Source of the DNA: Terriglobia bacterium
GTDB taxonomy: Bacteria > Acidobacteriota > Vicinamibacteria > Vicinamibacterales > CAVVIG01
Length of the DNA: 64,000 nucleotides
Reading direction: 5' to 3'
Assembly: GCA_020073005.1 (NCBI GenBank)
Contig: JAIQFX010000008.1
Coordinates: 1-64,000, forward strand
The translations under genes and the position numbers were made by a program. The notes beneath the pieces were generated by a model. That model was not told where the DNA came from, did no database searches, and saw only the letters and a list, made by a program, of their open reading frames with translations. Positions 1 through 64,000 of this stretch are shown one piece after another; position 1 is the first letter of the stretch, and every line of letters starts with the position of its first letter.

Positions 1-111
1 ATCGCCGCGCATGCATGGCTCGAGCACGCCGGGCGCATCGTCGTGGGCGGAGATGCGGCGCCGGCCTACCAGATCCTGCAGGCGCCCAGCCCCATGCGAG
101 GAGAAAGATGA
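1..111 (+). CDS. Lasso peptide B2-type (transglutaminase-like) leader peptidase, C-terminal end only
   Basis: The reading frame enters from the left edge and stops at TGA 109-111, giving 36 residues. It contains HAWLEHAGRIVVGG, which matches the conserved end of lasso-peptide B2 proteins, where the HAW-type His belongs to the Cys-His-Asp triad of a transglutaminase-like cysteine protease. Known B2 proteins remove the leader peptide from the lasso precursor with help from the B1/RRE protein. The frame overlaps the next start codon by ATGA (108-111), so the two are translationally coupled. The call rests on a short fragment and on the neighbours (RRE protein, cyclase, precursor); the catalytic Cys lies outside the window. 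Confidence 0.7.
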   Translation: MAAHAWLEHAGRIVVGGDAAPAYQILQAPSPMRGER

Positions 112-386
112 CCATGTCGCTCGATGCGACCGTGAAGATCCCGGAGGATGTCGTGTTCCGCGAGCTCGACGGCGAGGCCGTGCTCCTGAACCTCGAAAGC
201 GGTATCTACTTCGGGCTCGATCCGGTCGGCACGCGGATCTGGCAGCTCGTCGAGGAACATCGCGCGCTGCGCCGCGTCCTCGAGGCGCTGCTGGCCGAGT
301 ACGAGGCGTCGGCCGCGGTCCTCGAAGCGGATCTGGTCCGCTTCGTGGAACAGCTGCGCGGCAAAGGTCTTCTGACCGTCGTATGA
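108..386 (+). CDS. PqqD-like RiPP recognition element protein (lasso B1)
   Basis: The protein has 92 residues, the usual size for a free-standing PqqD/RRE protein. ATG 108 is chosen because it forms an ATGA overlap with the upstream stop and has a GAGGAGAAAG Shine-Dalgarno just before it; ATG 114 is an alternative. Family features visible are a beta-rich N-terminus (PEDVVFRELDGEAVLLNLES), then GIYFGLDPVGTRIWQLVEE, then helices ending LVRFVEQLRGKGLL. In lasso systems such proteins bind the YxxP part of the leader and deliver the precursor to the B2 protease. The precursor at 3780-3971 carries that motif. It overlaps the next gene by ATGA. Confidence 0.85.
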   Translation: MTMSLDATVKIPEDVVFRELDGEAVLLNLESGIYFGLDPVGTRIWQLVEEHRALRRVLEALLAEYEASAAVLEADLVRFVEQLRGKGLLTVV

Positions 387-1858
387 CCGTGCCAGGGGTC
401 CACGTCTTCGAGTACCACGACGAGGCCTATCACGTGTGGCGCGCCGCCGGCGTCCGCGACGCGACGGTCGTGCACGTCGACGCGCATCACGATCTCTCGT
501 GGCTCGACGATCCCGTCCATCTCCATATCGGAAACTACCTCTGCCAGGCGATCAAGGACGGCATCGTGCGCGAGGTGTACTGGGTCGTGCCCGACGGCGC
601 GCTCGGCGCGCCGCGCGCCAGGCGCGAAATCCGCCGGCAGCTCCGGAATCTGCGCCGCGAGTACCCGCGGCCGCGACGTCCAGTGCGGCGCGCGGGCGAC
701 GTGTGGTCATGCGAGCTGCGGGGCTGCCGCGTCGTCGTCTGCGATCTCGACACGCTGCCCGCGCTCAGCGGCACGGTCCTTCTGGACCTCGATGTCGACT
801 TCCTCCTCACGCCAGGCACTCGGATCGGCGAAGGGTCTCCGGCGGATGAGCCCTGGCTCTGGCCGTCGGACTGCGTGGCGCGGCTTCGACGCGCGCGTCT
901 CGCGCCCGCCCTTGCGACGATCGCCTCGTCCGTGGAGGGCGGATATACGCCGCTCCGGTGGAAGTACTTCGGCGATGAATTGGCCGCGCGGCTCCTCGGC
1001 GCGGACGCGCCGGGCTTCGATCGGCTGCACGAGGCGCACCGCCTCGCGGGAACGGGAGCCGTGGCCGCGGCCGCCGAGGCGTACAGGGACGCCGCGGCCG
1101 CGCTGCCGAATCCGGCCGCGGCCGAATACGCGCTCGCTCTGCTGCTCGCGCAACGCGGCCAGATCGAGGCGGCGCGCGCCGCGCACCAGGCGGCCCGCGC
1201 GCACGACCCTTCGTATGCCACCGCGTACAACTGCGCGGGCCCGGCGGCGCTCGATCGCGGACACGTCGAGGCCGCCGAGCGGGCGTTCACGGATCAACTG
1301 GCGCTTGATGATCGCGATGGCCACGCCAGCGCGGGGCTGGCGTGCGTGGCGCTGCACCGGCGTCACTGGTCCGAGGCGGAGGCGCACGCGCGCGGCGCGA
1401 TCGCGCGCGGAGTCGACGCGCCCGACGTCCATCGCGCGCTCGCCCGCGCGCTCCAGCAGCAGGGACGGATTGGCGAGGCCGTGACCGCGCTGCAGCGTTC
1501 GCTGCGCGTCACGCTCGACGGCCGCGCGCCGCGGTGCGCCATCGCCTCGCGCCGGCTCTCTCGTCTTCCCGTGTGGGACGCGGAGCACGGACGCGCGTAC
1601 GCCGCGCTGGCGGCGCTCGAAGCCCGGCTGGGCCGCATCCGCGACGCGATCGCGGCGCTGCGACTCGCGATCTCGAGCGGGTATCGGCGTCCCACCGTTC
1701 ACGCCCGCCTCGCGCGGCTGTACGCGCGCGAGCATCGCTGGGCCGCGGCGCTCGCTGAAGCCGCCGCCGCGTGCGCCGCGGCGCCCTCGTCGTTCGCCCG
1801 CGCGCAGCGCCGGGTCCGCGCCGCGCTCACGCTCCGTCTGGAGGCGCTTCGCGCATGA
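383..1858 (+). CDS. UPF0489-family (peptide arginase-like) protein fused to a TPR domain
   Basis: The protein has 491 residues, starting at ATG 383 (ATGA overlap with the RRE gene). Residues 1 to about 205 look like UPF0489, an arginase/ureohydrolase relative: HVDAHHD at 31-37 and LDLDVDF at 134-140 fit the two metal-binding motifs (DAHxD and DxD). Residues from about 215 to the end are Ala-rich helical TPR-like repeats. UPF0489 includes peptide arginases such as OspR of the landornamide pathway, which turn Arg into ornithine in RiPP precursors. Two Arg in the predicted lasso core (positions 13 and 15) are plausible substrates, but this is inferred only from family and context. The TPR part could hold the enzyme in a complex. 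Confidence 0.75.
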   Translation: MTVPGVHVFEYHDEAYHVWRAAGVRDATVVHVDAHHDLSWLDDPVHLHIGNYLCQAIKDGIVREVYWVVPDGALGAPRARREIRRQLRNLRREYPRPRRPVRRAGDVWSCELRGCRVVVCDLDTLPALSGTVLLDLDVDFLLTPGTRIGEGSPADEPWLWPSDCVARLRRARLAPALATIASSVEGGYTPLRWKYFGDELAARLLGADAPGFDRLHEAHRLAGTGAVAAAAEAYRDAAAALPNPAAAEYALALLLAQRGQIEAARAAHQAARAHDPSYATAYNCAGPAALDRGHVEAAERAFTDQLALDDRDGHASAGLACVALHRRHWSEAEAHARGAIARGVDAPDVHRALARALQQQGRIGEAVTALQRSLRVTLDGRAPRCAIASRRLSRLPVWDAEHGRAYAALAALEARLGRIRDAIAALRLAISSGYRRPTVHARLARLYAREHRWAAALAEAAAACAAAPSSFARAQRRVRAALTLRLEALRA

Positions 1859-3783
1859 GCGCCATCGCCGGCGTGTGGCGCCGCGGCGGCCGTCCAGTCC
1901 ACGGCGCCGACGTCGATCGGATGCTCGATCGACAGGCGCACCGGGGGCCGCACGGACGAGGCGTCTGGAAGGATCTCTCGATCGCGGTTGGCCACGCCAG
2001 CCTGCAGGTCACGCCGGAATCGCGCGGCGAGCGCCAGCCGCTCGTCGATGAGTCGACGCGGAGCGTGCTGGCGTTCGACGGCCGCCTCGACAACCGCGAG
2101 GAAGTGATTCGCGCGCTCGATGCCGCGGGGCACCACACGCGGTCTTCAACGGACGCGGATTCGGAGATCGTCCTGCGCGCGTGCCAGGCGTGGGGCACCG
2201 ACGCGCCGCGCCGGTTGCTCGGCGATTTCGCCTTCGTGTTCTGGGACGGACCGCGCCGGAGACTGCTCGGTGCGCGCGACGCGTGGGGCGTCCGTCCGTT
2301 CTGCTATCGCGTCGACGGCGATCGCGTCGCGTGGGCCTCCCAGGTGCACGCGCTCGTGCAGGCGCCGCTCGATCAGCCGCCGCCCAACGAGGGATTCATC
2401 GCGGAGCTGCTCTGCAGCATCGTGAACAGCACCGACGAGACGCTCTACTCCGGCGTGTATCGTTTACCGGCGGCCTGCATGCTCATCGTCACGCCGGACG
2501 CGGTGCGTATCGAGAAGTACTGGAGTCTCGATCCGCGCCGCGAGGTGCGCTACCAGGACGACCGCCAGTACGACGAGCACTTCCTCGCCCTGCTCGACGA
2601 GGCCGTGGAATGCCGGCTTCGCACGGACGCGCCGGTCGGCATCATGCTGAGCGGCGGCATCGATTCGTCCATCGTTGCGGGCGTGGCCGCGAACGTGTCG
2701 ACGCGCGGCGGACGACCGTTGCCCAGAGCCTTCTCGTTGATCTATCCCGGCTACCCCTGCAGCGAGCAGCCGTTCATCGAGGCGGCGGCGACGCATGCGG
2801 GTCTCGAGAGCGTCTGCGTCGCGAATCCCGACGTGGACTCGTACGAAGACGACGTCCGGCGGTATCGCGACCTGCCGACGCACGCCGCCGGCGCGGCGTC
2901 TGAACCGGTGTTTGCGCTGGCGCGCCGGCAGGGCGTACGGGTCATGCTGACGGGCCTTGGCGGGGACGAATGGTTCAGCGGCCACCAGTCACGCTATGCC
3001 GACCTGGTCCGTCGTGGACGGTTCATTCGATTGTGCCGGGAAATCCGCGACGACGTGCGCAATGACGCGTTGAACGGATGGCGTCGCGCGCTCTGGAATA
3101 CGGTGAGGCCGATGATGCCGGATTCGGCGCTGGCCCTCGCGCGGCGCGCCGTGGGTCATTCGCCGATTCCTTCGTGGATTCGGCCCTCGTTCGCCGCGCG
3201 CGTCGGGCTGCGCGATCGCTTGTACAACGTGCCGCGCCGGTTTGGATTCCCCACGCACGCGCAGAACGAGCAGTTTCGCGAGGCGGTCGCCGGGTTCAGC
3301 ATCCACGGCTACGAAATGCTCGATCGGAGCATCTCGCAGTACGGCATGGAGGCGGCGCATCCCCTCAACGACCGCCGCCTGATGGAGTTCGGGATGGCGC
3401 TGCCCGAAGAGCAACGCTGGCGGCACGGCACGCGCAAGGCGATCATGCGCCGCGCGGGCGCGTCGCTGGTGGCGCCGTCCGTCCGGACTCGCGGCGAGAA
3501 CGCGAGCTACGCGCGGCCGTACGATGACGCCATGACGCGGCTTCGGGCGCGGGAACGCCTGGGCGCGCCGGGCGCCGCGTTCGACCAATGGGTCGACCGC
3601 AACGTCCTGCTCGCCAGCTATGATCGGATCGCGGGCACGCCGGACGCCTACGACTGGCCGCACTGGATGGCCCTCAGCGTGCGGCTCTGGTCCGATCAAC
3701 TGCTCGAGGATCGCCCGCGCGCCGCTGAGCCGGCCGTCGGGCACACCGATAACGTGAGGCACGTGAAAGGGAGACAACGATGA
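1855..3783 (+). CDS. Lasso peptide cyclase, asparagine synthetase B-like (lasso C protein)
   Basis: The protein has 642 residues from ATG 1855 (ATGA overlap with the previous stop). It has an N-terminal class-II glutaminase-like fold and a C-terminal ATP-pyrophosphatase domain with SGGIDSS at 266-272. The N-terminus is MSAIAGV: the catalytic Cys2 of true glutamine-hydrolysing AsnB is Ser, so ammonia release is not expected. That fits lasso cyclases, which adenylate an Asp/Glu side chain of the core and close the macrolactam with the core N-terminus. The very next gene, overlapping by ATGA, is the precursor, which strongly supports this over ordinary asparagine synthesis. Confidence 0.85.
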   Translation: MSAIAGVWRRGGRPVHGADVDRMLDRQAHRGPHGRGVWKDLSIAVGHASLQVTPESRGERQPLVDESTRSVLAFDGRLDNREEVIRALDAAGHHTRSSTDADSEIVLRACQAWGTDAPRRLLGDFAFVFWDGPRRRLLGARDAWGVRPFCYRVDGDRVAWASQVHALVQAPLDQPPPNEGFIAELLCSIVNSTDETLYSGVYRLPAACMLIVTPDAVRIEKYWSLDPRREVRYQDDRQYDEHFLALLDEAVECRLRTDAPVGIMLSGGIDSSIVAGVAANVSTRGGRPLPRAFSLIYPGYPCSEQPFIEAAATHAGLESVCVANPDVDSYEDDVRRYRDLPTHAAGAASEPVFALARRQGVRVMLTGLGGDEWFSGHQSRYADLVRRGRFIRLCREIRDDVRNDALNGWRRALWNTVRPMMPDSALALARRAVGHSPIPSWIRPSFAARVGLRDRLYNVPRRFGFPTHAQNEQFREAVAGFSIHGYEMLDRSISQYGMEAAHPLNDRRLMEFGMALPEEQRWRHGTRKAIMRRAGASLVAPSVRTRGENASYARPYDDAMTRLRARERLGAPGAAFDQWVDRNVLLASYDRIAGTPDAYDWPHWMALSVRLWSDQLLEDRPRAAEPAVGHTDNVRHVKGRQR

Positions 3784-3971
3784 GTGAAGATCGCCGCACC
3801 GGATCGCAGGGAGATTCGTCCGACCAGGACCGCGCGCGCGAGTCCAGGCCGCGTCGTCCGTATACTTCACCGTCGCTCGTCGAGTACGGATCGATCGCGC
3901 GCCTGACGCATACCGGCGGGTCGACGGCCAAGGAAGGGGCGACTCCGAGGGTCAGGACCGGCTGCCTCTGA
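3780..3971 (+). CDS. Lasso peptide precursor (leader plus predicted 19-residue core)
   Basis: The peptide has 63 residues, with a Shine-Dalgarno (AAGGGAG) 7 nt before ATG 3780 and an ATGA overlap with the cyclase. The leader has the lasso/RRE signature Y28-x-x-P31-x-L33-x-x-x-G37, followed by ARLTH with Thr43 at position -2 of the predicted cleavage site. The predicted core is TGGSTAKEGATPRVRTGCL (45-63), with Glu52 at core position 8, so an 8-residue ring closed by Glu8 is expected. From memory, register and spacing match the lariatin precursor (YxxPSLVxxG...ARxTx, Glu8). Thr as residue 1 is unusual; cleavage before Gly46 would give a 7-residue ring but break the Thr(-2) rule. The tail has Arg13, Arg15, Cys18 and a C-terminal Leu. 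Confidence 0.85.
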   Translation: MSEDRRTGSQGDSSDQDRARESRPRRPYTSPSLVEYGSIARLTHTGGSTAKEGATPRVRTGCL

Positions 3972-3973
3972 GC

Positions 3974-5110
3974 ATGTCCCGCGACCTCGACGAGCATCGC
4001 CAGTACCTCGCCGACGCGCCGCGCGTGGAGGCCTTCCGCCTGGCCATCGCGGAAGTGGTTCGCCCGGGCGATGTCGTCGTCGATCTCGCGGCAGGGTCCG
4101 GCGTGCTCGGTCTGCTCGCCTGTGAAGCCGGCGCCGGCCGCGTGTACGCGATCGACGACGGGTCGATCCTGACGCTGGCCGAGAAACTGGCGGTCGCCAA
4201 CGGCTGGGGCGATCGCATCGTCCACGTCCACGAGACGTCCACCCGCGCCGTTCTTCCCGAATCCGTCGACGTCATCGTCACCGATCAAATCGGGCGCTTC
4301 GGAATGGAGGCCGGGCTCATTGACGTCCTCCGCGACGGCGCGCGCCGGTGGCTGAAACCTGGCGGCCGGATTGTGCCGGCTCGCGTCGACCTGATGATCG
4401 CGCCGGTCGAGAGTCAGCCGCTGCGCGATCGCGTGGAGTTCTGGAACAGCCGGCCGTCCGGAATTGATGTCTCGGCCGGCTATCGCACGGCGTGCAACAG
4501 CGGATTTCCCGCCGACCTCCATCCGCGTGAGCTGCTGACGGCCGGAACGCGCATCATGTCGCTGGACGCCTCGCCGGGCGGCCCCGATCTGTTTCGCGGC
4601 GAGGCAGAGCTCACGATCGACCGCGGCGCCGTTCTCGACGGCCTCGCGGGATGGTTTCAGGCGGCGCTGTCGCCGTCGGTGATGATGACCAACGCCCCCG
4701 GGCATCCCGATCGCATCCGCCGGCGCCAGGTCGTCTTTCCGCTCACGCCGCGCACGCGCGTCAAGGCGGGCGACACGCTGCGCGTGTCGATGAAGACCCG
4801 GCCCGCCCAACTCATCGTGGACTGGGCGGTGACGGTCGCGCGTGGCGCCGCCACGTTGGCGGCCTTCCATCACTCGACGCTCGACGGCATGCTGCTGTCG
4901 GCCCGCGATCTCCATCGCAGCCGGCCCGACTTCGTCCCGCACCTCACGCCCGCCGGCGTCGCGCGCCGCTCGGTGCTCGAACTGTGTGACGGCACGCGCG
5001 CGATTGCGGACATCGAGCGCGAGATGATGGCGCGCCACGCCGACCTGCTGCCGGATGCGGCCGCCGCCGCGACGTTCGTCGCCGAAGTCCTCGCCGTCTA
5101 CGGACAGTAG
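3974..5110 (+). CDS. PRMT-like SAM methyltransferase with C-terminal PqqD-like (RRE) domain
   Basis: The protein has 378 residues and starts 2 nt after the precursor stop. The N-terminus HRQYLADAPRVEAFRLAI and the SAM motif DLAAGSG (37-43) resemble protein arginine methyltransferase-type class I enzymes. TDQIGRFGME (103-112) stands where PRMTs have the double-E loop, with Asp replacing the first Glu and one residue fewer between. The last 60 residues or so (HLTPAGVARRSVLELCDGTR onward) read as a PqqD-like winged helix. Inference: the fused RRE binds the lasso leader and the methyltransferase acts on the core, perhaps on Arg13/Arg15 or the C-terminus. A methyltransferase for another substrate is possible. 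Confidence 0.7.
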   Translation: MSRDLDEHRQYLADAPRVEAFRLAIAEVVRPGDVVVDLAAGSGVLGLLACEAGAGRVYAIDDGSILTLAEKLAVANGWGDRIVHVHETSTRAVLPESVDVIVTDQIGRFGMEAGLIDVLRDGARRWLKPGGRIVPARVDLMIAPVESQPLRDRVEFWNSRPSGIDVSAGYRTACNSGFPADLHPRELLTAGTRIMSLDASPGGPDLFRGEAELTIDRGAVLDGLAGWFQAALSPSVMMTNAPGHPDRIRRRQVVFPLTPRTRVKAGDTLRVSMKTRPAQLIVDWAVTVARGAATLAAFHHSTLDGMLLSARDLHRSRPDFVPHLTPAGVARRSVLELCDGTRAIADIEREMMARHADLLPDAAAAATFVAEVLAVYGQ

Positions 5111-5119
5111 CGCTCCCGC

Positions 5120-6073
5120 ATGAACCGTTATCGCGTCGGCCCGCTGCGGCTGCAGAGCCGGATGGCCATTCCCGAGCTGCAGCCGTTCGCGTGCGCCTCG
5201 AGCGAGGCATGGACGTTCCGCGTCGCGCACGCGGGCGTCGCGCCCGCGCGCGGCGTCGCGTGGTTTCATGACTGGACGTTTCCGGATGGCCGGCGATGGC
5301 TGATGGTCGGGCGTCTCGGCCGCCGGTACGTCGTGCGATTCGCGCGCGTCGCGTCGTTCCTGATCGATCCGTCGGCGCGAGTGATCACGGCGTTTCCGGG
5401 CCCCGGCGTGCCGGCGCGCACGATCCGCCACCTGCTCCTCGATCAGATCGTGCCGATGCTCCTCGGTGACGCCGATCATCTGGTCGTGCACGCGAGCGCC
5501 GTCGTGGCCGGCGGCGGGGCCGTCGCGTTCATCGGCCCGTCGGGCAGCGGCAAGTCGACGCTGGCCGGCGCGCTCGCGCGGCACGGATGCGCCCTCGTCA
5601 CGGACGATTGTCTCGTCGTCGATCTCGACCGGCGGCCGGCCCACGTGATCCCGACGTACGCGGGCCTGCGTCTGTGGCCGGACGTGCTGCAGGCGCTCTT
5701 TCCCGGCGAGCACCGGCGCACGGCCGGCGTGGCGCACTACTCGTCGAAACGGCGCATGAGACGCCGCCCGGACGAACTCGCGTTTCGGCGCCGCTCCGAG
5801 CCGCTGCGCGCCGCGTGCGTGCTGAGCCCGGCGTCGAAGCGGTCGCGCGTTTCCCAGGTCTCGCTGACGCGGCTGCGCGGCCACGAGGCGTTCGCCGCCG
5901 TGCTGCGCTGCACGTTCCACCTCGACGTCGGCCGCGAGACGACGGCGAGGCGCGCGCTCGAGCGGGTCACGGCGATGCTCGAGACGGTCCCCGTGTTCCG
6001 GCTCCAGGTGCCGCGCGATCTCGCGCGGCTCGATGAGGTCGGCGTGCTGATAGGTTCGTTGATGGCCGTCTAG
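5120..6073 (+). CDS. HPr kinase-like (HprK-related) RiPP tailoring kinase
   Basis: The protein has 317 residues, starting 9 nt after the methyltransferase stop. It has the P-loop GPSGSGKST at 139-147, preceded by HAS (124-126), and TDDCLVVDLD after it, the layout of the HPr kinase/phosphorylase C-terminal domain. The N-terminal part differs from true HprK, and no HPr or PTS gene is nearby. HprK-related kinases are known in lasso clusters; in the paeninodin pathway one phosphorylates the C-terminal Ser of the precursor. Here the precursor ends in Leu, so Thr11, Thr16, Ser4 or Thr5 of the core would have to serve, or the substrate differs. It is the last gene of the operon. Confidence 0.75.
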   Translation: MNRYRVGPLRLQSRMAIPELQPFACASSEAWTFRVAHAGVAPARGVAWFHDWTFPDGRRWLMVGRLGRRYVVRFARVASFLIDPSARVITAFPGPGVPARTIRHLLLDQIVPMLLGDADHLVVHASAVVAGGGAVAFIGPSGSGKSTLAGALARHGCALVTDDCLVVDLDRRPAHVIPTYAGLRLWPDVLQALFPGEHRRTAGVAHYSSKRRMRRRPDELAFRRRSEPLRAACVLSPASKRSRVSQVSLTRLRGHEAFAAVLRCTFHLDVGRETTARRALERVTAMLETVPVFRLQVPRDLARLDEVGVLIGSLMAV

Positions 6074-6098
6074 CGGATTGTCGGTTCGGTCCGAAGAG

Positions 6099-6139
6099 AA
6101 CAGGCCCGCCGGGTTCACGCCCCGGCGGGCCTGTTGCGT
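6099..6139. terminator. Bidirectional intrinsic terminator between convergent genes
   Basis: A 15-bp perfect stem (6099-6113 with 6121-6135) closes a 7-nt loop and is followed by GCGTTTT. On the other strand the stem is bounded by TT then CTCTTC. The stop codon of the minus-strand gene (6115-6117) lies in the loop, so the hairpin serves both the lasso operon and the opposing membrane-protein gene. Confidence 0.85.
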
Positions 6140-8205
6140 TTTGGGGGCAGCGACGTCGCCAGCCACAGGATTCCGGCGGCGAGGGCTGCCGTCCAACTCA
6201 GCGCGAACAGCGCGATTCGTCCGGCCGGGCGGTAGCGCAACGCCACCCGACTCACACCGGCGGGAACGTCCACGCGCATCAGCGCGCCGAAGGCAGCGGT
6301 CAGCGGGACCTGACGCTCGCCGGCCGACGCGATCCATCCGTCGCGGTACATCCGGGTCACCAACAGCACGCGCGGCCGATCGGAGGGCGGGAACTCGATG
6401 ATCGTCTCGCTCTCGCCGTCGATGGCCGTCGGGTCGGATTGATCCGCCTGCGAGACCAGCGGCGTCAGATCGCGGCAGAACAGCCGCGTATGTCCGCAGC
6501 CCGGCAGGAGCGGGAGGGACTGCTCGAACACGAGCGCGGGCACGAACCGCGCGCCGTGCCATGCGCGGGGATTGCGCCACAGCTCCAGGGAATCCGGCAG
6601 CGAGCCCGTCGCGGGAACGCGTTCGAGATTCGGCGCGAGCGGTTCGTCGCGCGCGGCGATGAGGTACCGGATTCCAAGAGCCGTGAGCGACGCCGATGAG
6701 AGGACGACCGATCCGTTGTCGTCGACGTCCCCGTACGGGCGCACCGACGCCGGCGCGAACGGCTCGAGGTCGATGCCCTTGAAGCTGCCGCCGTTGACCA
6801 CCATCGCGCCCGACTGGACGAGACGCGTCCGCCACGACACCGGCCGCTCGACGACCTGGCCCTCGTACCAGAGGCGCGTCGCGCGGGGCGTGAAACCGAT
6901 TCGTCCAGGCGCTTCGCGCGAGAGGCGGATGAGGTCGTCGGCCAGCGTTCGCGCGCGCGCGTCCTGGCCGCGGGTCTGGAATGCCTGTGCGGCCGCCACG
7001 TTCCTGGCGACGAACGGCCAGGCGCCGCCGAAGATCGCGACGCACTGGAGCGTGACGATCGCCGGAAGAAAGCGGACCGATGAGGTGGAGCGAAGGCGAT
7101 CGAGGGCGATGCCCGCCAGCGCAATGCCGCAGATGATCCCGCCATCGCGCAGCAAGTACGTTTGTGACAAGGCCGGGAACCGCCAGATGCCGCTGATCAC
7201 CATCAGCGATCCCGACACGCCGGCGCTCAGCGCGAGGAATCCGCGGCTCGGGTGCGCGCAGTCGCGACGGACAAGCGCGAGCACGGACAGCACCGCGAAC
7301 GGTCCGCCGAAGAAGACCAGATGCGTGCCGCGTTTCACGGCCATCTCGGTCATTCCGCGCATCCGCCACGGAGCGGCCGGCATGAGCGGCCGCATGAACG
7401 CGTCCCACAGATGCGTAACGCCGAGCGTCTCGTCGCCCGGGCGTCGAAGGGCCGGCGGGAATCGCCAGTACTCGTCAGCCGCCGTCCAGAGATGGTGGGC
7501 GCCGATCGTGACCGCGACGAGCGCCGCCAGCGCGAACCACGGCGCGCGCGATCGAAGGCGCCGCGGCGCGGCCAGCGCGCCCGCGGCCAGCGTCGCGAGG
7601 AGGAACGGTGCATGGCCAAGATGGCCGTCGGCCAGCATGACGCCGCCGACGGCTCCAAGGGCGAGCGCATCTCGCAGGCCGGAACCGGTGGCGTCGAGCA
7701 TCCGAAGCATGAGCGCCAGCGCCAGCGGGGCCATCGTCCACGCGACGAAATACGTCGGCCAGTCGTCGGTCAGCGTGTAGGTGAGCGACGGTGAGGCCAG
7801 CAGGAACGTCGCCGCGCACACCGCCGTCGTCTGCGCCGACAGTTTCAGCGTCCGGCACATCCACCAGAACCCGAATGCGCCGACGGCGACGTGCGCGAGA
7901 TCGATGGCGATGACGGCCGAGCGCGGGTCGACGGCCGCGAAGAGCGGCGCGATCGGGTGGAGAAGCAGCGATTGCGATCCCGGGAGCGGCACGCCGAACG
8001 CCAGCCGCGACGACCAGAGCGGCAGCGCGCCGCGCGCGATCGCCTGGACCTGCAGGATGGTCATGAGCACGGAGGTGCCCAGTTCGTCCTCGTCTGGATT
8101 CAGGCCGATCACGACGCCCGCGGCGAGCAGCGCGGCCGCCGCGGCGACGAGTGAGACAGCGACCCACCATTCGCGCGAGCGCGGGCGGTCGACGAGCACG
8201 GTCAT
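6115..8205 (-). CDS. YfhO-like multi-pass membrane protein
   Basis: The protein has 696 residues with about ten hydrophobic segments in the first 420 residues (e.g. VSLVAAAAALLAAGVVIG near residue 18), a long non-membrane part, and a final hydrophobic segment before the basic end PPKRNRPAGA. The segment with MYRDGWIASAGERQVPLTAA and VPAGVSRVALRYRP matches the beta-rich end of YfhO-family proteins, which are GT-C-like proteins linked to polymer glycosylation. Substrate cannot be told. A TATGAT box lies 9 nt before ATG with no clear ribosome site, suggesting a leaderless mRNA. It converges on the lasso operon and is divergent from the SGNH gene. Confidence 0.65.
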   Translation of the reverse strand: MTVLVDRPRSREWWVAVSLVAAAAALLAAGVVIGLNPDEDELGTSVLMTILQVQAIARGALPLWSSRLAFGVPLPGSQSLLLHPIAPLFAAVDPRSAVIAIDLAHVAVGAFGFWWMCRTLKLSAQTTAVCAATFLLASPSLTYTLTDDWPTYFVAWTMAPLALALMLRMLDATGSGLRDALALGAVGGVMLADGHLGHAPFLLATLAAGALAAPRRLRSRAPWFALAALVAVTIGAHHLWTAADEYWRFPPALRRPGDETLGVTHLWDAFMRPLMPAAPWRMRGMTEMAVKRGTHLVFFGGPFAVLSVLALVRRDCAHPSRGFLALSAGVSGSLMVISGIWRFPALSQTYLLRDGGIICGIALAGIALDRLRSTSSVRFLPAIVTLQCVAIFGGAWPFVARNVAAAQAFQTRGQDARARTLADDLIRLSREAPGRIGFTPRATRLWYEGQVVERPVSWRTRLVQSGAMVVNGGSFKGIDLEPFAPASVRPYGDVDDNGSVVLSSASLTALGIRYLIAARDEPLAPNLERVPATGSLPDSLELWRNPRAWHGARFVPALVFEQSLPLLPGCGHTRLFCRDLTPLVSQADQSDPTAIDGESETIIEFPPSDRPRVLLVTRMYRDGWIASAGERQVPLTAAFGALMRVDVPAGVSRVALRYRPAGRIALFALSWTAALAAGILWLATSLPPKRNRPAGA

Positions 8206-8214
8206 GCCGGACGT

Positions 8215-8220
8215 ATCATA
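8215..8220 (-). promoter_or_regulatory. Putative -10 box (TATGAT) for a leaderless mRNA
   Basis: On the minus strand TATGAT ends 9 nt before the ATG at 8205, which places transcription start at or next to the start codon. No -35 box is obvious. Confidence 0.4.
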
Positions 8221-8245
8221 GCGGCCTCATGATGCTCTGGTGTCG

Positions 8246-9367
8246 ATGGCTCGCGCGCTGAAGCGGGCCGCGGCGGTGGTTCTCGGCACCGCGTTCGCCA
8301 TCTCGCTTGCGGAGATTGCGCTTCGGGTCCGCGACCCGGAGTGGCTGAGAGCGCGGACCGGCGCGGTCGAAGGTCCCGCGTCGCGCGAGAAGTTCACGGG
8401 CGATCAGGACTGGCCCATCGTGGAAGTCAACGATGCGTTCGTGGCGTTTCAGCCGGGCGTCACCCTCGAGATGCGCAATCCGGAGTATCGGGTGGTTGGG
8501 CACAGCGATCGCTGGGGCGGGCGCTCGACGGGCATTGACGTCACGTCCTCGTCCCCGCTGATTCCGTTTCTCGGGGACTCGCAGACGTTCGGCGTCGGCG
8601 TGGCCGACGATCAGACGTTCGTGAGCCTGCTGGCCCGCAGGCTGGATCATCCGTTTCTGAATCTCGGCGTGCCCGGAGCCTCGCTTCGGGACCATCTGCG
8701 CATCATCGCGAATCGGCACGAGGCGCTCGGCCGCCCGCGCGCGTACGTGTTCGTGTTCTACGCGGGCAACGATTTGTCGGACCTCGTGAACGACAGCGCG
8801 TTGGACGCGCCGCGGGCGAACGCCAGCCAGCCGCCGTGGTTCCTGGCGGTCCCGAACGATGTGATCTTCCACCGCACGCCGCTCGGGCGCAGTCACGTCC
8901 TCCAGCTCGTCAAGCTGGGGCTGCTCGGCGCGTTTGGCCACGTGCCGACGGCGCAGGAGGATCAGCTCTTCGAGTCGGTCGACGTGCATCGTGTCGAGTT
9001 CAGAGCGCAGGCGACGCGCGAGCTCCAGCGGCAACTGGATCTTCTCGGCGAACTGGCGGTCCGGCTGCGCTTCCGGCCGGTGTTCCTGGTCGTCCCGGAT
9101 CGCTACCAGGTGTCGCCCGCGCTCCTCGAGCGTGCCCGCCGAGCCTATTGGCTCGGCCGCGCTGAGATCGACGTCAGGTTCCCGAATCGGCTGCTGCGGG
9201 ACGCGCTGGCGCCACGCAGCGTTCCCGTGGTGGATCCGCTCGACTGCATGATGAATCGGGACGGCCTGTACTACCGGGAAGGCCACATGACGGCCGAGGG
9301 ACACCGGGCACTCGCGGATTGCGTGGCAGCCGAGCTCGACACGGCGCTGAACGCGCCGCCGCGATGA
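8246..9367 (+). CDS. SGNH/GDSL-type hydrolase, membrane-anchored or secreted
   Basis: The protein has 373 residues from ATG 8246; an in-frame GTG at 8240 is an alternative. A hydrophobic N-terminal segment (AAAVVLGTAFAISLAEIAL) suggests a signal or anchor. Motifs of the SGNH fold are FLGDSQTFGVG (block I, Ser nucleophile), YAGNDLSD (block III, Asn) and GHMTAEGH near the end (block V, His). Family members act as esterases or as O-acetyl-handling enzymes in surface polysaccharide pathways. The position among YfhO-like, oxygenase and EPS genes fits a role in envelope glycans, but the substrate is unknown. Confidence 0.7.
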   Translation: MARALKRAAAVVLGTAFAISLAEIALRVRDPEWLRARTGAVEGPASREKFTGDQDWPIVEVNDAFVAFQPGVTLEMRNPEYRVVGHSDRWGGRSTGIDVTSSSPLIPFLGDSQTFGVGVADDQTFVSLLARRLDHPFLNLGVPGASLRDHLRIIANRHEALGRPRAYVFVFYAGNDLSDLVNDSALDAPRANASQPPWFLAVPNDVIFHRTPLGRSHVLQLVKLGLLGAFGHVPTAQEDQLFESVDVHRVEFRAQATRELQRQLDLLGELAVRLRFRPVFLVVPDRYQVSPALLERARRAYWLGRAEIDVRFPNRLLRDALAPRSVPVVDPLDCMMNRDGLYYREGHMTAEGHRALADCVAAELDTALNAPPR

Positions 9368-9372
9368 AATTG

Positions 9373-9400
9373 CAGAGTTCAGAGTTCAGAGTTCAGATTG
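9373..9400. repeat. Heptamer tandem repeat (CAGAGTT x3 plus CAGATTG)
   Basis: Four 7-bp units sit in the 44-bp gap between the SGNH gene stop and the oxygenase start. The related unit TTCAGGG recurs inside the ligase gene at 51892-51940, so this belongs to a dispersed heptanucleotide family. Confidence 0.8.
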
Positions 9401-9411
9401 TGAATTAAGCC

Positions 9412-10017
9412 ATGGCGCAATTCGGACTGCTGGCTCGGCTGGGGTTGTATCTGCATCCGGGCTTCCTCGAAGGCTCGCTGTGCGGGCAATGGACCGCCGA
9501 GCTCGCGTCCGAGCCCGGAGACAGGGCTGAGGTCTACGCTCCCAAGGGGCTTGAAGTGGCGCCGGCGGTTCGCAACGCCGCCGAACATCAAGCGAGCCAA
9601 TCTCTGAGATCGGCGATCGACGCCCGCCTCGCGTCCGTGCGACCCGCCGTCGCCGATCATTTCAAGCTGGCTCTTTCGGCGCCCGAGCCCGCCAGTTACC
9701 TGACGTACGGGCCGGGCCAGTTCTACAGACCGCACGCGGATCGTGGACGCGCTGGAGAGGGGGACGCGCAGGGCCGTGTGGTTTCCGTGGTCATCTTCCT
9801 GAACGATGCCCATGGTCCAGCCGAACTCAGCTTCGATGGCGGCCAGTTGATCTTCTACGACCTGATCGCCGAACCACGATGGAAGGGCGTCGGCTTGCCG
9901 CTCGAGCCCGAAGCCGGTCTGCTGGTGGCCTTCCGATCAGAAACCGTCCACGAGGTGGCGCCCGTGACCCGGGGAACGCGCGCCGTCATCGTCACGTGGT
10001 TCCACGCCGCGGATTAG
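9412..10017 (+). CDS. 2OG-Fe(II) oxygenase, prolyl-4-hydroxylase-like
   Basis: The protein has 201 residues, a single-domain size for P4Hc-type enzymes. The Fe(II) triad is visible as H108-x-D110 (PHAD) and H180 (ETVHEV), with R190 in the place that holds the 2-oxoglutarate carboxylate. FYRPHADRG, VVIFLND and GGQLIFYD are typical of SM-20/prolyl hydroxylase relatives. The substrate is unknown; a nearby RiPP or surface protein is possible but not shown. Its TAG stop shares four bases with the TAA of the convergent gene (TTAG, 10014-10017). Confidence 0.8.
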   Translation: MAQFGLLARLGLYLHPGFLEGSLCGQWTAELASEPGDRAEVYAPKGLEVAPAVRNAAEHQASQSLRSAIDARLASVRPAVADHFKLALSAPEPASYLTYGPGQFYRPHADRGRAGEGDAQGRVVSVVIFLNDAHGPAELSFDGGQLIFYDLIAEPRWKGVGLPLEPEAGLLVAFRSETVHEVAPVTRGTRAVIVTWFHAAD

Positions 10018-13000
10018 CGGCGGTCCCGATCGTCGCCCTTCCTGTCGTCGTTCTTGCCCTTCTTGTCCTTGTCGTCGTCTCTGTCCTGGTCGCCGGGTTT
10101 GCCGTCGTGCTTGCCGCCATGGCAGCCGTCGCCGTCGAAGTGCCCGTTGCCGCCCATGTCGTGCGGGACGAGTACTCTCGCGGTCACCGTGATCGACCCG
10201 GACGCGTTCGACACCTGATAGGTGATCGTGTACGTGCGGCCCGGGCCCCTGCCCGACCGCTCGGCCCGCAGCTGGAAGGACCGGACGTCGGTGCCGTAGA
10301 CGGTGCTGATCGGGCGGCCGTTGATCGTCTGGATGTCGTTGGCCGTATCGCCGTCGCCCAGACCGTTGTCGGGCTCGCTGCTCGTGATCGAGATCAGCTT
10401 CACCGTCGCGTTCGGATCGGCGCCCAGCGCGATGGTGGCCGTGACCTTGACGAGCTTGTGATTCGGCGGCCAGAGGACGCCCGGCGACACCGTCAGCGTC
10501 GCGGTCGGTTTCGGCACCCCGGTCACGGTGATCGTCGTCGTGCACGACGCCGTGTTGTTCGACGGATCGGTCGCCGTGAAGATCAGCGGATGCACGCCGG
10601 CCGGCAGGGCGTTGCCATCGGGCGACTGCTGCGTCACCGTGACCGTGCCGCTGTTGTCGCTGGCCGTCGCGTGCGAGCGCAGGTCCCCGACCGTCGCCAG
10701 ATGCGTCACCGGATCGGCGGCAAGCGTGACCGGCGTGCAGCTGATCGTCGGCGGCGTGCCGTCGCCCACGATGAACGTGAGCGGCTTCGTGCTCGCGTTG
10801 CCGAATTGATCTTTCGCCGTGAACGTGACGGTGTTCGCGCCCAGCGTGAGCGTCGTTCCCGCGGCGGGCGACTGCGTGATCGTCACGGCGCCGCCGCTCA
10901 GATCGACCGCGACGACCTGCGGCGTGAGGTCCGGCAGCAGCTGCCCGGTCAACAGCGACGGCGGAGCCGGCAGCGTGATCGCCGGGCCCGTGGTGTCGCG
11001 AACGGTGACCGTCGTCGTCTTCGTCGCGACATTGCCCGCGGCGTCGGTCGCCGTGAACGTCACCGTCGTCGCGCACTGATTGGCGTTGCAGACGGTCGTC
11101 GGTCCCGCACTGAACGGGTAGAGTCCGGCCGCCGGCGCGTTGTCGGTGAGGACGACGCCGCCCGACAGCGCATCGGTCGCCGTCGCCGGAGCGAGCGCGA
11201 CAGGCGTGCCTGCGACAGTGACGAGCTCCGCCACGACCGGCGCGGGCGCCGTAATCACGGGCGGCGTGCGATCGATCTTCACGGTGAAGGAGGCCGTCGC
11301 GCTGTTGCCGACGTTGTCGGTGCCCGTGACACTCACCGTGGTCGTGCCTTCGGCGACGATGGTCTGCGCGCCGCCGGCGGGGACCACTGTGGCGATGCCG
11401 GAGCCGCCGTCGGTCGCCGCGTGGTTCACGGTCACGCTCGCGCTGTTGTACCAGCCCGCGCCATTGGGCAGCGTCGCCGGCGTGAACGTGATCGCCGGCG
11501 CAACGGCGTCGACCGTCACGACCAGGGACTTGACCGCTTCGGCGTTGCCGGCGTTGTTCACTGCGCGGAACAGGACGGTCGTCGCCCCGTCAGCCGTCAG
11601 CGTGAACGCCGTCGTGGCCGGACCGCAGTACTCGCCGACGATGCCGTCGATGAGTCCCGCGCAGAGCGGGAGGCCCGGCACAGGGCCCGCCTGCGCGCCT
11701 GTCAGGCGCACGCGGATCTGCGCGCTCGGATCGGTCGCCACCAGGTGGACGGTCGGCGTGCGGTAGAAGCTGTTGAACGAACCCGGTGCCGTGACGCTCG
11801 CCGTCGTCGTCGGCGGTGTCGTTCCCTGGACGGTGACGGTGGTCGACGCGGAGGTCGCGTTGCCAGCACCGTCCGTCGCGGTGTACTTCACGGTGTACGT
11901 CCCCGGACCGAGTGCGGGTCCCGGCACGGCGCCGCCCCCCACGCGCGTGATGGCGCGCGCGATGGCGACAGGCGGATTCAGGTCGGTGGCGGTGATCTGT
12001 CCGAGGCCGACGAAGTCGGGCAACTGCGCCGTTCCGGACGCGTCGGTCTGCAGCGAGAATGGCCCCGGGACGCCGCTCAGCACCGGCGGCGTCGTGTCGA
12101 CGACGGTCACCGTGGTCGACGCCGTCGCGGAGTTGCCCGCGTAATCGAACGCCGTGAACGACACCTGGTGCGGCGTCTGCGCGTGTCCCGTCGTGAACGC
12201 GTACGTGCCGAACTGCGGACCCGTGACCTCACGCAGGCCGGACAGGGCGTCGTTGGCCGTGACCGTCACGGTCGCGGGCGTCGCGTTCACGTCGGTCAGT
12301 TCGACGGTCACGGGCGGCGCGGAAATCGTCGGGTCCGTGCGGTCGATCTTCACCTGGAACGACACCGGACCGGCGTTCCCGACGTTGTCCGCCGCCTCGA
12401 ACGTCCAGTCACCAATGCCCTCGTTCGAGAACGTCATGGAGCCGGTCAGCGGAGAGACGGTCGTGTTGACGCCGGACCCGTTGCCGTCGGTCAGCGTGTA
12501 GGTCGCCGTCACGCTGGCGGCGTTCTTGTCATGCCAGCCGAAGGCGTTCGCCGGCGGAACTTCGGTGAACGTGGCGTTGGGCGCCGTGGTGTCGACGGTC
12601 ATGCTGAGGGACTGCATCGCCTCGAGGTTGCCGACGCCGTCCACGGCACGATAGAGGACCGTGGTCGAGCCGTCCGCCGAGATCTCGAACGACGGCGCGG
12701 CGAATGGCGATTGCAGCGCCGCGGATGTGGCGCAGTACTCAACGAACACGGGATCGAACTGCTGATCGCAGGGCGGCCAGTCCGTGGGATTCAGTACGCT
12801 GGCGCCCTGGGCGCCGGTGAAATGGATGCGGATTTCCTCAATGCCCGACGGCGTGTCGGACGGGTGGCTCGGGTCGACGTTGTCGACGGCCGTCAGCGAC
12901 ACGGTGGCCGGCGCGGAGTAGAACGGCGGCACGGCTCCTGGCGCGGTCACCACCGCCGTTGTCGACGGCGGGAACGATTCACAATTCGAGCAGCCGAGCG

Positions 13001-14585
13001 TCACGGTGATGGTCTTGGACGGATCGGCCGGGACTTCGCCATTGGGTCCGGCCGTCGCGCCCAGAGTGAAGGTCGCGTGACCGCCTCCCGCCACCTGGTA
13101 GTGCCACGTGAAATAGCCGACCTGGCCCGAGCCGAGATTCGCGAAGCTCGCCGGCGTCGGCCCATCCACGTACGTGACGTTGCTGCTCGGCGGCTGCGCC
13201 GGGTCGCACGCCGCGTGCGGATCGGTCGCCGCGCAGATCGTGGCCGCGATGTTGGAGAGGCCGTCCTTCTGCAGAGGGATGGCGACGCCGGCGGTCACCG
13301 CGAACGTTGTCGCGAAGGCGAGCACGCCGGTCGGGGAGGTCTTGATGTCGACGAGGGCCAGCTCGGGCAACTCGAATCGCTGGATCCGATTGTTGCCGGT
13401 GTCGATCGCGTAAATGCGGCCCAGCGCATCCTCCGCCACGGCCGACGGGAAGCCATCGAGATCGCCGCGCGCGTCGAGGAAGAACAGGAAGTCGATCGTG
13501 GGATTCGAAAAATCTCCGGCCTGCGCGCCCGGATAGACGATCGAGTACACGGCGAGGCGCTGGTTGTACTGATCGCTCACGATCAGCCGTTGCTGAGTGC
13601 TGTGGTCCGCCATCGTGACGTTCACGGAGACCAGGTTGAACGGGAGTTGCAGGTACGGCTGCGCGCCCGGGCTCGACCCGATGGGACGTCCGTTGGGCAA
13701 ACCGAACGTGAATTGATAGGCGATCGTTCCCGCCGCCAGATCCGCCGTGTAGGCGTTGATCCGGCTGTTGGCGTAGTCGGCGACGTAGATGACGCCGTTC
13801 GGATCCACGGTAACGCCGCTCGGCCCGCACAGAGCGCCTGGAGCCGCTGGGTTGTTCGCGTCAGCGCAGGACTCCGGCTGCGGGTTGACTGCGATGAGCG
13901 TTCCCAGCGCGTCGTAAATCCGAAGCGCGCTTTGCCCGGGCGCGCTCAGCAGCGCCGCGATATGTCCCGACGAGCCGATGGTCGTGTTGGGAAACACGGC
14001 GACGCCTGTCGGCAGACTGCCGGCCGGAAGCTGAATCTGACCGACGGGCGTTCCGTCCGGCGCGTAAATCATCAGTCGCGAGGCGTTGCGATCAGCCACA
14101 ATGATCTGGTGCGCGGCATCGACGTCGATGCTCTCCGGCAGCGAAAGCCCCTGGATGTCGCCGTTGGGCGTACCGGCAAAGGGCACCGGGTTCCCGCAGT
14201 AGTCGAACGCTTGCACGCGGTTGTTGTATTGGTCGGTGACGTAGCTGATGATCCGGGGATTCGCGTTCGGAACCGCGTTCGTCGGCGCATCGCAGAAAGC
14301 GTGTCCAGGGATGTCCGAGGCAAGCACGTCGGTGGCGATCGCCTTTGGCAGAAAATACTTACCCAGCGACACGCCATCGAAGACGCCCAGGCAGTTGCCG
14401 TCGGCGTCGAACTCCGGGCACGACGGGACGCCGACGTACGGAAGCTGCTTCCAGATCTGCCCTTCGATGCCCGGTTCGAACGCGCCCTGCGCGTGCGCAA
14501 TCGAAGGAGCGGCCAAGGCGTAGAGAATAACCAGGAGCGTCAAACCGGACCGAGCTCGGCTTATTAATAAGGTGGGGGGGAACAT
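10014..14585 (-). CDS. Large secreted NHL-propeller / HYR Ig-like repeat protein
   Basis: The protein has 1523 residues. A Sec signal ends APSIAHAQ at about residue 33. Residues of about 70-420 read as NHL-type beta-propeller blades (e.g. GVTVDPNGVIYVADYANSRI, ALGRIYAIDTGNNRIQRFEL). The rest is a chain of HYR/Ig-like domains marked by repeated phrases such as VTVDTTAP, KIDRTPPVI and TATDAAGNVATKTTTVTV. The last 45 residues or so are highly charged (Asp, Lys, Arg and Gly, e.g. DDDKDKKGKNDDRKGDD). No LPxTG, PEP-CTERM or type IX signal is seen. A surface or extracellular matrix role is likely. Transcription starts in the AT-rich region at 14586-14749. Confidence 0.8.
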   Translation of the reverse strand: MFPPTLLISRARSGLTLLVILYALAAPSIAHAQGAFEPGIEGQIWKQLPYVGVPSCPEFDADGNCLGVFDGVSLGKYFLPKAIATDVLASDIPGHAFCDAPTNAVPNANPRIISYVTDQYNNRVQAFDYCGNPVPFAGTPNGDIQGLSLPESIDVDAAHQIIVADRNASRLMIYAPDGTPVGQIQLPAGSLPTGVAVFPNTTIGSSGHIAALLSAPGQSALRIYDALGTLIAVNPQPESCADANNPAAPGALCGPSGVTVDPNGVIYVADYANSRINAYTADLAAGTIAYQFTFGLPNGRPIGSSPGAQPYLQLPFNLVSVNVTMADHSTQQRLIVSDQYNQRLAVYSIVYPGAQAGDFSNPTIDFLFFLDARGDLDGFPSAVAEDALGRIYAIDTGNNRIQRFELPELALVDIKTSPTGVLAFATTFAVTAGVAIPLQKDGLSNIAATICAATDPHAACDPAQPPSSNVTYVDGPTPASFANLGSGQVGYFTWHYQVAGGGHATFTLGATAGPNGEVPADPSKTITVTLGCSNCESFPPSTTAVVTAPGAVPPFYSAPATVSLTAVDNVDPSHPSDTPSGIEEIRIHFTGAQGASVLNPTDWPPCDQQFDPVFVEYCATSAALQSPFAAPSFEISADGSTTVLYRAVDGVGNLEAMQSLSMTVDTTAPNATFTEVPPANAFGWHDKNAASVTATYTLTDGNGSGVNTTVSPLTGSMTFSNEGIGDWTFEAADNVGNAGPVSFQVKIDRTDPTISAPPVTVELTDVNATPATVTVTANDALSGLREVTGPQFGTYAFTTGHAQTPHQVSFTAFDYAGNSATASTTVTVVDTTPPVLSGVPGPFSLQTDASGTAQLPDFVGLGQITATDLNPPVAIARAITRVGGGAVPGPALGPGTYTVKYTATDGAGNATSASTTVTVQGTTPPTTTASVTAPGSFNSFYRTPTVHLVATDPSAQIRVRLTGAQAGPVPGLPLCAGLIDGIVGEYCGPATTAFTLTADGATTVLFRAVNNAGNAEAVKSLVVTVDAVAPAITFTPATLPNGAGWYNSASVTVNHAATDGGSGIATVVPAGGAQTIVAEGTTTVSVTGTDNVGNSATASFTVKIDRTPPVITAPAPVVAELVTVAGTPVALAPATATDALSGGVVLTDNAPAAGLYPFSAGPTTVCNANQCATTVTFTATDAAGNVATKTTTVTVRDTTGPAITLPAPPSLLTGQLLPDLTPQVVAVDLSGGAVTITQSPAAGTTLTLGANTVTFTAKDQFGNASTKPLTFIVGDGTPPTISCTPVTLAADPVTHLATVGDLRSHATASDNSGTVTVTQQSPDGNALPAGVHPLIFTATDPSNNTASCTTTITVTGVPKPTATLTVSPGVLWPPNHKLVKVTATIALGADPNATVKLISITSSEPDNGLGDGDTANDIQTINGRPISTVYGTDVRSFQLRAERSGRGPGRTYTITYQVSNASGSITVTARVLVPHDMGGNGHFDGDGCHGGKHDGKPGDQDRDDDKDKKGKNDDRKGDDRDRR

Positions 14586-14749
14586 GGCGTCACCCAGGTA
14601 GCAGAACCGCTGTATCTAAAAGACAGAATTGTTACTCTCTGTCCTATAAAGTCACATTAAATATTATCGAAGTCCTTCGACTTGTCAAGGGATGGACCAC
14701 GGTTCCCGCAGCGCGCATTTGAGTCCTCAAAATACCAGGCGGAACCTGC
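14586..14749. promoter_or_regulatory. AT-rich divergent promoter region
   Basis: The gap between divergent genes is much richer in A+T than its surroundings, especially 14610-14690. On the minus strand it carries TGACTTTATAGGAC (14643-14656), sharing TGACTTTA with the AT-rich regions at 20701-20745 and 57640-57665. No coding frame is convincing here. Confidence 0.45.
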
Positions 14750-15859
14750 GTGACCTCAGACGAGACTGATCGAGTCCTGGCTCGCGCCATTGTCGCTCCC
14801 GATGCCGTCGCCGGAGCGCTCCCCTCTGCGCAGGCCCTCATCGAGCGTGCAGTGCCGCACCGCGTCGATCGGCTGCTCGCGGCCGTGCTCGTTGCCGACC
14901 CTGCGATTGCTCCGCACGTGGACTACGCGGCGCTTCGTAGCCGGCTTCGGGACGCGGCGGCGGTCGAGATGGCGCACCACGCCGATCTGCTGCAGATGCT
15001 CGAGGCCTTCGAGCACGCCGGCGTTCATGCTGTGCTGTTCAAGGGCGATGCGATCGCCTACAGCCTCTATCCGGCGCCGCATCTGCGTCCGCGCTCGGAC
15101 TCGGATCTGCTGATCGCCGCCCGGGACCGGACGCGCGCCGAGGCGGCGCTGGCCGCGTGCGGGTACGTGCCGGAGGCGGAATCGCTCGGCGCGCTCAGCA
15201 CGTTTCAAAGCCACTGGACGCGCGCGCGCCAGGCGTCGCCGCCCCACGCGATCGATCTTCACTGGCGGCTCTTCAACGCGGAGCCGTTCGCGCACGTGCT
15301 CGACGCCGACGAGGTGGCCGCCGACGCCATCGTGCTTCCGGCGCTCGGCCGCGCGCGCGCGCCGTCGCTCGCGCATCAGCTGATCATCACGGCGGTCCAT
15401 CGTGTCGCGCATCACTACGACGCGGCGCACCTGCTGTGGCTCTACGATCTCCACCTGCTCGCGGGTGCGCTGGACGAGGACGGCATGGCTCGCGCCGCGG
15501 ATCTGGCGCTCGCGCGGGGTGTCGGAGCGGTTGTGGGCCGCGGACTGTCGCGCGCGGCGGACGCCTTCGGTACGCCCGTACCGGAGGACGTGCGACGTCG
15601 ATTGGCGGCGGCGCCGGTGCCGGCCGCGGTCCGGATCTTTCTCGAAGGGCGCCCTCGTCAGGTGGACGTGCTGCGCGCCAACCTGACGACGCTGAGGCGC
15701 TGGCCGTCGCGCGTCGCATTGCTGCGCGACCACTTGTTCCCGTCCGCGGCCTACCTGCGGTCGATGTACCCGCGATGTCCGCCCGCGCTGCTTGGGCTGG
15801 CGTACCTGCACCGCATCGTGCGGGGCGCACCGAAGTGGTTCCGGCGTCCCGGACTATAG
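14750..15859 (+). CDS. NTP_transf_5-family nucleotidyltransferase-like protein
   Basis: The protein has 369 residues with a GTG start at 14750. HAVLFKGDAIAYSLYP followed by RPRSDSDLLI is the signature of this family: the short helix and the DxD pair of the polymerase-beta-like fold (SDSDLLI). Conserved blocks IDLHWRLFN and HQLIITAVHR follow. Members occur in RiPP and exopolysaccharide loci together with HprK-related kinases and PqqD proteins; the activity is not established for most. It may work with the lasso operon 8.7 kb upstream or the EPS genes downstream. Its TAG abuts the TAG of the convergent oxygenase (CTATAG, 15854-15859). Confidence 0.75.
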   Translation: MTSDETDRVLARAIVAPDAVAGALPSAQALIERAVPHRVDRLLAAVLVADPAIAPHVDYAALRSRLRDAAAVEMAHHADLLQMLEAFEHAGVHAVLFKGDAIAYSLYPAPHLRPRSDSDLLIAARDRTRAEAALAACGYVPEAESLGALSTFQSHWTRARQASPPHAIDLHWRLFNAEPFAHVLDADEVAADAIVLPALGRARAPSLAHQLIITAVHRVAHHYDAAHLLWLYDLHLLAGALDEDGMARAADLALARGVGAVVGRGLSRAADAFGTPVPEDVRRRLAAAPVPAAVRIFLEGRPRQVDVLRANLTTLRRWPSRVALLRDHLFPSAAYLRSMYPRCPPALLGLAYLHRIVRGAPKWFRRPGL

Positions 15860-16519
15860 CGGCGCGATGCCGCCCGTCTCGCGCAGCCCCGCGCGGTAGC
15901 TGTCGTCGGGCAGGAACCAGCCGGCGAATGCCGTCTTCGGATGGACGCCGCGCACCGCGGTGACCTGATGCTCGAGCGTGGGCGCAAGCCGGAACAGAAT
16001 CGCGTCGCCGGGCCCGACATTCGCAATCGACGCCAGGATGCGTCCGGTCTCCGTCTCCCGCAGTTCGAACGCGCCGCCGTCGTAGCGATGCGCGCTCAGG
16101 TTGACGCTCATGCCGAGGCTGCGCCCCTGCACGAGATCGCTGTGCCACGAATCGTAGTGGCCGTTCGCGTCACGCCGGTACACGCGGCCGAGGAACGATC
16201 TGACGGGCGAAGTCGCCGTGACCTGTTCGACGAACCGATACAGCTGCGGATCGTTGACCAGTACGTGGAGCAGCCCGGTGGCGACGCCGGATTGCAGGCG
16301 CAGCTCGGTGGCGATGCCATCGTGATCGAAGGCGCGAAATTCGCCGCGCTCGACTTCACGCTGGATGCGCCACAGCAGGTCCGGCGCGATCAACGCCGGC
16401 AGGCGCACGCAGTGGGCGCGGCGGAAGAGATCGCGCAGCGGCGTGGGATCGGCCGCGAGCCACCGGGCGCCGGCGTGCGTCAGCTGGAGCACCGGCGCGT
16501 CGGCCGCATTCGCGCTCAT
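15854..16519 (-). CDS. 2OG-Fe(II) oxygenase
   Basis: The protein has 221 residues from ATG 16519, in an ATGA overlap with the stop of the O-antigen-ligase-like gene, so the two are co-translated. The Fe(II) ligands are H126-x-D128 (SWHSD) and H184 (EHQV), with K195 or R190 as the likely 2-oxoglutarate anchor. DGGAFELRE and GDAILFRL are typical of the double-stranded beta-helix core. It is distinct from the enzyme at 9412-10017. The coupling suggests it acts in the same pathway as the polymerase/ligase, but protein substrates are also possible. Confidence 0.75.
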   Translation of the reverse strand: MSANAADAPVLQLTHAGARWLAADPTPLRDLFRRAHCVRLPALIAPDLLWRIQREVERGEFRAFDHDGIATELRLQSGVATGLLHVLVNDPQLYRFVEQVTATSPVRSFLGRVYRRDANGHYDSWHSDLVQGRSLGMSVNLSAHRYDGGAFELRETETGRILASIANVGPGDAILFRLAPTLEHQVTAVRGVHPKTAFAGWFLPDDSYRAGLRETGGIAPL

Positions 16520-17841
16520 CGACCGGGTTTCGCGCGCGGATCGTGCAACGCAATCGCCGCCAGGAGCGCAAACAGCACGGCGTTGCCCGGCAGACGGAGC
16601 CCGGTGTCCCAGATGCCCTGCACGGCGGCCGCCAGCAGGCCGCTCGCAGCGCCGGCACGAATCCAGAAGACCGGAGAGTGATCGTCGCGCAGCTGGCCCG
16701 CCGCCAGCCATACGACCGCGCAGACGGCAAGCGCCGCCGGAACGGCGAGCAGCACGCCGCCTTCGGCCAGCAATTGCAGGTACTCGTTGTGCGCGTGGTT
16801 GATGTAGAAGGCGTGCGGCGTCTGCTGGTAGACGGTCATCGCGCGCTCGTACGCGCCGACGCCCACGCCGCTGATCCAGAAGTCGCGCACCATGGGCCAC
16901 GTCTGCGCCCAGACGGCGCGACGGCCGCCGATGCCGACGGCAAGCGTCTCATCGAGCCGGCTCGCGAGCGAATTCCAGTTCGCATAGGTCGTCGCGAGCG
17001 CCAGGAGGGCGAACAGGACGGCGGCGAGCCACGTCCAGCCGGACGCGCCGAGACGCGTGCGCGCCAGCCACATGAAGACCGCGAGTCCGACGACCGTGCC
17101 GGTGAGCCCCGATCGCGACGTGGCCGCGAGCACGGTCGCCAGCATGAGCAGCACGGATGCGGCAAGCCACAGCGCCGTGGCGTCCACGCTGGCCTCGAGA
17201 TCGATCGGGCCGCCGGCCGTCCGCTGGCGCGACGTGAAGCGCGCGATGCCGTAGCCCGCGACGAGCGGGATCGCCAGGAGCAGCCACGTCGTGAGATCGT
17301 TCCGGTTGACGTACGGACCGAATGGCGTCGCTTTGCTGGCGATGGGATGGAAGTACCAGTACATCAGCGTCGGCGAGGTGGCGTGCTGCACGAGCGCGAG
17401 CGCGGACAGCGCCAGCCCGATCCACGCGAGACCGCGCGCTGTGGCGCGCAGGCCGTGCCGGTTCAGGATGGAGCGCGCCGACCAGAAGATCAGCAGGACC
17501 GCCCCCGCCATGACGAGCGCCCACATCGTCGCCCCCGGATCGACCGACACCGGCCGCGCCTGTTGATCGAGCGGCTGCGTCGGCGACTCGACGTACAGCG
17601 CGCGATCGACGGCGGCCGCGTGCGGCGCGATCGCGCGCCGCGCGGACGCGGGGAGCGGCGCCAGCATGGCCGCGGCCAGCGTCAGCCAGACGATCAATGC
17701 GGTGTCGAGAACGCGGTACGGCGCGCGGAAGATCGACGGACGTTCGCTGATCGCGAGGAGGACGGCGCCGGCGGCCAGGGGAACGAGGGTCCAGTTGTAG
17801 GCGCCCGCGAAGGCGAACACCGCCCACGCCGCGAGCGCCAC
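16516..17841 (-). CDS. O-antigen ligase / Wzy-like polysaccharide membrane protein
   Basis: The protein has 441 residues with about ten to twelve hydrophobic segments. INHAHNEYLQLLAEGG in the second half is the hallmark of the Wzy_C/O-antigen ligase family (periplasmic loop with HxHNxxL). A long loop before it has the SRLDETLAVGIGGRRAVWAQ region. The start is GTG 17841, 25 nt after the Wzc-like stop. It lies directly downstream of the chain-length/tyrosine kinase gene and is coupled to the oxygenase, which supports a role in polymerising or attaching an exopolysaccharide. Confidence 0.75.
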   Translation of the reverse strand: MALAAWAVFAFAGAYNWTLVPLAAGAVLLAISERPSIFRAPYRVLDTALIVWLTLAAAMLAPLPASARRAIAPHAAAVDRALYVESPTQPLDQQARPVSVDPGATMWALVMAGAVLLIFWSARSILNRHGLRATARGLAWIGLALSALALVQHATSPTLMYWYFHPIASKATPFGPYVNRNDLTTWLLLAIPLVAGYGIARFTSRQRTAGGPIDLEASVDATALWLAASVLLMLATVLAATSRSGLTGTVVGLAVFMWLARTRLGASGWTWLAAVLFALLALATTYANWNSLASRLDETLAVGIGGRRAVWAQTWPMVRDFWISGVGVGAYERAMTVYQQTPHAFYINHAHNEYLQLLAEGGVLLAVPAALAVCAVVWLAAGQLRDDHSPVFWIRAGAASGLLAAAVQGIWDTGLRLPGNAVLFALLAAIALHDPRAKPGR

Positions 17842-17866
17842 GAGCGCGCCCGCGCCGCCGCCGGGG

Positions 17867-20131
17867 CTAGACCGCGGCTTCGGCGTAGTAGTTCTTGTAC
17901 TGGTGGCCGTAGTAGCGCGAATAGTAGTACTTGTTGCGCGCGAAATCGACCCGGTTGAGGACCACGGCGATGTAGCGCGGCCGGCTCGACACGACCGTGT
18001 CGATGGCGCGCTCGGCGAGTCGCCGGCGCGTCATCTCGGCGCCGACCACGAACGTCACGCCCGAGACGAGCGGGGCGAGGATGACGGCGTCGGTGACGGC
18101 CAGCACGGGCGGCGTGTCGATGATGATCCAGTCGAAGGGCCCGTGCGCCAGATTCGTCAGCAGCGTCTTCATCCGCTCCGATGAGAGCAGCTCGGACGGA
18201 TTGGGCGGCGTCTTGCCGGCCGTGATCGCGAGCAGGTTGGGATCCACGGTCCGCTGGATGACGTCGCGGACGCGGGCCTGTCCGATGAGCACCTGCGACA
18301 GCCCGCGATCGTTGGTGAGACGCAGCGGCCGGTGCAGTCCGGGCCGGCGCATGTCCCCATCGATCAGCAGCACGCGCGATCCGCCGTACGCGAGCGCCAT
18401 CGCGATGTTCGCGGCGGTCGTCGTCTTGCCTTCGAGCGGCTGCGCGCTGGTGACGATGAGGATCTTCGTGCCGTTGCCGGGATACTTCGAGATGAGCGAC
18501 GTCCGCAGCGATCGGAACGCTTCGCCGAAATCGTGCGGCACGTGCGACGAGGTCAGCAACGGATGTTTGTCGCCGCGGACCGAAGGAACCAGCCCCAGGA
18601 AGGGCAGCTTGAGCCGGCGCATGATGTCTTCCGGCGTCTTGATCGTGTCGTTCATGTAGTCCAGGCCGAACGCCACACCGATGGCGAGGACGAGGCCCAC
18701 AATAATCGACATCAGCCAGGTGCGCCGTCCGGTCGGCGTCAGCGGCGCCTTCGGCACTTCGGCGCGGTCGACGATGCGAACGTTGTTCTGCCGGCTGTTG
18801 CTGGACACGCGCAGTTCTTTTTCGCGCTGGAGCAGCGACTCGTACACCGTGCGGTTGCTCCGCGCCTCGCGCTCCATCACGTTGTAGCCCACGCTCTTCT
18901 GGCTGAGATCCTGCGCGTCGGCCTTGGCCGCCTCGAGATTGGCGGAGAGCATCCGCTCCTCGAGGACCGCCGAGTCGTAGTCGTTCTTGATCGTCTGCAA
19001 AGCCTTGGTGGTCTCGAAGTCCAGCTGGCGCTGCGTGTCCTGAATCTGCGCGAGGTTCGCCTGCACGGCGGGGTGCTTCGACTGGTACCGCTCTTCGAGC
19101 CGCGTCTTCTCGCGCAGCAGCTCGTTCATCTTGCTCTTGAGCGTCTGGACCTGCGGGTTCTGCGCGATCACCGGAATCGCGTCCGGCGACGCGGTGCCCG
19201 AGATCGATTTCACCTGGTTGTAGAGCGCTTCCTTCTGGACCTTCGCCGTCCGCGCCTTGATGAGGGCATCGTTGAGCTGCGTCAGCCGCTGCGTGACGAT
19301 GTTCTGCTTGTCGTCCAGCGACATCGCATTCTGCTTGACGCGGTACTCGGAGAGCGCCTGCTCGCTCTCCTGGACCTTCTTCTGCTGTTTCTCCAGCTCG
19401 GTCGCGAGCCAGTCCAGCATATTCTGCGAGGCGCCGAGCTTCACGGCGAGGTTCTGTTCGACGTATTCGTCGATGAGCGTATTGACGGCGATGGCGGCAA
19501 ACTTCGGGTCGGCGGACGTGAACGTCACGTCGACCAGGCGGCTGGTGCGAATCGGATCCACGCCGACGCGCCCGATGAACGCGCTGACCAGGGCCGATTC
19601 GTCCGGCGATTCATCCACCTTGGGCGCTTCCGTCTGCGCGGCCGGCGCCGGGCGGACGAGGTTCATCAGCCGGGCCTCGAAATCGCGAATCATCGAGACC
19701 GGCGTCGACGGCGGCGTCGCCGTGCCGTTGAATTCAGGAACGGTTTCGAGCTTCAGCCGCTTGATCACGCGCCGCGTGAGGTCGCGGCCCTTCAGAATCC
19801 GGAATTGCGTGTTGTAGTACGGCTCGGGGTCTTCGTAGTACGTGTTTTCGGCGTTGTTGAGCCCGGGCACCGCGGTCGATCGCTCGTCCTCGATGAGCAG
19901 TTGCGCGCGCGCCTGATAGAGCTGCACATTCGTGTAGCCCTGAATCATCATCACGGCCGTCGTCAGCACGAAGACGGTGACCGCGATGCGCCGGTAGCGG
20001 TACAGCACCGCGAGGCGATCGAGAATGTGGATATCCGCGTCCGGCGTGTACGACGCGTTGGGGGCGGGCGGTCCCGCAGCGCCTCCGGCGGCGGGTTCCG
20101 GGCGCGGCGTGTTCGGGGAAGGTTCAGACAT
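17867..20131 (-). CDS. Wzc-like polysaccharide co-polymerase / autophosphorylating tyrosine kinase
   Basis: The protein has 754 residues starting MSEPSPNTPRPEP. The order is a Pro/Ala-rich start, first membrane segment (RRIAVTVFVLTTAVMMI), Wzz domain, long coiled-coil (about residues 230-460), second membrane segment (WLMSIIVGLVLAIGVAFGL), then a BY-kinase domain with Walker A TSAQPLEGKTTT near residue 567, LLIDGDMRRP (Walker A') and IIIDTPP (Walker B). It ends in a Tyr cluster, NKYYYSRYYGHQYKNYY, the usual autophosphorylation tail. It controls exopolysaccharide chain length and export in the inner membrane. The gene follows the small secreted protein by 10 nt. Confidence 0.9.
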   Translation of the reverse strand: MSEPSPNTPRPEPAAGGAAGPPAPNASYTPDADIHILDRLAVLYRYRRIAVTVFVLTTAVMMIQGYTNVQLYQARAQLLIEDERSTAVPGLNNAENTYYEDPEPYYNTQFRILKGRDLTRRVIKRLKLETVPEFNGTATPPSTPVSMIRDFEARLMNLVRPAPAAQTEAPKVDESPDESALVSAFIGRVGVDPIRTSRLVDVTFTSADPKFAAIAVNTLIDEYVEQNLAVKLGASQNMLDWLATELEKQQKKVQESEQALSEYRVKQNAMSLDDKQNIVTQRLTQLNDALIKARTAKVQKEALYNQVKSISGTASPDAIPVIAQNPQVQTLKSKMNELLREKTRLEERYQSKHPAVQANLAQIQDTQRQLDFETTKALQTIKNDYDSAVLEERMLSANLEAAKADAQDLSQKSVGYNVMEREARSNRTVYESLLQREKELRVSSNSRQNNVRIVDRAEVPKAPLTPTGRRTWLMSIIVGLVLAIGVAFGLDYMNDTIKTPEDIMRRLKLPFLGLVPSVRGDKHPLLTSSHVPHDFGEAFRSLRTSLISKYPGNGTKILIVTSAQPLEGKTTTAANIAMALAYGGSRVLLIDGDMRRPGLHRPLRLTNDRGLSQVLIGQARVRDVIQRTVDPNLLAITAGKTPPNPSELLSSERMKTLLTNLAHGPFDWIIIDTPPVLAVTDAVILAPLVSGVTFVVGAEMTRRRLAERAIDTVVSSRPRYIAVVLNRVDFARNKYYYSRYYGHQYKNYYAEAAV

Positions 20132-20141
20132 CAGCGCGACG

Positions 20142-20645
20142 CTACTTACCTGGACTGATTGGTTCTCCCACTGTCGTCGTCGCGAGCACGCCAGACGCGG
20201 CGGCCTCGGTCGTGACGGCGGCCGCCGACGGCGTGGTGTTTCCGAGGATCCCTGCAAACGGCGGAATCCTGAACGGCAGCTTCACGACCGCGGACAACGC
20301 CTGACCGGCGTTCACGTTCAGTATCTGCGTCGCCGCCAGCACCGTGCGGTCCGTGCCCATCACTTCGACGATGTAGTTGCCCGGGTCGACGGACTTGAAC
20401 ACAAAGGCACCGGTGTTGTCCGTCAGCTGTGTCTCGATGACGCGGCCGAACCGCACGTCGCGCAACCGGACCGTCGCGTTCCCCAGCTGTCCGCCCGTCG
20501 ACGTAAGTGCATTGCCCTGAATGATCGACAGCACGTTGCCGTGCGTACCCGGCAGCAATCTCGGTACGACGAACTGCGTCTGCGCTCCAGCCTGGAGCCC
20601 GCCGGCGACGAGGAGCGTCATGATGAGCAGTGCAGATCTGGTCAT
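20142..20645 (-). CDS. Small secreted protein with carboxypeptidase-regulatory-like domain
   Basis: The protein has 167 residues with a clear signal peptide (MTRSALLIMTLLVAGGLQAGAQ). The middle part, TVRLRDVRFGRVIETQLTDN followed by TGAFVFKSVDPGNYIVEV, is the beta-sandwich CarboxypepD_reg/SpaA-like pattern. The C-terminus is rich in Ala and Thr. It is the first gene of an apparent operon with the Wzc-like kinase and the O-antigen-ligase-like gene and is driven from the AT-rich region at 20646-20921. It may be a periplasmic or surface partner of exopolysaccharide export; no enzymatic motif is seen. Confidence 0.7.
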   Translation of the reverse strand: MTRSALLIMTLLVAGGLQAGAQTQFVVPRLLPGTHGNVLSIIQGNALTSTGGQLGNATVRLRDVRFGRVIETQLTDNTGAFVFKSVDPGNYIVEVMGTDRTVLAATQILNVNAGQALSAVVKLPFRIPPFAGILGNTTPSAAAVTTEAAASGVLATTTVGEPISPGK

Positions 20646-20921
20646 GTCGTCATCCCTTGCTGTTGCCCTTATCGGTCGAATGGGCCTCGCTGGAAAGGTC
20701 CCTTCTAAATGACTCTATAAGACACTAAAGTCATTTGTAGTCATGCTACCATATCGACACAAGCCCGACAACAACTTACGCGGAGTCAAGCCCGGCGGGA
20801 ACGGACCGGGGCGGGATAGTCAATTCAGGCTATCCTATTGAAGAAGTAGGCTCTTGCAGCCCGAATTCTACCTCAGGACCGCGTTTCACACGAAAACATC
20901 GTGCATTCGGGCGTAGGTAAT
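20646..20921. promoter_or_regulatory. AT-rich divergent promoter region upstream of the EPS operon
   Basis: The 276-bp gap holds no convincing gene. On the minus strand 20745-20709 reads TGACTACAAATGACTTTAG then TGTCTTATAGAGTCA, giving three TGACT/AGTCA-type half sites. TGACTTTA is shared with the regions at 14586-14749 and 57482-57806, so a common regulator or promoter class is possible. Confidence 0.45.
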
Positions 20922-21974
20922 ATGCGCTGGCGAGCGACCGTCGTCATCCTCGCCGCCGGCGCGGCCCTGGCGCCTCTACCGAAGACGCTCGTTGAGCGGC
21001 TCTATTCGGGTGGCGCCTACGGCTTCCTCCAGCCGGTTCTGACGTCGATCTCTAATCTCGCGCCCTTCGCGATCCTCGACGTTCTGGTGATCGCGATCGT
21101 CGCCCTGTGGCTCGGCTTCGCCGTGCGGGACGTCCGCCGATCCCGGTTCCGCGCTGCCGTCCCCATCCTGCTTCGGACGGTGGTGTGGACGTCGGCGATC
21201 TATCTGGTGTTCTTGCTGGCGTGGGGGCTCAACTATCGTCGCGTGCGTCTGGTCGAGGCGCTTGGCGTGGACGCCGCGCGGGTCTCGCCCGGAACATTGC
21301 GGCGCGCCGCCAATCTCACGGTCGCGCGGATGAACGCGCTGCACGATCGCGCGCACGCCGATGGGTGGCCGGCGGCGAGCACCATCGAGCCGGCGCTGGC
21401 CGGCGGGTTCGGACAGGCGATGGACGCGATCGGGCGGCATTCTCCAATCGTCGCGCGTCCCAAGCACACGCTCCTGGACTGGTACTTCCAGCGCGCCGGT
21501 GTCTCCGGCATGACGGATCCGATCTTCCTGGAGACGCTGGTGGCCGGCGATCTGCTCCCGTTCGAGCGCCCCTTCGTCGTCGCGCACGAGTGGAGCCACC
21601 TGAGCGGCATCGCGGATGAGGGCGAAGCGAACTTCTCTGGCTGGCTGACGTGCCTGCGCGGTTCCACCGGCGATCAGTACAGCGGCTGGCTGTTTCTCTA
21701 CGAAGAGCTCTCGGGCGCGAGCGGTGCCCGCGAGCGCGCGCGGCTTGCCGCGACGCTGGCGGCCGGCCCGCGCGACGATCTGCGCGCCGTGCGCGAGCGG
21801 CTGGCGCGCCACGTCAATCGACGTGTCGCCGCGGCCGGATGGCAGGTCTACGACTCGTATCTCAAGGCCAATCGCGTCGATGCCGGCACGGCCAGCTACG
21901 ACGAGGTCGTGCGGCTCGTGCTGGGCGCGCGACTTCCTGGCGGGCGATCACCGCTGGATGACCTATCGCAGTGA
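20922..21974 (+). CDS. DUF3810-family membrane protein with zinc-protease-like HExxH motif
   Basis: The protein has 350 residues from ATG 20922 (AGGTAAT before it); GTG 20901 would add seven residues. Three hydrophobic segments occupy the first 115 residues (VVILAAGAALAPL, ILDVLVIAIVALWLGFAV, TVVWTSAIYLVFLLAWGL). The soluble part contains VVAHEWSHLSGIADEGEANF, the DUF3810 signature with HExxH and a downstream Glu-Ala-Asn, as in gluzincin-like peptidases. Function is unknown for the family. It is divergent from the EPS operon and converges on truA. Confidence 0.75.
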   Translation: MRWRATVVILAAGAALAPLPKTLVERLYSGGAYGFLQPVLTSISNLAPFAILDVLVIAIVALWLGFAVRDVRRSRFRAAVPILLRTVVWTSAIYLVFLLAWGLNYRRVRLVEALGVDAARVSPGTLRRAANLTVARMNALHDRAHADGWPAASTIEPALAGGFGQAMDAIGRHSPIVARPKHTLLDWYFQRAGVSGMTDPIFLETLVAGDLLPFERPFVVAHEWSHLSGIADEGEANFSGWLTCLRGSTGDQYSGWLFLYEELSGASGARERARLAATLAAGPRDDLRAVRERLARHVNRRVAAAGWQVYDSYLKANRVDAGTASYDEVVRLVLGARLPGGRSPLDDLSQ

Positions 21975-22013
21975 CGCATGCGCTCCGCGCCGTTGAGGCG
22001 GACCGCGAGCGTC

Positions 22014-22835
22014 TTACGCGAGCGGCGTTGCGGCGCGCAGCGGGACGTCGCGGCGATCGCCCTGGTAGTACACGCGCTCGAGGAACAGCCCCGATGGCGG
22101 AGCGGTGAGTCGCGCCGGCACGCCGGACGCTTCGCTGAGCCACTGCGCCGCCACGTGAGGCGCGGCGGCGCCGCGTCCGATTTCGGCGAGCACGCCGACG
22201 ATCCGCCGCACCATTTTCCAGAGGAAATGCGATCCTTCGATGCCGATCAAGACGAGGCTGCCGTCTTCGACGATCTCCAGGCGATCGACGAGCACGAGCG
22301 TCGACGGCGCGGGCGAGCCGGCGTCAGTATCGTCGCCCGGGTCGCCCGGGTCGCGCGCGTCGAGGGCCGTGAACGACTTGAAGTCGCGCATGCCGACGAA
22401 CGCGCGCGCGGCGTCGCGCATGGGCGCGAGATCCAGCGGGTCCTTGACCCACCAGACGTACGCCTTCGCGAACGCCGTGCGGCGGATCGCGATCTGATAG
22501 AGGTACCGGCGCGCGACGGCGTCGTGTCGCGCATGAAACCGGTGCGGCACCTGCGCGGCCGCGAGGATGTTGATGTCGGCCGGCAACTCGTCGTTGATCC
22601 GCCGGCGCAGCGTGTCGGGCGGCAGCGTCGTGCTGACGTCGAGATGCGCCACCTGCGCGAGCGCGTGGACGCCCGCGTCGGTGCGGCCGGCGCCGTAGAG
22701 CTCGAAATCCTTACGCGACGTCACCGTGTGGACCGCGCGGTCTATTTCACCCTGAATGGTCCGGGCGTTCTTCTGAATCTGCCAGCCGCTGTAGCGCGTC
22801 CCGGCGTACTCGATGGTGAGCTTGAACCGCGGCAC
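22014..22835 (-). CDS. truA: tRNA pseudouridine(38-40) synthase TruA
   Basis: The protein has 273 residues, the normal TruA length. It starts MPRFKLTIEYAGTRYSGWQI and has the catalytic motif GRTDAGVHA with Asp53. LWKMVRRIVGVL near residue 210 is also conserved. It makes pseudouridine at positions 38-40 in the anticodon arm of several tRNAs in the cytoplasm. It is divergent from the FHA-GAF-phosphatase gene, separated by 57 bp. Confidence 0.95.
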   Translation of the reverse strand: MPRFKLTIEYAGTRYSGWQIQKNARTIQGEIDRAVHTVTSRKDFELYGAGRTDAGVHALAQVAHLDVSTTLPPDTLRRRINDELPADINILAAAQVPHRFHARHDAVARRYLYQIAIRRTAFAKAYVWWVKDPLDLAPMRDAARAFVGMRDFKSFTALDARDPGDPGDDTDAGSPAPSTLVLVDRLEIVEDGSLVLIGIEGSHFLWKMVRRIVGVLAEIGRGAAAPHVAAQWLSEASGVPARLTAPPSGLFLERVYYQGDRRDVPLRAATPLA

Positions 22836-22875
22836 GCGCCATTCTAGACCGCCCGCGAGAGCGGCAGGCTTCGCT

Positions 22876-22881
22876 TATAAT
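22876..22881 (+). promoter_or_regulatory. -10 box (TATAAT) for a leaderless mRNA
   Basis: A consensus TATAAT ends 11 nt before ATG 22893, and no ribosome-binding sequence lies between. Transcription should begin within a few bases of the start codon. Confidence 0.55.
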
Positions 22882-22892
22882 CCCACTTCCGC

Positions 22893-24509
22893 ATGGCTGA
22901 CGCCCCCGCGCCACGTCTCGTGATCACCGATGCGCTCGGCCGCCGCATCGTCACGATCGACAAGCCGCTGTTCACCATCGGCCGTCGCAGCGAGACGGAT
23001 CTGCGCCTGCCGGGCGCCGACATCTCGCGCGTCCACGCCGAGATCACGCTCGAGAACGGCGTCTGCACCGTGCGCGACAAGCAGTCGCGCTTCGGGACGT
23101 TCGTCAACGGCGAGCGCGTCAACGAAAAGGTGCTCGTGCACGGCGACGAGCTCCGGCTCGGACAGGCGGGCGACACCGAGATCGTGTTCTTCGTCGACGA
23201 GGATTCGCCGTCGGTGGAGAAGAGCGCGATTTCCGCGGCGACCGAGCTGCGGCAGATGGCCGCGCTGCTCGAAGGCCTGCGCGCGCTCGGGTCCGGCCGC
23301 GTGCTCGACGAAGTGCTCGCGCTCGTGCTCGATTCGGCCATCGACGTCACGGGCGCCGAGCGCGGGTTCATCATGCTCGCCAACGCGGACAAGCAGCTCG
23401 AGTTCAAGCTCGCGCGGGCCCGCGGCAAGGTGACGCTGCCCGGCCGCACGTTCGAGACGAGCCGCAAGATTCCCGAGAACGTATTCGCGACCGGCAAGCA
23501 GACGATCGTCGAGGACCTCCTGGACGGCGATCTCGCGCAGCTCCACACCGGCACGGTCGCGCTCGGCATCCGCCACGTCCTCTGCACGCCGCTGCGGCTC
23601 GTGCGCTACGTCGAGCGCGCGGATCAGAAGGGCGCCGACGAGTTGATCGGCGTGCTGTACCTCGACAGCCGCGAGCGCGGCGCGCTGCGATCCGCGTCCG
23701 CGACCTCGGCGCTCGACACGCTGTCGGCGGAAGCGGCGCTGGCGATCGAGAACGCGCGGCTGTACCGCGAGGCGCTGGACAAGGCGAAGTTCGAGCAGGA
23801 GCTCAAGGTCGCCGCCGCGATCCAGCAGTCGCTGCTGCCGCCCGCCCATCGCGAAGGCGCGTTCTACTCGACCGCCGCCGCTTCTGTCGCGTGCCGCGCG
23901 GTGGGAGGCGATTTCTTCGACTACGTCGACCTGCCGTCCAGCCAGTTCGGGTTCATCGTGGGAGACGTCGCGGGCAAGGGATCGCCGGCGGCGCTGCTCG
24001 CCGCGGCCGTGCTCGGCATGTTCAGCGCGGAGGCGACGTACCAGCCCAACGCCGCGCCGCTCATCATGCGGCTCAATCACGGCCTGTTCCGCCGCTCCAT
24101 CGAAGCGCGGTTCCTGACGACGTTCTACGGCATGCTGGCGCCGGATGGATCGCTGACGTACTGCAACGCCGGGCACAACGCCCCGCTGCTCGTCGGCGCG
24201 TCCAGCATCCGCCGGCTCGAGACCGGCGGCGTCGTGCTGGGGCTCTTCGAGCACGCGTCGTTCGACGAGGAAACCGTCAAGCTGCAGAAGGGCGACGTCA
24301 TCGTCGCGTTCAGCGACGGCGTCACCGAGGCGCTCAACCCCGAGGGCGAGGAGTACATGGACGATCGCCTGCTGGCCTGCGTCAGCGCGCACCGCGGCAA
24401 GGGGCCGCAGGAGATCATGGACGCGCTGCTGGCGGACCTGCGCGCGTTCTGCCGCGACGCCACGCAGAACGACGACGTCACGCTCGTCATCGTCAAGTAC
24501 AGCGGGTGA
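22893..24509 (+). CDS. FHA-GAF-PP2C (SpoIIE/RsbU-type) signalling phosphatase
   Basis: The protein has 538 residues. An FHA domain (about 10-100) shows FTIGRRSETDLRLPG, SRVHAEI and GTFVNGERV, the phosphothreonine-binding loops. A GAF domain covers about 120-290. After a helical linker (FEQELKVAAAIQQSLLPP), a PPM phosphatase domain runs from about 325 to the end with VGGDFFDYVDL, VGDVAGKGSPAALL and AFSDGVTEALNPEGEEY, and ends QNDDVTLVIVKY, with the Asp residues that hold the metals. Such proteins dephosphorylate anti-anti-sigma factors or other Ser/Thr phosphoproteins. No partner STAS/anti-sigma gene is adjacent. Confidence 0.9.
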   Translation: MADAPAPRLVITDALGRRIVTIDKPLFTIGRRSETDLRLPGADISRVHAEITLENGVCTVRDKQSRFGTFVNGERVNEKVLVHGDELRLGQAGDTEIVFFVDEDSPSVEKSAISAATELRQMAALLEGLRALGSGRVLDEVLALVLDSAIDVTGAERGFIMLANADKQLEFKLARARGKVTLPGRTFETSRKIPENVFATGKQTIVEDLLDGDLAQLHTGTVALGIRHVLCTPLRLVRYVERADQKGADELIGVLYLDSRERGALRSASATSALDTLSAEAALAIENARLYREALDKAKFEQELKVAAAIQQSLLPPAHREGAFYSTAAASVACRAVGGDFFDYVDLPSSQFGFIVGDVAGKGSPAALLAAAVLGMFSAEATYQPNAAPLIMRLNHGLFRRSIEARFLTTFYGMLAPDGSLTYCNAGHNAPLLVGASSIRRLETGGVVLGLFEHASFDEETVKLQKGDVIVAFSDGVTEALNPEGEEYMDDRLLACVSAHRGKGPQEIMDALLADLRAFCRDATQNDDVTLVIVKYSG

Positions 24510-24530
24510 CGCGCCCGGCGGCGCGCCGCC

Positions 24531-25481
24531 TTACTGATCGAACGGCGTGCCGGTGATCACGGCCTGCCAGGCTTTCGCCAGCCGCTCGGTCGGCAGCCAC
24601 GCGACGGGATAGGTCGGCGCTTTCGCGTCCTTGACCGGTTCGAACATCCGCGTCTTCATGTCGCCGTAGAATCCCGCCTTCTCGGAGACCGGCCGCAACG
24701 CGCTCGACGTCGATCCCGGCTCCGGCAGTCGCGCCGCGAGCATGTCTTCGTACAGCAATTTGGCCACGTCGCGCGATCGCCCGACCGCGTGACCGATCCC
24801 CGGCTCCTGCGCGTACGCCCACAGCGCGCCCGCCCGCCGGTTCACCGCGAAGAGTCCGACGATCGTGTTGACGCGGAACTCGAGATCCTTTTCGCCCGTG
24901 AACAGGATGCCCGGGACGTTGCGCGCGGCCTGCGACGCGAGCGCCGTGTAATAGACGTTGCCCTTGTTCACGATGAACGCGAGGACGCGCTCGGGCTTCC
25001 ACGCGACGAACTCGTAGTTGAACTCGCCGCCGGCGGACATGCCCCACAACAGCAGCGGCGCCGACGCCAGCTCCGGATGGTTCGCGCGCGACGCGAACGT
25101 CGCCAGCGCGTCGATCAGCGCTTGGCCGCTGCCTTTCGACACGTCGACGTAGTGCTCGATGAACATCTGATCGTGTTGCTTGTCGGTGAACTGGCAGCCG
25201 ACGAGCGCGAGCCTGTTGCGTGTGGCGAACGTCTGCCAGAACTCCTCGTCCGCCTGCGGCCGCCCGTCGCCGTTCGATCCCGGCACGAGGACGACGATCG
25301 CGCGGACGGGTCCGGCGCCGTCGGGAAGCCAGAGACGGAAGTTCGCCTTGTCGTAGTTGTTGCCGGGCGTTCCCGTCAGGTCGAGCGTCGCCGCTCGAGC
25401 CGCTCCGGCGGCCGGCAGCAGCATGGCGACACACGCGATCGTGCGCAAGGCGCTCATCACGCTCACCAGGGGACGTCGCAT
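24531..25481 (-). CDS. Secreted alpha/beta-hydrolase-like protein
   Basis: The protein has 316 residues from ATG 25481, chosen because GAGGTG lies 6 nt upstream; ATG 25493 has no such site. A signal peptide ends AAGAARAATL. VVLVPGSNGDGRP is like an oxyanion-hole loop and LLLWGMSAGGEFNYEF holds the nucleophile elbow G-x-S-x-G (GMSAG), followed by VLAFIVNKGN and GILFTGEKDLEFR in the Asp region. It is likely a periplasmic esterase or peptidase of unknown substrate, the last gene of a three-gene set with a lipoprotein and a GT2. Confidence 0.75.
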   Translation of the reverse strand: MRRPLVSVMSALRTIACVAMLLPAAGAARAATLDLTGTPGNNYDKANFRLWLPDGAGPVRAIVVLVPGSNGDGRPQADEEFWQTFATRNRLALVGCQFTDKQHDQMFIEHYVDVSKGSGQALIDALATFASRANHPELASAPLLLWGMSAGGEFNYEFVAWKPERVLAFIVNKGNVYYTALASQAARNVPGILFTGEKDLEFRVNTIVGLFAVNRRAGALWAYAQEPGIGHAVGRSRDVAKLLYEDMLAARLPEPGSTSSALRPVSEKAGFYGDMKTRMFEPVKDAKAPTYPVAWLPTERLAKAWQAVITGTPFDQ

Positions 25482-25494
25482 CGTGCACCTCATA

Positions 25495-26094
25495 TCAGGG
25501 GAGTTTCGCGTTCGGATAATCACGGCGCGCCTGCTCCAGCATCGCCAGCGCCCGCGCGTCGTTCGCTTCCTGCAGGAACCTGTAGGCCTCGTGATACTCC
25601 TTCGTGTCGGGATCGCCGACGCCGATCCAGCCAAGTCCAAACGCGGGGCCGTAGCTCCCGTCGGCGGCCGTGATCCCGGCGTACAGATTGAAAGCGCCGG
25701 CCTTCTTCAGCAGGAACGGCGTCTTGACCACGCGGCCCGCGTCCGCCACGGGAAAAGCGCCGTTGGGGGGCACGATGAAATACTCCTGACTGCCCTTCGG
25801 GTAGGCATGCACCCAGATCTGCGGCCGGGGATCCTGCTTGTGCACCACCTTCGAGTAGACCGTCACCTCCCAGCCCTTCCGATCGGGCGTCGCCTGAACG
25901 GACAGGCCGACGAGGCGCAGATCGTCGCCGAGCGGCCCGTCGAGGTGTATCGGCAGCGCGGCCACCATCGCGGCTTCCGTAATCGCCGGGGCGGGCGACG
26001 CGGTCGCGGTGGCGGGCGGCGGCTCCCGCTTGCATCCGGTGGAGACGAGCGCGCACAGCACCAGCGACGATCCAGCGATCAGCGTTCTTCTCAT
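25495..26094 (-). CDS. Predicted lipoprotein of unknown function
   Basis: The protein has 199 residues from ATG 26094, with GGGAG upstream. The N-terminus has a lipobox, LCALVSTGC, so Cys should be lipidated. The mature part contains IWVHAYPKGSQEYFIVPP and FLLKKAGAFNLYAGI, a beta-rich region, then a helical end (YRFLQEANDARALAMLEQAR) like a single TPR unit. No known family is recognised with certainty. It lies 10 nt after the GT2 gene and 13 nt before the hydrolase gene, so the three are probably one operon. Confidence 0.7.
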   Translation of the reverse strand: MRRTLIAGSSLVLCALVSTGCKREPPPATATASPAPAITEAAMVAALPIHLDGPLGDDLRLVGLSVQATPDRKGWEVTVYSKVVHKQDPRPQIWVHAYPKGSQEYFIVPPNGAFPVADAGRVVKTPFLLKKAGAFNLYAGITAADGSYGPAFGLGWIGVGDPDTKEYHEAYRFLQEANDARALAMLEQARRDYPNAKLP

Positions 26095-26104
26095 CCTCAC
26101 TCCC

Positions 26105-26827
26105 TCACACTTTGCGGACGAGGCGCCATTTGATGAGCGTCATGATAGCCCGCACGCCGTCCCTCCAATTGATCGTCTTGCCGTCCGCGCGCGTCCGCGG
26201 CTGATAACTGATGGCGACTTCCCGGATCGTGCATCCGTGCCGCAGCAGCTTGGACGTGATCTCCGGCTCGATCTCGAACCGGTCGCTCTCGAGGGCGAGC
26301 CCCTTCAGCACAGGCGTCCGGCAGAGCTTGTAGCACGTCTCCATATCGGTGAGGCTGGCGCCGTAGAGGAGGTTCGTCAGGCTTGTCAGGAAACGGTTCG
26401 CGAAGACCGCCAGCGGCCGTCCCTCGCGCGCTCCCGAGAGGAAGCGCGAGCCGAAGACGGCCTGCGTCGACGGGTCTTCGAGAAACGGCGCGACCAGGCG
26501 GGGGTACTCCTCGGGACTCAGCTCGAGGTCCGCGTCCTGAATGATGACCAGGTCGCCGGTCGCCGCCTCGAGGCCCGTCCTGACGGCCGCGCCCTTCCCG
26601 CGGTTCGCCGGCTGCAGGATCACGCGCGCGCGTCCTTCGCGCCGCACGCCCTCCAGCACGTCGCGCGTGCCGTCGGTCGAGCCATCGTCGACGACGATGA
26701 TCTCCTTGCGCAGCCCGTGGACGTCGACGGCGTTGACCCGCGCAATCACCGTGGCGATTGTTCGGAGTTCGTTGTACGCCGGGATGATGACCGAGAGTGT
26801 CGTGATGTCAGTCGTAGTGGCCGCCAT
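26105..26827 (-). CDS. Family 2 glycosyltransferase (dolichyl-phosphate mannose synthase-like)
   Basis: The protein has 240 residues, the GT2 DPM1-like length without a membrane domain. It shows LSVIIPAYNELRTIATVI at the start, IIVVDDGSTDGTRDVLE, GKGAAVRTGLEAATGDLVII and DADLELSPEEYP (DxD). The C-terminus lists conserved EPEITSKLLRHG and YQPRTRADGKTINWRDGVRA. It transfers a sugar from a nucleotide sugar to a polyprenyl phosphate at the inner membrane face. It is divergent from a large GT-C-like membrane protein that could use that lipid-linked sugar. Confidence 0.9.
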   Translation of the reverse strand: MAATTTDITTLSVIIPAYNELRTIATVIARVNAVDVHGLRKEIIVVDDGSTDGTRDVLEGVRREGRARVILQPANRGKGAAVRTGLEAATGDLVIIQDADLELSPEEYPRLVAPFLEDPSTQAVFGSRFLSGAREGRPLAVFANRFLTSLTNLLYGASLTDMETCYKLCRTPVLKGLALESDRFEIEPEITSKLLRHGCTIREVAISYQPRTRADGKTINWRDGVRAIMTLIKWRLVRKV

Positions 26828-26895
26828 CGAGTGTGAGGACGCGGTCTCCGTAGCCCCGCCGCACGCGCGGCGTCCAACCCGTCCGGGCCGACGGA

Positions 26896-26901
26896 TAGAA
26901 T
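26896..26901 (+). promoter_or_regulatory. Putative -10 box (TAGAAT) for a leaderless mRNA
   Basis: TAGAAT ends 8 nt before ATG 26910 and no ribosome-binding sequence is present between them. Confidence 0.4.
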
Positions 26902-26909
26902 AGCGCGCA

Positions 26910-28880
26910 ATGTCCGTCGCGCGACCGCAAATCTGGACCCGCCCGTCGACGGTGGCCGCGATCTATCTCGTCGCGTCGCTCGTCATGACGTGGCCGCTGG
27001 CGACCGTCATCCACCGGGAGATCGCCGGCGATCTCGGCGATCCGCTCTTCAACTGCTGGATCCTGCACTGGACCGGCGGCCAGGTGCTCGGCGCCCTGCA
27101 CGGAGACCTCTCGGCGCTGTCTCACTACTGGGACGCCAACATCTTCTATCCCGCGCCGCTCACGCTCGCGTACTCCGAACACCTGACGCCGCTGATGCTG
27201 CAGGCGCTGCCCGTGCTGGCCGCGACCGGCAACATCATCCTCTGCTACAACCTGCTGCTGCTCTCGACGTTCGTGCTTTCGGGGCTCGGCATGTACCTGC
27301 TGGTGCGCGAGCTGACGGGGCGGCCGCTGGCCGCGCTGCTCGCGGGTTTTGCGTTCGCGTTCGCTCCGTACCGGCTGGATCAATACGCGCACCTCGAGGT
27401 CGTGACGAGCCAGTGGATGCCGTTCGCGCTGTTCGGATTCCGGCGCTTCTTCGTGACCTCGAGGCTGCGTCCGCTTGCGGGCGGCGCGCTCGCACTCCTC
27501 GCGCAGGCGCTGTCGTGCGGCTACTACATGGCGTACTTCACGCCCTTCGCGGTCGCGTACTGCCTGTACGAGATGGCGGCGCGCGGCAGGTTCGCCGACG
27601 CGCGTACGTGGCGCGCGCTCATCGTCAGTGGCGGCGCGGTTCTGCTGATCGTCGCGCTGTTCCTGCGCCCCTACTTCCACGTGCGCGGCATCGGCGAGGT
27701 CGGCGTGCGCGATCCGGGCGACATCCAGCAGTTTTCCGCGGACACGCGCGGCTTCGCGACGATCGCGGAAAGCTCGCGGCTGTGGGGACGGATCGTCCGC
27801 GCGATGCCGCGCAACGAGAACCAGGGATTCCCCGGGTTTGCGATTCTCGTGTTCGCGGCGATCGCGACCGGCGCCGGACTCGCGCGCACGGTGGCCAAGG
27901 CGCGATCGTCGGCCGGTGCGCGAATGCCGAGGTGGCGCGACAGCCTCGCGGTCGCGCTCGGCGCGATCCTGGTGCTGCTTCTCGTCGTGCTCGCCGAAGT
28001 TCTGATCACGGGCCGCACCCAGCCCTGGATCACGCACGCGCTGGGTCTCGGCCGGGATCCAGCGACGCGACTGCTGGTGCCGATCACGATCACGTTCGCG
28101 ACGCTGCTGCTCGTGTCGCCGGTGACACGCCGCGCGGCGCGCGGCGTTCCGGGATCGGCGCTCGCTTTTTTTCTCTGCGCGGCGATCGCCGCCGCCTGGA
28201 TGTCGCTCGGGCCCGTGATGCGCGCGAACGGCCGGCGCATCGGCCCCGGCCTGTACGATCTCTTCTATCAGTGGGTGCCCGGATTCGACGGCCTGCGCGT
28301 GGTGTCGCTCAACTTCATGCTCGTCGCGCTGTTCCTCGCGGTTCTCGCCGGGCTCGGCGCGGCCGCGCTGCTCGAGCGGCGACCCGTGGCGGGGCGCTCG
28401 ATTGTCGTGCTTGGAATCCTCGCAATCCTCGCGGAGGTGTGGGCCGTGCCCACGGTCACCAATGTGCGCATGCCCGCGCCCGGCTATGCATGGCCGCCGC
28501 CGCAAGTCGCCGACGTGCCGCCGGTCTACAGTGCCGTGCGCGAGTTGCCTCCCGGCACGGTGATCGCGGAGTTTCCGTTCGGCGCGCAGGCCTACGAGAT
28601 TCGCTACGTCTTCTATTCCGGCTTTCACCGCAAGCCGATCGTCAACGGCTATTCCGGCTTCTCCCCGGCGAGCTACGCGCGCATCATCGGTCCGCTCTCG
28701 CACATTCCGAGCGGCGGCGACGCGTGGAAGACGCTCCTGTCGTCGGGCGCGACGCACGCAATCGTCCACGAGACCGCGTTCCTGGATCGGGACGGTGTCG
28801 AGGTGTCGGACTGGCTGCGGCTATCCGGCGCGCGCGAGATCGCGGTCTTGCAACACGACCGGCTGTTTCAGCTCCGCTGA
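26910..28880 (+). CDS. Large multi-pass membrane protein, GT-C glycosyltransferase-like
   Basis: The protein has 656 residues and about eleven hydrophobic segments. The early loop GDLGDPLFNCWILHWTGG with Asp residues, followed by HYWDANIFYPAPLTLAYSEH, resembles GT-C/DUF-type membrane glycosyltransferases that use polyprenyl-phosphate sugars. The last 130 residues form a soluble domain (VPPVYSAVRELPPGTVIAEF, HKPIVNGYSGFSPASYARII). The divergent GT2 gene could supply its lipid-linked donor, an inference from position. The exact family is not certain. Confidence 0.6.
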   Translation: MSVARPQIWTRPSTVAAIYLVASLVMTWPLATVIHREIAGDLGDPLFNCWILHWTGGQVLGALHGDLSALSHYWDANIFYPAPLTLAYSEHLTPLMLQALPVLAATGNIILCYNLLLLSTFVLSGLGMYLLVRELTGRPLAALLAGFAFAFAPYRLDQYAHLEVVTSQWMPFALFGFRRFFVTSRLRPLAGGALALLAQALSCGYYMAYFTPFAVAYCLYEMAARGRFADARTWRALIVSGGAVLLIVALFLRPYFHVRGIGEVGVRDPGDIQQFSADTRGFATIAESSRLWGRIVRAMPRNENQGFPGFAILVFAAIATGAGLARTVAKARSSAGARMPRWRDSLAVALGAILVLLLVVLAEVLITGRTQPWITHALGLGRDPATRLLVPITITFATLLLVSPVTRRAARGVPGSALAFFLCAAIAAAWMSLGPVMRANGRRIGPGLYDLFYQWVPGFDGLRVVSLNFMLVALFLAVLAGLGAAALLERRPVAGRSIVVLGILAILAEVWAVPTVTNVRMPAPGYAWPPPQVADVPPVYSAVRELPPGTVIAEFPFGAQAYEIRYVFYSGFHRKPIVNGYSGFSPASYARIIGPLSHIPSGGDAWKTLLSSGATHAIVHETAFLDRDGVEVSDWLRLSGAREIAVLQHDRLFQLR

Positions 28881-28917
28881 TCCGCGCAGGGCGCGACGTA
28901 CTTGACTGCGCCAGCCG

Positions 28918-29907
28918 TCAGGGAAACACGACCAGCGTTGCCACCGATCGATTCTTGATGACGGACGTCGTTCCGTTGATGTCGTTCACGCCGAAGTTGC
29001 CGCGCAGCCTCGCCCCTTCGGCGTTGCCGTCCCCGCCGCTCGCGTCGTTCTCGATCACGACGGCGAAATCGCTGCCACGGCCATCGTTGTTGACGATGTA
29101 GGAGTTGATGCTCGTCAGGTATCCGACGGGCACGCCACAGCAGTGATCGGTGATCACGATCGCTTCGCCGGTGCCGGCCGCCAGCGGGTTGCCGGCGATG
29201 GAGATACGGTTGTTGGTGATCTGCGTTCCATCCTGATTGAGCGCGAGAATGCCGGTCAGCGAGAACTCGTTCAGCGTGTCCGGGATCCGCCCTGTGATGA
29301 CGTTGAAGGTCGCCGAGTTGTTGCGGCCGCGCGAGACGCCCGTGCGCTCCTGGAACACGATCGCGTCGCCGCCGCCGCAGAAGCCGTCGCAGGTGAGGGC
29401 GGAGTAATCGACGATCGAATTGTGGGTCACGACCCAGCCGTCGCCGCGCGTGTCGGTGATTGGCTGAATCGTCCCGAGGACCGTGTTGCCCTCCACGACG
29501 ACGTTGTCGGCGTCGCGGGCGAACACCGCGAAGGCGAGCGGATCGAGGTTCGAGTTGGACGTGCCCCGTCCGTCGAACGTGAAGTTCCGAATCGTCGTGC
29601 CGGAAGCGGCGCCGTTGGGAAGGAAGAAGCCGGCCCGCAAGACTCCGAAGAGCGCCGGCGCCGGGCATCCGACGATCGTGGCTTGTCCTTCCGCGATCAA
29701 ATTCACCGGTGTGGTGATAGTGGCGCCGCACCATTGGCCCGGTCCGACTCTGATCTGATCACCGGGGGACGCGGCGTCAACGGCATCCTGCACCGTCGCC
29801 GCTTGTTGAGGGACCCGAATCACGGCGGCATTCGCGGGAGGTGCGGCCATCCAGACTGTGATGGCGACTGCAGTCCCGAGAGAGGGCACATTTGCGAAGA
29901 GCTTCAT
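28918..29907 (-). CDS. Secreted right-handed beta-helix protein
   Basis: The protein has 329 residues from ATG 29907, with a perfect GGAGGT three bases before it. A signal peptide ends APPANAA. The rest is a parallel beta-helix pattern rich in Asn and Val: VQDAVDAASPGDQIRVGPGQ near the start (typical of pectate-lyase-like/PbH1 proteins), then VVEGNTVLGTI, WVVTHNSIVDYS, TQITNNRISIAGN and SYIVNNDGRGSDFAVVIEND. No lyase catalytic residues can be assigned. It may bind or cleave polysaccharide outside the cell. Confidence 0.75.
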   Translation of the reverse strand: MKLFANVPSLGTAVAITVWMAAPPANAAVIRVPQQAATVQDAVDAASPGDQIRVGPGQWCGATITTPVNLIAEGQATIVGCPAPALFGVLRAGFFLPNGAASGTTIRNFTFDGRGTSNSNLDPLAFAVFARDADNVVVEGNTVLGTIQPITDTRGDGWVVTHNSIVDYSALTCDGFCGGGDAIVFQERTGVSRGRNNSATFNVITGRIPDTLNEFSLTGILALNQDGTQITNNRISIAGNPLAAGTGEAIVITDHCCGVPVGYLTSINSYIVNNDGRGSDFAVVIENDASGGDGNAEGARLRGNFGVNDINGTTSVIKNRSVATLVVFP

Positions 29908-30023
29908 AGGACCTCCGTTCAAGGGGGGAACGTGGCGAGCCGAAGCCATCATCTTACTGCGCGTCAGAGGCTGCGTTGTGGTTCATGCAACGCCGCGCTC
30001 GGCCTTTCTGAATCGTTTTCCTC

Positions 30024-31658
30024 CTACTGCTGTGGCGAGTGGACCGCGCGCGTCGAGGGCTGCGTCGAGATCGCCACGCCGCCGAGCGTCAGCGGCGCAA
30101 TCGTCTGTAGTTCCGGCGCTGGCCGCGCGAGGCTCAAGAGGTAGCCGATCAGCATCGTGAACACGCACCCGGCCGGCCCATACCAGAGCCACGAGATGGG
30201 GAAGACGGACGCCGGCTGCAGGGCGCCCGGCAGCCAGGACACCGGCATCGCCGCGACGACCGCGGTGAGCGCCGTGCCCGCGATCGCGCCGGCGAACGCG
30301 CCGAAGCTGTTCGCGCGCGTCGTCAGGAAACCGAGCAGGAAGACGCTGAGCAGCGGCCCGACGAAGAAGCCGTTGATCGTTCCCATGGCCTTGATGATCG
30401 TCCCGAGGTGATCGACGAACATCGCGCCAATCGTCGACAGCACGGCCCAGCCCAGCGTGCACCAGCGCGCGATGCTGATGTCGCCTCTGAGCGTCGAGTC
30501 ATCGGATGATCCCGCCGTCGTTGCCCGTCCGCGGAATCGCAAGTAGAAATCCACCATGGATGCGGTCGTCAGCGAGTTCAGGCCGCAGGACAGCGTCGAC
30601 ATCGTCGCGGCGAAGATCCCGGCGATGATCAGCCCGCCCACAACAGGATTGAGCGCGTTCGTGATGAAGTGCGGCACGACCTGATCGGGCGTCGTCAACG
30701 TGGCGGCGAGCGCCGGATGGACGGCGTAGTACGCGGCAAGTCCGATTCCGGCGAGCCAGAGCATGCCCATGACCGGAAGCGTCACGATCCCGTTGAACAT
30801 GACGGCCTTTGCCATCTCACGCTTCGAACCGGTCGTCAGATACCGTTGAACGATCACCTGGTCGCTCCCGTACGTCGCGACGTTGGTCACGGCTCCGCCG
30901 ATGATGAGCGCCAGCAGGGTGACTTCAGTCTTCAAGTTGAACGTGAAGAGGTCGGCGTCCAACATTCTAGTGTGGCCGCCATTCGCCGCGAGACTCCAGA
31001 TCTGGCCCACGTGTCCGCCAAACGCGTACACGATGACGGCGAGGATCAGGACCATGCCGAACACGAGGACGCAGAACTGCATCACGTCGGTCCAGATGAC
31101 GGCTTCCATTCCGCCGAGGATCGTGTAGGTCGCCGTGACGCCGGCGAGGACCCAGATGCACGGAGCCAGGGGCAGACCGGTGATGACGGACAGGATGAGC
31201 GCGGTGGTGTAGATGACGACCGCGAGGCGTCCGGCGACGATGAGAATGAACATGAGGGACGCCAGAAGTCGGGACGGCAACCCGAATCGCTTCTCGAGGT
31301 ACTCGTAGATCGTGAAGAGCCTGAGACGGGCCATCACGGGGATGAAGAGGTACACGATCACCAGCATGAACAGCGGGAAGAGGAACAACCCCACGGCCAG
31401 GCGCAGGTCTTTCTGGAACACCCACGCAGGCGCGCCCACGTACGAAATCGCGGACATGTCGGCCGTGATGATCGAGACGCCGGCGGCCCACCACGGGACC
31501 GTCCGGCCCGCCAGGAAGAAATCCTCCAGCGAGTTCTGCTTCTTGGTACTCTTGAAGCCGATGTACATGACCGCGGCCAGGTACGAGAGCAGAATCGCAA
31601 ACAGGATGGCGTGCAGACGAATGGCGTTGATCAAATCGCCCAGTGGACTCGCGTGCAT
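30024..31658 (-). CDS. Sodium:solute symporter (SSS/SglT family)
   Basis: The protein has 544 residues with about 13-14 membrane segments. Typical features are DFFLAGRTVPWWAAGVSIIT followed by ADMSAISYVGAPAW (the SSS signature start), YEYLEKRFGLPSRLL and YTILGGMEAVIWTDVMQF. LTTASMVDFYLRF in the later part is also conserved. It imports a small solute such as a sugar, amino acid or vitamin with sodium; substrate cannot be told from sequence. It is divergent from the SpsF-like gene with a 31-bp gap. Confidence 0.9.
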   Translation of the reverse strand: MHASPLGDLINAIRLHAILFAILLSYLAAVMYIGFKSTKKQNSLEDFFLAGRTVPWWAAGVSIITADMSAISYVGAPAWVFQKDLRLAVGLFLFPLFMLVIVYLFIPVMARLRLFTIYEYLEKRFGLPSRLLASLMFILIVAGRLAVVIYTTALILSVITGLPLAPCIWVLAGVTATYTILGGMEAVIWTDVMQFCVLVFGMVLILAVIVYAFGGHVGQIWSLAANGGHTRMLDADLFTFNLKTEVTLLALIIGGAVTNVATYGSDQVIVQRYLTTGSKREMAKAVMFNGIVTLPVMGMLWLAGIGLAAYYAVHPALAATLTTPDQVVPHFITNALNPVVGGLIIAGIFAATMSTLSCGLNSLTTASMVDFYLRFRGRATTAGSSDDSTLRGDISIARWCTLGWAVLSTIGAMFVDHLGTIIKAMGTINGFFVGPLLSVFLLGFLTTRANSFGAFAGAIAGTALTAVVAAMPVSWLPGALQPASVFPISWLWYGPAGCVFTMLIGYLLSLARPAPELQTIAPLTLGGVAISTQPSTRAVHSPQQ

Positions 31659-31689
31659 TGTGGCGGTCGTAAGCTAACACGATTCGCGC

Positions 31690-32451
31690 ATGCCGAAGAT
31701 CCTCGGAATTCTCCAGGCGCGTGCATCGTCGTCGCGACTCCCCGGGAAGGTGCTGAAGCCGATTCTCGGGCGGCCGATGCTGCTTCACCAGATCGAACGT
31801 CTGCGCCGGGCGCGCGCGCTCGACGAGATCGTCGTGGCGACGAGCGACGAGCCGAGCGACGATCCGATCGAGGCGCTGTGCGCGTCGGCCGGCATCCGAT
31901 GCTTCCGCGGCAGCCTCAACGACGTGCTCGATCGCTTCTACCAGGCGGCGCTGCCGTATCGGCCGGATCTCGTCGTCCGGCTGCTCGGTGACTGTCCGCT
32001 CGTCGATCCCGAGCTCATCGACCGCGTCGTCGCCTTTCAGCAGGCGGGTCACTACGATCTGGCGGGGGCCGACATGGCGATGTTTCCAGACGGTCTCGAT
32101 CTGGACGTGATCCCGTTTCCAGTGCTGGAAGGCGCGTGGCGCGAAGCGGTGCGTCCGTCGGATCGCGAGCACGTGTCGCTCTTCATCACGCGCCAGCCCG
32201 AGCGCTATCGCATCGGCCTGCTCGAGAATGACGTCGATCTCTCACATCTGCGCTGGACGGTGGACGAGCCGGAGGACTTCGAGATGGTTCGGCGGATCTA
32301 CGAGGCGCTGTATCCGGCGAATCCGGCGTTCACGACGAAGGACATCCTGGATCTGCTGGCGAAGCAGCCGGAGCTGTCTCAACTGAACCGCCGGTTCAGG
32401 CGAAATGAAGGACTCGAACGATCGCTCGCGCAGGATCCGAAAGAGGACTAG
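31690..32451 (+). CDS. SpsF-like cytidylyltransferase (CMP-KDO/NeuAc synthetase family)
   Basis: The protein has 253 residues. GILQARASSSRLPGKVLKPI is the nucleotide-binding start of the CMP-KDO/N-acylneuraminate cytidylyltransferase family, followed by RPMLLHQIERLR, EIVVATSDEPSDDPI and VVRLLGDCPLVDPELID. The KDO synthetase itself is usually distinct, and SpsF-type members activate other acidic sugars or act in surface polysaccharide assembly. The downstream HET-C/vWA gene starts 169 bp later. Substrate is unknown. Confidence 0.85.
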   Translation: MPKILGILQARASSSRLPGKVLKPILGRPMLLHQIERLRRARALDEIVVATSDEPSDDPIEALCASAGIRCFRGSLNDVLDRFYQAALPYRPDLVVRLLGDCPLVDPELIDRVVAFQQAGHYDLAGADMAMFPDGLDLDVIPFPVLEGAWREAVRPSDREHVSLFITRQPERYRIGLLENDVDLSHLRWTVDEPEDFEMVRRIYEALYPANPAFTTKDILDLLAKQPELSQLNRRFRRNEGLERSLAQDPKED

Positions 32452-32620
32452 CGTTCAGGGCTGGCGGAAGAGGGAAAAGACGGTCGTCCAGAGGATTGCA
32501 TCGACATCGATCGCGAGTGCACGTCGCTCGTCTTCGTGTGCAAGCGCCGCGCAATGAGGAATGTAGAGTGTCTCGTCCCCGCAGACGTTGATCCAGTTGT
32601 CTTGATGGGAGGAGCATTCC

Positions 32621-35191
32621 ATGCCTCGCTATCGCACCGGACGCCGGACTCTGCTCTCGTACCGCCACATCGTGACCATGCTCGCGGTCGCATGCGGCCT
32701 CGTCACAACAGTCATCGCGTTCAAGCCCACTGCCGAATTCGGACACGTCGGCATCGTCACCGACGCGGTCACACCCATCACGCGCACGTCCTCGTCTGGC
32801 GAGACGATGAAGTTCTCGGCGCGCGCGATCCGGCAAATCCGCGACGCGACCGCGGGCGTGGACGAGATCTTCAGTTCCCGCGGCGAATTCTCGGTGCCCC
32901 AGGCGCACTGCGACGACGAGCTGCTGCCCGACTGCAGCCGGCGCATCATCGACATCAAGAACGCGGTCATCAATCTCATCAAAGACGAAGCGACGCGTAA
33001 CGGCGAGGAAGCGCGGGCGCAGCTCGGCCGCGCGCTGCACACGCTCCAGGACTTCTATGCGCACAGCAACTGGGTGAACAATCCGGGGCCGAACAACGGG
33101 ACCTTCAACGGCGCGCTGGGCGTCAGCGTGCTCACGCGCCTGTCGCCGACCGAGCCCACGTGCATCGACGATTTCTTCGACGGAACGCTGACCGGCAGAG
33201 GCTTGACGGACATCACCACGGGGTACTTCGGCGGCGTCGAGCCACCCGCGAACAAATGCGCGCACGGCGTGCTGCCTGGCGCCGGCATTCACAAGGATGA
33301 ACCGGGGCGGCCGTTCTTCGTGCCGGCGCGTGCGCGAGCGGTCGACGGGACACGGGACTTCGTCAATCAGATTCTGAACGCGCCCGGCGTCGCCGGCAAC
33401 GACGACGCGATCAGAGCGCTGATGGACATCCGCGGCACGCTCGGCTTCGTGATCGACGACACGGGCAGCATGGGATCGTCCATTGACGGCGTCAAGACCG
33501 CCGTCGGTCAGATCGTGACCAGCGTGCAGGATCCGAAGAAGCGGCCGGACAACTACCTGCTGGAGACATTCAACGATCCCACGATCGGCACCCCGTTCGT
33601 CACGACGGACGCGGGCGCGCTGCTGGGCGCGGTCAACGCCATCTTCGTGAACGGCGGCGGCGACTGTCCAGAGCTCTCTCAAAGCGGACTGCTTGCGGCG
33701 ATCGCCGCCGCGCGCAGCGGCAGCAAGCTGTACTTCTTCAGCGATGCGTCCGCCAAGGATGCCTCGCTCGCCGGCAACGTCACCGCCGCGGCGAACGCGA
33801 AGAAGATCATCATCAACTACGTGCTCACTGGAAGCTGCTCGCCCGTCGATCCTGCGTACATCAGCGGCGCTCAGAACACCGGCGGACAGCTCTTCTTCAT
33901 CGGGAGGAACGAGACCGGGAAGATCTTCGGCCTCATCGAACCTTCGCTGACCGGCGACCTGCAGCCGATGATGCTCCTCAATACCACGCTGGGCTCGGGA
34001 TCCACGAGCGTCACGGTGCCCGTCGATTCGACGCTGACGAGCGTCACGTTCTCCGTGAGCCTCGATCTTCTCAGCGCCGTGCACGTGATTCGCCCATCTG
34101 GCGCCGAGGTTCTTCCGACCGATCCGGATGCCACGATCACTGTTCTGTCCACCGGCCGCATCGTCACCGTCCGTACGCCGTCCCCGGGCGACTGGCAGCT
34201 GCAGATCGCCGGAGCGGGGGATCTCTCGGCGTCGGTGATGGGGAACAGCGCGCTGGAGCTGGCTGACTTCAACTTCGTCGAGAGACGAGGCAGGCCGGAG
34301 CACGAAGGCCTGTTCCCGATCAACGGCCAGCCGGTTCTCGGCACCACGCAGATCGGCCGGGCCACCATGTCCGGTGATTTCTCCAACGCGCAGTTCGAGC
34401 TCGTCTCGCCGGCCGGCGCGACGCTGCAGGCGATCACCCTGACGGCGGGCACCGATCCTGACGCCGCCGCCGACGAGTTCGTGGGCAATGTCGATCTGCC
34501 GGCGGCGCCCTTCCGCGTGTCGGTGCGCGGCACGGACGCGAACGGCTTCGCGTTCGTCCGCACGTTCCCGCCGACGCTGCGCGCGCAGTCGGTCCGCGTG
34601 CGCGCGGTCGCGCAGGGCGTTCGTCTCACGCCGGGCGCCACGACTCCGGTTCAATTCGAAGTGACCAACCTGGGTTCGCCCGTTTCCTTCCTCGTGAGCG
34701 CGGTCGACGATGCCCACTTGGTCTCCGGCGTTGGACCGTTGACGCTGACCCTTGGTCCGAACGAGTCGGCAACGACGACGGTGTCTCTCACTGTGCCGGC
34801 GGGAACGACCCTGCTCTTCGACACGCTGACGGTGGTCGCTCGCAGCGCCGCGGACGCGGCGATCAACAACAGCACTCGCGTCGGTCTGGCGATTGGCGTG
34901 TCGGACCGCGACGGTGACGGCATCGACGACGATCACGACGCGTGTCCCGATTCCGATCGCGCCGCCACCATCGTCGTCGATGGCTGCGACTCCGGTGTGG
35001 CGAACACGCTCAGCAGCAACGGCTGTACGTCGTCAGATCAAATCGCCGGGATCGCGGCTGGAGCCGGCAACCATGGTGACTTCGTGAGCGGGGTCGCTCT
35101 CCTCACCAACTCCTGGGTGTCGGACGGGATCATCAGCGGCTCGCAGAAGGGGGCCATTCAGAGCTGCGCCGCGAAGTCGAAGCTGCCTTGA
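32621..35191 (+). CDS. Secreted HET-C-like / von Willebrand factor A protein with Ca-binding tail
   Basis: The protein has 856 residues, with GGGAGGAG before ATG. A signal-like segment (IVTMLAVACGLVTTVIAF) is followed by a HET-C-like region: FGHVGIVTDAVTPITRT at about 40-56 and LGRALHTLQDFYAHSNWVNN near 135-155, reminiscent of the helical fold of HET-C and zinc phospholipase C-like proteins. A vWA domain begins near residue 276 (GFVIDDTGSMGSSIDGVKTA) with the MIDAS-type DxGSxxSS. Later parts are beta-rich Ig-like domains. The C-terminus has DRDGDGIDDDHDACPDSD, a thrombospondin-3-type Ca site. It may bind or damage cells or act in adhesion; function unknown. Confidence 0.7.
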   Translation: MPRYRTGRRTLLSYRHIVTMLAVACGLVTTVIAFKPTAEFGHVGIVTDAVTPITRTSSSGETMKFSARAIRQIRDATAGVDEIFSSRGEFSVPQAHCDDELLPDCSRRIIDIKNAVINLIKDEATRNGEEARAQLGRALHTLQDFYAHSNWVNNPGPNNGTFNGALGVSVLTRLSPTEPTCIDDFFDGTLTGRGLTDITTGYFGGVEPPANKCAHGVLPGAGIHKDEPGRPFFVPARARAVDGTRDFVNQILNAPGVAGNDDAIRALMDIRGTLGFVIDDTGSMGSSIDGVKTAVGQIVTSVQDPKKRPDNYLLETFNDPTIGTPFVTTDAGALLGAVNAIFVNGGGDCPELSQSGLLAAIAAARSGSKLYFFSDASAKDASLAGNVTAAANAKKIIINYVLTGSCSPVDPAYISGAQNTGGQLFFIGRNETGKIFGLIEPSLTGDLQPMMLLNTTLGSGSTSVTVPVDSTLTSVTFSVSLDLLSAVHVIRPSGAEVLPTDPDATITVLSTGRIVTVRTPSPGDWQLQIAGAGDLSASVMGNSALELADFNFVERRGRPEHEGLFPINGQPVLGTTQIGRATMSGDFSNAQFELVSPAGATLQAITLTAGTDPDAAADEFVGNVDLPAAPFRVSVRGTDANGFAFVRTFPPTLRAQSVRVRAVAQGVRLTPGATTPVQFEVTNLGSPVSFLVSAVDDAHLVSGVGPLTLTLGPNESATTTVSLTVPAGTTLLFDTLTVVARSAADAAINNSTRVGLAIGVSDRDGDGIDDDHDACPDSDRAATIVVDGCDSGVANTLSSNGCTSSDQIAGIAAGAGNHGDFVSGVALLTNSWVSDGIISGSQKGAIQSCAAKSKLP

Positions 35192-35197
35192 GGTGAC

Positions 35198-35614
35198 GTG
35201 ACGAATCAGGGAGCACAGGATCGCCTCCGCCGCGGATGGCTCGCCCGCGTCCTTGGCGGAGCGATCCTTATCGTCGCGGCCGCCGTGGCCGCGTATTTGA
35301 TCGCCAATGTGGTCGATCTCGTGCGGCCCGGTACTCTGTTGCGCAGCCGCGGCACGCGACCGACCGCTCTTATCGCGGCCGTGCTGATCGCGATCGTCGG
35401 ATTCTGGTGGTCGTTCGTCCGGCGCCATGCGTGGACGGAGATGCTCGCGTCGCTGGTCGTCATCGAGGTGCTGGTCGGCGCGCTGATCGTCTTGTTCAGC
35501 GCCTCTCCAGCCCTCGACTCTTTCTTTCTCGACTGGTTCCTTGGCGTGAACCTGTACGTCGGGTTGCCGTGGCTGATCGCCATCGGTGTCAGCGTGATCC
35601 TGAGGCGCGGCTAG
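35198..35614 (+). CDS. Small integral membrane protein of unknown function
   Basis: The protein has 138 residues with a GTG start; the GAGGTGAC ribosome site overlaps the stop of the HET-C/vWA gene, so the two are probably cotranslated. Four hydrophobic segments are visible: GGAILIVAAAVAAYLIANVV, ALIAAVLIAIVGFWWSFV, LASLVVIEVLVGALIVLF and VNLYVGLPWLIAIGVSVIL. No family is recognised. The link with the secreted vWA protein is only by position. Confidence 0.6.
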   Translation: MTNQGAQDRLRRGWLARVLGGAILIVAAAVAAYLIANVVDLVRPGTLLRSRGTRPTALIAAVLIAIVGFWWSFVRRHAWTEMLASLVVIEVLVGALIVLFSASPALDSFFLDWFLGVNLYVGLPWLIAIGVSVILRRG

Positions 35615-35818
35615 CATCTCAGCGGTTGCCGGGGCGCCGACGCGCGACGATCGCGAAGCGAGGAATTCCGTAAGAGCTTGGGGGAGCGTGGTGAGCCTAA
35701 CATTCGCCAGTTGGAACCGCGTAGTGACGTGGTTGCAGCACGTCGAGAGCCTCAGGCGAGTTTCATAGGCTTCGTTCGCCCGACCTGACCTCGTCAAACC
35801 GCGTGAAAGCTCAGCAGG

Positions 35819-38227
35819 CTAATTTTCGCGCAACGCTGCGATCACATCGACTCTGCTCGCGCGCATCGCTGGAATGGCGCTCGCCAATGCCGTCGCCACA
35901 CTCACGACGAGCGCGGCAAGTAAGAAGCTGGGAACATGCCACGGTGCGGTGTCGAACAGAAAAGAGGCCAACAGACGGATGGCGACCATCGCCAACGGCA
36001 GACCGCACGCGACGCCGAGCAACGCAAGACGAAGTCCGCCGCCCAGAACGAGACGCATCAGTTCCCCGCGAGTCGCGCCCACCGCAGAGCGGATTCCAAT
36101 TTCCTTCGTTCGCTGTGTTGCGTTGTAGGCGACAACGCCGTAGATACCGAGGGCCATCAGCAATAAGCCGATGGCACCGAGCGCACCCACCAGTGTGGCC
36201 GTCATTCGGTAATCGCGCGCCGAGAAGTCGATCAGCTCCGACATCGTGACGATCATGCGTGGCGCCAGCCGTTCATCGACCTTCCGCAGCGCCTCGCGGA
36301 CGGGCGCTGTAAGCGACGCGGCGTCGCGCTGTGACGCGACCATGAACGTTACCTGGCCGAGACGGGGAGAGAAGGGCAGATAGAAGTACGCCTCGGGCAG
36401 TTCGCCGATCCGATTGATGACCGTATCCTGAACGACGCCGATGATGCGGTGGTCAATGCCCTTCAGACCGATGGTCTTGCCAACGGGATCAGCGTTGACA
36501 AAATATTGCGCGGCGAACCTCTCGCTGACCACGACGACCGGAGATGTCCGATCGTCCTCGCTGAAGACGCGTCCACGCAGGACACGCCCACCAATTACGC
36601 GAAAGTAGGTCGGGCCTACCGCGTTGAATTTGATCACAGGCGGAGCGGCCGCCAAATCCGCAGAACGATCACGGAATGTGACGGGCTGCGCCAGCCCTCC
36701 ACCCGAGAGGCTCAGCGGCGCGCGAAGTGCGAGGGCGACATCGCTGACGCCGGGCAGTGCGCGCAATTGCGACACGGCCACGCTTTCTTGGGCCGGTGTC
36801 AATTCCGGAAAGCTCGACAACGCCGTGAGCATCGGTTTTCGCTGGAATCCGAGATCCGATCGGCGGGTCTCAAGGAAGCTCTTACCGAGGACGACGGCGC
36901 TGCTGATCAATGCCATGGATAGGGCCACTTGGCCGACGACCAGCGCGCCGCGCACGTTTCGGTACCGCCGTGGCGTTGACGCCATTCCAAGCTCGCCTTT
37001 GATCAACGGTGAGAGGTCGACACGACTACCCAGCCAGCTCGGGATGACGCCAAAGAGCACAGTCGTCGAGACGGTGACGACGAGCGTGAACATCAACATC
37101 CGTTGATCGGCCGCGAATGTCAGGAATGATGGGAATCCTGGTGCTTGGACCAGAAGTGCGGGAAGCGCACCAATCAGCCATGCGGAAACAAGCACGCCAG
37201 CGGCGGCGCCGAAGGCACCGAGGAGCACGCTTTCGATCATCAACTGGCAAGCTACTCGCAACCGACTCGCGCCCAGAGCCAGACGAACGCCGATTTCGCG
37301 CCCGCGCGATGCGGCGCGTGCGAGCAACAGATTGGCGATATTCACGCAGGTGATGAGTACGACGAGGAGCACGACGCCGATCAAGGCAAGCGCACTGACA
37401 CCGCCCGACTCCAGCCGATACGCGCGATCGGTGATGACCGTTGCGCCTCGACCGCTATTCGTCGCGGAATAGCTACTGGCGAGCGATTGTGCGAACACGC
37501 TAACTTCGGAAACGGCGCGCGCTGAAGATATGCCGGGCTGGAGCCTTGCCAAGATGCTGAACCACCGAGCATCTCGTTGCTGGAATTCGTTTCTACCCGC
37601 GAGCCGCATCCAGGTCTGCGGGGGCATCCAGAGGTCTTTGTCCATTGCGGCGTCCAGGTCTCGGAACGTTGGCGGTAGCACGCCAAGTACCGTGACGTAG
37701 ACTGGCGTCTCGCGCCCGAGCGCAAGCGACTTGCCCACAACGGAAGGATCCGCTCCGAACCGCCGCCGCCAGAACGCGTTCCCGAGGACGACGCCGGGCT
37801 CCTGCTCCAGGCTCGATTCATCCATCGGCGTGAAGAGGCGACCCAATCCAGCCTTCACACCGAGAACGCTGAAGAAGTTTGAGGAAACCACATTGACGAG
37901 GAGCAACTCCGGCGGCGTTCCGTCGTTGCGCAGCAACGCACCGCGCCGACCGTACGCGATGACGCCGGAAAACGATGTGGTCCGATCGCGAAGATCCTGA
38001 TACTCCTGGAAGGAGAAATCGTCTCGCTGTGTCGTTGCTGACGTGGCGAAGATCCGCACGAGGGATCCCGGTGACGGGATGCCAGGGGGCCGAAACCATA
38101 AGCCATCGATCAGACTGAAGATGGCGCCGTTGGCGCCAATCGCGAGCGCCAAGGAGAAGATCGCTACCAGACTGAACCCCGGCGACCGCCGAAGGGCACG
38201 CAATGCGTAGCGGAAATCCAGCCACAT
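35819..38227 (-). CDS. ADOP-type MacB/FtsX permease (Acidobacterial duplicated orphan permease)
   Basis: The protein has 802 residues, ATG 38227 with GAGGAG about 8 nt upstream. It starts with the typical MWLDFRYALRALRRSPGFSL and has two MacB periplasmic core/FtsX units: a first set of membrane segments near residues 20-40 and 270-390 (VVLLVVLITCVNIANLLLAR) and a second near 430-800 (GALGAIGLLLMALGIYGVVA and RTKEIGIRSAVGATRGELMR). No ATPase gene is next to it, as expected for these orphan permeases, which are expanded in Acidobacteriota. It may export a peptide or act in envelope stress. Confidence 0.9.
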   Translation of the reverse strand: MWLDFRYALRALRRSPGFSLVAIFSLALAIGANGAIFSLIDGLWFRPPGIPSPGSLVRIFATSATTQRDDFSFQEYQDLRDRTTSFSGVIAYGRRGALLRNDGTPPELLLVNVVSSNFFSVLGVKAGLGRLFTPMDESSLEQEPGVVLGNAFWRRRFGADPSVVGKSLALGRETPVYVTVLGVLPPTFRDLDAAMDKDLWMPPQTWMRLAGRNEFQQRDARWFSILARLQPGISSARAVSEVSVFAQSLASSYSATNSGRGATVITDRAYRLESGGVSALALIGVVLLVVLITCVNIANLLLARAASRGREIGVRLALGASRLRVACQLMIESVLLGAFGAAAGVLVSAWLIGALPALLVQAPGFPSFLTFAADQRMLMFTLVVTVSTTVLFGVIPSWLGSRVDLSPLIKGELGMASTPRRYRNVRGALVVGQVALSMALISSAVVLGKSFLETRRSDLGFQRKPMLTALSSFPELTPAQESVAVSQLRALPGVSDVALALRAPLSLSGGGLAQPVTFRDRSADLAAAPPVIKFNAVGPTYFRVIGGRVLRGRVFSEDDRTSPVVVVSERFAAQYFVNADPVGKTIGLKGIDHRIIGVVQDTVINRIGELPEAYFYLPFSPRLGQVTFMVASQRDAASLTAPVREALRKVDERLAPRMIVTMSELIDFSARDYRMTATLVGALGAIGLLLMALGIYGVVAYNATQRTKEIGIRSAVGATRGELMRLVLGGGLRLALLGVACGLPLAMVAIRLLASFLFDTAPWHVPSFLLAALVVSVATALASAIPAMRASRVDVIAALREN

Positions 38228-38458
38228 AATGTCGGCTCCTCAGGGTGGGACACACTCTTCTGAGCAAGGTATATACCAAACTCAGGCGTCCAATCTGCCT
38301 GCAATTGCGCCCCTGCCGCAATGATGATTCGACTGATCGGAGAGACTTGCTCGTTCCTGGGACGAAGGGTAACCGAATCCGAACGCTGCCGGAAATCCGG
38401 CAGTCTCGATTCGCAAGACATAACCCTCGGGACCGTCCCACTGGTTCACAGAAAAGAG

Positions 38459-38464
38459 TATAAT
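38459..38464 (+). promoter_or_regulatory. -10 box (TATAAT) upstream of the RHH gene
   Basis: A consensus TATAAT lies 27 nt before ATG 38492; GAGGTG stands between as ribosome site. The 264-bp gap 38228-38491 otherwise shows no coding frame that I trust. Confidence 0.5.
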
Positions 38465-38491
38465 CAGAGCATAGTGTGAGGTGTTACGAGT

Positions 38492-38833
38492 ATGGCCAGA
38501 GTTCAACCGGTACTGTCTCCGACCGAGCTCGCTCTCGTCGACCAAATGGCCGAGTTGACGGGCTCAAAGCGAACCGACGTCATCAAGAGCGCTCTGGCCG
38601 TGTACCACTGGTTCGTCCGGCAGGCGCTGACAGGCAGCAGCGTAGTGGCCCGCAAGCCGAGCGGCGAAGAAGTGGCCCTTGAGACCGCCGAACTGGCGGC
38701 GCTGGAAGGGAAGGGAAATCGCCTGAGTCCCGAAGAGCTCGGATTGCTATCCAAACAGCTCGCATCCGCGACTGATCCGACCGACGCGGCGCGCATCAAA
38801 GAACGCCTCACGCGCGGCTTCTACGGCATCTAG
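38492..38833 (+). CDS. Ribbon-helix-helix-like DNA-binding protein
   Basis: The protein has 113 residues. The N-terminal 45 residues (VQPVLSPTELALVDQMAELT then GSKRTDVIKSALAVYHWFV) have the short strand plus two-helix layout of CopG/Arc-type ribbon-helix-helix proteins. The C-terminal 60 residues are charged helices with no motif. It is followed by a second small gene after 8 nt. The pair resembles toxin-antitoxin organisation, with this as the antitoxin-like partner, but the partner is not a recognised toxin. Confidence 0.55.
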   Translation: MARVQPVLSPTELALVDQMAELTGSKRTDVIKSALAVYHWFVRQALTGSSVVARKPSGEEVALETAELAALEGKGNRLSPEELGLLSKQLASATDPTDAARIKERLTRGFYGI

Positions 38834-38841
38834 AACCGCCC

Positions 38842-39087
38842 ATGCCGAAGGTCCGCCGCCAGAACATCCCGCCGGCTCTTTTCCAACACCTGCTCGATCG
38901 CATCCAGAGCCGGAAGATTCCGGCGACTCAACTGGAATTGCTCGCGAAATGGCTCGACACCGAGCCGGACGTTCCTGAGGGTCAATGGTACAAGCGGTTT
39001 TCGAGCATGACCGTTTGTGGCGAAGGCGAGCTTGTGAAGACCTTTCTCGTCCCTGGCCAACATCCGAAGGGTGAGCGCGTTTCGTGA
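38842..39087 (+). CDS. Small hypothetical protein paired with the RHH gene
   Basis: The protein has 81 residues starting 8 nt after the RHH stop, so the two are likely cotranscribed. Features are a basic start (MPKVRRQNIPPALFQHLLDR), a helix, LLAKWLDTEPDVPEGQWYKR and FSSMTVCGEGELVKTFLVPG. No toxin family, catalytic motif or membrane segment can be recognised. It could be a cargo gene on the margin of the integrated region, or part of a toxin-antitoxin-like unit. Confidence 0.5.
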   Translation: MPKVRRQNIPPALFQHLLDRIQSRKIPATQLELLAKWLDTEPDVPEGQWYKRFSSMTVCGEGELVKTFLVPGQHPKGERVS

Positions 39088-39347
39088 TCAATGTGCCGCT
39101 GTGCTTGCTGAGATTTGGCGAGCGCGTTATAACTTCGGCCAGCAGCCTCTGGCCGGCTGTCGGCTCCGCGTCATCGTTGACGCGTTCTTGAGCGGGTCAC
39201 TCCGTCGCGCGTTCGACGGACTTACCCAACACGGCCACACGGTGCGCGTGTCACAGCCCAGGCTCCGACATGCCACCGAGGTTTCGCCTCACGCGAACAT
39301 CCGCCTGAGTCCAATACGACCATCCGTCAGCCGCGACGAGAGGCAAT

Positions 39348-39461
39348 ATGGATTTCGATCCGCGCGACTACGATGACGCCCGCGATCACGCTGCGCGTCT
39401 ACGCGCACTGGTTGCCGGACGCCTCGAGCGCGAGATTCGTCCACGCGCTCGACGACGATGA
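39348..39461 (+). pseudogene. Truncated start of a mobile-element gene, run into an integrase remnant
   Basis: A good ribosome site (GAGAGG) precedes ATG 39348 and the frame begins MDFDPRDYDDARDH. From memory, FDPRDYD at the N-terminus is typical of a family found in integrative elements. The frame then crosses the integrase remnant in another frame and ends after 37 residues, so the real gene has been cut off by a deletion. This is a low-confidence call. Confidence 0.3.
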
Positions 39462-39540
39462 CACGTCACCGCACGTCACCCAGGCGTCACCGAGCGCGTT
39501 GGACGCTGCGGATCAGAAAGCGCTAAGTGCTTTGAATGGA
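39376..39540 (+). pseudogene. Tyrosine integrase C-terminal remnant (left copy)
   Basis: In one plus frame the segment reads PAITLRVYAHWLPDASSARF followed by VHALDDDDTSPHVTQ and ASPSALDAADQKAL. TLRVYAHWLPD is the strand after the catalytic-Tyr region that many tRNA-targeting integrases share. No upstream catalytic Arg/His boxes remain. It ends directly at the tRNA-Lys-like sequence 39542-39588. A closely similar remnant lies at 49345-49474. Confidence 0.65.
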
Positions 39541-39541
39541 G

Positions 39542-39588
39542 TGGTGAGCCGGGTGGGAATCGAACCCACAACCCGCAGATTAAGAGTC
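39542..39588 (-). repeat. tRNA-Lys 3' fragment, putative attachment site (att) copy
   Basis: 47 bp are identical to the 3' part of the complete tRNA-Lys(CTT) at 50404-50479, from CCA back to the anticodon loop, where identity stops. Recombination in the anticodon loop is the usual site for tyrosine integrases. It cannot be a functional tRNA because the 5' half is missing. Similarity continues beyond the tRNA into the integrase remnant (back to about 39464). Confidence 0.85.
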
Positions 39589-39793
39589 GCCTCGGGCACG
39601 CGAAAACGCCAGAAATCCTAGCGATCTCGAGAGCGCGCTGTGCAGATCGCGGCAAAGGACGGCACCCAGGCGTCACCTCGCACTGACATCAGCTCTGCGT
39701 CTTCTCTCCTGTCCTCCGCGTGCGAACGCAGCCCCAGGCCTGGCTGTCCGGGTTCTCAAGCGCGCCGCGTTGTGCTTGCAAATTCGATCGGAC
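39589..39793. other. Non-coding island border with mobile-element debris
   Basis: The gap holds no convincing gene. CACCCAGGCGTCACC at 39662-39676 repeats the integrase-remnant sequence, suggesting a third fragment. The 17-bp AGCGCGCCGCGTTGTGC at 39759-39775 recurs at 49271-49287. Together with the preceding 39088-39347 stretch, which also shows no reliable gene, this is decayed mobile DNA. Confidence 0.5.
39759..39775 (+). repeat. 17-bp direct repeat, left copy (second at 49271-49287)
   Basis: AGCGCGCCGCGTTGTGC is exactly repeated in the same orientation 9.5 kb away, and the two copies closely flank the kinase, sigma and surface-protein genes. In GC-rich DNA a chance match of this length is possible. 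Confidence 0.5.
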
Positions 39794-42322
39794 TTACGGA
39801 AACCCGACGCGTCGAAAGAGCGCCTGAAAGCGCGGATCGTCCCGCATGAAATCGTAGAAGGGGTAATGCAGACCCAGTGGCGCTTCCTCGCCGCGCTCGG
39901 TCGCCACGTCGAGCCAGTGCATCGTCTGCTCGCGGTCCTGCAGCAGCGCGTAGTTGTACGCGAGCGACGTCGCGATGTCCCACGGCGCCTCGGTCACCGG
40001 ACGATTGAGCCGCAACTCGAGCGCGTTAATCTCGCGGCGCAGCATCGCCGGCTCGCCGCCGGCACGGAATGCCGCGCGCATCTGATCCACTTCGGCCGCC
40101 GGCTGACCCGCCAACAGCCTCGACTTCAGCTGCGCCTCGACCGATTCCTCGATGCGCTGCTCCGAGTGCAGGACCTCGGATAGACCTTGATACATCTCCC
40201 ACGAATCCGGATCCTGCTCGAGCCCCTCGTCGATCATCCGCCGCGCTTCCGAGAACTGTTTGACGATGACGAGCACTTCGACCAGGTCAAGTCGGACGTG
40301 GAGCAGATAAGGCTCGAGGTCGTGAGCACGCGTGAAATCGGCGATCGCATCCTGCCACGCGCCGAGCTTACGGTGGAATTCCCCGTATTGGTGGTAGGCG
40401 CCGGCATAGTTGGGATCGAGCGTGATGGCCCGCTGGAATTCGCTATCGGCCTGGCGCCAGTTCCAGTCGGATTTGTACAACACGTACGCCAGGGAAACGT
40501 GCGCCTCGGGCAGACTTGAATCGAGCGCCAGCGCGCTTTCGGCCGCCGCCTTGGCGAGTGGATAGCGCGTCTTTGGCGGCAAACCCGACGCGGTGACGGT
40601 GTAGGCGTCGGCCAGCCCCGCGTACGCCATGGCGAACTTCGGATCGAGCTGAATCGCCTGGCGGTACGCGGCGATTGCCGCCGCGATGGACGTCGGCGTC
40701 CGGACGCCCGCGCGCTCGTGGCCCTTCAGGTACAGCTCGTACGCATCGACGTTGCTCGTCTCGCGCCTGCGCAGCGCCGCGCGCTGCCTCGCCGTGACCT
40801 CACGCAGCAAGCTCGTCGTAATTCGCTCGGCAATGGTGTCCTGAACGGAGAAGATGTCGGTGAAGTTCTGGTCGAATCGAGCCCCCCAGATCTCGCTGTG
40901 ATCGACGGCGCGTGAGAGTTGTGCCGTGACGCGCAGCCGGTCGCCCTCGCGCTGCACTGAACCAGTCAAGACCGCATCGACGCCCAGTCGCCCGGCAACG
41001 GCGAACGGATCCTCGCCGTTGTGCACGGCGGCCATCGGCGCCACGCGCAGTTCGGTGACGTTCGCGAGCCGCGTCATCACCGCTTCCGCCATTCCCAGCC
41101 GCAGCGACGGTTGATCGTCACCCGCGATCGGCCTGAACGGGAGGATGACGAGCGATCGCACAGCGGTCGCGGCCGGCGGTTGCCGGGAATTCTTCCACCA
41201 GATGCCGGCGAGCCCCGCGACCGCGACGAGCGTGACGCCGCACAGCACCGCCACGCGGCGGCCCGTGCGGCTCGGTGCGCGAAGCCCGGCGCGGAGCGGG
41301 TCGACCTCTCGAAGGAAGTCGGCCATCGTCTGCGGGCGGCCCGCAGGATCGGTCGCGAGGCCGCGCCGGAGCACGGCCAGCGCGTCCTTCGGCAGCGACG
41401 GCGTCGTGCCGCTGCCCGAGGCCGCACCGACATGACCGAGCTCGCGCGGCAGCGAGCCGATGAGCATCTCGTACAACACGACGGCGAGGCTGTAGATGTC
41501 GGCGCGCGCATCGACGTCGGCGCCGGCGCTCTGTTCGGGCGCCATGTAGTCGAGGGTACCGACGCGCGTGCCGACGCGCGTGCCGTCACGCGTTCGGGTG
41601 CCGGCGACGAAAGAGCCGGCGGAGGGCCTCGTCAGCTTCGCCACGCCGAAGTCCAAGACCTTCACGTACCCGTCGCGCCGGATCATGATGTTCTCCGGCT
41701 TCACGTCGCGGTGCACGATGCCGGCCTCGTGGGCCGCCGCAAGCGCTCGACCCGCCTGGACGGCGACGTCGATCGCCAGCGCCAGCGGCAACGCTCCGAG
41801 GCGCAACCGCTCGCGAATGGTCTCGCCGTCGACGAGCTCGGTCGCGATGTACGGCCGGCCCTCGTACTCGCCGACTCGGTGAACCGTCAGGATGCCCGGG
41901 TGGTTGAGCGCGGACGCGGCGCGGGCTTCGTCCGCGAAGCGCCGCAGCCGGCCAGGATCGTGCCTGTCGGCGGCGGGGAGCAGCTTGACCGCGAGCTTGC
42001 GGCCGAGCGATCGGTCTTCGGCCAGGAACACGTCGCCCATCCCGCCGGAACCGAGGTGAGACAGGATGCGGTAGCCGTCGATGTCGCGGCCGATGATCGC
42101 GGCGTCCTCGACCGTGCCGGCCCAGTCGGCGGCGATCGCCGCGGTGAGCGACGGCAGCGGCTCGTCGCCCGGCTCAGCCGCGAGCAGCGACTTCACTTCG
42201 CGCCGGACTTCGTCATCGTTTCCGCACGTGGCGTCCACGAACGCGTCGCGCTCGGCTGGCGGGCGCGCGAGCGCCTCGTGAAACAACCGCTCGACATGTT
42301 CCCAGCGGTCCGGCGAAAGCAT
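39794..42322 (-). CDS. Membrane Ser/Thr protein kinase with TPR sensor domain
   Basis: The protein has 842 residues. The kinase domain (about 84-345) has the Gly loop LGSGGMGDVFL (90-100), Lys113 (AVKLL), HRDVKPENIM (204-213), DFG at 224-226 and APEQ. A membrane segment (VAVLCGVTLVAVAGLAGIWW) follows, then an adenylate-cyclase-like TolB region (GRLGVDAVLTGSVQREGDRL and VTAQLSRAVDHSEIW) and TPR repeats from about 530 to 800. This architecture is common in Acidobacteriota. It lies 28 nt downstream of an ECF sigma gene and is likely in the same operon, so the kinase may control the sigma factor or its target. Confidence 0.9.
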   Translation of the reverse strand: MLSPDRWEHVERLFHEALARPPAERDAFVDATCGNDDEVRREVKSLLAAEPGDEPLPSLTAAIAADWAGTVEDAAIIGRDIDGYRILSHLGSGGMGDVFLAEDRSLGRKLAVKLLPAADRHDPGRLRRFADEARAASALNHPGILTVHRVGEYEGRPYIATELVDGETIRERLRLGALPLALAIDVAVQAGRALAAAHEAGIVHRDVKPENIMIRRDGYVKVLDFGVAKLTRPSAGSFVAGTRTRDGTRVGTRVGTLDYMAPEQSAGADVDARADIYSLAVVLYEMLIGSLPRELGHVGAASGSGTTPSLPKDALAVLRRGLATDPAGRPQTMADFLREVDPLRAGLRAPSRTGRRVAVLCGVTLVAVAGLAGIWWKNSRQPPAATAVRSLVILPFRPIAGDDQPSLRLGMAEAVMTRLANVTELRVAPMAAVHNGEDPFAVAGRLGVDAVLTGSVQREGDRLRVTAQLSRAVDHSEIWGARFDQNFTDIFSVQDTIAERITTSLLREVTARQRAALRRRETSNVDAYELYLKGHERAGVRTPTSIAAAIAAYRQAIQLDPKFAMAYAGLADAYTVTASGLPPKTRYPLAKAAAESALALDSSLPEAHVSLAYVLYKSDWNWRQADSEFQRAITLDPNYAGAYHQYGEFHRKLGAWQDAIADFTRAHDLEPYLLHVRLDLVEVLVIVKQFSEARRMIDEGLEQDPDSWEMYQGLSEVLHSEQRIEESVEAQLKSRLLAGQPAAEVDQMRAAFRAGGEPAMLRREINALELRLNRPVTEAPWDIATSLAYNYALLQDREQTMHWLDVATERGEEAPLGLHYPFYDFMRDDPRFQALFRRVGFP

Positions 42323-42350
42323 TATGATGACCTCGCCTGTCGGGCGCGAC

Positions 42351-42917
42351 TCAGGATAGCTCGCGCTGTAGCCAGGCGCGCGTGAGGCGCCAGTCGCGCA
42401 TGACCGTCGCGACCGAGACCTGCAGCGCTTCTGCGGTTTCCTCGACGCTCAGCCCCCCGAAGTATCGCAGCTCCGCGATACTTCCTTTGCGCGGATCCTG
42501 CGCCGCCAGACGGTTCAGCGCGTCGTCGAGCTCTAGCAGCTCCGCACTGCGCGCGTTGGCGGCGACCTCCAGCCCTTCGTCGAACGTGACGCGGACGGCG
42601 CTGCCGCCGCGCTTCTGGCCGCCCTTCCGGCGGGCGTGATCGACGAGAATGAACCGCATTAACTGGGCGGCGACCGCGATGAAGTGCGCACGACCCTGCC
42701 ATTGCATGTTGCGTTCGCCGACCAGCTTCAGATAAGCCTCGTTGATCAGGGCGGTCGGCTGCAACGTATGCCCGCGACGCTCCCGGGCCAGATAGCCGCG
42801 TGCGAGCCGGTGCAGTTCCGCATGCACCAGCGGCATCAGGTCGTCGAGCGCGCCGCGATTCCCCTGGCTCCAGTCCTCCAGGAGACGGGTCACGTCCCGC
42901 CGCGGCAGATTGGCCAT
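42351..42917 (-). CDS. ECF-type RNA polymerase sigma factor (acidobacterial ECF-like group)
   Basis: The protein has 188 residues from ATG 42917; ATG 42962 would add 15 residues. It starts VTRLLEDWSQGNRGALDDLM, then LARGYLARERRGHTLQPTAL and INEAYLKLV (region 2), and ends with SIAELRYFGGLSVEETAEAL and QVSVATVMRDWRLTRAWLQR (sigma region 4 helix-turn-helix). This pattern fits the TIGR02999-type ECF-like sigma factors often paired with Ser/Thr kinases in these bacteria. It directs RNA polymerase to specific promoters; targets are unknown. No anti-sigma factor is adjacent. Confidence 0.9.
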   Translation of the reverse strand: MANLPRRDVTRLLEDWSQGNRGALDDLMPLVHAELHRLARGYLARERRGHTLQPTALINEAYLKLVGERNMQWQGRAHFIAVAAQLMRFILVDHARRKGGQKRGGSAVRVTFDEGLEVAANARSAELLELDDALNRLAAQDPRKGSIAELRYFGGLSVEETAEALQVSVATVMRDWRLTRAWLQRELS

Positions 42918-42963
42918 GGAGTGGGGGAATGGTAACAAAAACACGCCCACCGATGACAGCATC

Positions 42964-43009
42964 CATGAGCGGACGGCGCACTAGGACATGAGCGGACGGC
43001 GCATTAGGA
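42964..43009 (+). repeat. Two tandem 23-bp direct repeats upstream of the giant surface gene
   Basis: CATGAGCGGACGGCGC followed by A(C/T)TAGGA is repeated twice head to tail (42964-42986 and 42987-43009) with one mismatch. It lies in the 214-bp divergent gap between the sigma gene and the 2028-residue protein gene, so it could be an operator. Confidence 0.7.
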
Positions 43010-43131
43010 AATGATGAGGAAGATTGTCGTGACGCTGGATCCGGCGACGCTCCGCCTGGACATCGTGCCGTCGCCCCCCCTGACAACCCACGGTCCGATT
43101 CTTCGCATTAGCCCAGTGGGGGGAATTCACG

Positions 43132-46100
43132 ATGCCTACTGGAATACGTCGCACTCGGATCTGGGCCTGTATCGCCATCCTGGCCATGGCGATCTTTCTG
43201 GCTCCGTCGGGCCTCCGGGCGCTGCTGATCGATCCGCTCTGGACCTCAACGACGGCATACCCTGGCGGCAATTTCTCGGCCGGCAGTTGCGTGACATACG
43301 CGGGACACCTGTTCTGCGTCGGCGGCGACAACGACAGCAACGTGTGGCACGCGCCGATTACGCCCGTCGGCGTTGACGCGTGGCAACAGACGTCCGCATA
43401 CGGCGAGGGCGGCCAGAACATCTTTCTGAGCTGCGCCGCGGCGAACGGTTACATCTATTGCGTCGGCGGATCCAACCTCGGCGGGTTTTCCGGCGACGTC
43501 AACAGCGACGTCTGGTACGCGCCGATCTCGGCCAACGGCATCGGCCAATGGCAGCAGACGACGCTCTATGGTTTTCCGGTCGTGGCCGTGACCGGCACGA
43601 AGGCCGGCGTCCCGATCTGGTCCCACAGCTGCACCATCAACGACGGCTACCTGTATTGCGTCGGCGGGTTCATCCGCCAGTACCAGATCGTCGCGACCCA
43701 GAACGGCTCGGTCTCGGTTCCGTTCGACAACCCGACGGCCCGCGTGTACTCGGCGCCGATTGAAAACGATGGCAGCATCGGCTTCTGGCAGCAGACCACG
43801 AGTTACGGTCAGACGATCGCCGGCCACAGTTGCGTCACTAACGACGGCTACATCTACTGCGTCGGCGGCACGTCCGGAAACGGGTTGTCGGACAGCGATA
43901 CGTCCGCCGTCTGGTATGCGCAGTTTCTTCCCAACGGCGGGCTGACCCAATGGAACCAGACGACGGGGTACGGCGGCGGCGCGGTCGACGGCCTGAGTTG
44001 CACGGCGGCGGAAGGCCGCATCTTCTGCACCGGCGGTAACAGCCAACAGGTCTGGTCGGCGTCCCTCTCGTCGGCCGGCGTCGGCGCATGGACGCAGCAG
44101 ACGGACTATCCCGAAGCCATCTGGAGTCCGAGCTGCGTGTCGCAAAAGTCGGAAGTGATCTGCGTCGGTGGCGGCCAGGGCGGCGGCAGCCCGCGCGTCA
44201 AGTTCACGTCGTACGCGTCCAGTGTCACGATTCAGGACGCGAACAGCTGCGACGCGATCGATGGTCAGTGGGACGGCCCCTCGCAGACCTGCACGCTGCA
44301 TTCGCAGCTCGAGACGTTGAACGGCGCGACGCTGACCGTTCCCCCGGGCGTGACACTCCACATCGCCTCGGACGGCGCCTTCGCCGATTCCGGCGGGCAG
44401 TTCGAAATCCAGAGCGGCGCGACCGTGATCAACGATGGCGACCTGCTGGCGGGGCCGGTAGACAACAACGGCAATCTCGTCAACAACAACTTCATCAACG
44501 TCAGCACGCCGAACTTCCAGAACAAGGGGACACTCACGAACGGCGGCACGATCCAGATGGGCAACGTGTCGCTCTCCAACAGCGGGACGATCTACGAAGG
44601 CTGCAGCGGCAAGATCACCGGCACCGTGTCCGGCAACCAGCCCGTCAGCACGTGCGTGCCGGTCAACATCGCGGTGACGTTCAACCCGCCCTCGACCGTG
44701 TACGGCGGCCAGGTGACCGTGACCGTGACCATCACGGATTCCTCCAGCGCGCCGACGCCGTTCACCGCGCCGGTCGCGATGGACGACCAGAACACCGGCG
44801 GCACGTTCGGCCCGCAGTCTTGCTCGCAGCAGGTCGGCACGCTGACGTGCACCATGACGTACACGGCTCCCTTCGGCGTTGACACCGTACCTGTGAGCGC
44901 CTGGTATGCCGACGGTACGCATCAGCGGAAGCAGGGAACCGGGCTCCTCACATTGATCGGCGCGCCGACGACCGTCACGATCACATCGCTGACCAACCCG
45001 TCGGTCTTCGGCCAGCCGGTCTCATTCCGCGCATCGATCACGCCGTTCGACGGTGGCGCGGGCTCGGTGTCGTTCGCGTCCGACGGCATCGGATTCGGCG
45101 CCGCCGGCGTCTCGACCAACAACACCGCTTTCATCAGCACGGCGTCGCTTCCGGTCGGCATGCACACGATCACCGGATCGTTCTCCGGCGGCTTCTCGCT
45201 GAACGGCAACTTCGAGCGACTGGCGCCCGGCCAGGGCACCATGGCGCAGCCGCAGCAGGTGATCGGCGACTTGAAGGACCAGGCATCATGCCAGGGGCTG
45301 GGCGGGACGTGGACGGCCGACACACGCACCTGCACGACGAAGAGCCTGACGGTGACGAACGCAAACAGCTTCCAGATCGAGAGCGGGATTACGCTCGCGA
45401 ACACGGACGGCGCAGTCGCCGTGCAGTCGGGCGGAATCATCCAGAACCTCGGCACGATCACGAACTCGGGCCGTCAGAGTCTGATCCAAGCCTCGTCGCT
45501 TGCGGTCTTCGCCGGCGGCGTCATCACCAACCAGGGCACCGTGCAGAACGGTGCCGCCATCTTCGTCGCCGCTGGTGCGACGTTCTCGAATAACGGCACG
45601 ATCAACAACCAGTGCGGTGGCGCCACGGCGGGCGCGATCGCCGGCGCTGCGCCAGTCGATCTCTGCGATGTGACGACGACGGTGCTGTCCCCGAAGCCCG
45701 CGTCGGTGCTCACCGGCTCGACCACGACGTTCACGGCGACGGTGACTGACGCCGTGCATGCGAACAATCCGCCGACGGCGACGGTGTTCTGGTCCGCAAA
45801 CGGCGCGACGTTCGCCCTGTGCACGCCGGCCAATGGATCCTGCAGCGTGTCGTACAACGCGTCCGCGACGACCGACAGCGTGACGATCGCCGCGACGTTC
45901 GCGCCGCCGTTCGGCGGCGACGCCACGCACAAGACGAGCGCCGATTCGTTCACGATGCTCGTCCTGCCACCGTCCACGATCGCGGTTGTCGGACCGGGCG
46001 CGCCCGTGCCGTTCGGCCAGCCGGCCACGTTCGTCGCGACGATGGAGCCGTCGACGGCGACCGGCGCGGTCACGTTCTACGACGGCACCAGCCCGATCGG

Positions 46101-49100
46101 CATCGCGCGCCTCGTCGGCGGCGCCGCGTCGCTGACAACGTCGGCGCTCACCTCCGGAAAGCATTCGGTGATGGTGCGGTACACCGGCGACGCCAACAAC
46201 GCGCCGTCGTCTTCGGCGGCGATTGCCCAGGTGATTGCGCCGAACCCGCAGACCGGATTCGCGGCGCCGGCGCCTTCCGCGGCCGACCTCGAGCTGCTCT
46301 CGATCGCGATGGCCGACCTCAACGGCGACGGCTTCGCCGACCTCGCGATCGCCAACGGCAACAAGGACGCCGTGAAGATCTGGCTGGGCAACAGCGACGG
46401 CACCTTCACCGCGGGCGGCTCGTATCCGACCGGCGCGTACTCCACCTCGCTTGCGGCCGGCGACTTCAACAGCGACGGCTGCCCCGACCTCGCGGTCTCG
46501 AACGGCGGGACGAATCAGGGCACGTCGGTCGGCGTGTTCATCGGGAAGTGCGACGGCACGTTCAGTACGGTCGTCCGGGTCGGGCCGAATGGACCGGCGG
46601 ACAACGTCCGCGTCGGGGATTTCAACGGCGACGGCCACGAGGACATCGCATTCCTCGCCGGAGATCGCACGGTCCAGGTGCTGCCCGGCAACGGCGACGG
46701 CAGTTTCGGGCCCGCGCACGCGTCGAGCTTCCACTACGGCGTGATGGGCTTCGAGACGGGCGACTTCAACAACGACGGCATCACTGACGTCGCCGCGAAC
46801 GACGGCGGCCTGATGACCGTCGGGATCGGCAACGGCGACGGCACGTTCCACATGGCGGGCAGCGGGACGATTCTGATCAACCCGCTGAACATCAACAGCA
46901 TCGTGATGCCGGTCATTGCCGTCGGCGACTTCGACGGCGATGGCAACCTGGACATGGCGGCGTCGGCCGACGATCAAATCTCGGTCTTCCTTGGCGACGG
47001 CGCCGGCAATCTGCAGCCCGGCGTCCCGTACGCCCTCGCGCCGATCGCCGGTCCGGCAATCGCCGCCGACGTTGACGGCGACGGTCACGCAGACCTCGTC
47101 GTCGCGAGCTTCGTCACATTCCAGCTCGGCAACGGCGTCATCCAGGTGCTGCGCGGCAATGGCGACGGCACGTTCCAGGCGCCTGTGTCGTACGCGCTCG
47201 ACGCGCCGTTCTATCCCTTCGCGATCACGGCGGGCGACGTGAACGGCGACGGATTCCTGGACCTCCTCACCACGAACATCGGTGGAGGGGCGGCGGGGCT
47301 CGAGGTGCTGCTCGGCGTGGGACAGGCGCCCGTGTCGATCACATGGGCCGCGCCGACGGCAATCACCTACGGCACGCCGCTCGGCGCGACGCAACTCGAC
47401 GCGATCGCCAGCGTGCCGGGGACGTTCTCGTACAGCCCGGCGGCGGGCGCGATTCTCGGGGCGGGGACGCAGACGCTGACGGCGACGTTCACGCCGGCCG
47501 ACCCGAGTCGCTACGCGACCGCCACGGCGACCGTCTCCTTGATCGTCAATGCGGCGACACCGGTGATTCACTGGGCATCGCCTGCGGCGATCACCTACGG
47601 CACGCCGCTCGATCGCGCCGAACTGAACGCGACGGCGGATGTCGCAGGGACGTTCGACTACGCGCCGGGCGCCGGCACCATCCTGGTAGCGGGACCGAAT
47701 CAGCCGCTCTCGGTGATCTTCACACCAACCGACGCGGCCAACTACGCGGCGGCGAGCGCCGAGGTCTTCCTCACCGTGAACTCGGCGGCGCCGATCGTCA
47801 GCCTAATCGGCGCGCCGGTGAGCGCCGGCTACGGCGCCACGTTCGTTGTGTCGGCCGCGACGAACGCGAGCAGCGCGGCGAGCCTGGCCGCGACCGGCGC
47901 GTGCTCGATCGCGGGAACGACGGTCTCGATGACGAGCGGCACGGGCGTGTGCACGATCAGCGCGAGCTGGCCGGCCGACGCCAACTACCTCGCAGCGTCA
48001 GCGACGCAGTCGACGGTCGCAACGAAGATCGCGCCGACCGTCGCCTTCAGCGGAGCGCCCGCGAGCGCGGCGTTCGGCAGCAGCTTCGTCGTGGCGACCT
48101 CAACTAACTCGAGCGGCACCGCGAACCTTGCGGCGAGCGGCGCGTGCTCGATCGCAGGAACGACCGCGACGATGACGAGTGGCAGCGGCGTCTGCACGCT
48201 GACCGCGAGTTGGGCGGCCGACGATAATTATCTCGACGCGTCGGCGTCGCAGTCCACCACGGCGGCCAAGATCGCGCCGACCGTAACCTTCACCGGCGCT
48301 CCGGCGAATGCGCCGTACAACGGCAGCTTCGCCGTCGCGGCGGTCACCAACGCCAGCAGCAGCGCGACCATCATCGGCGCGGGTGCGTGCGCGGTCGCGG
48401 GCAGCCTCGTCGCGATGACGAGCGGCACCGGGACGTGCGCGCTGACGGCCGCCTGGGATGCTGACGCGAACTACTTGGCGGCGTCGCTGACGCAGTCGAC
48501 GGCAGCCACGAAGATTGCGCCGGCGGTGACCTTCACTGGCGCGCCGGCGACCGCGACATTCGGGAGCGTGTTCAACGTAGCAGCGACGTCGAACGCCGGA
48601 GTCACTCCGGACGTCACGGCCGCGGGAGCCTGCTCGCTCAGCGGCGGCGCAGTCACGATGACCAGCGGCAGCGGGTCGTGCACGCTGACTGCGATGTGGC
48701 CGGCGACCAGCAACTACCTGTCGGTGTCGCTCACGCAGGCAACGGCCGCCGCCAGGGTCGTGCCGGTCATCACCTGGCCGATGCCCGCGGCGATCGCGTA
48801 TGGGACGCCGCTCGGCGGCGCCCAGTTCGACGCGACCGCCAACGTCGCTGGCGCGTTTGCCTACTCGCCGTCGGCGGGCACGATTCTTCCGATCGGGAGC
48901 ACGCCGCTCGCGGTCACGTTCATGCCTGCCGACACGGCGGACTACGCGCCGGCGAGCGCCACGGCGTCGATCACGGTTTTCGTAACGATCGATAGCTTGA
49001 GCGGCCAGGTGAACGCGCTCGGCGCGACGCTCAACGCGGGGGCGATCAATAGCCTGATGAGCAAGCTGACGGCGGCGCGCGGCGAGCTGCAGGCGATGGT

Positions 49101-49218
49101 CAACCAGCTGGGCGCATTCATCAACGAGGTACAGGCGATGGAACGAAGCGGCCGGCTCGACGCCGCGATGGGAGGTGAATTGATCACGGCGGCGCAATGG
49201 CTTATCGCTCACCCGTAA
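43132..49218 (+). CDS. Giant modular secreted protein (kelch-like, Ig-like, FG-GAP, MBG-like repeats, coiled-coil end)
   Basis: The protein has 2028 residues with GGGGGGAATT before ATG 43132. The signal is IWACIAILAMAIFLAPSGL. Residues of about 40-350 carry kelch-like blades marked by repeated YCVGG. Ig-like domains and mucin-like Gly/Ser/Thr parts follow to about 1030. From about 1050 to 1390 come FG-GAP/VCBS repeats (MADLNGDGFADLAIANGN, VGDFDGDGNLDMA) with DxDGDG Ca sites. Then MBG-like and Ig-like domains alternate (1400-1950). The end is a coiled coil (LSGQVNALGATLNAGAINSL onward). No anchor motif is seen. A surface adhesin or matrix protein is likely; the kinase and sigma factor could regulate it. 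Confidence 0.8.
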   Translation: MPTGIRRTRIWACIAILAMAIFLAPSGLRALLIDPLWTSTTAYPGGNFSAGSCVTYAGHLFCVGGDNDSNVWHAPITPVGVDAWQQTSAYGEGGQNIFLSCAAANGYIYCVGGSNLGGFSGDVNSDVWYAPISANGIGQWQQTTLYGFPVVAVTGTKAGVPIWSHSCTINDGYLYCVGGFIRQYQIVATQNGSVSVPFDNPTARVYSAPIENDGSIGFWQQTTSYGQTIAGHSCVTNDGYIYCVGGTSGNGLSDSDTSAVWYAQFLPNGGLTQWNQTTGYGGGAVDGLSCTAAEGRIFCTGGNSQQVWSASLSSAGVGAWTQQTDYPEAIWSPSCVSQKSEVICVGGGQGGGSPRVKFTSYASSVTIQDANSCDAIDGQWDGPSQTCTLHSQLETLNGATLTVPPGVTLHIASDGAFADSGGQFEIQSGATVINDGDLLAGPVDNNGNLVNNNFINVSTPNFQNKGTLTNGGTIQMGNVSLSNSGTIYEGCSGKITGTVSGNQPVSTCVPVNIAVTFNPPSTVYGGQVTVTVTITDSSSAPTPFTAPVAMDDQNTGGTFGPQSCSQQVGTLTCTMTYTAPFGVDTVPVSAWYADGTHQRKQGTGLLTLIGAPTTVTITSLTNPSVFGQPVSFRASITPFDGGAGSVSFASDGIGFGAAGVSTNNTAFISTASLPVGMHTITGSFSGGFSLNGNFERLAPGQGTMAQPQQVIGDLKDQASCQGLGGTWTADTRTCTTKSLTVTNANSFQIESGITLANTDGAVAVQSGGIIQNLGTITNSGRQSLIQASSLAVFAGGVITNQGTVQNGAAIFVAAGATFSNNGTINNQCGGATAGAIAGAAPVDLCDVTTTVLSPKPASVLTGSTTTFTATVTDAVHANNPPTATVFWSANGATFALCTPANGSCSVSYNASATTDSVTIAATFAPPFGGDATHKTSADSFTMLVLPPSTIAVVGPGAPVPFGQPATFVATMEPSTATGAVTFYDGTSPIGIARLVGGAASLTTSALTSGKHSVMVRYTGDANNAPSSSAAIAQVIAPNPQTGFAAPAPSAADLELLSIAMADLNGDGFADLAIANGNKDAVKIWLGNSDGTFTAGGSYPTGAYSTSLAAGDFNSDGCPDLAVSNGGTNQGTSVGVFIGKCDGTFSTVVRVGPNGPADNVRVGDFNGDGHEDIAFLAGDRTVQVLPGNGDGSFGPAHASSFHYGVMGFETGDFNNDGITDVAANDGGLMTVGIGNGDGTFHMAGSGTILINPLNINSIVMPVIAVGDFDGDGNLDMAASADDQISVFLGDGAGNLQPGVPYALAPIAGPAIAADVDGDGHADLVVASFVTFQLGNGVIQVLRGNGDGTFQAPVSYALDAPFYPFAITAGDVNGDGFLDLLTTNIGGGAAGLEVLLGVGQAPVSITWAAPTAITYGTPLGATQLDAIASVPGTFSYSPAAGAILGAGTQTLTATFTPADPSRYATATATVSLIVNAATPVIHWASPAAITYGTPLDRAELNATADVAGTFDYAPGAGTILVAGPNQPLSVIFTPTDAANYAAASAEVFLTVNSAAPIVSLIGAPVSAGYGATFVVSAATNASSAASLAATGACSIAGTTVSMTSGTGVCTISASWPADANYLAASATQSTVATKIAPTVAFSGAPASAAFGSSFVVATSTNSSGTANLAASGACSIAGTTATMTSGSGVCTLTASWAADDNYLDASASQSTTAAKIAPTVTFTGAPANAPYNGSFAVAAVTNASSSATIIGAGACAVAGSLVAMTSGTGTCALTAAWDADANYLAASLTQSTAATKIAPAVTFTGAPATATFGSVFNVAATSNAGVTPDVTAAGACSLSGGAVTMTSGSGSCTLTAMWPATSNYLSVSLTQATAAARVVPVITWPMPAAIAYGTPLGGAQFDATANVAGAFAYSPSAGTILPIGSTPLAVTFMPADTADYAPASATASITVFVTIDSLSGQVNALGATLNAGAINSLMSKLTAARGELQAMVNQLGAFINEVQAMERSGRLDAAMGGELITAAQWLIAHP
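47340..48980 (+). repeat. Internal MBG-like and Ig-like repeat block of the giant protein
   Basis: Three MBG-like units share I-T/H-W-x-x-P-x-A-I-x-Y-G-T-P-L (47338, 47569 and 48771), each followed by a variant of FSYSPAAGAILGAG. Between them are four Ig-like units of about 80 residues, each starting near (T)GAPA and containing GACSIAGTT-type and TMTSGSGVCTL-type segments. Such close repeats suggest recent duplication. Confidence 0.7.
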
Positions 49219-49237
49219 GTCGCGTCCTTTGGAACGA

Positions 49238-49265
49238 GGGGCCGCGTCTCGCGTGGCGCGGCCCC
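49238..49265 (+). terminator. Putative hairpin terminator after the giant gene
   Basis: GGGGCCGCG (49238-49246) pairs with CGCGGCCCC (49257-49265) around a 10-nt loop, 20 bp after the stop codon. No T-run follows, so it may be weak or only a transcript-end hairpin. Confidence 0.4.
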
Positions 49266-49270
49266 CGTCG

Positions 49271-49287
49271 AGCGCGCCGCGTTGTGC
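49271..49287 (+). repeat. 17-bp direct repeat, right copy
   Basis: AGCGCGCCGCGTTGTGC is identical to 39759-39775, in the same orientation. Confidence 0.5.
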
Positions 49288-49344
49288 AGTGCAGTGTCGG
49301 CCGGAGGGCGTTGGCGATGAGGCGAAGCAGGACGGCGCGCGCCC

Positions 49345-49474
49345 ATCACGTACGTCAGCCGGCAGCTTGAGGACAAGGACGCGTCGATCGTCAACGCGCT
49401 CGACGACGACACGTCACTGCGCGTCACCCAGGCGTCACCGAGCGCGTTGGACGCCGCAGATCAGAAAGCGCTAA
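49345..49474 (+). pseudogene. Tyrosine integrase C-terminal remnant (right copy)
   Basis: The plus frame reads PITYVSRQLEDKDASIVNAL then DDDTSLRVTQASPSALDAAD and QKAL. YVSRQL(GH)KDASI is the conserved box of tRNA-directed integrases just before the catalytic Tyr; here GH has become ED and the Tyr strand (TLRVYAHWLP) is deleted. The IS5-family element then interrupts the reading frame after QKAL. It is closely related to the left remnant. Confidence 0.7.
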
Positions 49475-50385
49475 GAGTGCGTTTCAAAATTAGTGAACCG
49501 GTCGTAAGTAGTACCAACAGATGAGCGCGCACCCCAACGTGAGGAACGCCTCGTGAATGCTCGGCCGTCGTTCATACCGGACCGCGAGGCGGCGAAACCG
49601 GTGCAGCCAGGCGAACGTGCGCTCCACGACCCAGCGCGTGCGGCCGAGCCCGCTGCCGTGGCCGCGATACCGATACGCAATCAGTGGCGTGATGCCGCGC
49701 TGGCGGAGTTGGTCGCGGTGCCGCTCCGAATCGTAACCGCGGTCGCCCTGCACCACGTCGGGTTTGCGGCACGGCGGTCCGGGTCGCCCGCCGATCGGCG
49801 GCATCGCATCGACGAGATCCAGCAGCTCCGTGATGTCGGGCCGATTGGCGGCCGTCAGCGTCGCGACGAGCGGAATCCCGTCGGCGTCGGTAAGAACATG
49901 ATGCTTCGACCCCGCCTTGCGGCGATCGGTAGGGTTCGGTCCAGTTTTTTTCCCCCGCGCATCGCGCGCAGGGACGCGCTGTCGACAATCGCGCGGGCCA
50001 GATCCAGCCGTCCGCGCTGGCGTAACTCGGTGAGCAGCGCGACATGCAGCCGTTTCCACACGCCCGCGCGCTGCCAGCGGACCAGCCGACGCCAACACGT
50101 GATCCCAGAGCCGCAGCCCATCTCCCGCGGCAACATGCGCCAGGGAATGCCACTGCGCAGCACGAAGAGAATCCCGGTGAGCACGGCGCGGTCCGGGATC
50201 GGCGCGCGGCCCGCATACTGCCGGTTCCGGGCGCGCCGTTTCGGCAAAAGCGGTTCGATCCGTTTCCATAAGGCGTCGTCGAGTAACGGTTGCGGCATGC
50301 CTGACCGCCTCCGCGTCGGTCAGGCGACCGTACCAAGCCTCATTCAGAAGTACAAGAGGCTCTTGGTTAATTTTGAAACGCACTC
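49475..50385 (-). mobile_element. IS5-family (IS427-like) insertion sequence, apparently intact
   Basis: The 911-bp element has perfect 18-bp inverted ends, GAGTGCGTTTCAAAATTA at 49475-49492 and its complement at 50368-50385. It is flanked by a TAA target duplication (49472-49474 and 50386-50388). Removing it restores AGCGCTAAGTGCTTTGAATG, exactly as in the left att copy at 39521-39540, which proves insertion after the duplication of that sequence. One transposase gene with a frameshift fills it. Confidence 0.95.
49490..50298 (-). CDS. IS5-family transposase, two frames joined by a -1 frameshift
   Basis: The first frame starts at ATG 50298 (MPQPLLDDALWKRIEPLLPK) and carries the DUF4096-like start and VDSASLRAMRGGKK; on its own it ends at 49855. 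At the run of seven A (minus strand, 49951-49945) a -1 slip gives GKKTGPNPTDRRKAGSKHHV, then GDRGYDSERHRDQL (second Asp) and VERTFAWLHRFRRLAVRYER (Glu of DDE). It ends in TAA at 49490-49492 inside the terminal repeat. The A7 heptamer is a known programmed frameshift signal in the IS427 group, so the enzyme should be functional. Confidence 0.9.
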
Positions 50386-50403
50386 TAAGTGCTTTGAATG
50401 GAG

Positions 50404-50479
50404 TGGTGAGCCGGGTGGGAATCGAACCCACAACCCGCAGATTAAGAGTCTGCTGCTCTGCCAATTGAGCTACCGGCCC
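50404..50479 (-). tRNA. tRNA-Lys (anticodon CTT)
   Basis: 76 nt including encoded CCA (minus strand). The anticodon arm GCAGA-CTCTTAA-TCTGC gives anticodon CTT. The T arm GTGGGTTCGATTCCCAC and a 7-bp acceptor stem (with one G-U pair) fold well. Its 3' half, down to the anticodon loop, is duplicated at 39542-39588, so it is an integration target. Confidence 0.95.
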
Positions 50480-50628
50480 GGTCGGGAAAGGCGTGCATCG
50501 GCGCCGAAAAACCATGCCGACACGAAATCCGATCTTAACACACGGTCCGCGGTCGAGTCGCGCGTGACCGTGCTGCCTGGGCGCGAATCTTGCCTCGCCC
50601 TCCCGCGTGCACTACACTCGATCGTCAC

Positions 50629-50705
50629 GCGCCCGTAGCTCAGCTGGATAGAGCGACAGGCTTCGAACCTGTAGGCCGGGGGTTCGACTCCCTCCGGGCG
50701 CACCA
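50629..50705 (+). tRNA. tRNA-Arg (anticodon TCG)
   Basis: 77 nt including CCA, with a perfect acceptor stem GCGCCCG/CGGGCGC. The anticodon arm ACAGG-CTTCGAA-CCTGT gives TCG, reading CGA. A weak -10-like TACACT precedes it. Confidence 0.95.
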
Positions 50706-50717
50706 GATCGATCGGCG

Positions 50718-50821
50718 AATTGGGTAGTTGAGTAGTCGGGGAATTGGGTAACGGTGGAGGCGCTCCAATTGCGCAGCGACCGATTACCTAAGTACCCAAT
50801 TACCCAACTACTCAATTCGAT
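50718..50821. repeat. Two inverted octamer-repeat arrays between the tRNA-Arg genes
   Basis: Five 8-bp units of AATTGGGT type (50718-50757) are followed by five units of the complementary type (50782-50821; AATTACCC, AACTACTC). The two arms can fold into an imperfect hairpin in the transcript between the two tRNAs. It could be a processing signal or a dispersed repeat. Confidence 0.7.
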
Positions 50822-50829
50822 TCTCGTTG

Positions 50830-50906
50830 GCGCCCGTAGCTCAATTGGATAGAGCGTCGGCCTCCGGAGCCGAAGGCTACAGGTTCGAGTCCTGTCGGGC
50901 GCACCA
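50830..50906 (+). tRNA. tRNA-Arg (anticodon CCG)
   Basis: 77 nt including CCA. The acceptor stem GCGCCCG/CGGGCGC is the same as in the upstream tRNA-Arg, and the anticodon arm TCGGC-CTCCGGA-GCCGA gives CCG, reading CGG. The two tRNA-Arg genes are 124 bp apart and likely cotranscribed. Confidence 0.95.
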
Positions 50907-50911
50907 AGTCA

Positions 50912-50942
50912 GTCGTGAGTCGGTAGTCGTGAGTCGGTAGTC
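50912..50942. repeat. Heptamer tandem repeat (GTCGTGA/GTCGGTA)
   Basis: Alternating 7-bp units GTCGTGA-GTCGGTA are repeated twice and reach the stop codon of the ligase gene (50941-50943). It belongs to the same heptanucleotide class as those at 9373, 51892, 52233 and 53082. Confidence 0.75.
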
Positions 50943-53061
50943 ACGCTCTTCGCGCGACTTCGCGCGTCACGCGCTTCAAGTCCACGCCCTTCGACGTGAG
51001 CAGCGCCGCCCACAGATCCCCGATCTTCTCGATCCGCGCGGGCACGGTCGCGATCGTGAAATCCTGGCGGTCGAAGCTCTCATCCACTTCCTTCCAGCTG
51101 ACCGGCGTCGAGACGCCGGCGTACTCGCTCGCGCGCAGGCTGTAGGCGCTCGCGAGCGTCTTGCCGAGCATGTTCTGCAGACAATCAACGTACACGCGCG
51201 GACCGCGCGCGCGCACGGCGCGTTCGGTCGTCGCGATCTTCGCGTGCTTCTGGACGACGACGGTCGCCACGATCCGACAGAAGATCAATCCGGCCTCGTA
51301 CGGCGTGCCGGGCGGCAGCGGCACGTAGACGTGCAGGCCGTCGGCGCCTGACGTTTTCGCGAAGCCGATCGCGCCGAGCGCCGCGAGCTCGTCGCGAATC
51401 CAGCGCGCGACGTCGAGCACGCGCGCGAACGGCACGCCCGGCGACGGATCGAGATCGAGCGCGACGTGATCGGCGTCCTCGGGATGCTGCACGCGCGAGA
51501 ACCACGGGTCCTGCGAAATGGCGGCGAGCTGCGTCGTGTAGAGCAGCGTTTTCAGATCGCCGCCGATGATCTGCGGCCGGCGCTCCACGACGCCGACGAC
51601 TTCCTCGCGCACGCCTTCGGGCGCCTTCTCGGGCGCGCGATGCTGATAGAAGGGCTTGGCCGTCACGCCGTTGGGAAACCGCTTCATGACGAGCGGCCGG
51701 TCGGCGATCACCGGCAGCAGCACCGGCGCGACGCGCGCGTAGTAACGGAATACGTCGCCCTTGGTCAACTTGAGCTTCGGCCAGAACACCTTGTGCAGGT
51801 TCGTGACTTTCAGATGACCCGCGCCGGGAATGTCGATCACGCCGTCGTGGCGTGAGTCCTCGATCGCGCGGAGACGATCGACGAGGTTGGATTCAGGGTT
51901 CAGGGTACCGGGTTCAGGGTTCTGGGTTCGAGGGTTCGAGATGCGCTGCGAGCCCGCGTTGAGCCGCGACGTGTCCTCGCGCCGGATGTCTGTCGGCTTC
52001 TTGTCGTCGCGCAGACCGAGATACACGGGATGGCGGAGCCGGCCGTCGTTCGTCCACTCAGTGAACTTGACCTGTGCGACGAGGCGGGGCCGCACCCAGT
52101 GCGGGCGCTCGTTGGTCTGCGGCGTTTCGGCGAAGGGACACGTCTTCGTCTCGAGCGGCTTGAGAAGTTTCATCAGCCGCGCGAGCTCGCGCTCGTCGAA
52201 GCCCGTGCCGACGTGGCCGACGTAGACCAGACGGTGACTGGTGGCTGGTGGCCCGCCTTCGCGCTGGGCGCTTCGGCGGGCAAGCTGGCTCGGTTCGTAC
52301 ACGCCGAGCGCGAGCGCGCCGAAGTACGCGCGCGTGTCGCGCGGCTCGGTCCAGCCGCCGACGACGAATTCCTGCTCGCGGACGATCTTGAGCTTGCGCC
52401 AGTCGGGCGTGCGCTTGCCCGGCCGGTACTTCGAGTCGGCGCGCTTGGCGATGACGCCTTCCCATCCGCTGTCGAGCGCGCGCCGGTACAGCGCGCGGCC
52501 GTCGCCGTGCACGATCTCGCTCAATCGCAGGTTCGGCGGCAGACGCGTGAACACGCGCTCGAGCGCGGCGCGGCGCTCGACGAGCGGCCGATCGCGCAGA
52601 TCGTTCGAGCCCTCGCGCAACAGATCGAACGCGATGAACGCGACGCCGTGCGGCGACGGCGCGGACGCCGCCACGCCCAGATGCTCCAGGTGCATGCGCC
52701 CCTGGAGCTGCTGGAAGCCGGCGGGTGTGCCGTGCGCGTCGAGCGCGACGATCTCGCCGTCGAGCACAAGCGGCGCCGTGCGCGTCGCGGACCACTGTTC
52801 GAGCGCTGCAGCGATCTCTGGGAACTGCCGCGTCTTCTCGTTGCCGAGACGCGACCACAAGCGGACGCGGGGACGGGCGTGTGGGGGACGGGTCTCTGCC
52901 GATGAGGGCACAGAGACCCGTCCCCCAGGCTCCCGTCCCCCAATCTCGACGATCGCGCGGATGCCGTCGTACTTCGGCTCGTAGACCAGCTGCGGATCGT
53001 TCAGCGACGCGTCGGTCAGCGACGCGAGCATCGGACGGAGGTCGCCGGGCGCGTTCGCCAC
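50941..53061 (-). CDS. ligD: LigD-like ATP-dependent DNA ligase fused to primase-polymerase domain
   Basis: The protein has 706 residues with a GTG start at 53061. The ligase domain is first (about 1-350): motif I EPKYDGIRA with catalytic Lys30, RLWSRLGNEK, VLDGEIVAL, EGVIAKR and WRKLK. From about 415 a LigD POL domain follows (NLHKVFWPKLKLTKGDVFRY, DLDPSPGVPF with the metal Asp pair, SGADGLHVYVPL). The phosphoesterase domain of larger LigD proteins is absent. It would act with Ku in non-homologous end joining; no Ku gene is seen in the window. Three non-homologous stretches in the ligase half come from in-frame repeat insertions. Confidence 0.9.
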   Translation of the reverse strand: MANAPGDLRPMLASLTDASLNDPQLVYEPKYDGIRAIVEIGGREPGGRVSVPSSAETRPPHARPRVRLWSRLGNEKTRQFPEIAAALEQWSATRTAPLVLDGEIVALDAHGTPAGFQQLQGRMHLEHLGVAASAPSPHGVAFIAFDLLREGSNDLRDRPLVERRAALERVFTRLPPNLRLSEIVHGDGRALYRRALDSGWEGVIAKRADSKYRPGKRTPDWRKLKIVREQEFVVGGWTEPRDTRAYFGALALGVYEPSQLARRSAQREGGPPATSHRLVYVGHVGTGFDERELARLMKLLKPLETKTCPFAETPQTNERPHWVRPRLVAQVKFTEWTNDGRLRHPVYLGLRDDKKPTDIRREDTSRLNAGSQRISNPRTQNPEPGTLNPESNLVDRLRAIEDSRHDGVIDIPGAGHLKVTNLHKVFWPKLKLTKGDVFRYYARVAPVLLPVIADRPLVMKRFPNGVTAKPFYQHRAPEKAPEGVREEVVGVVERRPQIIGGDLKTLLYTTQLAAISQDPWFSRVQHPEDADHVALDLDPSPGVPFARVLDVARWIRDELAALGAIGFAKTSGADGLHVYVPLPPGTPYEAGLIFCRIVATVVVQKHAKIATTERAVRARGPRVYVDCLQNMLGKTLASAYSLRASEYAGVSTPVSWKEVDESFDRQDFTIATVPARIEKIGDLWAALLTSKGVDLKRVTREVARRA
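51892..51940. repeat. TTCAGGG heptamer array inside the ligase gene
   Basis: Seven 7-bp units (TTCAGGG, TTCAGGG, TACCGGG, TTCAGGG, TTCTGGG, TTCGAGG, GTTCGAG) lie within codons of the linker between ligase and polymerase domains. They encode the Asn/Pro-rich stretch SNPRTQNPEPGTLNPES. The frame stays open. Confidence 0.85.
52233..52253. repeat. GGTGGCT heptamer array inside the ligase gene
   Basis: Three units GGTGACT-GGTGGCT-GGTGGCC, 21 bp, add residues near GGPPATSHR in the ligase domain without shifting the frame. Similar units lie at 53082-53109 just upstream of the gene. Confidence 0.75.
52869..52940. repeat. 72-bp nested palindrome inside the ligase gene
   Basis: The inner stem is 16 bp (52883-52898 with 52911-52926) and the outer stem 9 bp (52869-52877 with 52932-52940). 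It encodes GRVSVPSSAETRPPHARP between motif I and RLWSRLGNEK, where ligases normally have a short turn. The look is that of a REP-type or RPE-like mobile palindrome. Confidence 0.8.
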
Positions 53062-53081
53062 GCCCCATTATCGGCAGCGCT

Positions 53082-53109
53082 GGTGGTCGGTGGCTAGTGT
53101 CTGGTGGCT
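53082..53109. repeat. GGTGGCT heptamer array upstream of ligase and cupin genes
   Basis: Four units GGTGGTC-GGTGGCT-AGTGTCT-GGTGGCT occupy the 74-bp divergent gap before the cupin promoter. Confidence 0.75.
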
Positions 53110-53122
53110 GGGGCTCGCGAGT

Positions 53123-53128
53123 TATACT
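53123..53128 (+). promoter_or_regulatory. -10 box (TATACT) for a leaderless mRNA
   Basis: TATACT ends 7 nt before ATG 53136 in a very GC-rich setting, with no ribosome site between, so transcription should start at the A of ATG. Confidence 0.5.
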
Positions 53129-53135
53129 GCGCCCC

Positions 53136-53624
53136 ATGCTCATCAACATCTTCTCGCTGCTGGTTGGCCTCGCGATGGCGCAGACGGCGCAGCCGCCGGC
53201 GTCCGGAACGATCGTCACCGCCGACGAAATCGCCGCGACACTCAAGCAGTCCATCGCCGACAACGTCGTCGATTCGCCGATCAAGGCGGCCGATGTACCG
53301 GGCGGCCACAAGGCATCGGTCGCGCTGCTGCGTCGCACCAAAGCCGAGACGAGCGCGCTGATCCACAACCGCGTGACGGAGATCTATCAGATCGTCGAAG
53401 GCGCCGGGACGATCGTCACCGGCGGTTCGTTGGACAACGCGACGCCGACCGATCTCACGCGGGTCAACGCCGGGCCGAGCCAGACGGGAACGCACAAGGG
53501 CGGCGAGAGCCGCCGCGTCGGGCCGAAAGACGTGATCATCGTGCCCGCGGGAATGGCGCACCGATTCAGTCAGCTCGACGGGACGATCGTGTATCTCGTC
53601 TACCGTTTCGAGCCGAAGAATTAG
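53136..53624 (+). CDS. Secreted cupin-domain protein
   Basis: The protein has 162 residues; a signal peptide (MLINIFSLLVGLAMAQ) directs export. The cupin barrel is seen from IHNRVTEIYQIVEGAGTIVT to VIIVPAGMAHRFSQLDGTIV: motif 1 shows H-x5-Y/E and motif 2 P-x-G-x-x-H. Enough ligands (His, Glu, His) remain for a metal. The substrate is unknown. It converges on a sulfite-oxidase-like gene, and the two stop codons share four bases (TTAG, 53621-53624). Confidence 0.8.
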   Translation: MLINIFSLLVGLAMAQTAQPPASGTIVTADEIAATLKQSIADNVVDSPIKAADVPGGHKASVALLRRTKAETSALIHNRVTEIYQIVEGAGTIVTGGSLDNATPTDLTRVNAGPSQTGTHKGGESRRVGPKDVIIVPAGMAHRFSQLDGTIVYLVYRFEPKN

Positions 53625-54337
53625 TCAGTCGCGTAGCGGTCGTTGAACCACGGCTCGGCGGAGTTCGAGTAGCCGCGGACTTCCCAGAAGCCCTTGCGGT
53701 CCTCGGCGAGAAACTCGATCTTGCGAATCCACTTCGCGCCCTTCCACGCGTAGAGCTTCGGCGTGATCATGCGGCAGGGACCGCCGTGCTCGCGCGGCAG
53801 CGGTTTCCCGTCCCACGTGTGGACGAGCAGCACGTCGTCGTCGATCGCACGCGCCAGCGGGACGTTCACGGTGTACGGAATGTACGTGCCCGGCATGAAG
53901 TCGTAGCCGGTGCAGACCACGAACCTCGCCTCGTCCTTCGGGACGGCCAGTTCCGCGATGGTCCTGAAGCGCACGCCGCGCCAGTGGTTGTCGTACCGGC
54001 TCCACGTCGTCACGCAGTGGAAATCGCTGACGTCGTCGACCTGCGGCAGCGCCTGGAACTGATCCCACGTCAGCGTGAATGGATTTTCGACGAGTCCGCC
54101 GACGTCGAGCTTCCATGACTCGAGCGCGACGTGCGGCTGCTCGCCGAGATCGAGGACCGGCCAGTTCTTCACTTCATGCTGGCCGACGGGCAGTTTCGGC
54201 ATGCCGTGACGATTGGCGGGGCCGCTGCCTTCGGGCCGTTGCCCGGTGAACTGCACGTTGACGGCGCGGGTGTCGAGCTGAATCTGACGCTGAATGTACT
54301 TCCGGCGGCGTTCGACGAGATCGGGCTTGTCGGTCAC
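53621..54337 (-). CDS. Sulfite oxidase-like molybdopterin enzyme
   Basis: The protein has 238 residues. VSDFHCVTTWSRYDNHWRGV holds the Cys that coordinates molybdenum in the sulfite oxidase/MsrP family; GTYIPYTVNVPLARAIDDDV, GKPLPREHGGPCRMITPKLY and GAKWIRKIEFL are also conserved. No Tat or Sec signal is seen, so it may be cytoplasmic, as in the short 'sulfite oxidase-like oxidoreductase' group. It has no haem domain and no adjacent partner. The exact substrate is unknown. Confidence 0.85.
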   Translation of the reverse strand: MTDKPDLVERRRKYIQRQIQLDTRAVNVQFTGQRPEGSGPANRHGMPKLPVGQHEVKNWPVLDLGEQPHVALESWKLDVGGLVENPFTLTWDQFQALPQVDDVSDFHCVTTWSRYDNHWRGVRFRTIAELAVPKDEARFVVCTGYDFMPGTYIPYTVNVPLARAIDDDVLLVHTWDGKPLPREHGGPCRMITPKLYAWKGAKWIRKIEFLAEDRKGFWEVRGYSNSAEPWFNDRYATD

Positions 54338-54389
54338 GAGGACATTGTAACCAAGGGGGATGAACCGTCAGCTGCGCGGGGCGGCGCGC

Positions 54390-56870
54390 CTACGCGAGTG
54401 GGATCGTGGCCGGGCGGACCCGGCCCTCTGATTCGAAGACTTCCGTCGCCACGAAATCGCCGGGGCCCGGCGTGCGCGGCAGCGCGACGTGACCGCGACG
54501 GCTCGCCTTGTCGCGATACATGCGATGGTCGGCGTCGGCGAGCAGCGCTTCGTACGTCGATCCGTCATGCGGGAAGACCGCGGCGCCGGCGCTCGCCGCC
54601 AGGCGCAGGCGCTTGCCGGCGCGCGCCTCGAACTGGATCTCGGCGATGCGGCTCTGCAGCTCGTGCTTCTTGGCTTCGGCGGCCTCGCGCGGGCAGTCGG
54701 CGAGCACGATGATGAATTCGTCGCCCGCGTAGCGCACGCAGAGGTCGTAGGGCCGCAGCGCGCTCTGCAGCGCGCCGGCCACTTCACGCAGCGCGCGGTC
54801 GCCGACGTTGTGCCCGTAGGTGTCGTTGATGCTCTTGAAGCCGTCGACGTCCATGACGATGAGCGCGACCTCGCTCTTCAGGCGCTCGGCGCGCGCGAGC
54901 TCGCGCGACAGGTGCACGAACATCGACCGGCGGTTCGGCAGCCCGGTCAGCGAATCGGTCAGCGAATCTTCCTGCGTCTGCTCGAACACGATCGAATTGT
55001 GAATCACGGCGCCGGCCTGCTCTCCGATCCGTTCGAGCAGGCGGCGATGATCTTCCGTGTAGTAGTTCGGCTCCACGTGATAGAGCGCCAGGCACCCGAT
55101 GAGCACGTCGTTGAATTGCAGCGGGCAGACGACGGCCGATTTCAACGGCGTTTCGGCCGGAAGCCCGGCGCCTTCGAACGCGACGCGCGGGTCCGCGTTG
55201 ATGAGCGTCCGGCGGTTGCGCGCGACCCAGCCGGCCAGGCCCTGTCCGGCCTTGACGGTGGCGTTCAGCAGCCGCGGCGTGTCCACGCCCACGGCGAAGC
55301 GGCACTTCAGCGAGTCGGTGTCCGGTTGATACAGGAAGAGGCTGCAGCCCGACCACGAGACGATCTTCGACAGCTTCGATGAGATCAGCGCCATCGTGTC
55401 GGCGACGCCGAGGCTCGTGCCCATGGACTGGGCGATTTCGTACAGCGCGTAGATCTCGCGGTGCGCGAGCGCGATGTTCTCGAACGCGTTCGACGCGCCG
55501 GCCGGCACGAGGCCGACCGCCGTGGATCCGCCCGCCACCGGCGACGCCTCCGCGGGCTCCTCGGCGTGCGCGGCCGTTCCCATCTCCGCGATCAGCGCCG
55601 GCAGCATGTCGACGAACGTCGGCACCAGCCGCGGGTCCAGCGCCCGGCCGGCTTCGTGCTTCAACAGGCCGACCGCGCTCTCGTAGTTCAGCGCCTTGTG
55701 ATACGGGCGCTCCGTGGTCACGGCGTCGTAGTAGTCGACGATCGTGAGAATGCGGGCGCCAACTGGAATGTTCTCGCCGGCAAGGCCCTGCGGATATCCG
55801 CGGCCGTCCCAGCGCTCGTGGTGGCTGAGAATGAGCGGCGCCACCGGATACGGGAACGGCACCGCCGCGATGATCTCGGCGCCGACCTGCGGGTGAATCC
55901 GGATCTTCTGGAATTCTTCCTGCGTGAGCGGCCCGGGTTTGGAGAGGATGTGCTCCGGCACGGCCAGCTTGCCGATGTCGTGCAACAGCGCCGCGGTCTT
56001 GACGCCCTGGATCTCGGCATCGGTCAGTCCGGCCGCCTTCGCGAGGCCGGCGGCGTAAACCTGCACGCGACGGATGTGCATCTGCGCGGTCTGATCCTTC
56101 GCGTCGATGGCGCGCGCCAGCGCTTCGATCGTGGCCAGATGCAGATCTGACGTCTGTTGCACGTGACGCTGTTCGTCCTCGATGCGGCCCATGTACACCT
56201 TGTAGGTGCGATAGGTGAGGTAGAGCGGAGCGAACGTGAACGGCGCCACCCAGTAGCCCGCGTGATCGACGAACCACGCCGCCAGCGCCGCCGTACCGGC
56301 GCCGACGAAGTAGCTCGGCGCGCTCCAGAGGAAATTGTTGTTCCAGGTCGAGACGATCGGCGCGCGCGTCGACAGGGCGATCGCCCCCGCCACCAGGCAG
56401 GTGTTCAGCAGGAAATACGCGGTGGCGGCGCCCATCAGCGGGCGCGCGAGCGTCGCGAGCGGCATCGCCGATCCGGTGGCGCCCAGCAGACGAAACGCCA
56501 GCCCGGCGCCCTGCACCGTGATGATCAGCGACGCGACGCTGAAGAGCGTGCGATGCAGCGGATTGCGCTCCTTCGTGTTCAGGCTGCACTGGCTGAGCGC
56601 GCTTCCCGCGGCGACCAGCATCGTTTCGTGCGGTCCGAGCAGGAGCAGCGACGCGAAATCGACCGCGTACGACACCGACATCGTCGAACCGCTTTTCAGC
56701 AGCGGCAGCTGCACCTTGAGCGCCGCCGTGAGCGAGGACAGTCCCAGTAACGCGAAGAAGAGCAGCGGCTGATTGAATCTCGCGTCAGGGAGGCAGACGA
56801 CCAGCAGCACCAGTCCAACGACGATGACCGCTGCGATGTAGATGCGAGCCGCGAACGGGAGATGTCTCAT
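54390..56870 (-). CDS. Membrane HD-GYP / GAF / GGDEF c-di-GMP protein
   Basis: The protein has 826 residues from ATG 56870, overlapping the upstream acetyltransferase stop by one base (TGATG). Eight or so hydrophobic segments come first, then an HD-GYP domain with HDIGKLAVPEHIL (about 295) and HHERWDGRGYPQGL. A GAF domain follows (about 480-650). The end is a GGDEF domain with TDSLTGLPNRRSMF and YAGDEFIIV near 710: the first Gly of GGDEF is Ala, a tolerated variant. It may both make and degrade c-di-GMP, or use one domain as a sensor. Confidence 0.9.
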   Translation of the reverse strand: MRHLPFAARIYIAAVIVVGLVLLVVCLPDARFNQPLLFFALLGLSSLTAALKVQLPLLKSGSTMSVSYAVDFASLLLLGPHETMLVAAGSALSQCSLNTKERNPLHRTLFSVASLIITVQGAGLAFRLLGATGSAMPLATLARPLMGAATAYFLLNTCLVAGAIALSTRAPIVSTWNNNFLWSAPSYFVGAGTAALAAWFVDHAGYWVAPFTFAPLYLTYRTYKVYMGRIEDEQRHVQQTSDLHLATIEALARAIDAKDQTAQMHIRRVQVYAAGLAKAAGLTDAEIQGVKTAALLHDIGKLAVPEHILSKPGPLTQEEFQKIRIHPQVGAEIIAAVPFPYPVAPLILSHHERWDGRGYPQGLAGENIPVGARILTIVDYYDAVTTERPYHKALNYESAVGLLKHEAGRALDPRLVPTFVDMLPALIAEMGTAAHAEEPAEASPVAGGSTAVGLVPAGASNAFENIALAHREIYALYEIAQSMGTSLGVADTMALISSKLSKIVSWSGCSLFLYQPDTDSLKCRFAVGVDTPRLLNATVKAGQGLAGWVARNRRTLINADPRVAFEGAGLPAETPLKSAVVCPLQFNDVLIGCLALYHVEPNYYTEDHRRLLERIGEQAGAVIHNSIVFEQTQEDSLTDSLTGLPNRRSMFVHLSRELARAERLKSEVALIVMDVDGFKSINDTYGHNVGDRALREVAGALQSALRPYDLCVRYAGDEFIIVLADCPREAAEAKKHELQSRIAEIQFEARAGKRLRLAASAGAAVFPHDGSTYEALLADADHRMYRDKASRRGHVALPRTPGPGDFVATEVFESEGRVRPATIPLA

Positions 56871-57481
56871 CAGTGCACGCGCGGCGCGGTCGAGACCCAG
56901 TGATCGCCCCAGTCTTCTTTCAGCATTGACCAGAGCACTTGATCGAAATACTCGCCGCCGCGGCGCACCGACCGCCGCAGAATGCCTTCCTGCACGGCCC
57001 CCAGCTTCCGCAGCGCCCCATTGGCGCGGCCGTTCTGCAGCGCGACGCGCGCTTCGAGTCGATGCGCGCCGACCGGACCGAACGTGAAGGAGCCGACCAG
57101 GCGCGCGGCCTCGAGGAAGATCCCGGTGCCGCGCGACGACGGGGCGATCGTGCACTCCCATTCGGCGGCTTCGAAGCCCGGGTCGAGCTGCCGCACCTGC
57201 ACCAGACCCACCAGCGTGCGCGCGGCCGATAGCGTGATGACGTACGTGAAGGAAAGTCCCGCCGCACGATCGCGCGCGATGCGCTCGATGAGATCCTGCA
57301 CGCCGAGGTCGATCACCGGCTCGTCGAGACCAAAGCGCGTGGCGTCGGAAAGAGAAAGCAGATCGACCAGCGGTCCGAGATCGGAGGACGTGGGCTCGCG
57401 CAACGTGACGAGGCGGCCCGTCAGCGTCGGGAGTTCAGCGCGCCAGTTGGACGTGCTCAAGACCGTTGGATCGCCAGCCAT
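56870..57481 (-). CDS. GNAT acetyltransferase, RimJ/RimL-like
   Basis: The protein has 203 residues. It shows GRLVTLREPTSSDLGPLVDL (start), GLVQVRQLDPGFEAAEWECT, then RGTGIFLEAARLV in the acetyl-CoA loop region and RLEARVALQNGRANGALRKL GAV-type end. Similar proteins N-acetylate ribosomal proteins or small molecules. It is coupled to the HD-GYP gene by a one-base overlap, so regulation of acetylation by c-di-GMP is possible but unproven. Confidence 0.8.
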   Translation of the reverse strand: MAGDPTVLSTSNWRAELPTLTGRLVTLREPTSSDLGPLVDLLSLSDATRFGLDEPVIDLGVQDLIERIARDRAAGLSFTYVITLSAARTLVGLVQVRQLDPGFEAAEWECTIAPSSRGTGIFLEAARLVGSFTFGPVGAHRLEARVALQNGRANGALRKLGAVQEGILRRSVRRGGEYFDQVLWSMLKEDWGDHWVSTAPRVH

Positions 57482-57806
57482 TCTGTTATCTGAGCAACAA
57501 AAGGCAGACGTCTACACGAATGCCTTTTGACTGACTCTAGCAACAGTGACGCCATTGGTAACAATTACAATTAACTACCTTATATGTCAGTATCTTAGGA
57601 GTATTGAGACAGTCTATCATGGACGCTCTTTTTGTTCGTATATATGACAATAAAGTCAACAATAGGTCCGATGAAGGTCCACTAATCCTTATTAGGCAAT
57701 GACTTCTGCGTTCAGTGTCCAAAATTAGCGCACGATGTGCCATTTCTGGGCAAGTTGTTTCGACCTGGTCTCGCCGCGATCCGCAATTCCGCGTATAACT
57801 GTAAAC
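57482..57806. promoter_or_regulatory. AT-rich divergent promoter region, no gene seen
   Basis: The 325-bp gap is strikingly AT-rich from about 57535 to 57730. The minus strand has TTGACTTTATTGTC (57660-57647) with TGACTTTA as in the regions upstream of the NHL/HYR and EPS genes. TATAAC at 57794-57799 lies 7 nt before GTG 57807 and looks like the -10 of the ATPase gene. I see no coding frame with convincing features. Confidence 0.45.
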
Positions 57807-59375
57807 GTGGACGAGGCGAAGCGGTCATTCGTGGACGACCCCAACTTCCTCTCGAGTCTGATCGAGTTGGAGCGCGGTCTGGGGCCGGACCAAGCGCCGG
57901 CTGAGGAGGCGCCTTCGCTGCTGCCGCAACCCGTGGCTCCGCCGCCGCGTCGCAACGTCGCGGCGCCCTCCCCGGTTTTTCCTGACGCGTTTCTCGAAAC
58001 CGACGCGCCGCCGCAACTCGAAGCGCCGCCGACTCCACGGCGACGCGCGACCGACGTCGACTTCGAAGTGCCACCGATTCCGCAGCGACGTTCCACCGAC
58101 GTCGGTGGCGGTCGCCGGCCGCTGCTCGATTTGTTTCCCGCGGCAGTTGAAAGCCCGCGTCCCGCGGGAGCTCGACCGCCGGGACCACTTCTCGGCACCG
58201 CGCCCGGACCGTTGATCGCCGCGGGCGTTGCCGAGGTCCGGGTTCCGCGCGTCGAGCCGAGCGCGCCTGCCGTCGGACAGCCCAAGGCATCGGCGCCGCC
58301 GGCGCCGGCGGAGGCGCCGACGTACGAGGCGTTCTACGGACTGCACGAAGCGCCGTTCGACGCGTCGGCGGATCCGAAGTTCTTCTACCACAGCACATCG
58401 CACGATCCCGTCGCGCAGGAATTGCTCACGGCCGTTCGTCGTCGCGACGGGTGCGTGCTCGTGACCGGCGATCAGGGAGTCGGCAAGACGACGATCTGCC
58501 GCGTCGTCGTCGATCAGCTCGATCGCCGGACGCTGACGTCGCTGCTCCTCGAGCCGTGCGGGTCGATCGATGATGTCCTGCGGACGGTGCTCGTTGACTT
58601 CGGCGTGATCGCCCGTCACGACGCCGGAACACCGGCGACTCAGGAGAAACTGACCGCCGCGCTGGCGTCGTTCCTCGTGTCGCTCGCGCCGCTGCAGGCG
58701 AGCGCCGTGGTCGTGATAGACGACGCGCAGAGTCTGCCGGTGGAAGTGTTGGCCGAGCTGCCCTCGCTGGCTTCCGCCGGCCCGCTGCAGCTGGTGCTTG
58801 TCGGCGAGCGCCGTCTGACCAGACTTCTGAAACGGCCCGAACTGCGCGCGCTCAATCAGCAGATCGCCGTGCGGTGCCACGTCGATCCGCTGCCGGCCGA
58901 TGAGATCCTCGGCTACATCATGCATCGCCTCGCGATCGCGGGGACGAGCCCGCGCGTGGACTTCGACGATGCGGCCGTGGCGCGCATCCACGAACTCACC
59001 GGCGGCGTCCCGCGGCTCGTCAATCTGCTCTGCGATTGCGTGCTGGTGCGCGGCTGCGAAGCGTCGGCGAGCGTGATCGACGCCCGATTGGTGAACCTGG
59101 CCGCCGAGACGCTGGATCTCGAGCCGCCCGCGGCCGACCGGCGCGGCGCGGGCCGGAGGCTGATGGCCGGCCTCGTGTTCGCCGCGCTCGTGCTCGTCGG
59201 CGCGATCGGCGCGCTCTGGGTGAATCGCGCATCCGTTGGGCGCGCGATTGCGCAGTGGGAGCAAGTGCCGCCCGCGCCGCGCGCACCTGCGCGACGCGGG
59301 CCCGCGCCGCTGACGCCCCTGCCGCCGCCGGGCGCCGGCGCGCCCGTCGCGCCAGCGACGGATCCGTCAATCTGA
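57807..59375 (+). CDS. ExeA/TIGR03015-like secretion ATPase with membrane anchor
   Basis: From GTG 57807 the protein has 522 residues; ATG 57735 would add 24 that look non-coding. A long Pro/Ala/Arg-rich region (to about 190) precedes an AAA domain typical of ExeA: TYEAFYGLHEAPFDASADPK, the P-loop TGDQGVGKTT, VVVIDDAQSL (Walker B) and LTGGVPRLVNLLCD. A membrane segment (GLVFAALVLVGAIGALWV) and a Pro-rich periplasmic tail end it. Such ATPases serve type II secretion or PEP-CTERM/exopolysaccharide loci. The shared AT-rich promoter motif with the EPS operon supports the latter. Confidence 0.75.
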   Translation: MDEAKRSFVDDPNFLSSLIELERGLGPDQAPAEEAPSLLPQPVAPPPRRNVAAPSPVFPDAFLETDAPPQLEAPPTPRRRATDVDFEVPPIPQRRSTDVGGGRRPLLDLFPAAVESPRPAGARPPGPLLGTAPGPLIAAGVAEVRVPRVEPSAPAVGQPKASAPPAPAEAPTYEAFYGLHEAPFDASADPKFFYHSTSHDPVAQELLTAVRRRDGCVLVTGDQGVGKTTICRVVVDQLDRRTLTSLLLEPCGSIDDVLRTVLVDFGVIARHDAGTPATQEKLTAALASFLVSLAPLQASAVVVIDDAQSLPVEVLAELPSLASAGPLQLVLVGERRLTRLLKRPELRALNQQIAVRCHVDPLPADEILGYIMHRLAIAGTSPRVDFDDAAVARIHELTGGVPRLVNLLCDCVLVRGCEASASVIDARLVNLAAETLDLEPPAADRRGAGRRLMAGLVFAALVLVGAIGALWVNRASVGRAIAQWEQVPPAPRAPARRGPAPLTPLPPPGAGAPVAPATDPSI

Positions 59376-59414
59376 CATCCGACTTCTGAAATCTGGAATT
59401 CGTTCGCGAAGGAA

Positions 59415-59490
59415 TGGGGTGGGCGACGGGGTTCGAACCCGCGACTTCCGGAGCCACAGTCCGGCGCTCTACCGCTGAGCTACGCCCACC
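59415..59490 (-). tRNA. tRNA-His (anticodon GTG)
   Basis: 76 nt including CCA on the minus strand. The anticodon arm CCGGA-CTGTGGC-TCCGG gives GTG. It has the His-specific extra 5' G opposite C73 and a 7-bp acceptor stem GTGGGCG/CGCCCAC. Confidence 0.95.
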
Positions 59491-59535
59491 ATCCGAGGAC
59501 GAAACCCTAAGTTTAGCACCAGACGCCGAGCGGCT

Positions 59536-62232
59536 TCATCCCGCGCTGACCGTGCGCAGCGCGGCGATCAGTCGCTCGGTCTCGAACGCGAGCGCGCGCC
59601 AGGCGCCTTCGTGTTGATCGAAGCGCGCCGTGCGCCCGATCTCCTCGAGCGCGCGTGCGGCGTCGACGACGCCGGTCGCGTCGAAATTGGCGGCCGCGCC
59701 TTTCAGGCCGTGCGCGGCGCGGCGCAGGGATTCGCCGTCGCGCGCCTGCAGCGCCTGACGGATGCGCTCGAGATGCCGCGGCGCATCGTCGACGAAGAGC
59801 CGGCTGATTTCGGCGAGCAGCTCGCGGTCGCCGCCGACGCGCGCGAGCACGTGATCCGAGACGGCTGGCGCGGCGGGGACGGGCACCGGCGCCGGCGCGC
59901 CGCCGGCGAGATGCTCGACCGTCATGCAGAGCTGCCGCGAGTCGAGCGGCTTGGTGAGGTACTCGTCCATGCCGGCCGCGAGGCAGCGCTCGCGATCGCC
60001 CTTCATCGCGTGCGCGGTCATCGCGACGATGGGCACGTGCCTCGATGTGCCGCGCTCGCGTTCCCGGATCGCGACGGCGGCCTCGAGGCCGCCCATCTCC
60101 GGCATCTGCACGTCCATCAGCACGAGGTCGAACGCCTGGCGGCCGAGCGCGGCCAGCGCCTCGCGTCCGTTGGCCGCGATGGTCACGCGGTGCCCGCGAC
60201 GCTCGAGGACGCTCGCCGCCAGCCGCTGATTGACGACGTTGTCCTCCGCGAGCAGCACGTGCAGACGCCGGTCGGCCAGATCGGCGGGCAGCATCGATGC
60301 CGGCAGCGCCGGCCGCGGTCCCCGTTCCGGCGCGAGGGCGCGGCTGATCGCGCCGAGCAAGTCGCGCTGATCGACCGGCTTCGTGAGGTGATTGACGATC
60401 CCCACTTCGGTGCAGCGCGCGCTCTCGCCGTACTGGCCCGACGAGCTCAGCATCATGATCGTCGCGCCGGCGAGCCTCGGCTCGTCACGGATCCGCCGCG
60501 CGACTTCGAAGCCGTCCATCTCCGGCATGTTCGCGTCGAGGAGCACGAGGGCGAACGGATGCCCGCTCGCGCTCGCCTGCAGCAGCGCGTCGAGCGCGGC
60601 CGCGCCGCTGTCCGCCGACGTGGGCCGCATCTTCCACCGGCGCAGCAGATCGTGGAGGACGCGGCGATTGACGGCGTTGTCGTCGACGATGAGGACCGGC
60701 AGGTCCGTCAGATTCATGGCCGTCGGCTCGGGACGCGCGTCCGAGAGACCGAGGCGCACGGTGAAGTGAAACGTGCTGCCTTCATGCGGCGCGCTTTCGA
60801 GCCAGATGCGCCCGTCCATCAGCTCGACGAGCGATGAGGAGATCGTCAGGCCCAGCCCGGTGCCGCCGAACCGCCGCGTCGTCGATCCGTCCGCCTGCTT
60901 GAACGGCTCGAAGATCTTCTGCTGCTTCTCCAGCGGCACGCCGATGCCGCTGTCGCTGACGAAATAGTGCAGCACGGTGTCGGTCGCGGAAACCGATTCG
61001 ACCTCCACCTGCACGAGGATCTGGCCGCGCTCGGTGAACTTGATCGCGTTGCCCACGAGATTGACCAGCACCTGCCGCAGCCGCCCCGGATCGCCGACGG
61101 CGATATTCGGCACGTCGGGCAGCACGTGGCAGACGACCTCGAGTCCTTTCTGTTCCGCGCGCAGCGCGAGCGGCTTCAGCAGCTCGGCCAGGTGATCGCG
61201 GACCGAGAAGGGCGTCTCGTCGAACTCGAGCTTGCGCATCTCGATCTTCGAGAAATCGAGGATGTCGTTCAGGATGCTCAGCAGCGCGTCGGCCGAGCTC
61301 TGGACCATCGTCAGGTACTCGCGCTGCTCGGGCGCCAGCTCGGTGTCGAGCGCGAGCTCCGTCATGCCGATGATGCCGTTGAGCGGCGTGCGAATCTCGT
61401 GGCTCATGTTGGCGAGGAACTCGCTCTTGGCCTGGTTCGCCTCTTCGGCCACGCGCGTCGCGTCCGCGAGCGCCGCGGTCCGATCGCGCACCTTGCGATC
61501 GAGATCCTCGGTGAGCGCCTGCAGCTCGCGATTCAGGTGCTCGCGCTGCACGAGCGCGGTTTCGAGCTGCTGATAGGACTCGGACAGGCGCGTCTGCATG
61601 CCGTTGACGTCTTCGAGCAGCGCCGCGATTTCCGCCGGCGGCTGCGACGTCAGCCGGGCCTCCGCGGGCCCGCCGTGCGCCGAGATATTGCGGACGATCG
61701 TGACGACTTCTTCGAGCGGACGCGTGACGGCGCCAGCGAACCCGCGCGCGCCGAGGACGGCGCCGCCCAGCGCGAGCAGGATCAGCCCGAGCGTCGCCGC
61801 GTAGTAGCCGGTCCATTTCAGGCGCAGCGTCAGCAGCGGCTGTTCCACGAAGACGCGCCACCCGACGGGAGGCACGCTCGCGAACGCGACGAGGCGCGCC
61901 GACCCGGTGGGATCGGCGCCGCGGCGCTCGTAGCGGAACACGTCCTCCGCGGCGCGCGCGCCGGCCGTGATGAGCTCGTCCTGCGCCAGATTCTGCAGCG
62001 CGGCGTAGCCCGTGCGCCCGCTCGCGTGGATGACGAGGTTGTGCTGGTCGACGACCGTGATCTGCGCGTCCGGCAGCGTCTTGAAATCCTCGACGAAGTG
62101 CTCGAAGCGCGACATGTCGAGCGAGCCGCCCACCACGCCGGCGACGTGGCCGGCCGCGTCGAGGATCGGCGCGGCGATCGTGACGATCGGGACGAGCGAC
62201 AGGCGGCCGAGGATCACGTCGGAGACGACCAC
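59536..62232 (-). pseudogene. Hybrid histidine kinase, downstream part (sensor end, HisKA, HATPase, two REC, Hpt)
   Basis: The open frame has 898 residues and starts inside a dCache sensor ([20 protein letters not shown]). Next come a membrane segment, HAMP and coiled coil, HisKA with [19 protein letters not shown], HATPase ([20 protein letters not shown]), REC1 ([14 protein letters not shown] with [10 protein letters not shown]), REC2 ([13 protein letters not shown] with [10 protein letters not shown]) and a C-terminal Hpt ([12 protein letters not shown]). All catalytic sites look intact. Its true N-terminus is the frame at 62214-63131, out of phase by one base, so the gene is broken or the sequence has a one-base error. 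Confidence 0.85.
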
Positions 62233-63131
62233 GCGGCGCAGCCGCGCGTGTCGATGAAGTACTGGCGGTCGCTGATCGACGGCGACTCGCGCCGCGGGTA
62301 GATCTCGTGCACCGTGCCCGAGAGATCGGCGTCGAAGAGCGTGATGAATCCCGGATAGATCGCGTGGTACTCATCGAGCAGCCGCTGCCGCGCCGCTGGA
62401 TCGGCGCGCTCGGCGAAACTCGCGCCGACCGTCCGCACCGCGTGAATGTGATCGCTGAGGTAGTCGCCGATGTGCTCGCCGAGCGACGTGACGGCTTCGT
62501 GCAGCCGCGCGCCGCCGTCGGCCTCCTGCTTGGCCGCGGTGAGCTGCGTGTCGACGGCCGCGAGCAGCAGCACCGGCAGCGCGGCGACGAGAATGAACGC
62601 GTGGAAGGCGAACGTGCGCAGCCGTCGCCGTTCGAACGGCCGGTAGCCGGTGACGAGCTGCTGCGCCGTCGCGCCGGTCGCGATGAGATCGGCGATGACG
62701 ACGGCCACCAGGCCGTTGAGCGGCATCTGCAGCGCGATGGGGAGAATCGTCTCGCGCAGCGCGCCGGCGCCGTACAGGCGCGGCGCGATGACGACGGATC
62801 CGGCGATGCCGGCCCACACGAGCGCGCCCGCCAGGAGCGGCGACGTGCCGCGGCGCGCGAACGCGCCGGCCAGCAGGCCTTCGACCGGCAGCAGCAGGAC
62901 GAGCGGCACGATCCCGATCGCGGTGCCGCGCACCGCCGTCGCGCCGATCGCGGCCGCCAGCGCGCCGAACCAGGGTCCGAACAGAATCGCGATCGGCAGC
63001 GTCACGATGCGCCCGAGCAGCAGCGGGGCGACGGCGCCGCCGGGCAGCGCGTTGAGCAGATAGCCGGCGGCTCCGCAGAGCACCGAGAGACCGAGTCGTC
63101 GCGCGACGTGCCGGTTCATCTGAGCCGTCAT
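62214..63131 (-). pseudogene. Hybrid histidine kinase, upstream part (MASE-like membrane region and dCache start)
   Basis: The frame has 305 residues from ATG 63131. Six or so hydrophobic segments (e.g. [20 protein letters not shown]) form a MASE1-like sensor, then a further segment ([20 protein letters not shown]) and a dCache domain begin: DQTLTAAK-like region, [20 protein letters not shown] and [10 protein letters not shown]. After YFIDTR the frame goes off (GCAAWSSPT) and stops, while the other frame continues [12 protein letters not shown]. The change is near 62232-62250 in a GC-rich run and needs one extra base in the original. Confidence 0.8.
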
Positions 63132-63184
63132 TGTGCGGCCTTCAGAACGTGAACGCCAAGCGGGAAGTCGTCACATCGCGAGGG

Positions 63185-63190
63185 TATACT
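63185..63190 (+). promoter_or_regulatory. -10 box (TATACT) for a leaderless mRNA
   Basis: TATACT ends 10 nt before ATG 63201. The intervening GCGGCGAGAC has no convincing ribosome site. Confidence 0.45.
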
Positions 63191-63200
63191 GCGGCGAGAC

Positions 63201-63824
63201 ATGCACGTCCTGATCGCGGAAGACGATCGCGTCACCGGCGAGATCCTCGCGCGCACGCTCCAGCGCTGGAATCACGAGACGACGGTCGTCGGCGACGGCG
63301 GGAAAGCGTGGGAGTACCTGCGCGCGTCGACGAGCCCCACGCTCGCGATCCTCGACTGGATGATGCCGGAGATGGACGGCCCCGAGGTCTGCCGCCGCGT
63401 GCGGGCCGAGCTGCCGCTCGCGAACATGTACCTCCTGCTCGTGACGGCGCGCGAAGGCCGGAGCGACGTGATCGTCGGCCTCGACGCGGGAGCCGACGAC
63501 TACATCATCAAGCCGTTCGATCCCGAAGAGCTGCGCGCGCGCATCAGCGTCGGCGTGCGCGTGCTCGGCCTGCAGCAGAAGCTCGCCGAGCGCGTGGCGG
63601 AACTCCAGGCCGCGCTGTCGAACGTCAAGCAACTGCACGGACTGCTGCCGATCTGCAGCTACTGCAAGCGCATCCGCGGCGACGATCAGTACTGGCAGCA
63701 GGTCGAGGGCTACATCGCGCAGCATTCCAATGCCGAGTTCAGTCACGGCATCTGTCCGGCGTGCTACGCGAAGGTCTCCGCGGAAATCGACGAGATCTCC
63801 CGCAGCCGCGGGCAGAATCCCTAG
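63201..63824 (+). CDS. Response regulator with C-terminal Cys4 domain
   Basis: The protein has 207 residues. The REC domain (1-120) has acidic pair EDD, phospho-acceptor Asp in AILDWMMPEMDG, Thr in LLVTARE and Lys in YIIKPFDPEE. A short coiled coil (LQQKLAERVAELQAALSNVK) leads to LLPICSYCKRIRGDDQYWQQ and HGICPACYAK: two CxxC pairs, a zinc-ribbon-like module often found at the end of sensor proteins. It lacks a DNA-binding domain and could receive phosphate from the adjacent hybrid kinase. Its stop overlaps the stop of the opposite cytochrome gene (CTAG). Confidence 0.85.
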   Translation: MHVLIAEDDRVTGEILARTLQRWNHETTVVGDGGKAWEYLRASTSPTLAILDWMMPEMDGPEVCRRVRAELPLANMYLLLVTAREGRSDVIVGLDAGADDYIIKPFDPEELRARISVGVRVLGLQQKLAERVAELQAALSNVKQLHGLLPICSYCKRIRGDDQYWQQVEGYIAQHSNAEFSHGICPACYAKVSAEIDEISRSRGQNP

Positions 63825-64000
63825 GGAACTCGCCAGGGCGAGAATTCCGGCCACGTCTTCAGCGCGGCTTCGGCCCACGCCGTCGACTGAGTCGTGTGGC
63901 AGGTCGTGCACGGATTCGGAATCTTCAGGCGATCGGTCGCCGACGGCGGGATGAAGCGGAACGTGTGACTGCGCACGTTGACGTCGCCGATCTCCTGCTC
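63821..64000 (-). CDS. Multihaem cytochrome c-type protein, C-terminal end (partial)
   Basis: The minus frame enters from the right edge and stops at TAG 63821-63823, giving 59 residues. It contains a haem-binding site NPCTTCH and the sequence SHTFRFIPPSATDRLKIPNP before it, typical of multihaem cytochromes with repeated CxxCH sites. The end is STAWAEAALKTWPEFSPWRV. The rest lies outside the window, so the number of haems is unknown. Confidence 0.75.
   Translation of the reverse strand, partial: EQEIGDVNVRSHTFRFIPPSATDRLKIPNPCTTCHTTQSTAWAEAALKTWPEFSPWRVP

What the first reader, a model, noticed from the sequence alone, without database searches (positions are those of the whole stretch)
1..6073. 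Lasso-peptide operon with a peptide-arginase-like gene, a PRMT-like methyltransferase and an HprK-like kinase
Lasso B2 (partial), B1/RRE, cyclase and a precursor with the YxxPxL...G leader are coupled by ATGA overlaps to three tailoring candidates. UPF0489 includes peptide arginases that make ornithine in other RiPPs, and the core has two Arg. I do not know of a described lasso peptide carrying ornithine plus methylation and phosphorylation, so this may be a new modification set.
Basis: partly seen in the sequence, partly recalled or inferred. Interest (0 to 1): 0.85.

Follow-up and report, generated by a model that had tools for sequence, protein, structure and literature searches.

The report
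Lasso-peptide operon with peptide-arginase relative
An uncultured Acidobacterium carries genes for a knotted 'lasso' peptide together with a rare relative of an enzyme that turns arginine into ornithine, a kinase and an unusual methyltransferase; no lasso peptide with ornithine was found in the papers searched, so the product could be a new kind of decorated lasso peptide.

Summary
Window 1-6073 is a lasso-peptide operon cut by a contig end. Contig C119 overlaps it by 139 bp and supplies complete B2 and, upstream, a geranylgeranyl-reductase-family flavoprotein. Order: FAD-B2-B1-UPF0489/TPR-C-A-MT-K.

The UPF0489 call is right but divergent. The window protein itself misses Pfam PF12640, yet a profile of its family finds a single protein in the whole PDB, peptide arginase OspR (8BRP, E=3e-17), with all six Mn-ligand positions conserved.

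MT has the PRMT fold (family profile to PRMT6, E=5e-57) but lacks the PRMT double-E and THW signatures, and relatives occur beside cores without Arg, so arginine methylation is unlikely. It goes with HprK-like kinases in lasso clusters across the order.

The arginase-like gene is rare. Five lasso clusters with readable precursors carry it (two in this genus, three elsewhere in Acidobacteriota); all five cores contain Arg, which is not significant (p about 0.13). All three tailoring genes were found together only in this genus (2 species).

Best reading: the enzyme converts tail Arg13/Arg15 of the core TGGSTAKEGATPRVRTGCL to ornithine, K phosphorylates ring Ser/Thr, and MT acts near the conserved C-terminal Cys-Leu. 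Nothing chemical is shown.

The parts
1..111 (+). C-terminal end of lasso B2 leader peptidase (full 163-aa gene completes on contig C119, L003:29-520 minus strand)
   Evidence: lasso_biosyn_B2 NF033537 76.5 bits for the full gene; 139-bp exact contig overlap
108..386 (+). lasso B1 / PqqD-type RiPP recognition element
   Evidence: PF05402 PqqD 71 bits, cut-off 23.4
383..1858 (+). UPF0489 / peptide-arginase-like protein with C-terminal TPR repeats (arginase-like domain about 383-1006, TPRs about 1007-1855)
   Evidence: family profile hits only OspR 8BRP in PDB, E=3.1e-17; H12, D33/H35/D37, D135/D137 invariant; TPR Pfam hits
1855..3783 (+). lasso cyclase C (asparagine-synthetase-like)
   Evidence: PF00733 145 bits; lass_lactam_cya NF033535 396 bits, below its cut-off of 525
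3780..3971 (+). lasso precursor A, 63 aa; leader 3780-3911 (ends YTSPSLVEYGSIARLTH), core 3912-3968 TGGSTAKEGATPRVRTGCL
   Evidence: lasso_leader_L3 18.7 bits against cut-off 19; YxxPxL at -17, Thr at -2, Glu at 8; aligned family
3974..5110 (+). PRMT-fold SAM methyltransferase with an extra ~60-aa C-terminal domain
   Evidence: PRMT_C above cut-off; family profile to PRMT6 E=4.6e-57 over residues 4-274
5120..6073 (+). HprK-like peptide kinase
   Evidence: TIGR04352 HprK_rel_A E=2.7e-11, below cut-off; HprK motif His, GPSGSGKS, Asp-Asp present in sequence

Best explanation
The locus makes a lasso peptide. B1 (a RiPP recognition element) binds the YxxPxL leader, B2 cuts after LTH, and C closes an 8-residue ring between Thr1 and Glu8 of the core TGGSTAKEGATPRVRTGCL. 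Before ring closure, while the leader is still on, the UPF0489/TPR protein acts as a peptide arginase and hydrolyses tail Arg13 and/or Arg15 to ornithine (urea released). The HprK-like kinase phosphorylates a ring Ser/Thr (Ser4 or the nearly invariant Thr5), and the PRMT-fold enzyme methylates a site in the C-terminal part, possibly recognised through the conserved Cys-Leu end. Shown: genes, homology, conserved metal ligands, purifying selection, gene linkage. Inferred: substrates, sites, order and chemistry.
For: Lasso genes. Leader spacing: YxxPxL at -17 to -12 as described for BsfA (PMC10368454), Thr at -2 and Glu at 8. Arginase: a profile of 11 relatives finds only 8BRP in the PDB, E=3.1e-17, with H12, DxHxD and DxD aligned and the OspR active-site Ser also kept (ligands from PMC10028609). 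All 11 members hit NF052474, 7 of 11 hit PF12640. Arginase domain dN/dS 0.21. The gene is joined by ATGA to B1 and C; in L071 the same protein is fused to PqqD, which ties it to a leader-binding module. It also lies in lasso clusters of three other Acidobacteriota lineages (L070, L072, L086), whose cores all have Arg. Kinase: motif residues match BsfK, which phosphorylates a ring Ser (PMC10368454). MT.
Against: The window protein alone does not reach PF12640 and scores only 24-30 bits on NF052474 against a cut-off of 350. Arg also occurs in 15 of 24 cores without the arginase gene (Fisher p about 0.13). Homologues outside RiPP loci (L088-L095), some with signal-peptide or lipoprotein-like N termini, keep the same motifs, so the motifs alone do not prove a peptide substrate. 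The arginase domain alone could not be folded and searched; the full-length model was dominated by TPRs. MT substrate and kinase site are guesses from conservation.
Confidence: 0.55

Rival explanations
1. The UPF0489/TPR protein is not a core-modifying arginase but a binding or scaffold protein (TPR adaptor) or an arginase for another substrate, recruited into the operon; the lasso core keeps its arginines.
For: TPR half is long (283 aa); homologues, some with lipoprotein-like N termini, lie outside RiPP loci (L088-L095); window sequence itself below Pfam detection.
Against: Six metal-ligand positions and the active-site Ser position are conserved in the lasso-associated members; the N-terminal domain is under stronger constraint (dN/dS 0.21) than the TPRs (0.43); fusion to PqqD in L071.
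Confidence: 0.27
2. The PRMT-fold enzyme methylates the guanidino group of core Arg (a true protein arginine methyltransferase), competing with or following the arginase (methyl-Arg or N-methyl-ornithine).
For: Strong fold homology to type I PRMTs; window core has two Arg; N-methylated ornithine is known in enteropeptins (PMC12703449).
Against: The aligned double-E loop reads TDQIGRFGMEAG (first Glu to Asp, second displaced) and the THW loop reads RR; the same MT subfamily sits beside Arg-free cores in G025, G073, G018, G032 and G017.
Confidence: 0.15
3. MT is a C-terminal carboxyl or Cys methyltransferase working like StspM/LasF on lassomycin-type peptides; its extra C-terminal domain reads the Cys-Leu end.
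For: Cys-Leu end in nearly all cores beside ~380-aa MTs of the close clade; G011 has an almost identical core ending QGP with a shorter ~320-aa MT lacking that domain.
Against: One close-clade exception (G032 core ends MKP); shared ancestry could explain the correlation; the domain showed no significant match to PqqD.
Confidence: 0.4

Closest known systems
OspR and FlmR/OhkR peptide arginases (UPF0489, pfam12640)
   Same: Three metal motifs, ureohydrolase homology, RiPP gene-cluster setting
   Different: Very divergent, carries C-terminal TPRs, and sits with a lasso precursor; the precursor types listed in PMC12703449 are NHLP, N11P, SCIFF, SCCRRSCN, DD(I/V)LF and MGXRRSSE, not lasso
Citrulassin with peptidyl arginine deiminase
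   Same: Lasso peptide whose core Arg is enzymatically altered (Arg to citrulline; PMC9266682)
   Different: Different enzyme family and product; the deiminase is encoded elsewhere in the genome
BsfK and PadeK lasso-peptide kinases (HprK-like)
   Same: HprK motif, gene in the lasso operon; BsfK acts on a ring Ser (PMC10368454)
   Different: Site unknown here; the core does not end in Ser, so C-terminal Ser phosphorylation of the PadeK type is not possible
Lassomycin-type methyltransferases StspM/LasF and PIMT-type lasso methyltransferases such as LihM
   Same: Methyltransferase gene in a lasso cluster (PMC9266682)
   Different: PRMT fold with an added C-terminal domain; no such lasso methyltransferase found in the papers searched

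Membership tests
Lasso peptide biosynthetic cluster | B2 Cys-protease, B1/PqqD RRE and Asn-synthetase-like cyclase in one operon | tested here: met
   NF033537 76.5 bits over cut-off; PF05402 71 bits; PF00733 145 bits. NF033535 cyclase model 396 bits, below its 525 cut-off
Lasso peptide biosynthetic cluster | Precursor with YxxPxL leader, Thr at -2 and Asp/Glu at core position 7-9 | tested here: met
   Y28, P31, L33, T43 (-2), E52 (core 8)
Lasso peptide biosynthetic cluster | Threaded macrolactam product | not testable with these tools
   needs expression and MS/NMR
UPF0489 peptide arginase | Six Mn ligands in EEH, DxHxD and LDxDxD motifs | tested here: met
   H12, D33/H35/D37, D135/D137 invariant in 11 relatives and aligned to OspR
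UPF0489 peptide arginase | Recognised by the family models (PF12640, NF052474) | tested here: inconclusive
   window protein no PF12640 hit; 7 of 11 relatives hit it; NF052474 hit by all 11, the window protein below its cut-off
UPF0489 peptide arginase | Converts peptidyl Arg to Orn | not testable with these tools
   needs enzyme assay
Protein arginine methyltransferase | SAM domain plus PRMT beta-barrel | tested here: met
   profile to PRMT6 over residues 4-274, E=4.6e-57
Protein arginine methyltransferase | Double-E loop and THW loop | tested here: not met
   first Glu is Asp, second displaced; THW position is RR
HprK-like lasso peptide kinase | His, GxxGxGKS P-loop and Asp-Asp motif | tested here: met
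   VHAS, GPSGSGKS, TDD in 5120-6073; residues as in BsfK; TIGR04352 below cut-off
HprK-like lasso peptide kinase | Phosphorylates the precursor | not testable with these tools
   needs assay

The most novel reading that the evidence does not exclude
A lasso peptide carrying ornithine made by a TPR-bearing peptide arginase, together with phosphate on the ring and a methyl group placed by a PRMT-fold enzyme that does not act on Arg: an unreported set of modifications, and the first UPF0489 enzyme working on lasso precursors.
Probability: 0.35. Interest if true: 0.75.

Novelty: new variant of a known kind. Interest (0 to 1): 0.6.

Why it matters
If the arginase acts on the core, it extends Arg-to-Orn chemistry to lasso peptides and gives a leader-guided enzyme whose relative is already fused to a recognition element. 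The order-wide MT-kinase pair defines a further group of lasso clusters with a conserved Cys-Leu end and a PRMT-fold enzyme of unknown substrate, both testable by standard co-expression. Few Acidobacteriota lasso peptides turned up in the papers searched.

Tried and rejected
MT C-terminal domain as a second PqqD/RRE: hhalign against 20 B1 sequences gave probability 0.7%; left open, not claimed. AlphaFold of MT with two sequences was poor (pLDDT 43) and was not searched. AlphaFold of the full UPF0489/TPR protein was usable (pLDDT 76), but the fold searches returned TPR proteins only; that absence says nothing about the arginase domain, so the profile search was used instead. Search for more UPF0489-lasso clusters around G298 and G230 gave no new strong member. 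Arg enrichment beside the arginase gene: 5/5 against 15/24, not significant. Flavoprotein as a lasso tailoring enzyme: it travels with an upstream polysaccharide cassette, so it may not belong to the lasso pathway.

Full report
OBSERVATION. The window begins at the first base of contig C12 of its genome. ORFs 1-111, 108-386, 383-1858, 1855-3783, 3780-3971, 3974-5110 and 5120-6073 lie on one strand. Junction sequences show ATGA overlaps at B2/B1, B1/UPF, UPF/C and C/A; A/MT are 2 bases apart and MT/K 9 bases. The B2 fragment completes on contig C119, whose reverse complement overlaps the window start by exactly 139 bp. The completed B2 is 163 aa and passes the lasso B2 model.

LASSO IDENTITY. 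B1 is a PqqD domain. C has GATase and Asn-synthase domains and its best NCBIfam match is the lasso cyclase, below that model's strict cut-off. The precursor scores just under the lasso_leader_L3 cut-off (18.7 against 19), but its family alignment supports it: P31, Y36, G37 and T43 are invariant in 18 precursors. Using the spacing reported for BsfA (YxxPxL at -17 to -12; PMC10368454) the core is TGGSTAKEGATPRVRTGCL, with Thr at -2 and Glu at position 8.

THE ARGINASE-LIKE PROTEIN. Pfam finds only TPRs and a sub-threshold Arginase hit in the window protein; NCBIfam gives a weak peptide_arginase match (E=1.7e-5). Relatives are clearer: L086 scores 1.8e-15 and L070 6.3e-10 on the same model. A profile of 11 N-terminal domains searched against all PDB sequences returned one protein only, peptide arginase OspR (8BRP), E=3.1e-17, with the His and Asp ligands (OspR His12, Asp39, His41, Asp43, Asp165, Asp167; PMC10028609) aligned to invariant residues here. 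The OspR active-site Ser264 aligns to the nearly invariant Ser183. Seven of 11 members hit PF12640. The domain is under purifying selection between two species (dN/dS 0.21, against 0.43 for the TPR half).

DISTRIBUTION OF THE ARGINASE-LIKE GENE. In 162 genomes of the order it occurs in own, G034 (same genus, identical operon), G013 and G039. A scan of GTDB species genomes gave five loci, four of them Acidobacteriota. A phylum sample of 396 genomes gave 13. Lasso clusters with it and a readable precursor are own, G034/L069, L070, G039/L072 and G298/L086. Their cores are TGGSTAKEGATPRVRTGCL, TGGSTAREGGTPRVRTGCL, AGTVGLGDNPGGGKNANRKTGG, TTGEIGNTDGGRPGNSKTA and, approximately, GGGGTRHDTAANTRA; all contain Arg. 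In G013/L071 the protein is fused to PqqD inside a radical-SAM/HprK locus. Other homologues lie outside RiPP loci, some with lipoprotein-like N termini. Among 24 precursors of the order without the gene, 15 contain Arg (counted), so the 5/5 is consistent but not decisive (Fisher one-sided p about 0.13, computed by hand).

THE METHYLTRANSFERASE. Homologues occur in 29 of 162 genomes of the order, and in 24 loci the kinase is on the same short stretch. A profile of 20 members matches PRMT6 at 4.6e-57 over residues 4-274, so the fold assignment is solid. The catalytic signatures are not met: the PRMT double-E loop is TDQIGRFGMEAG and the THW loop is RR. Cores beside it in G025, G073, G018, G032 and G017 have no Arg. 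Close-clade enzymes have a further ~60-aa C-terminal domain, and their precursors end in Cys-Leu with one exception; G011, with a shorter enzyme, has a core TGGITTKDQGNMFRQGP almost equal to TGGITTKDNGNMFRVCL of G002 apart from the end. This suggests that the enzyme reads or modifies the C-terminal region, but shared ancestry is not excluded.

THE KINASE. It has the His, GPSGSGKS and Asp-Asp elements listed for BsfK and matches HprK-related kinase A (E=2.7e-11, below cut-off). BsfK phosphorylates ring Ser3 with help from B1 (PMC10368454). Here Thr5 is nearly invariant in the family ring (GGST), a plausible site by inference. The core does not end in Ser, so the C-terminal Ser site of the other known lasso kinases is absent.

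COMPARISON WITH THE LITERATURE. PMC12703449 lists the precursor types served by peptide arginases; lasso is not among them. Full-text searches for lasso peptide with peptide arginase or with arginase gave no report of an ornithine lasso peptide among the titles and abstracts listed, and there were no papers for lasso peptide with protein arginine methyltransferase. The library holds open-licence papers only, so this is not proof of absence. Citrulassin is the nearest precedent for altering Arg in a lasso peptide.

VERDICT. The finding is real and its gene calls are good. It is a new variant of a known kind: a lasso cluster with a rare, divergent peptide-arginase relative plus an order-wide methyltransferase/kinase pair. 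The chemical claims remain untested.

Noticed in passing
L003:510-9190 (contig C119, joins window start); L035, L036, L040, L045, L056, L086: The lasso operon lies directly downstream of a polysaccharide cassette: carbamoyltransferase-like protein, glycosyltransferase, bacterial sugar transferase and a geranylgeranyl-reductase-family flavoprotein, in similar order in several lineages including the distant G298.
   Followed up: partly
L071:9947-11626 (L067:8378-10060): UPF0489-TPR protein fused to a PqqD domain in a locus with radical SAM enzymes and an HprK-like kinase.
   Followed up: partly
L088-L095: UPF0489-TPR homologues outside RiPP loci in Acidobacteriota, some with signal-peptide or lipoprotein-like N termini and a conserved insert; role unknown.
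   Followed up: no
window 3974-5110 against L035:7591-8736: The methyltransferase gene is about three times more diverged at silent sites (dS 0.66) than most of the flanking genes (about 0.2-0.26; B1 0.43) between two species, suggesting recombination.
   Followed up: no
L045:7532-8275: Three tandem lasso precursors (cores SGGSTRxE...CL) before one methyltransferase and kinase.
   Followed up: no
L073:9800-11547: Myxococcales locus with a weak UPF0489-like match near a radical SAM gene; no lasso genes recognised there by eye.
   Followed up: no
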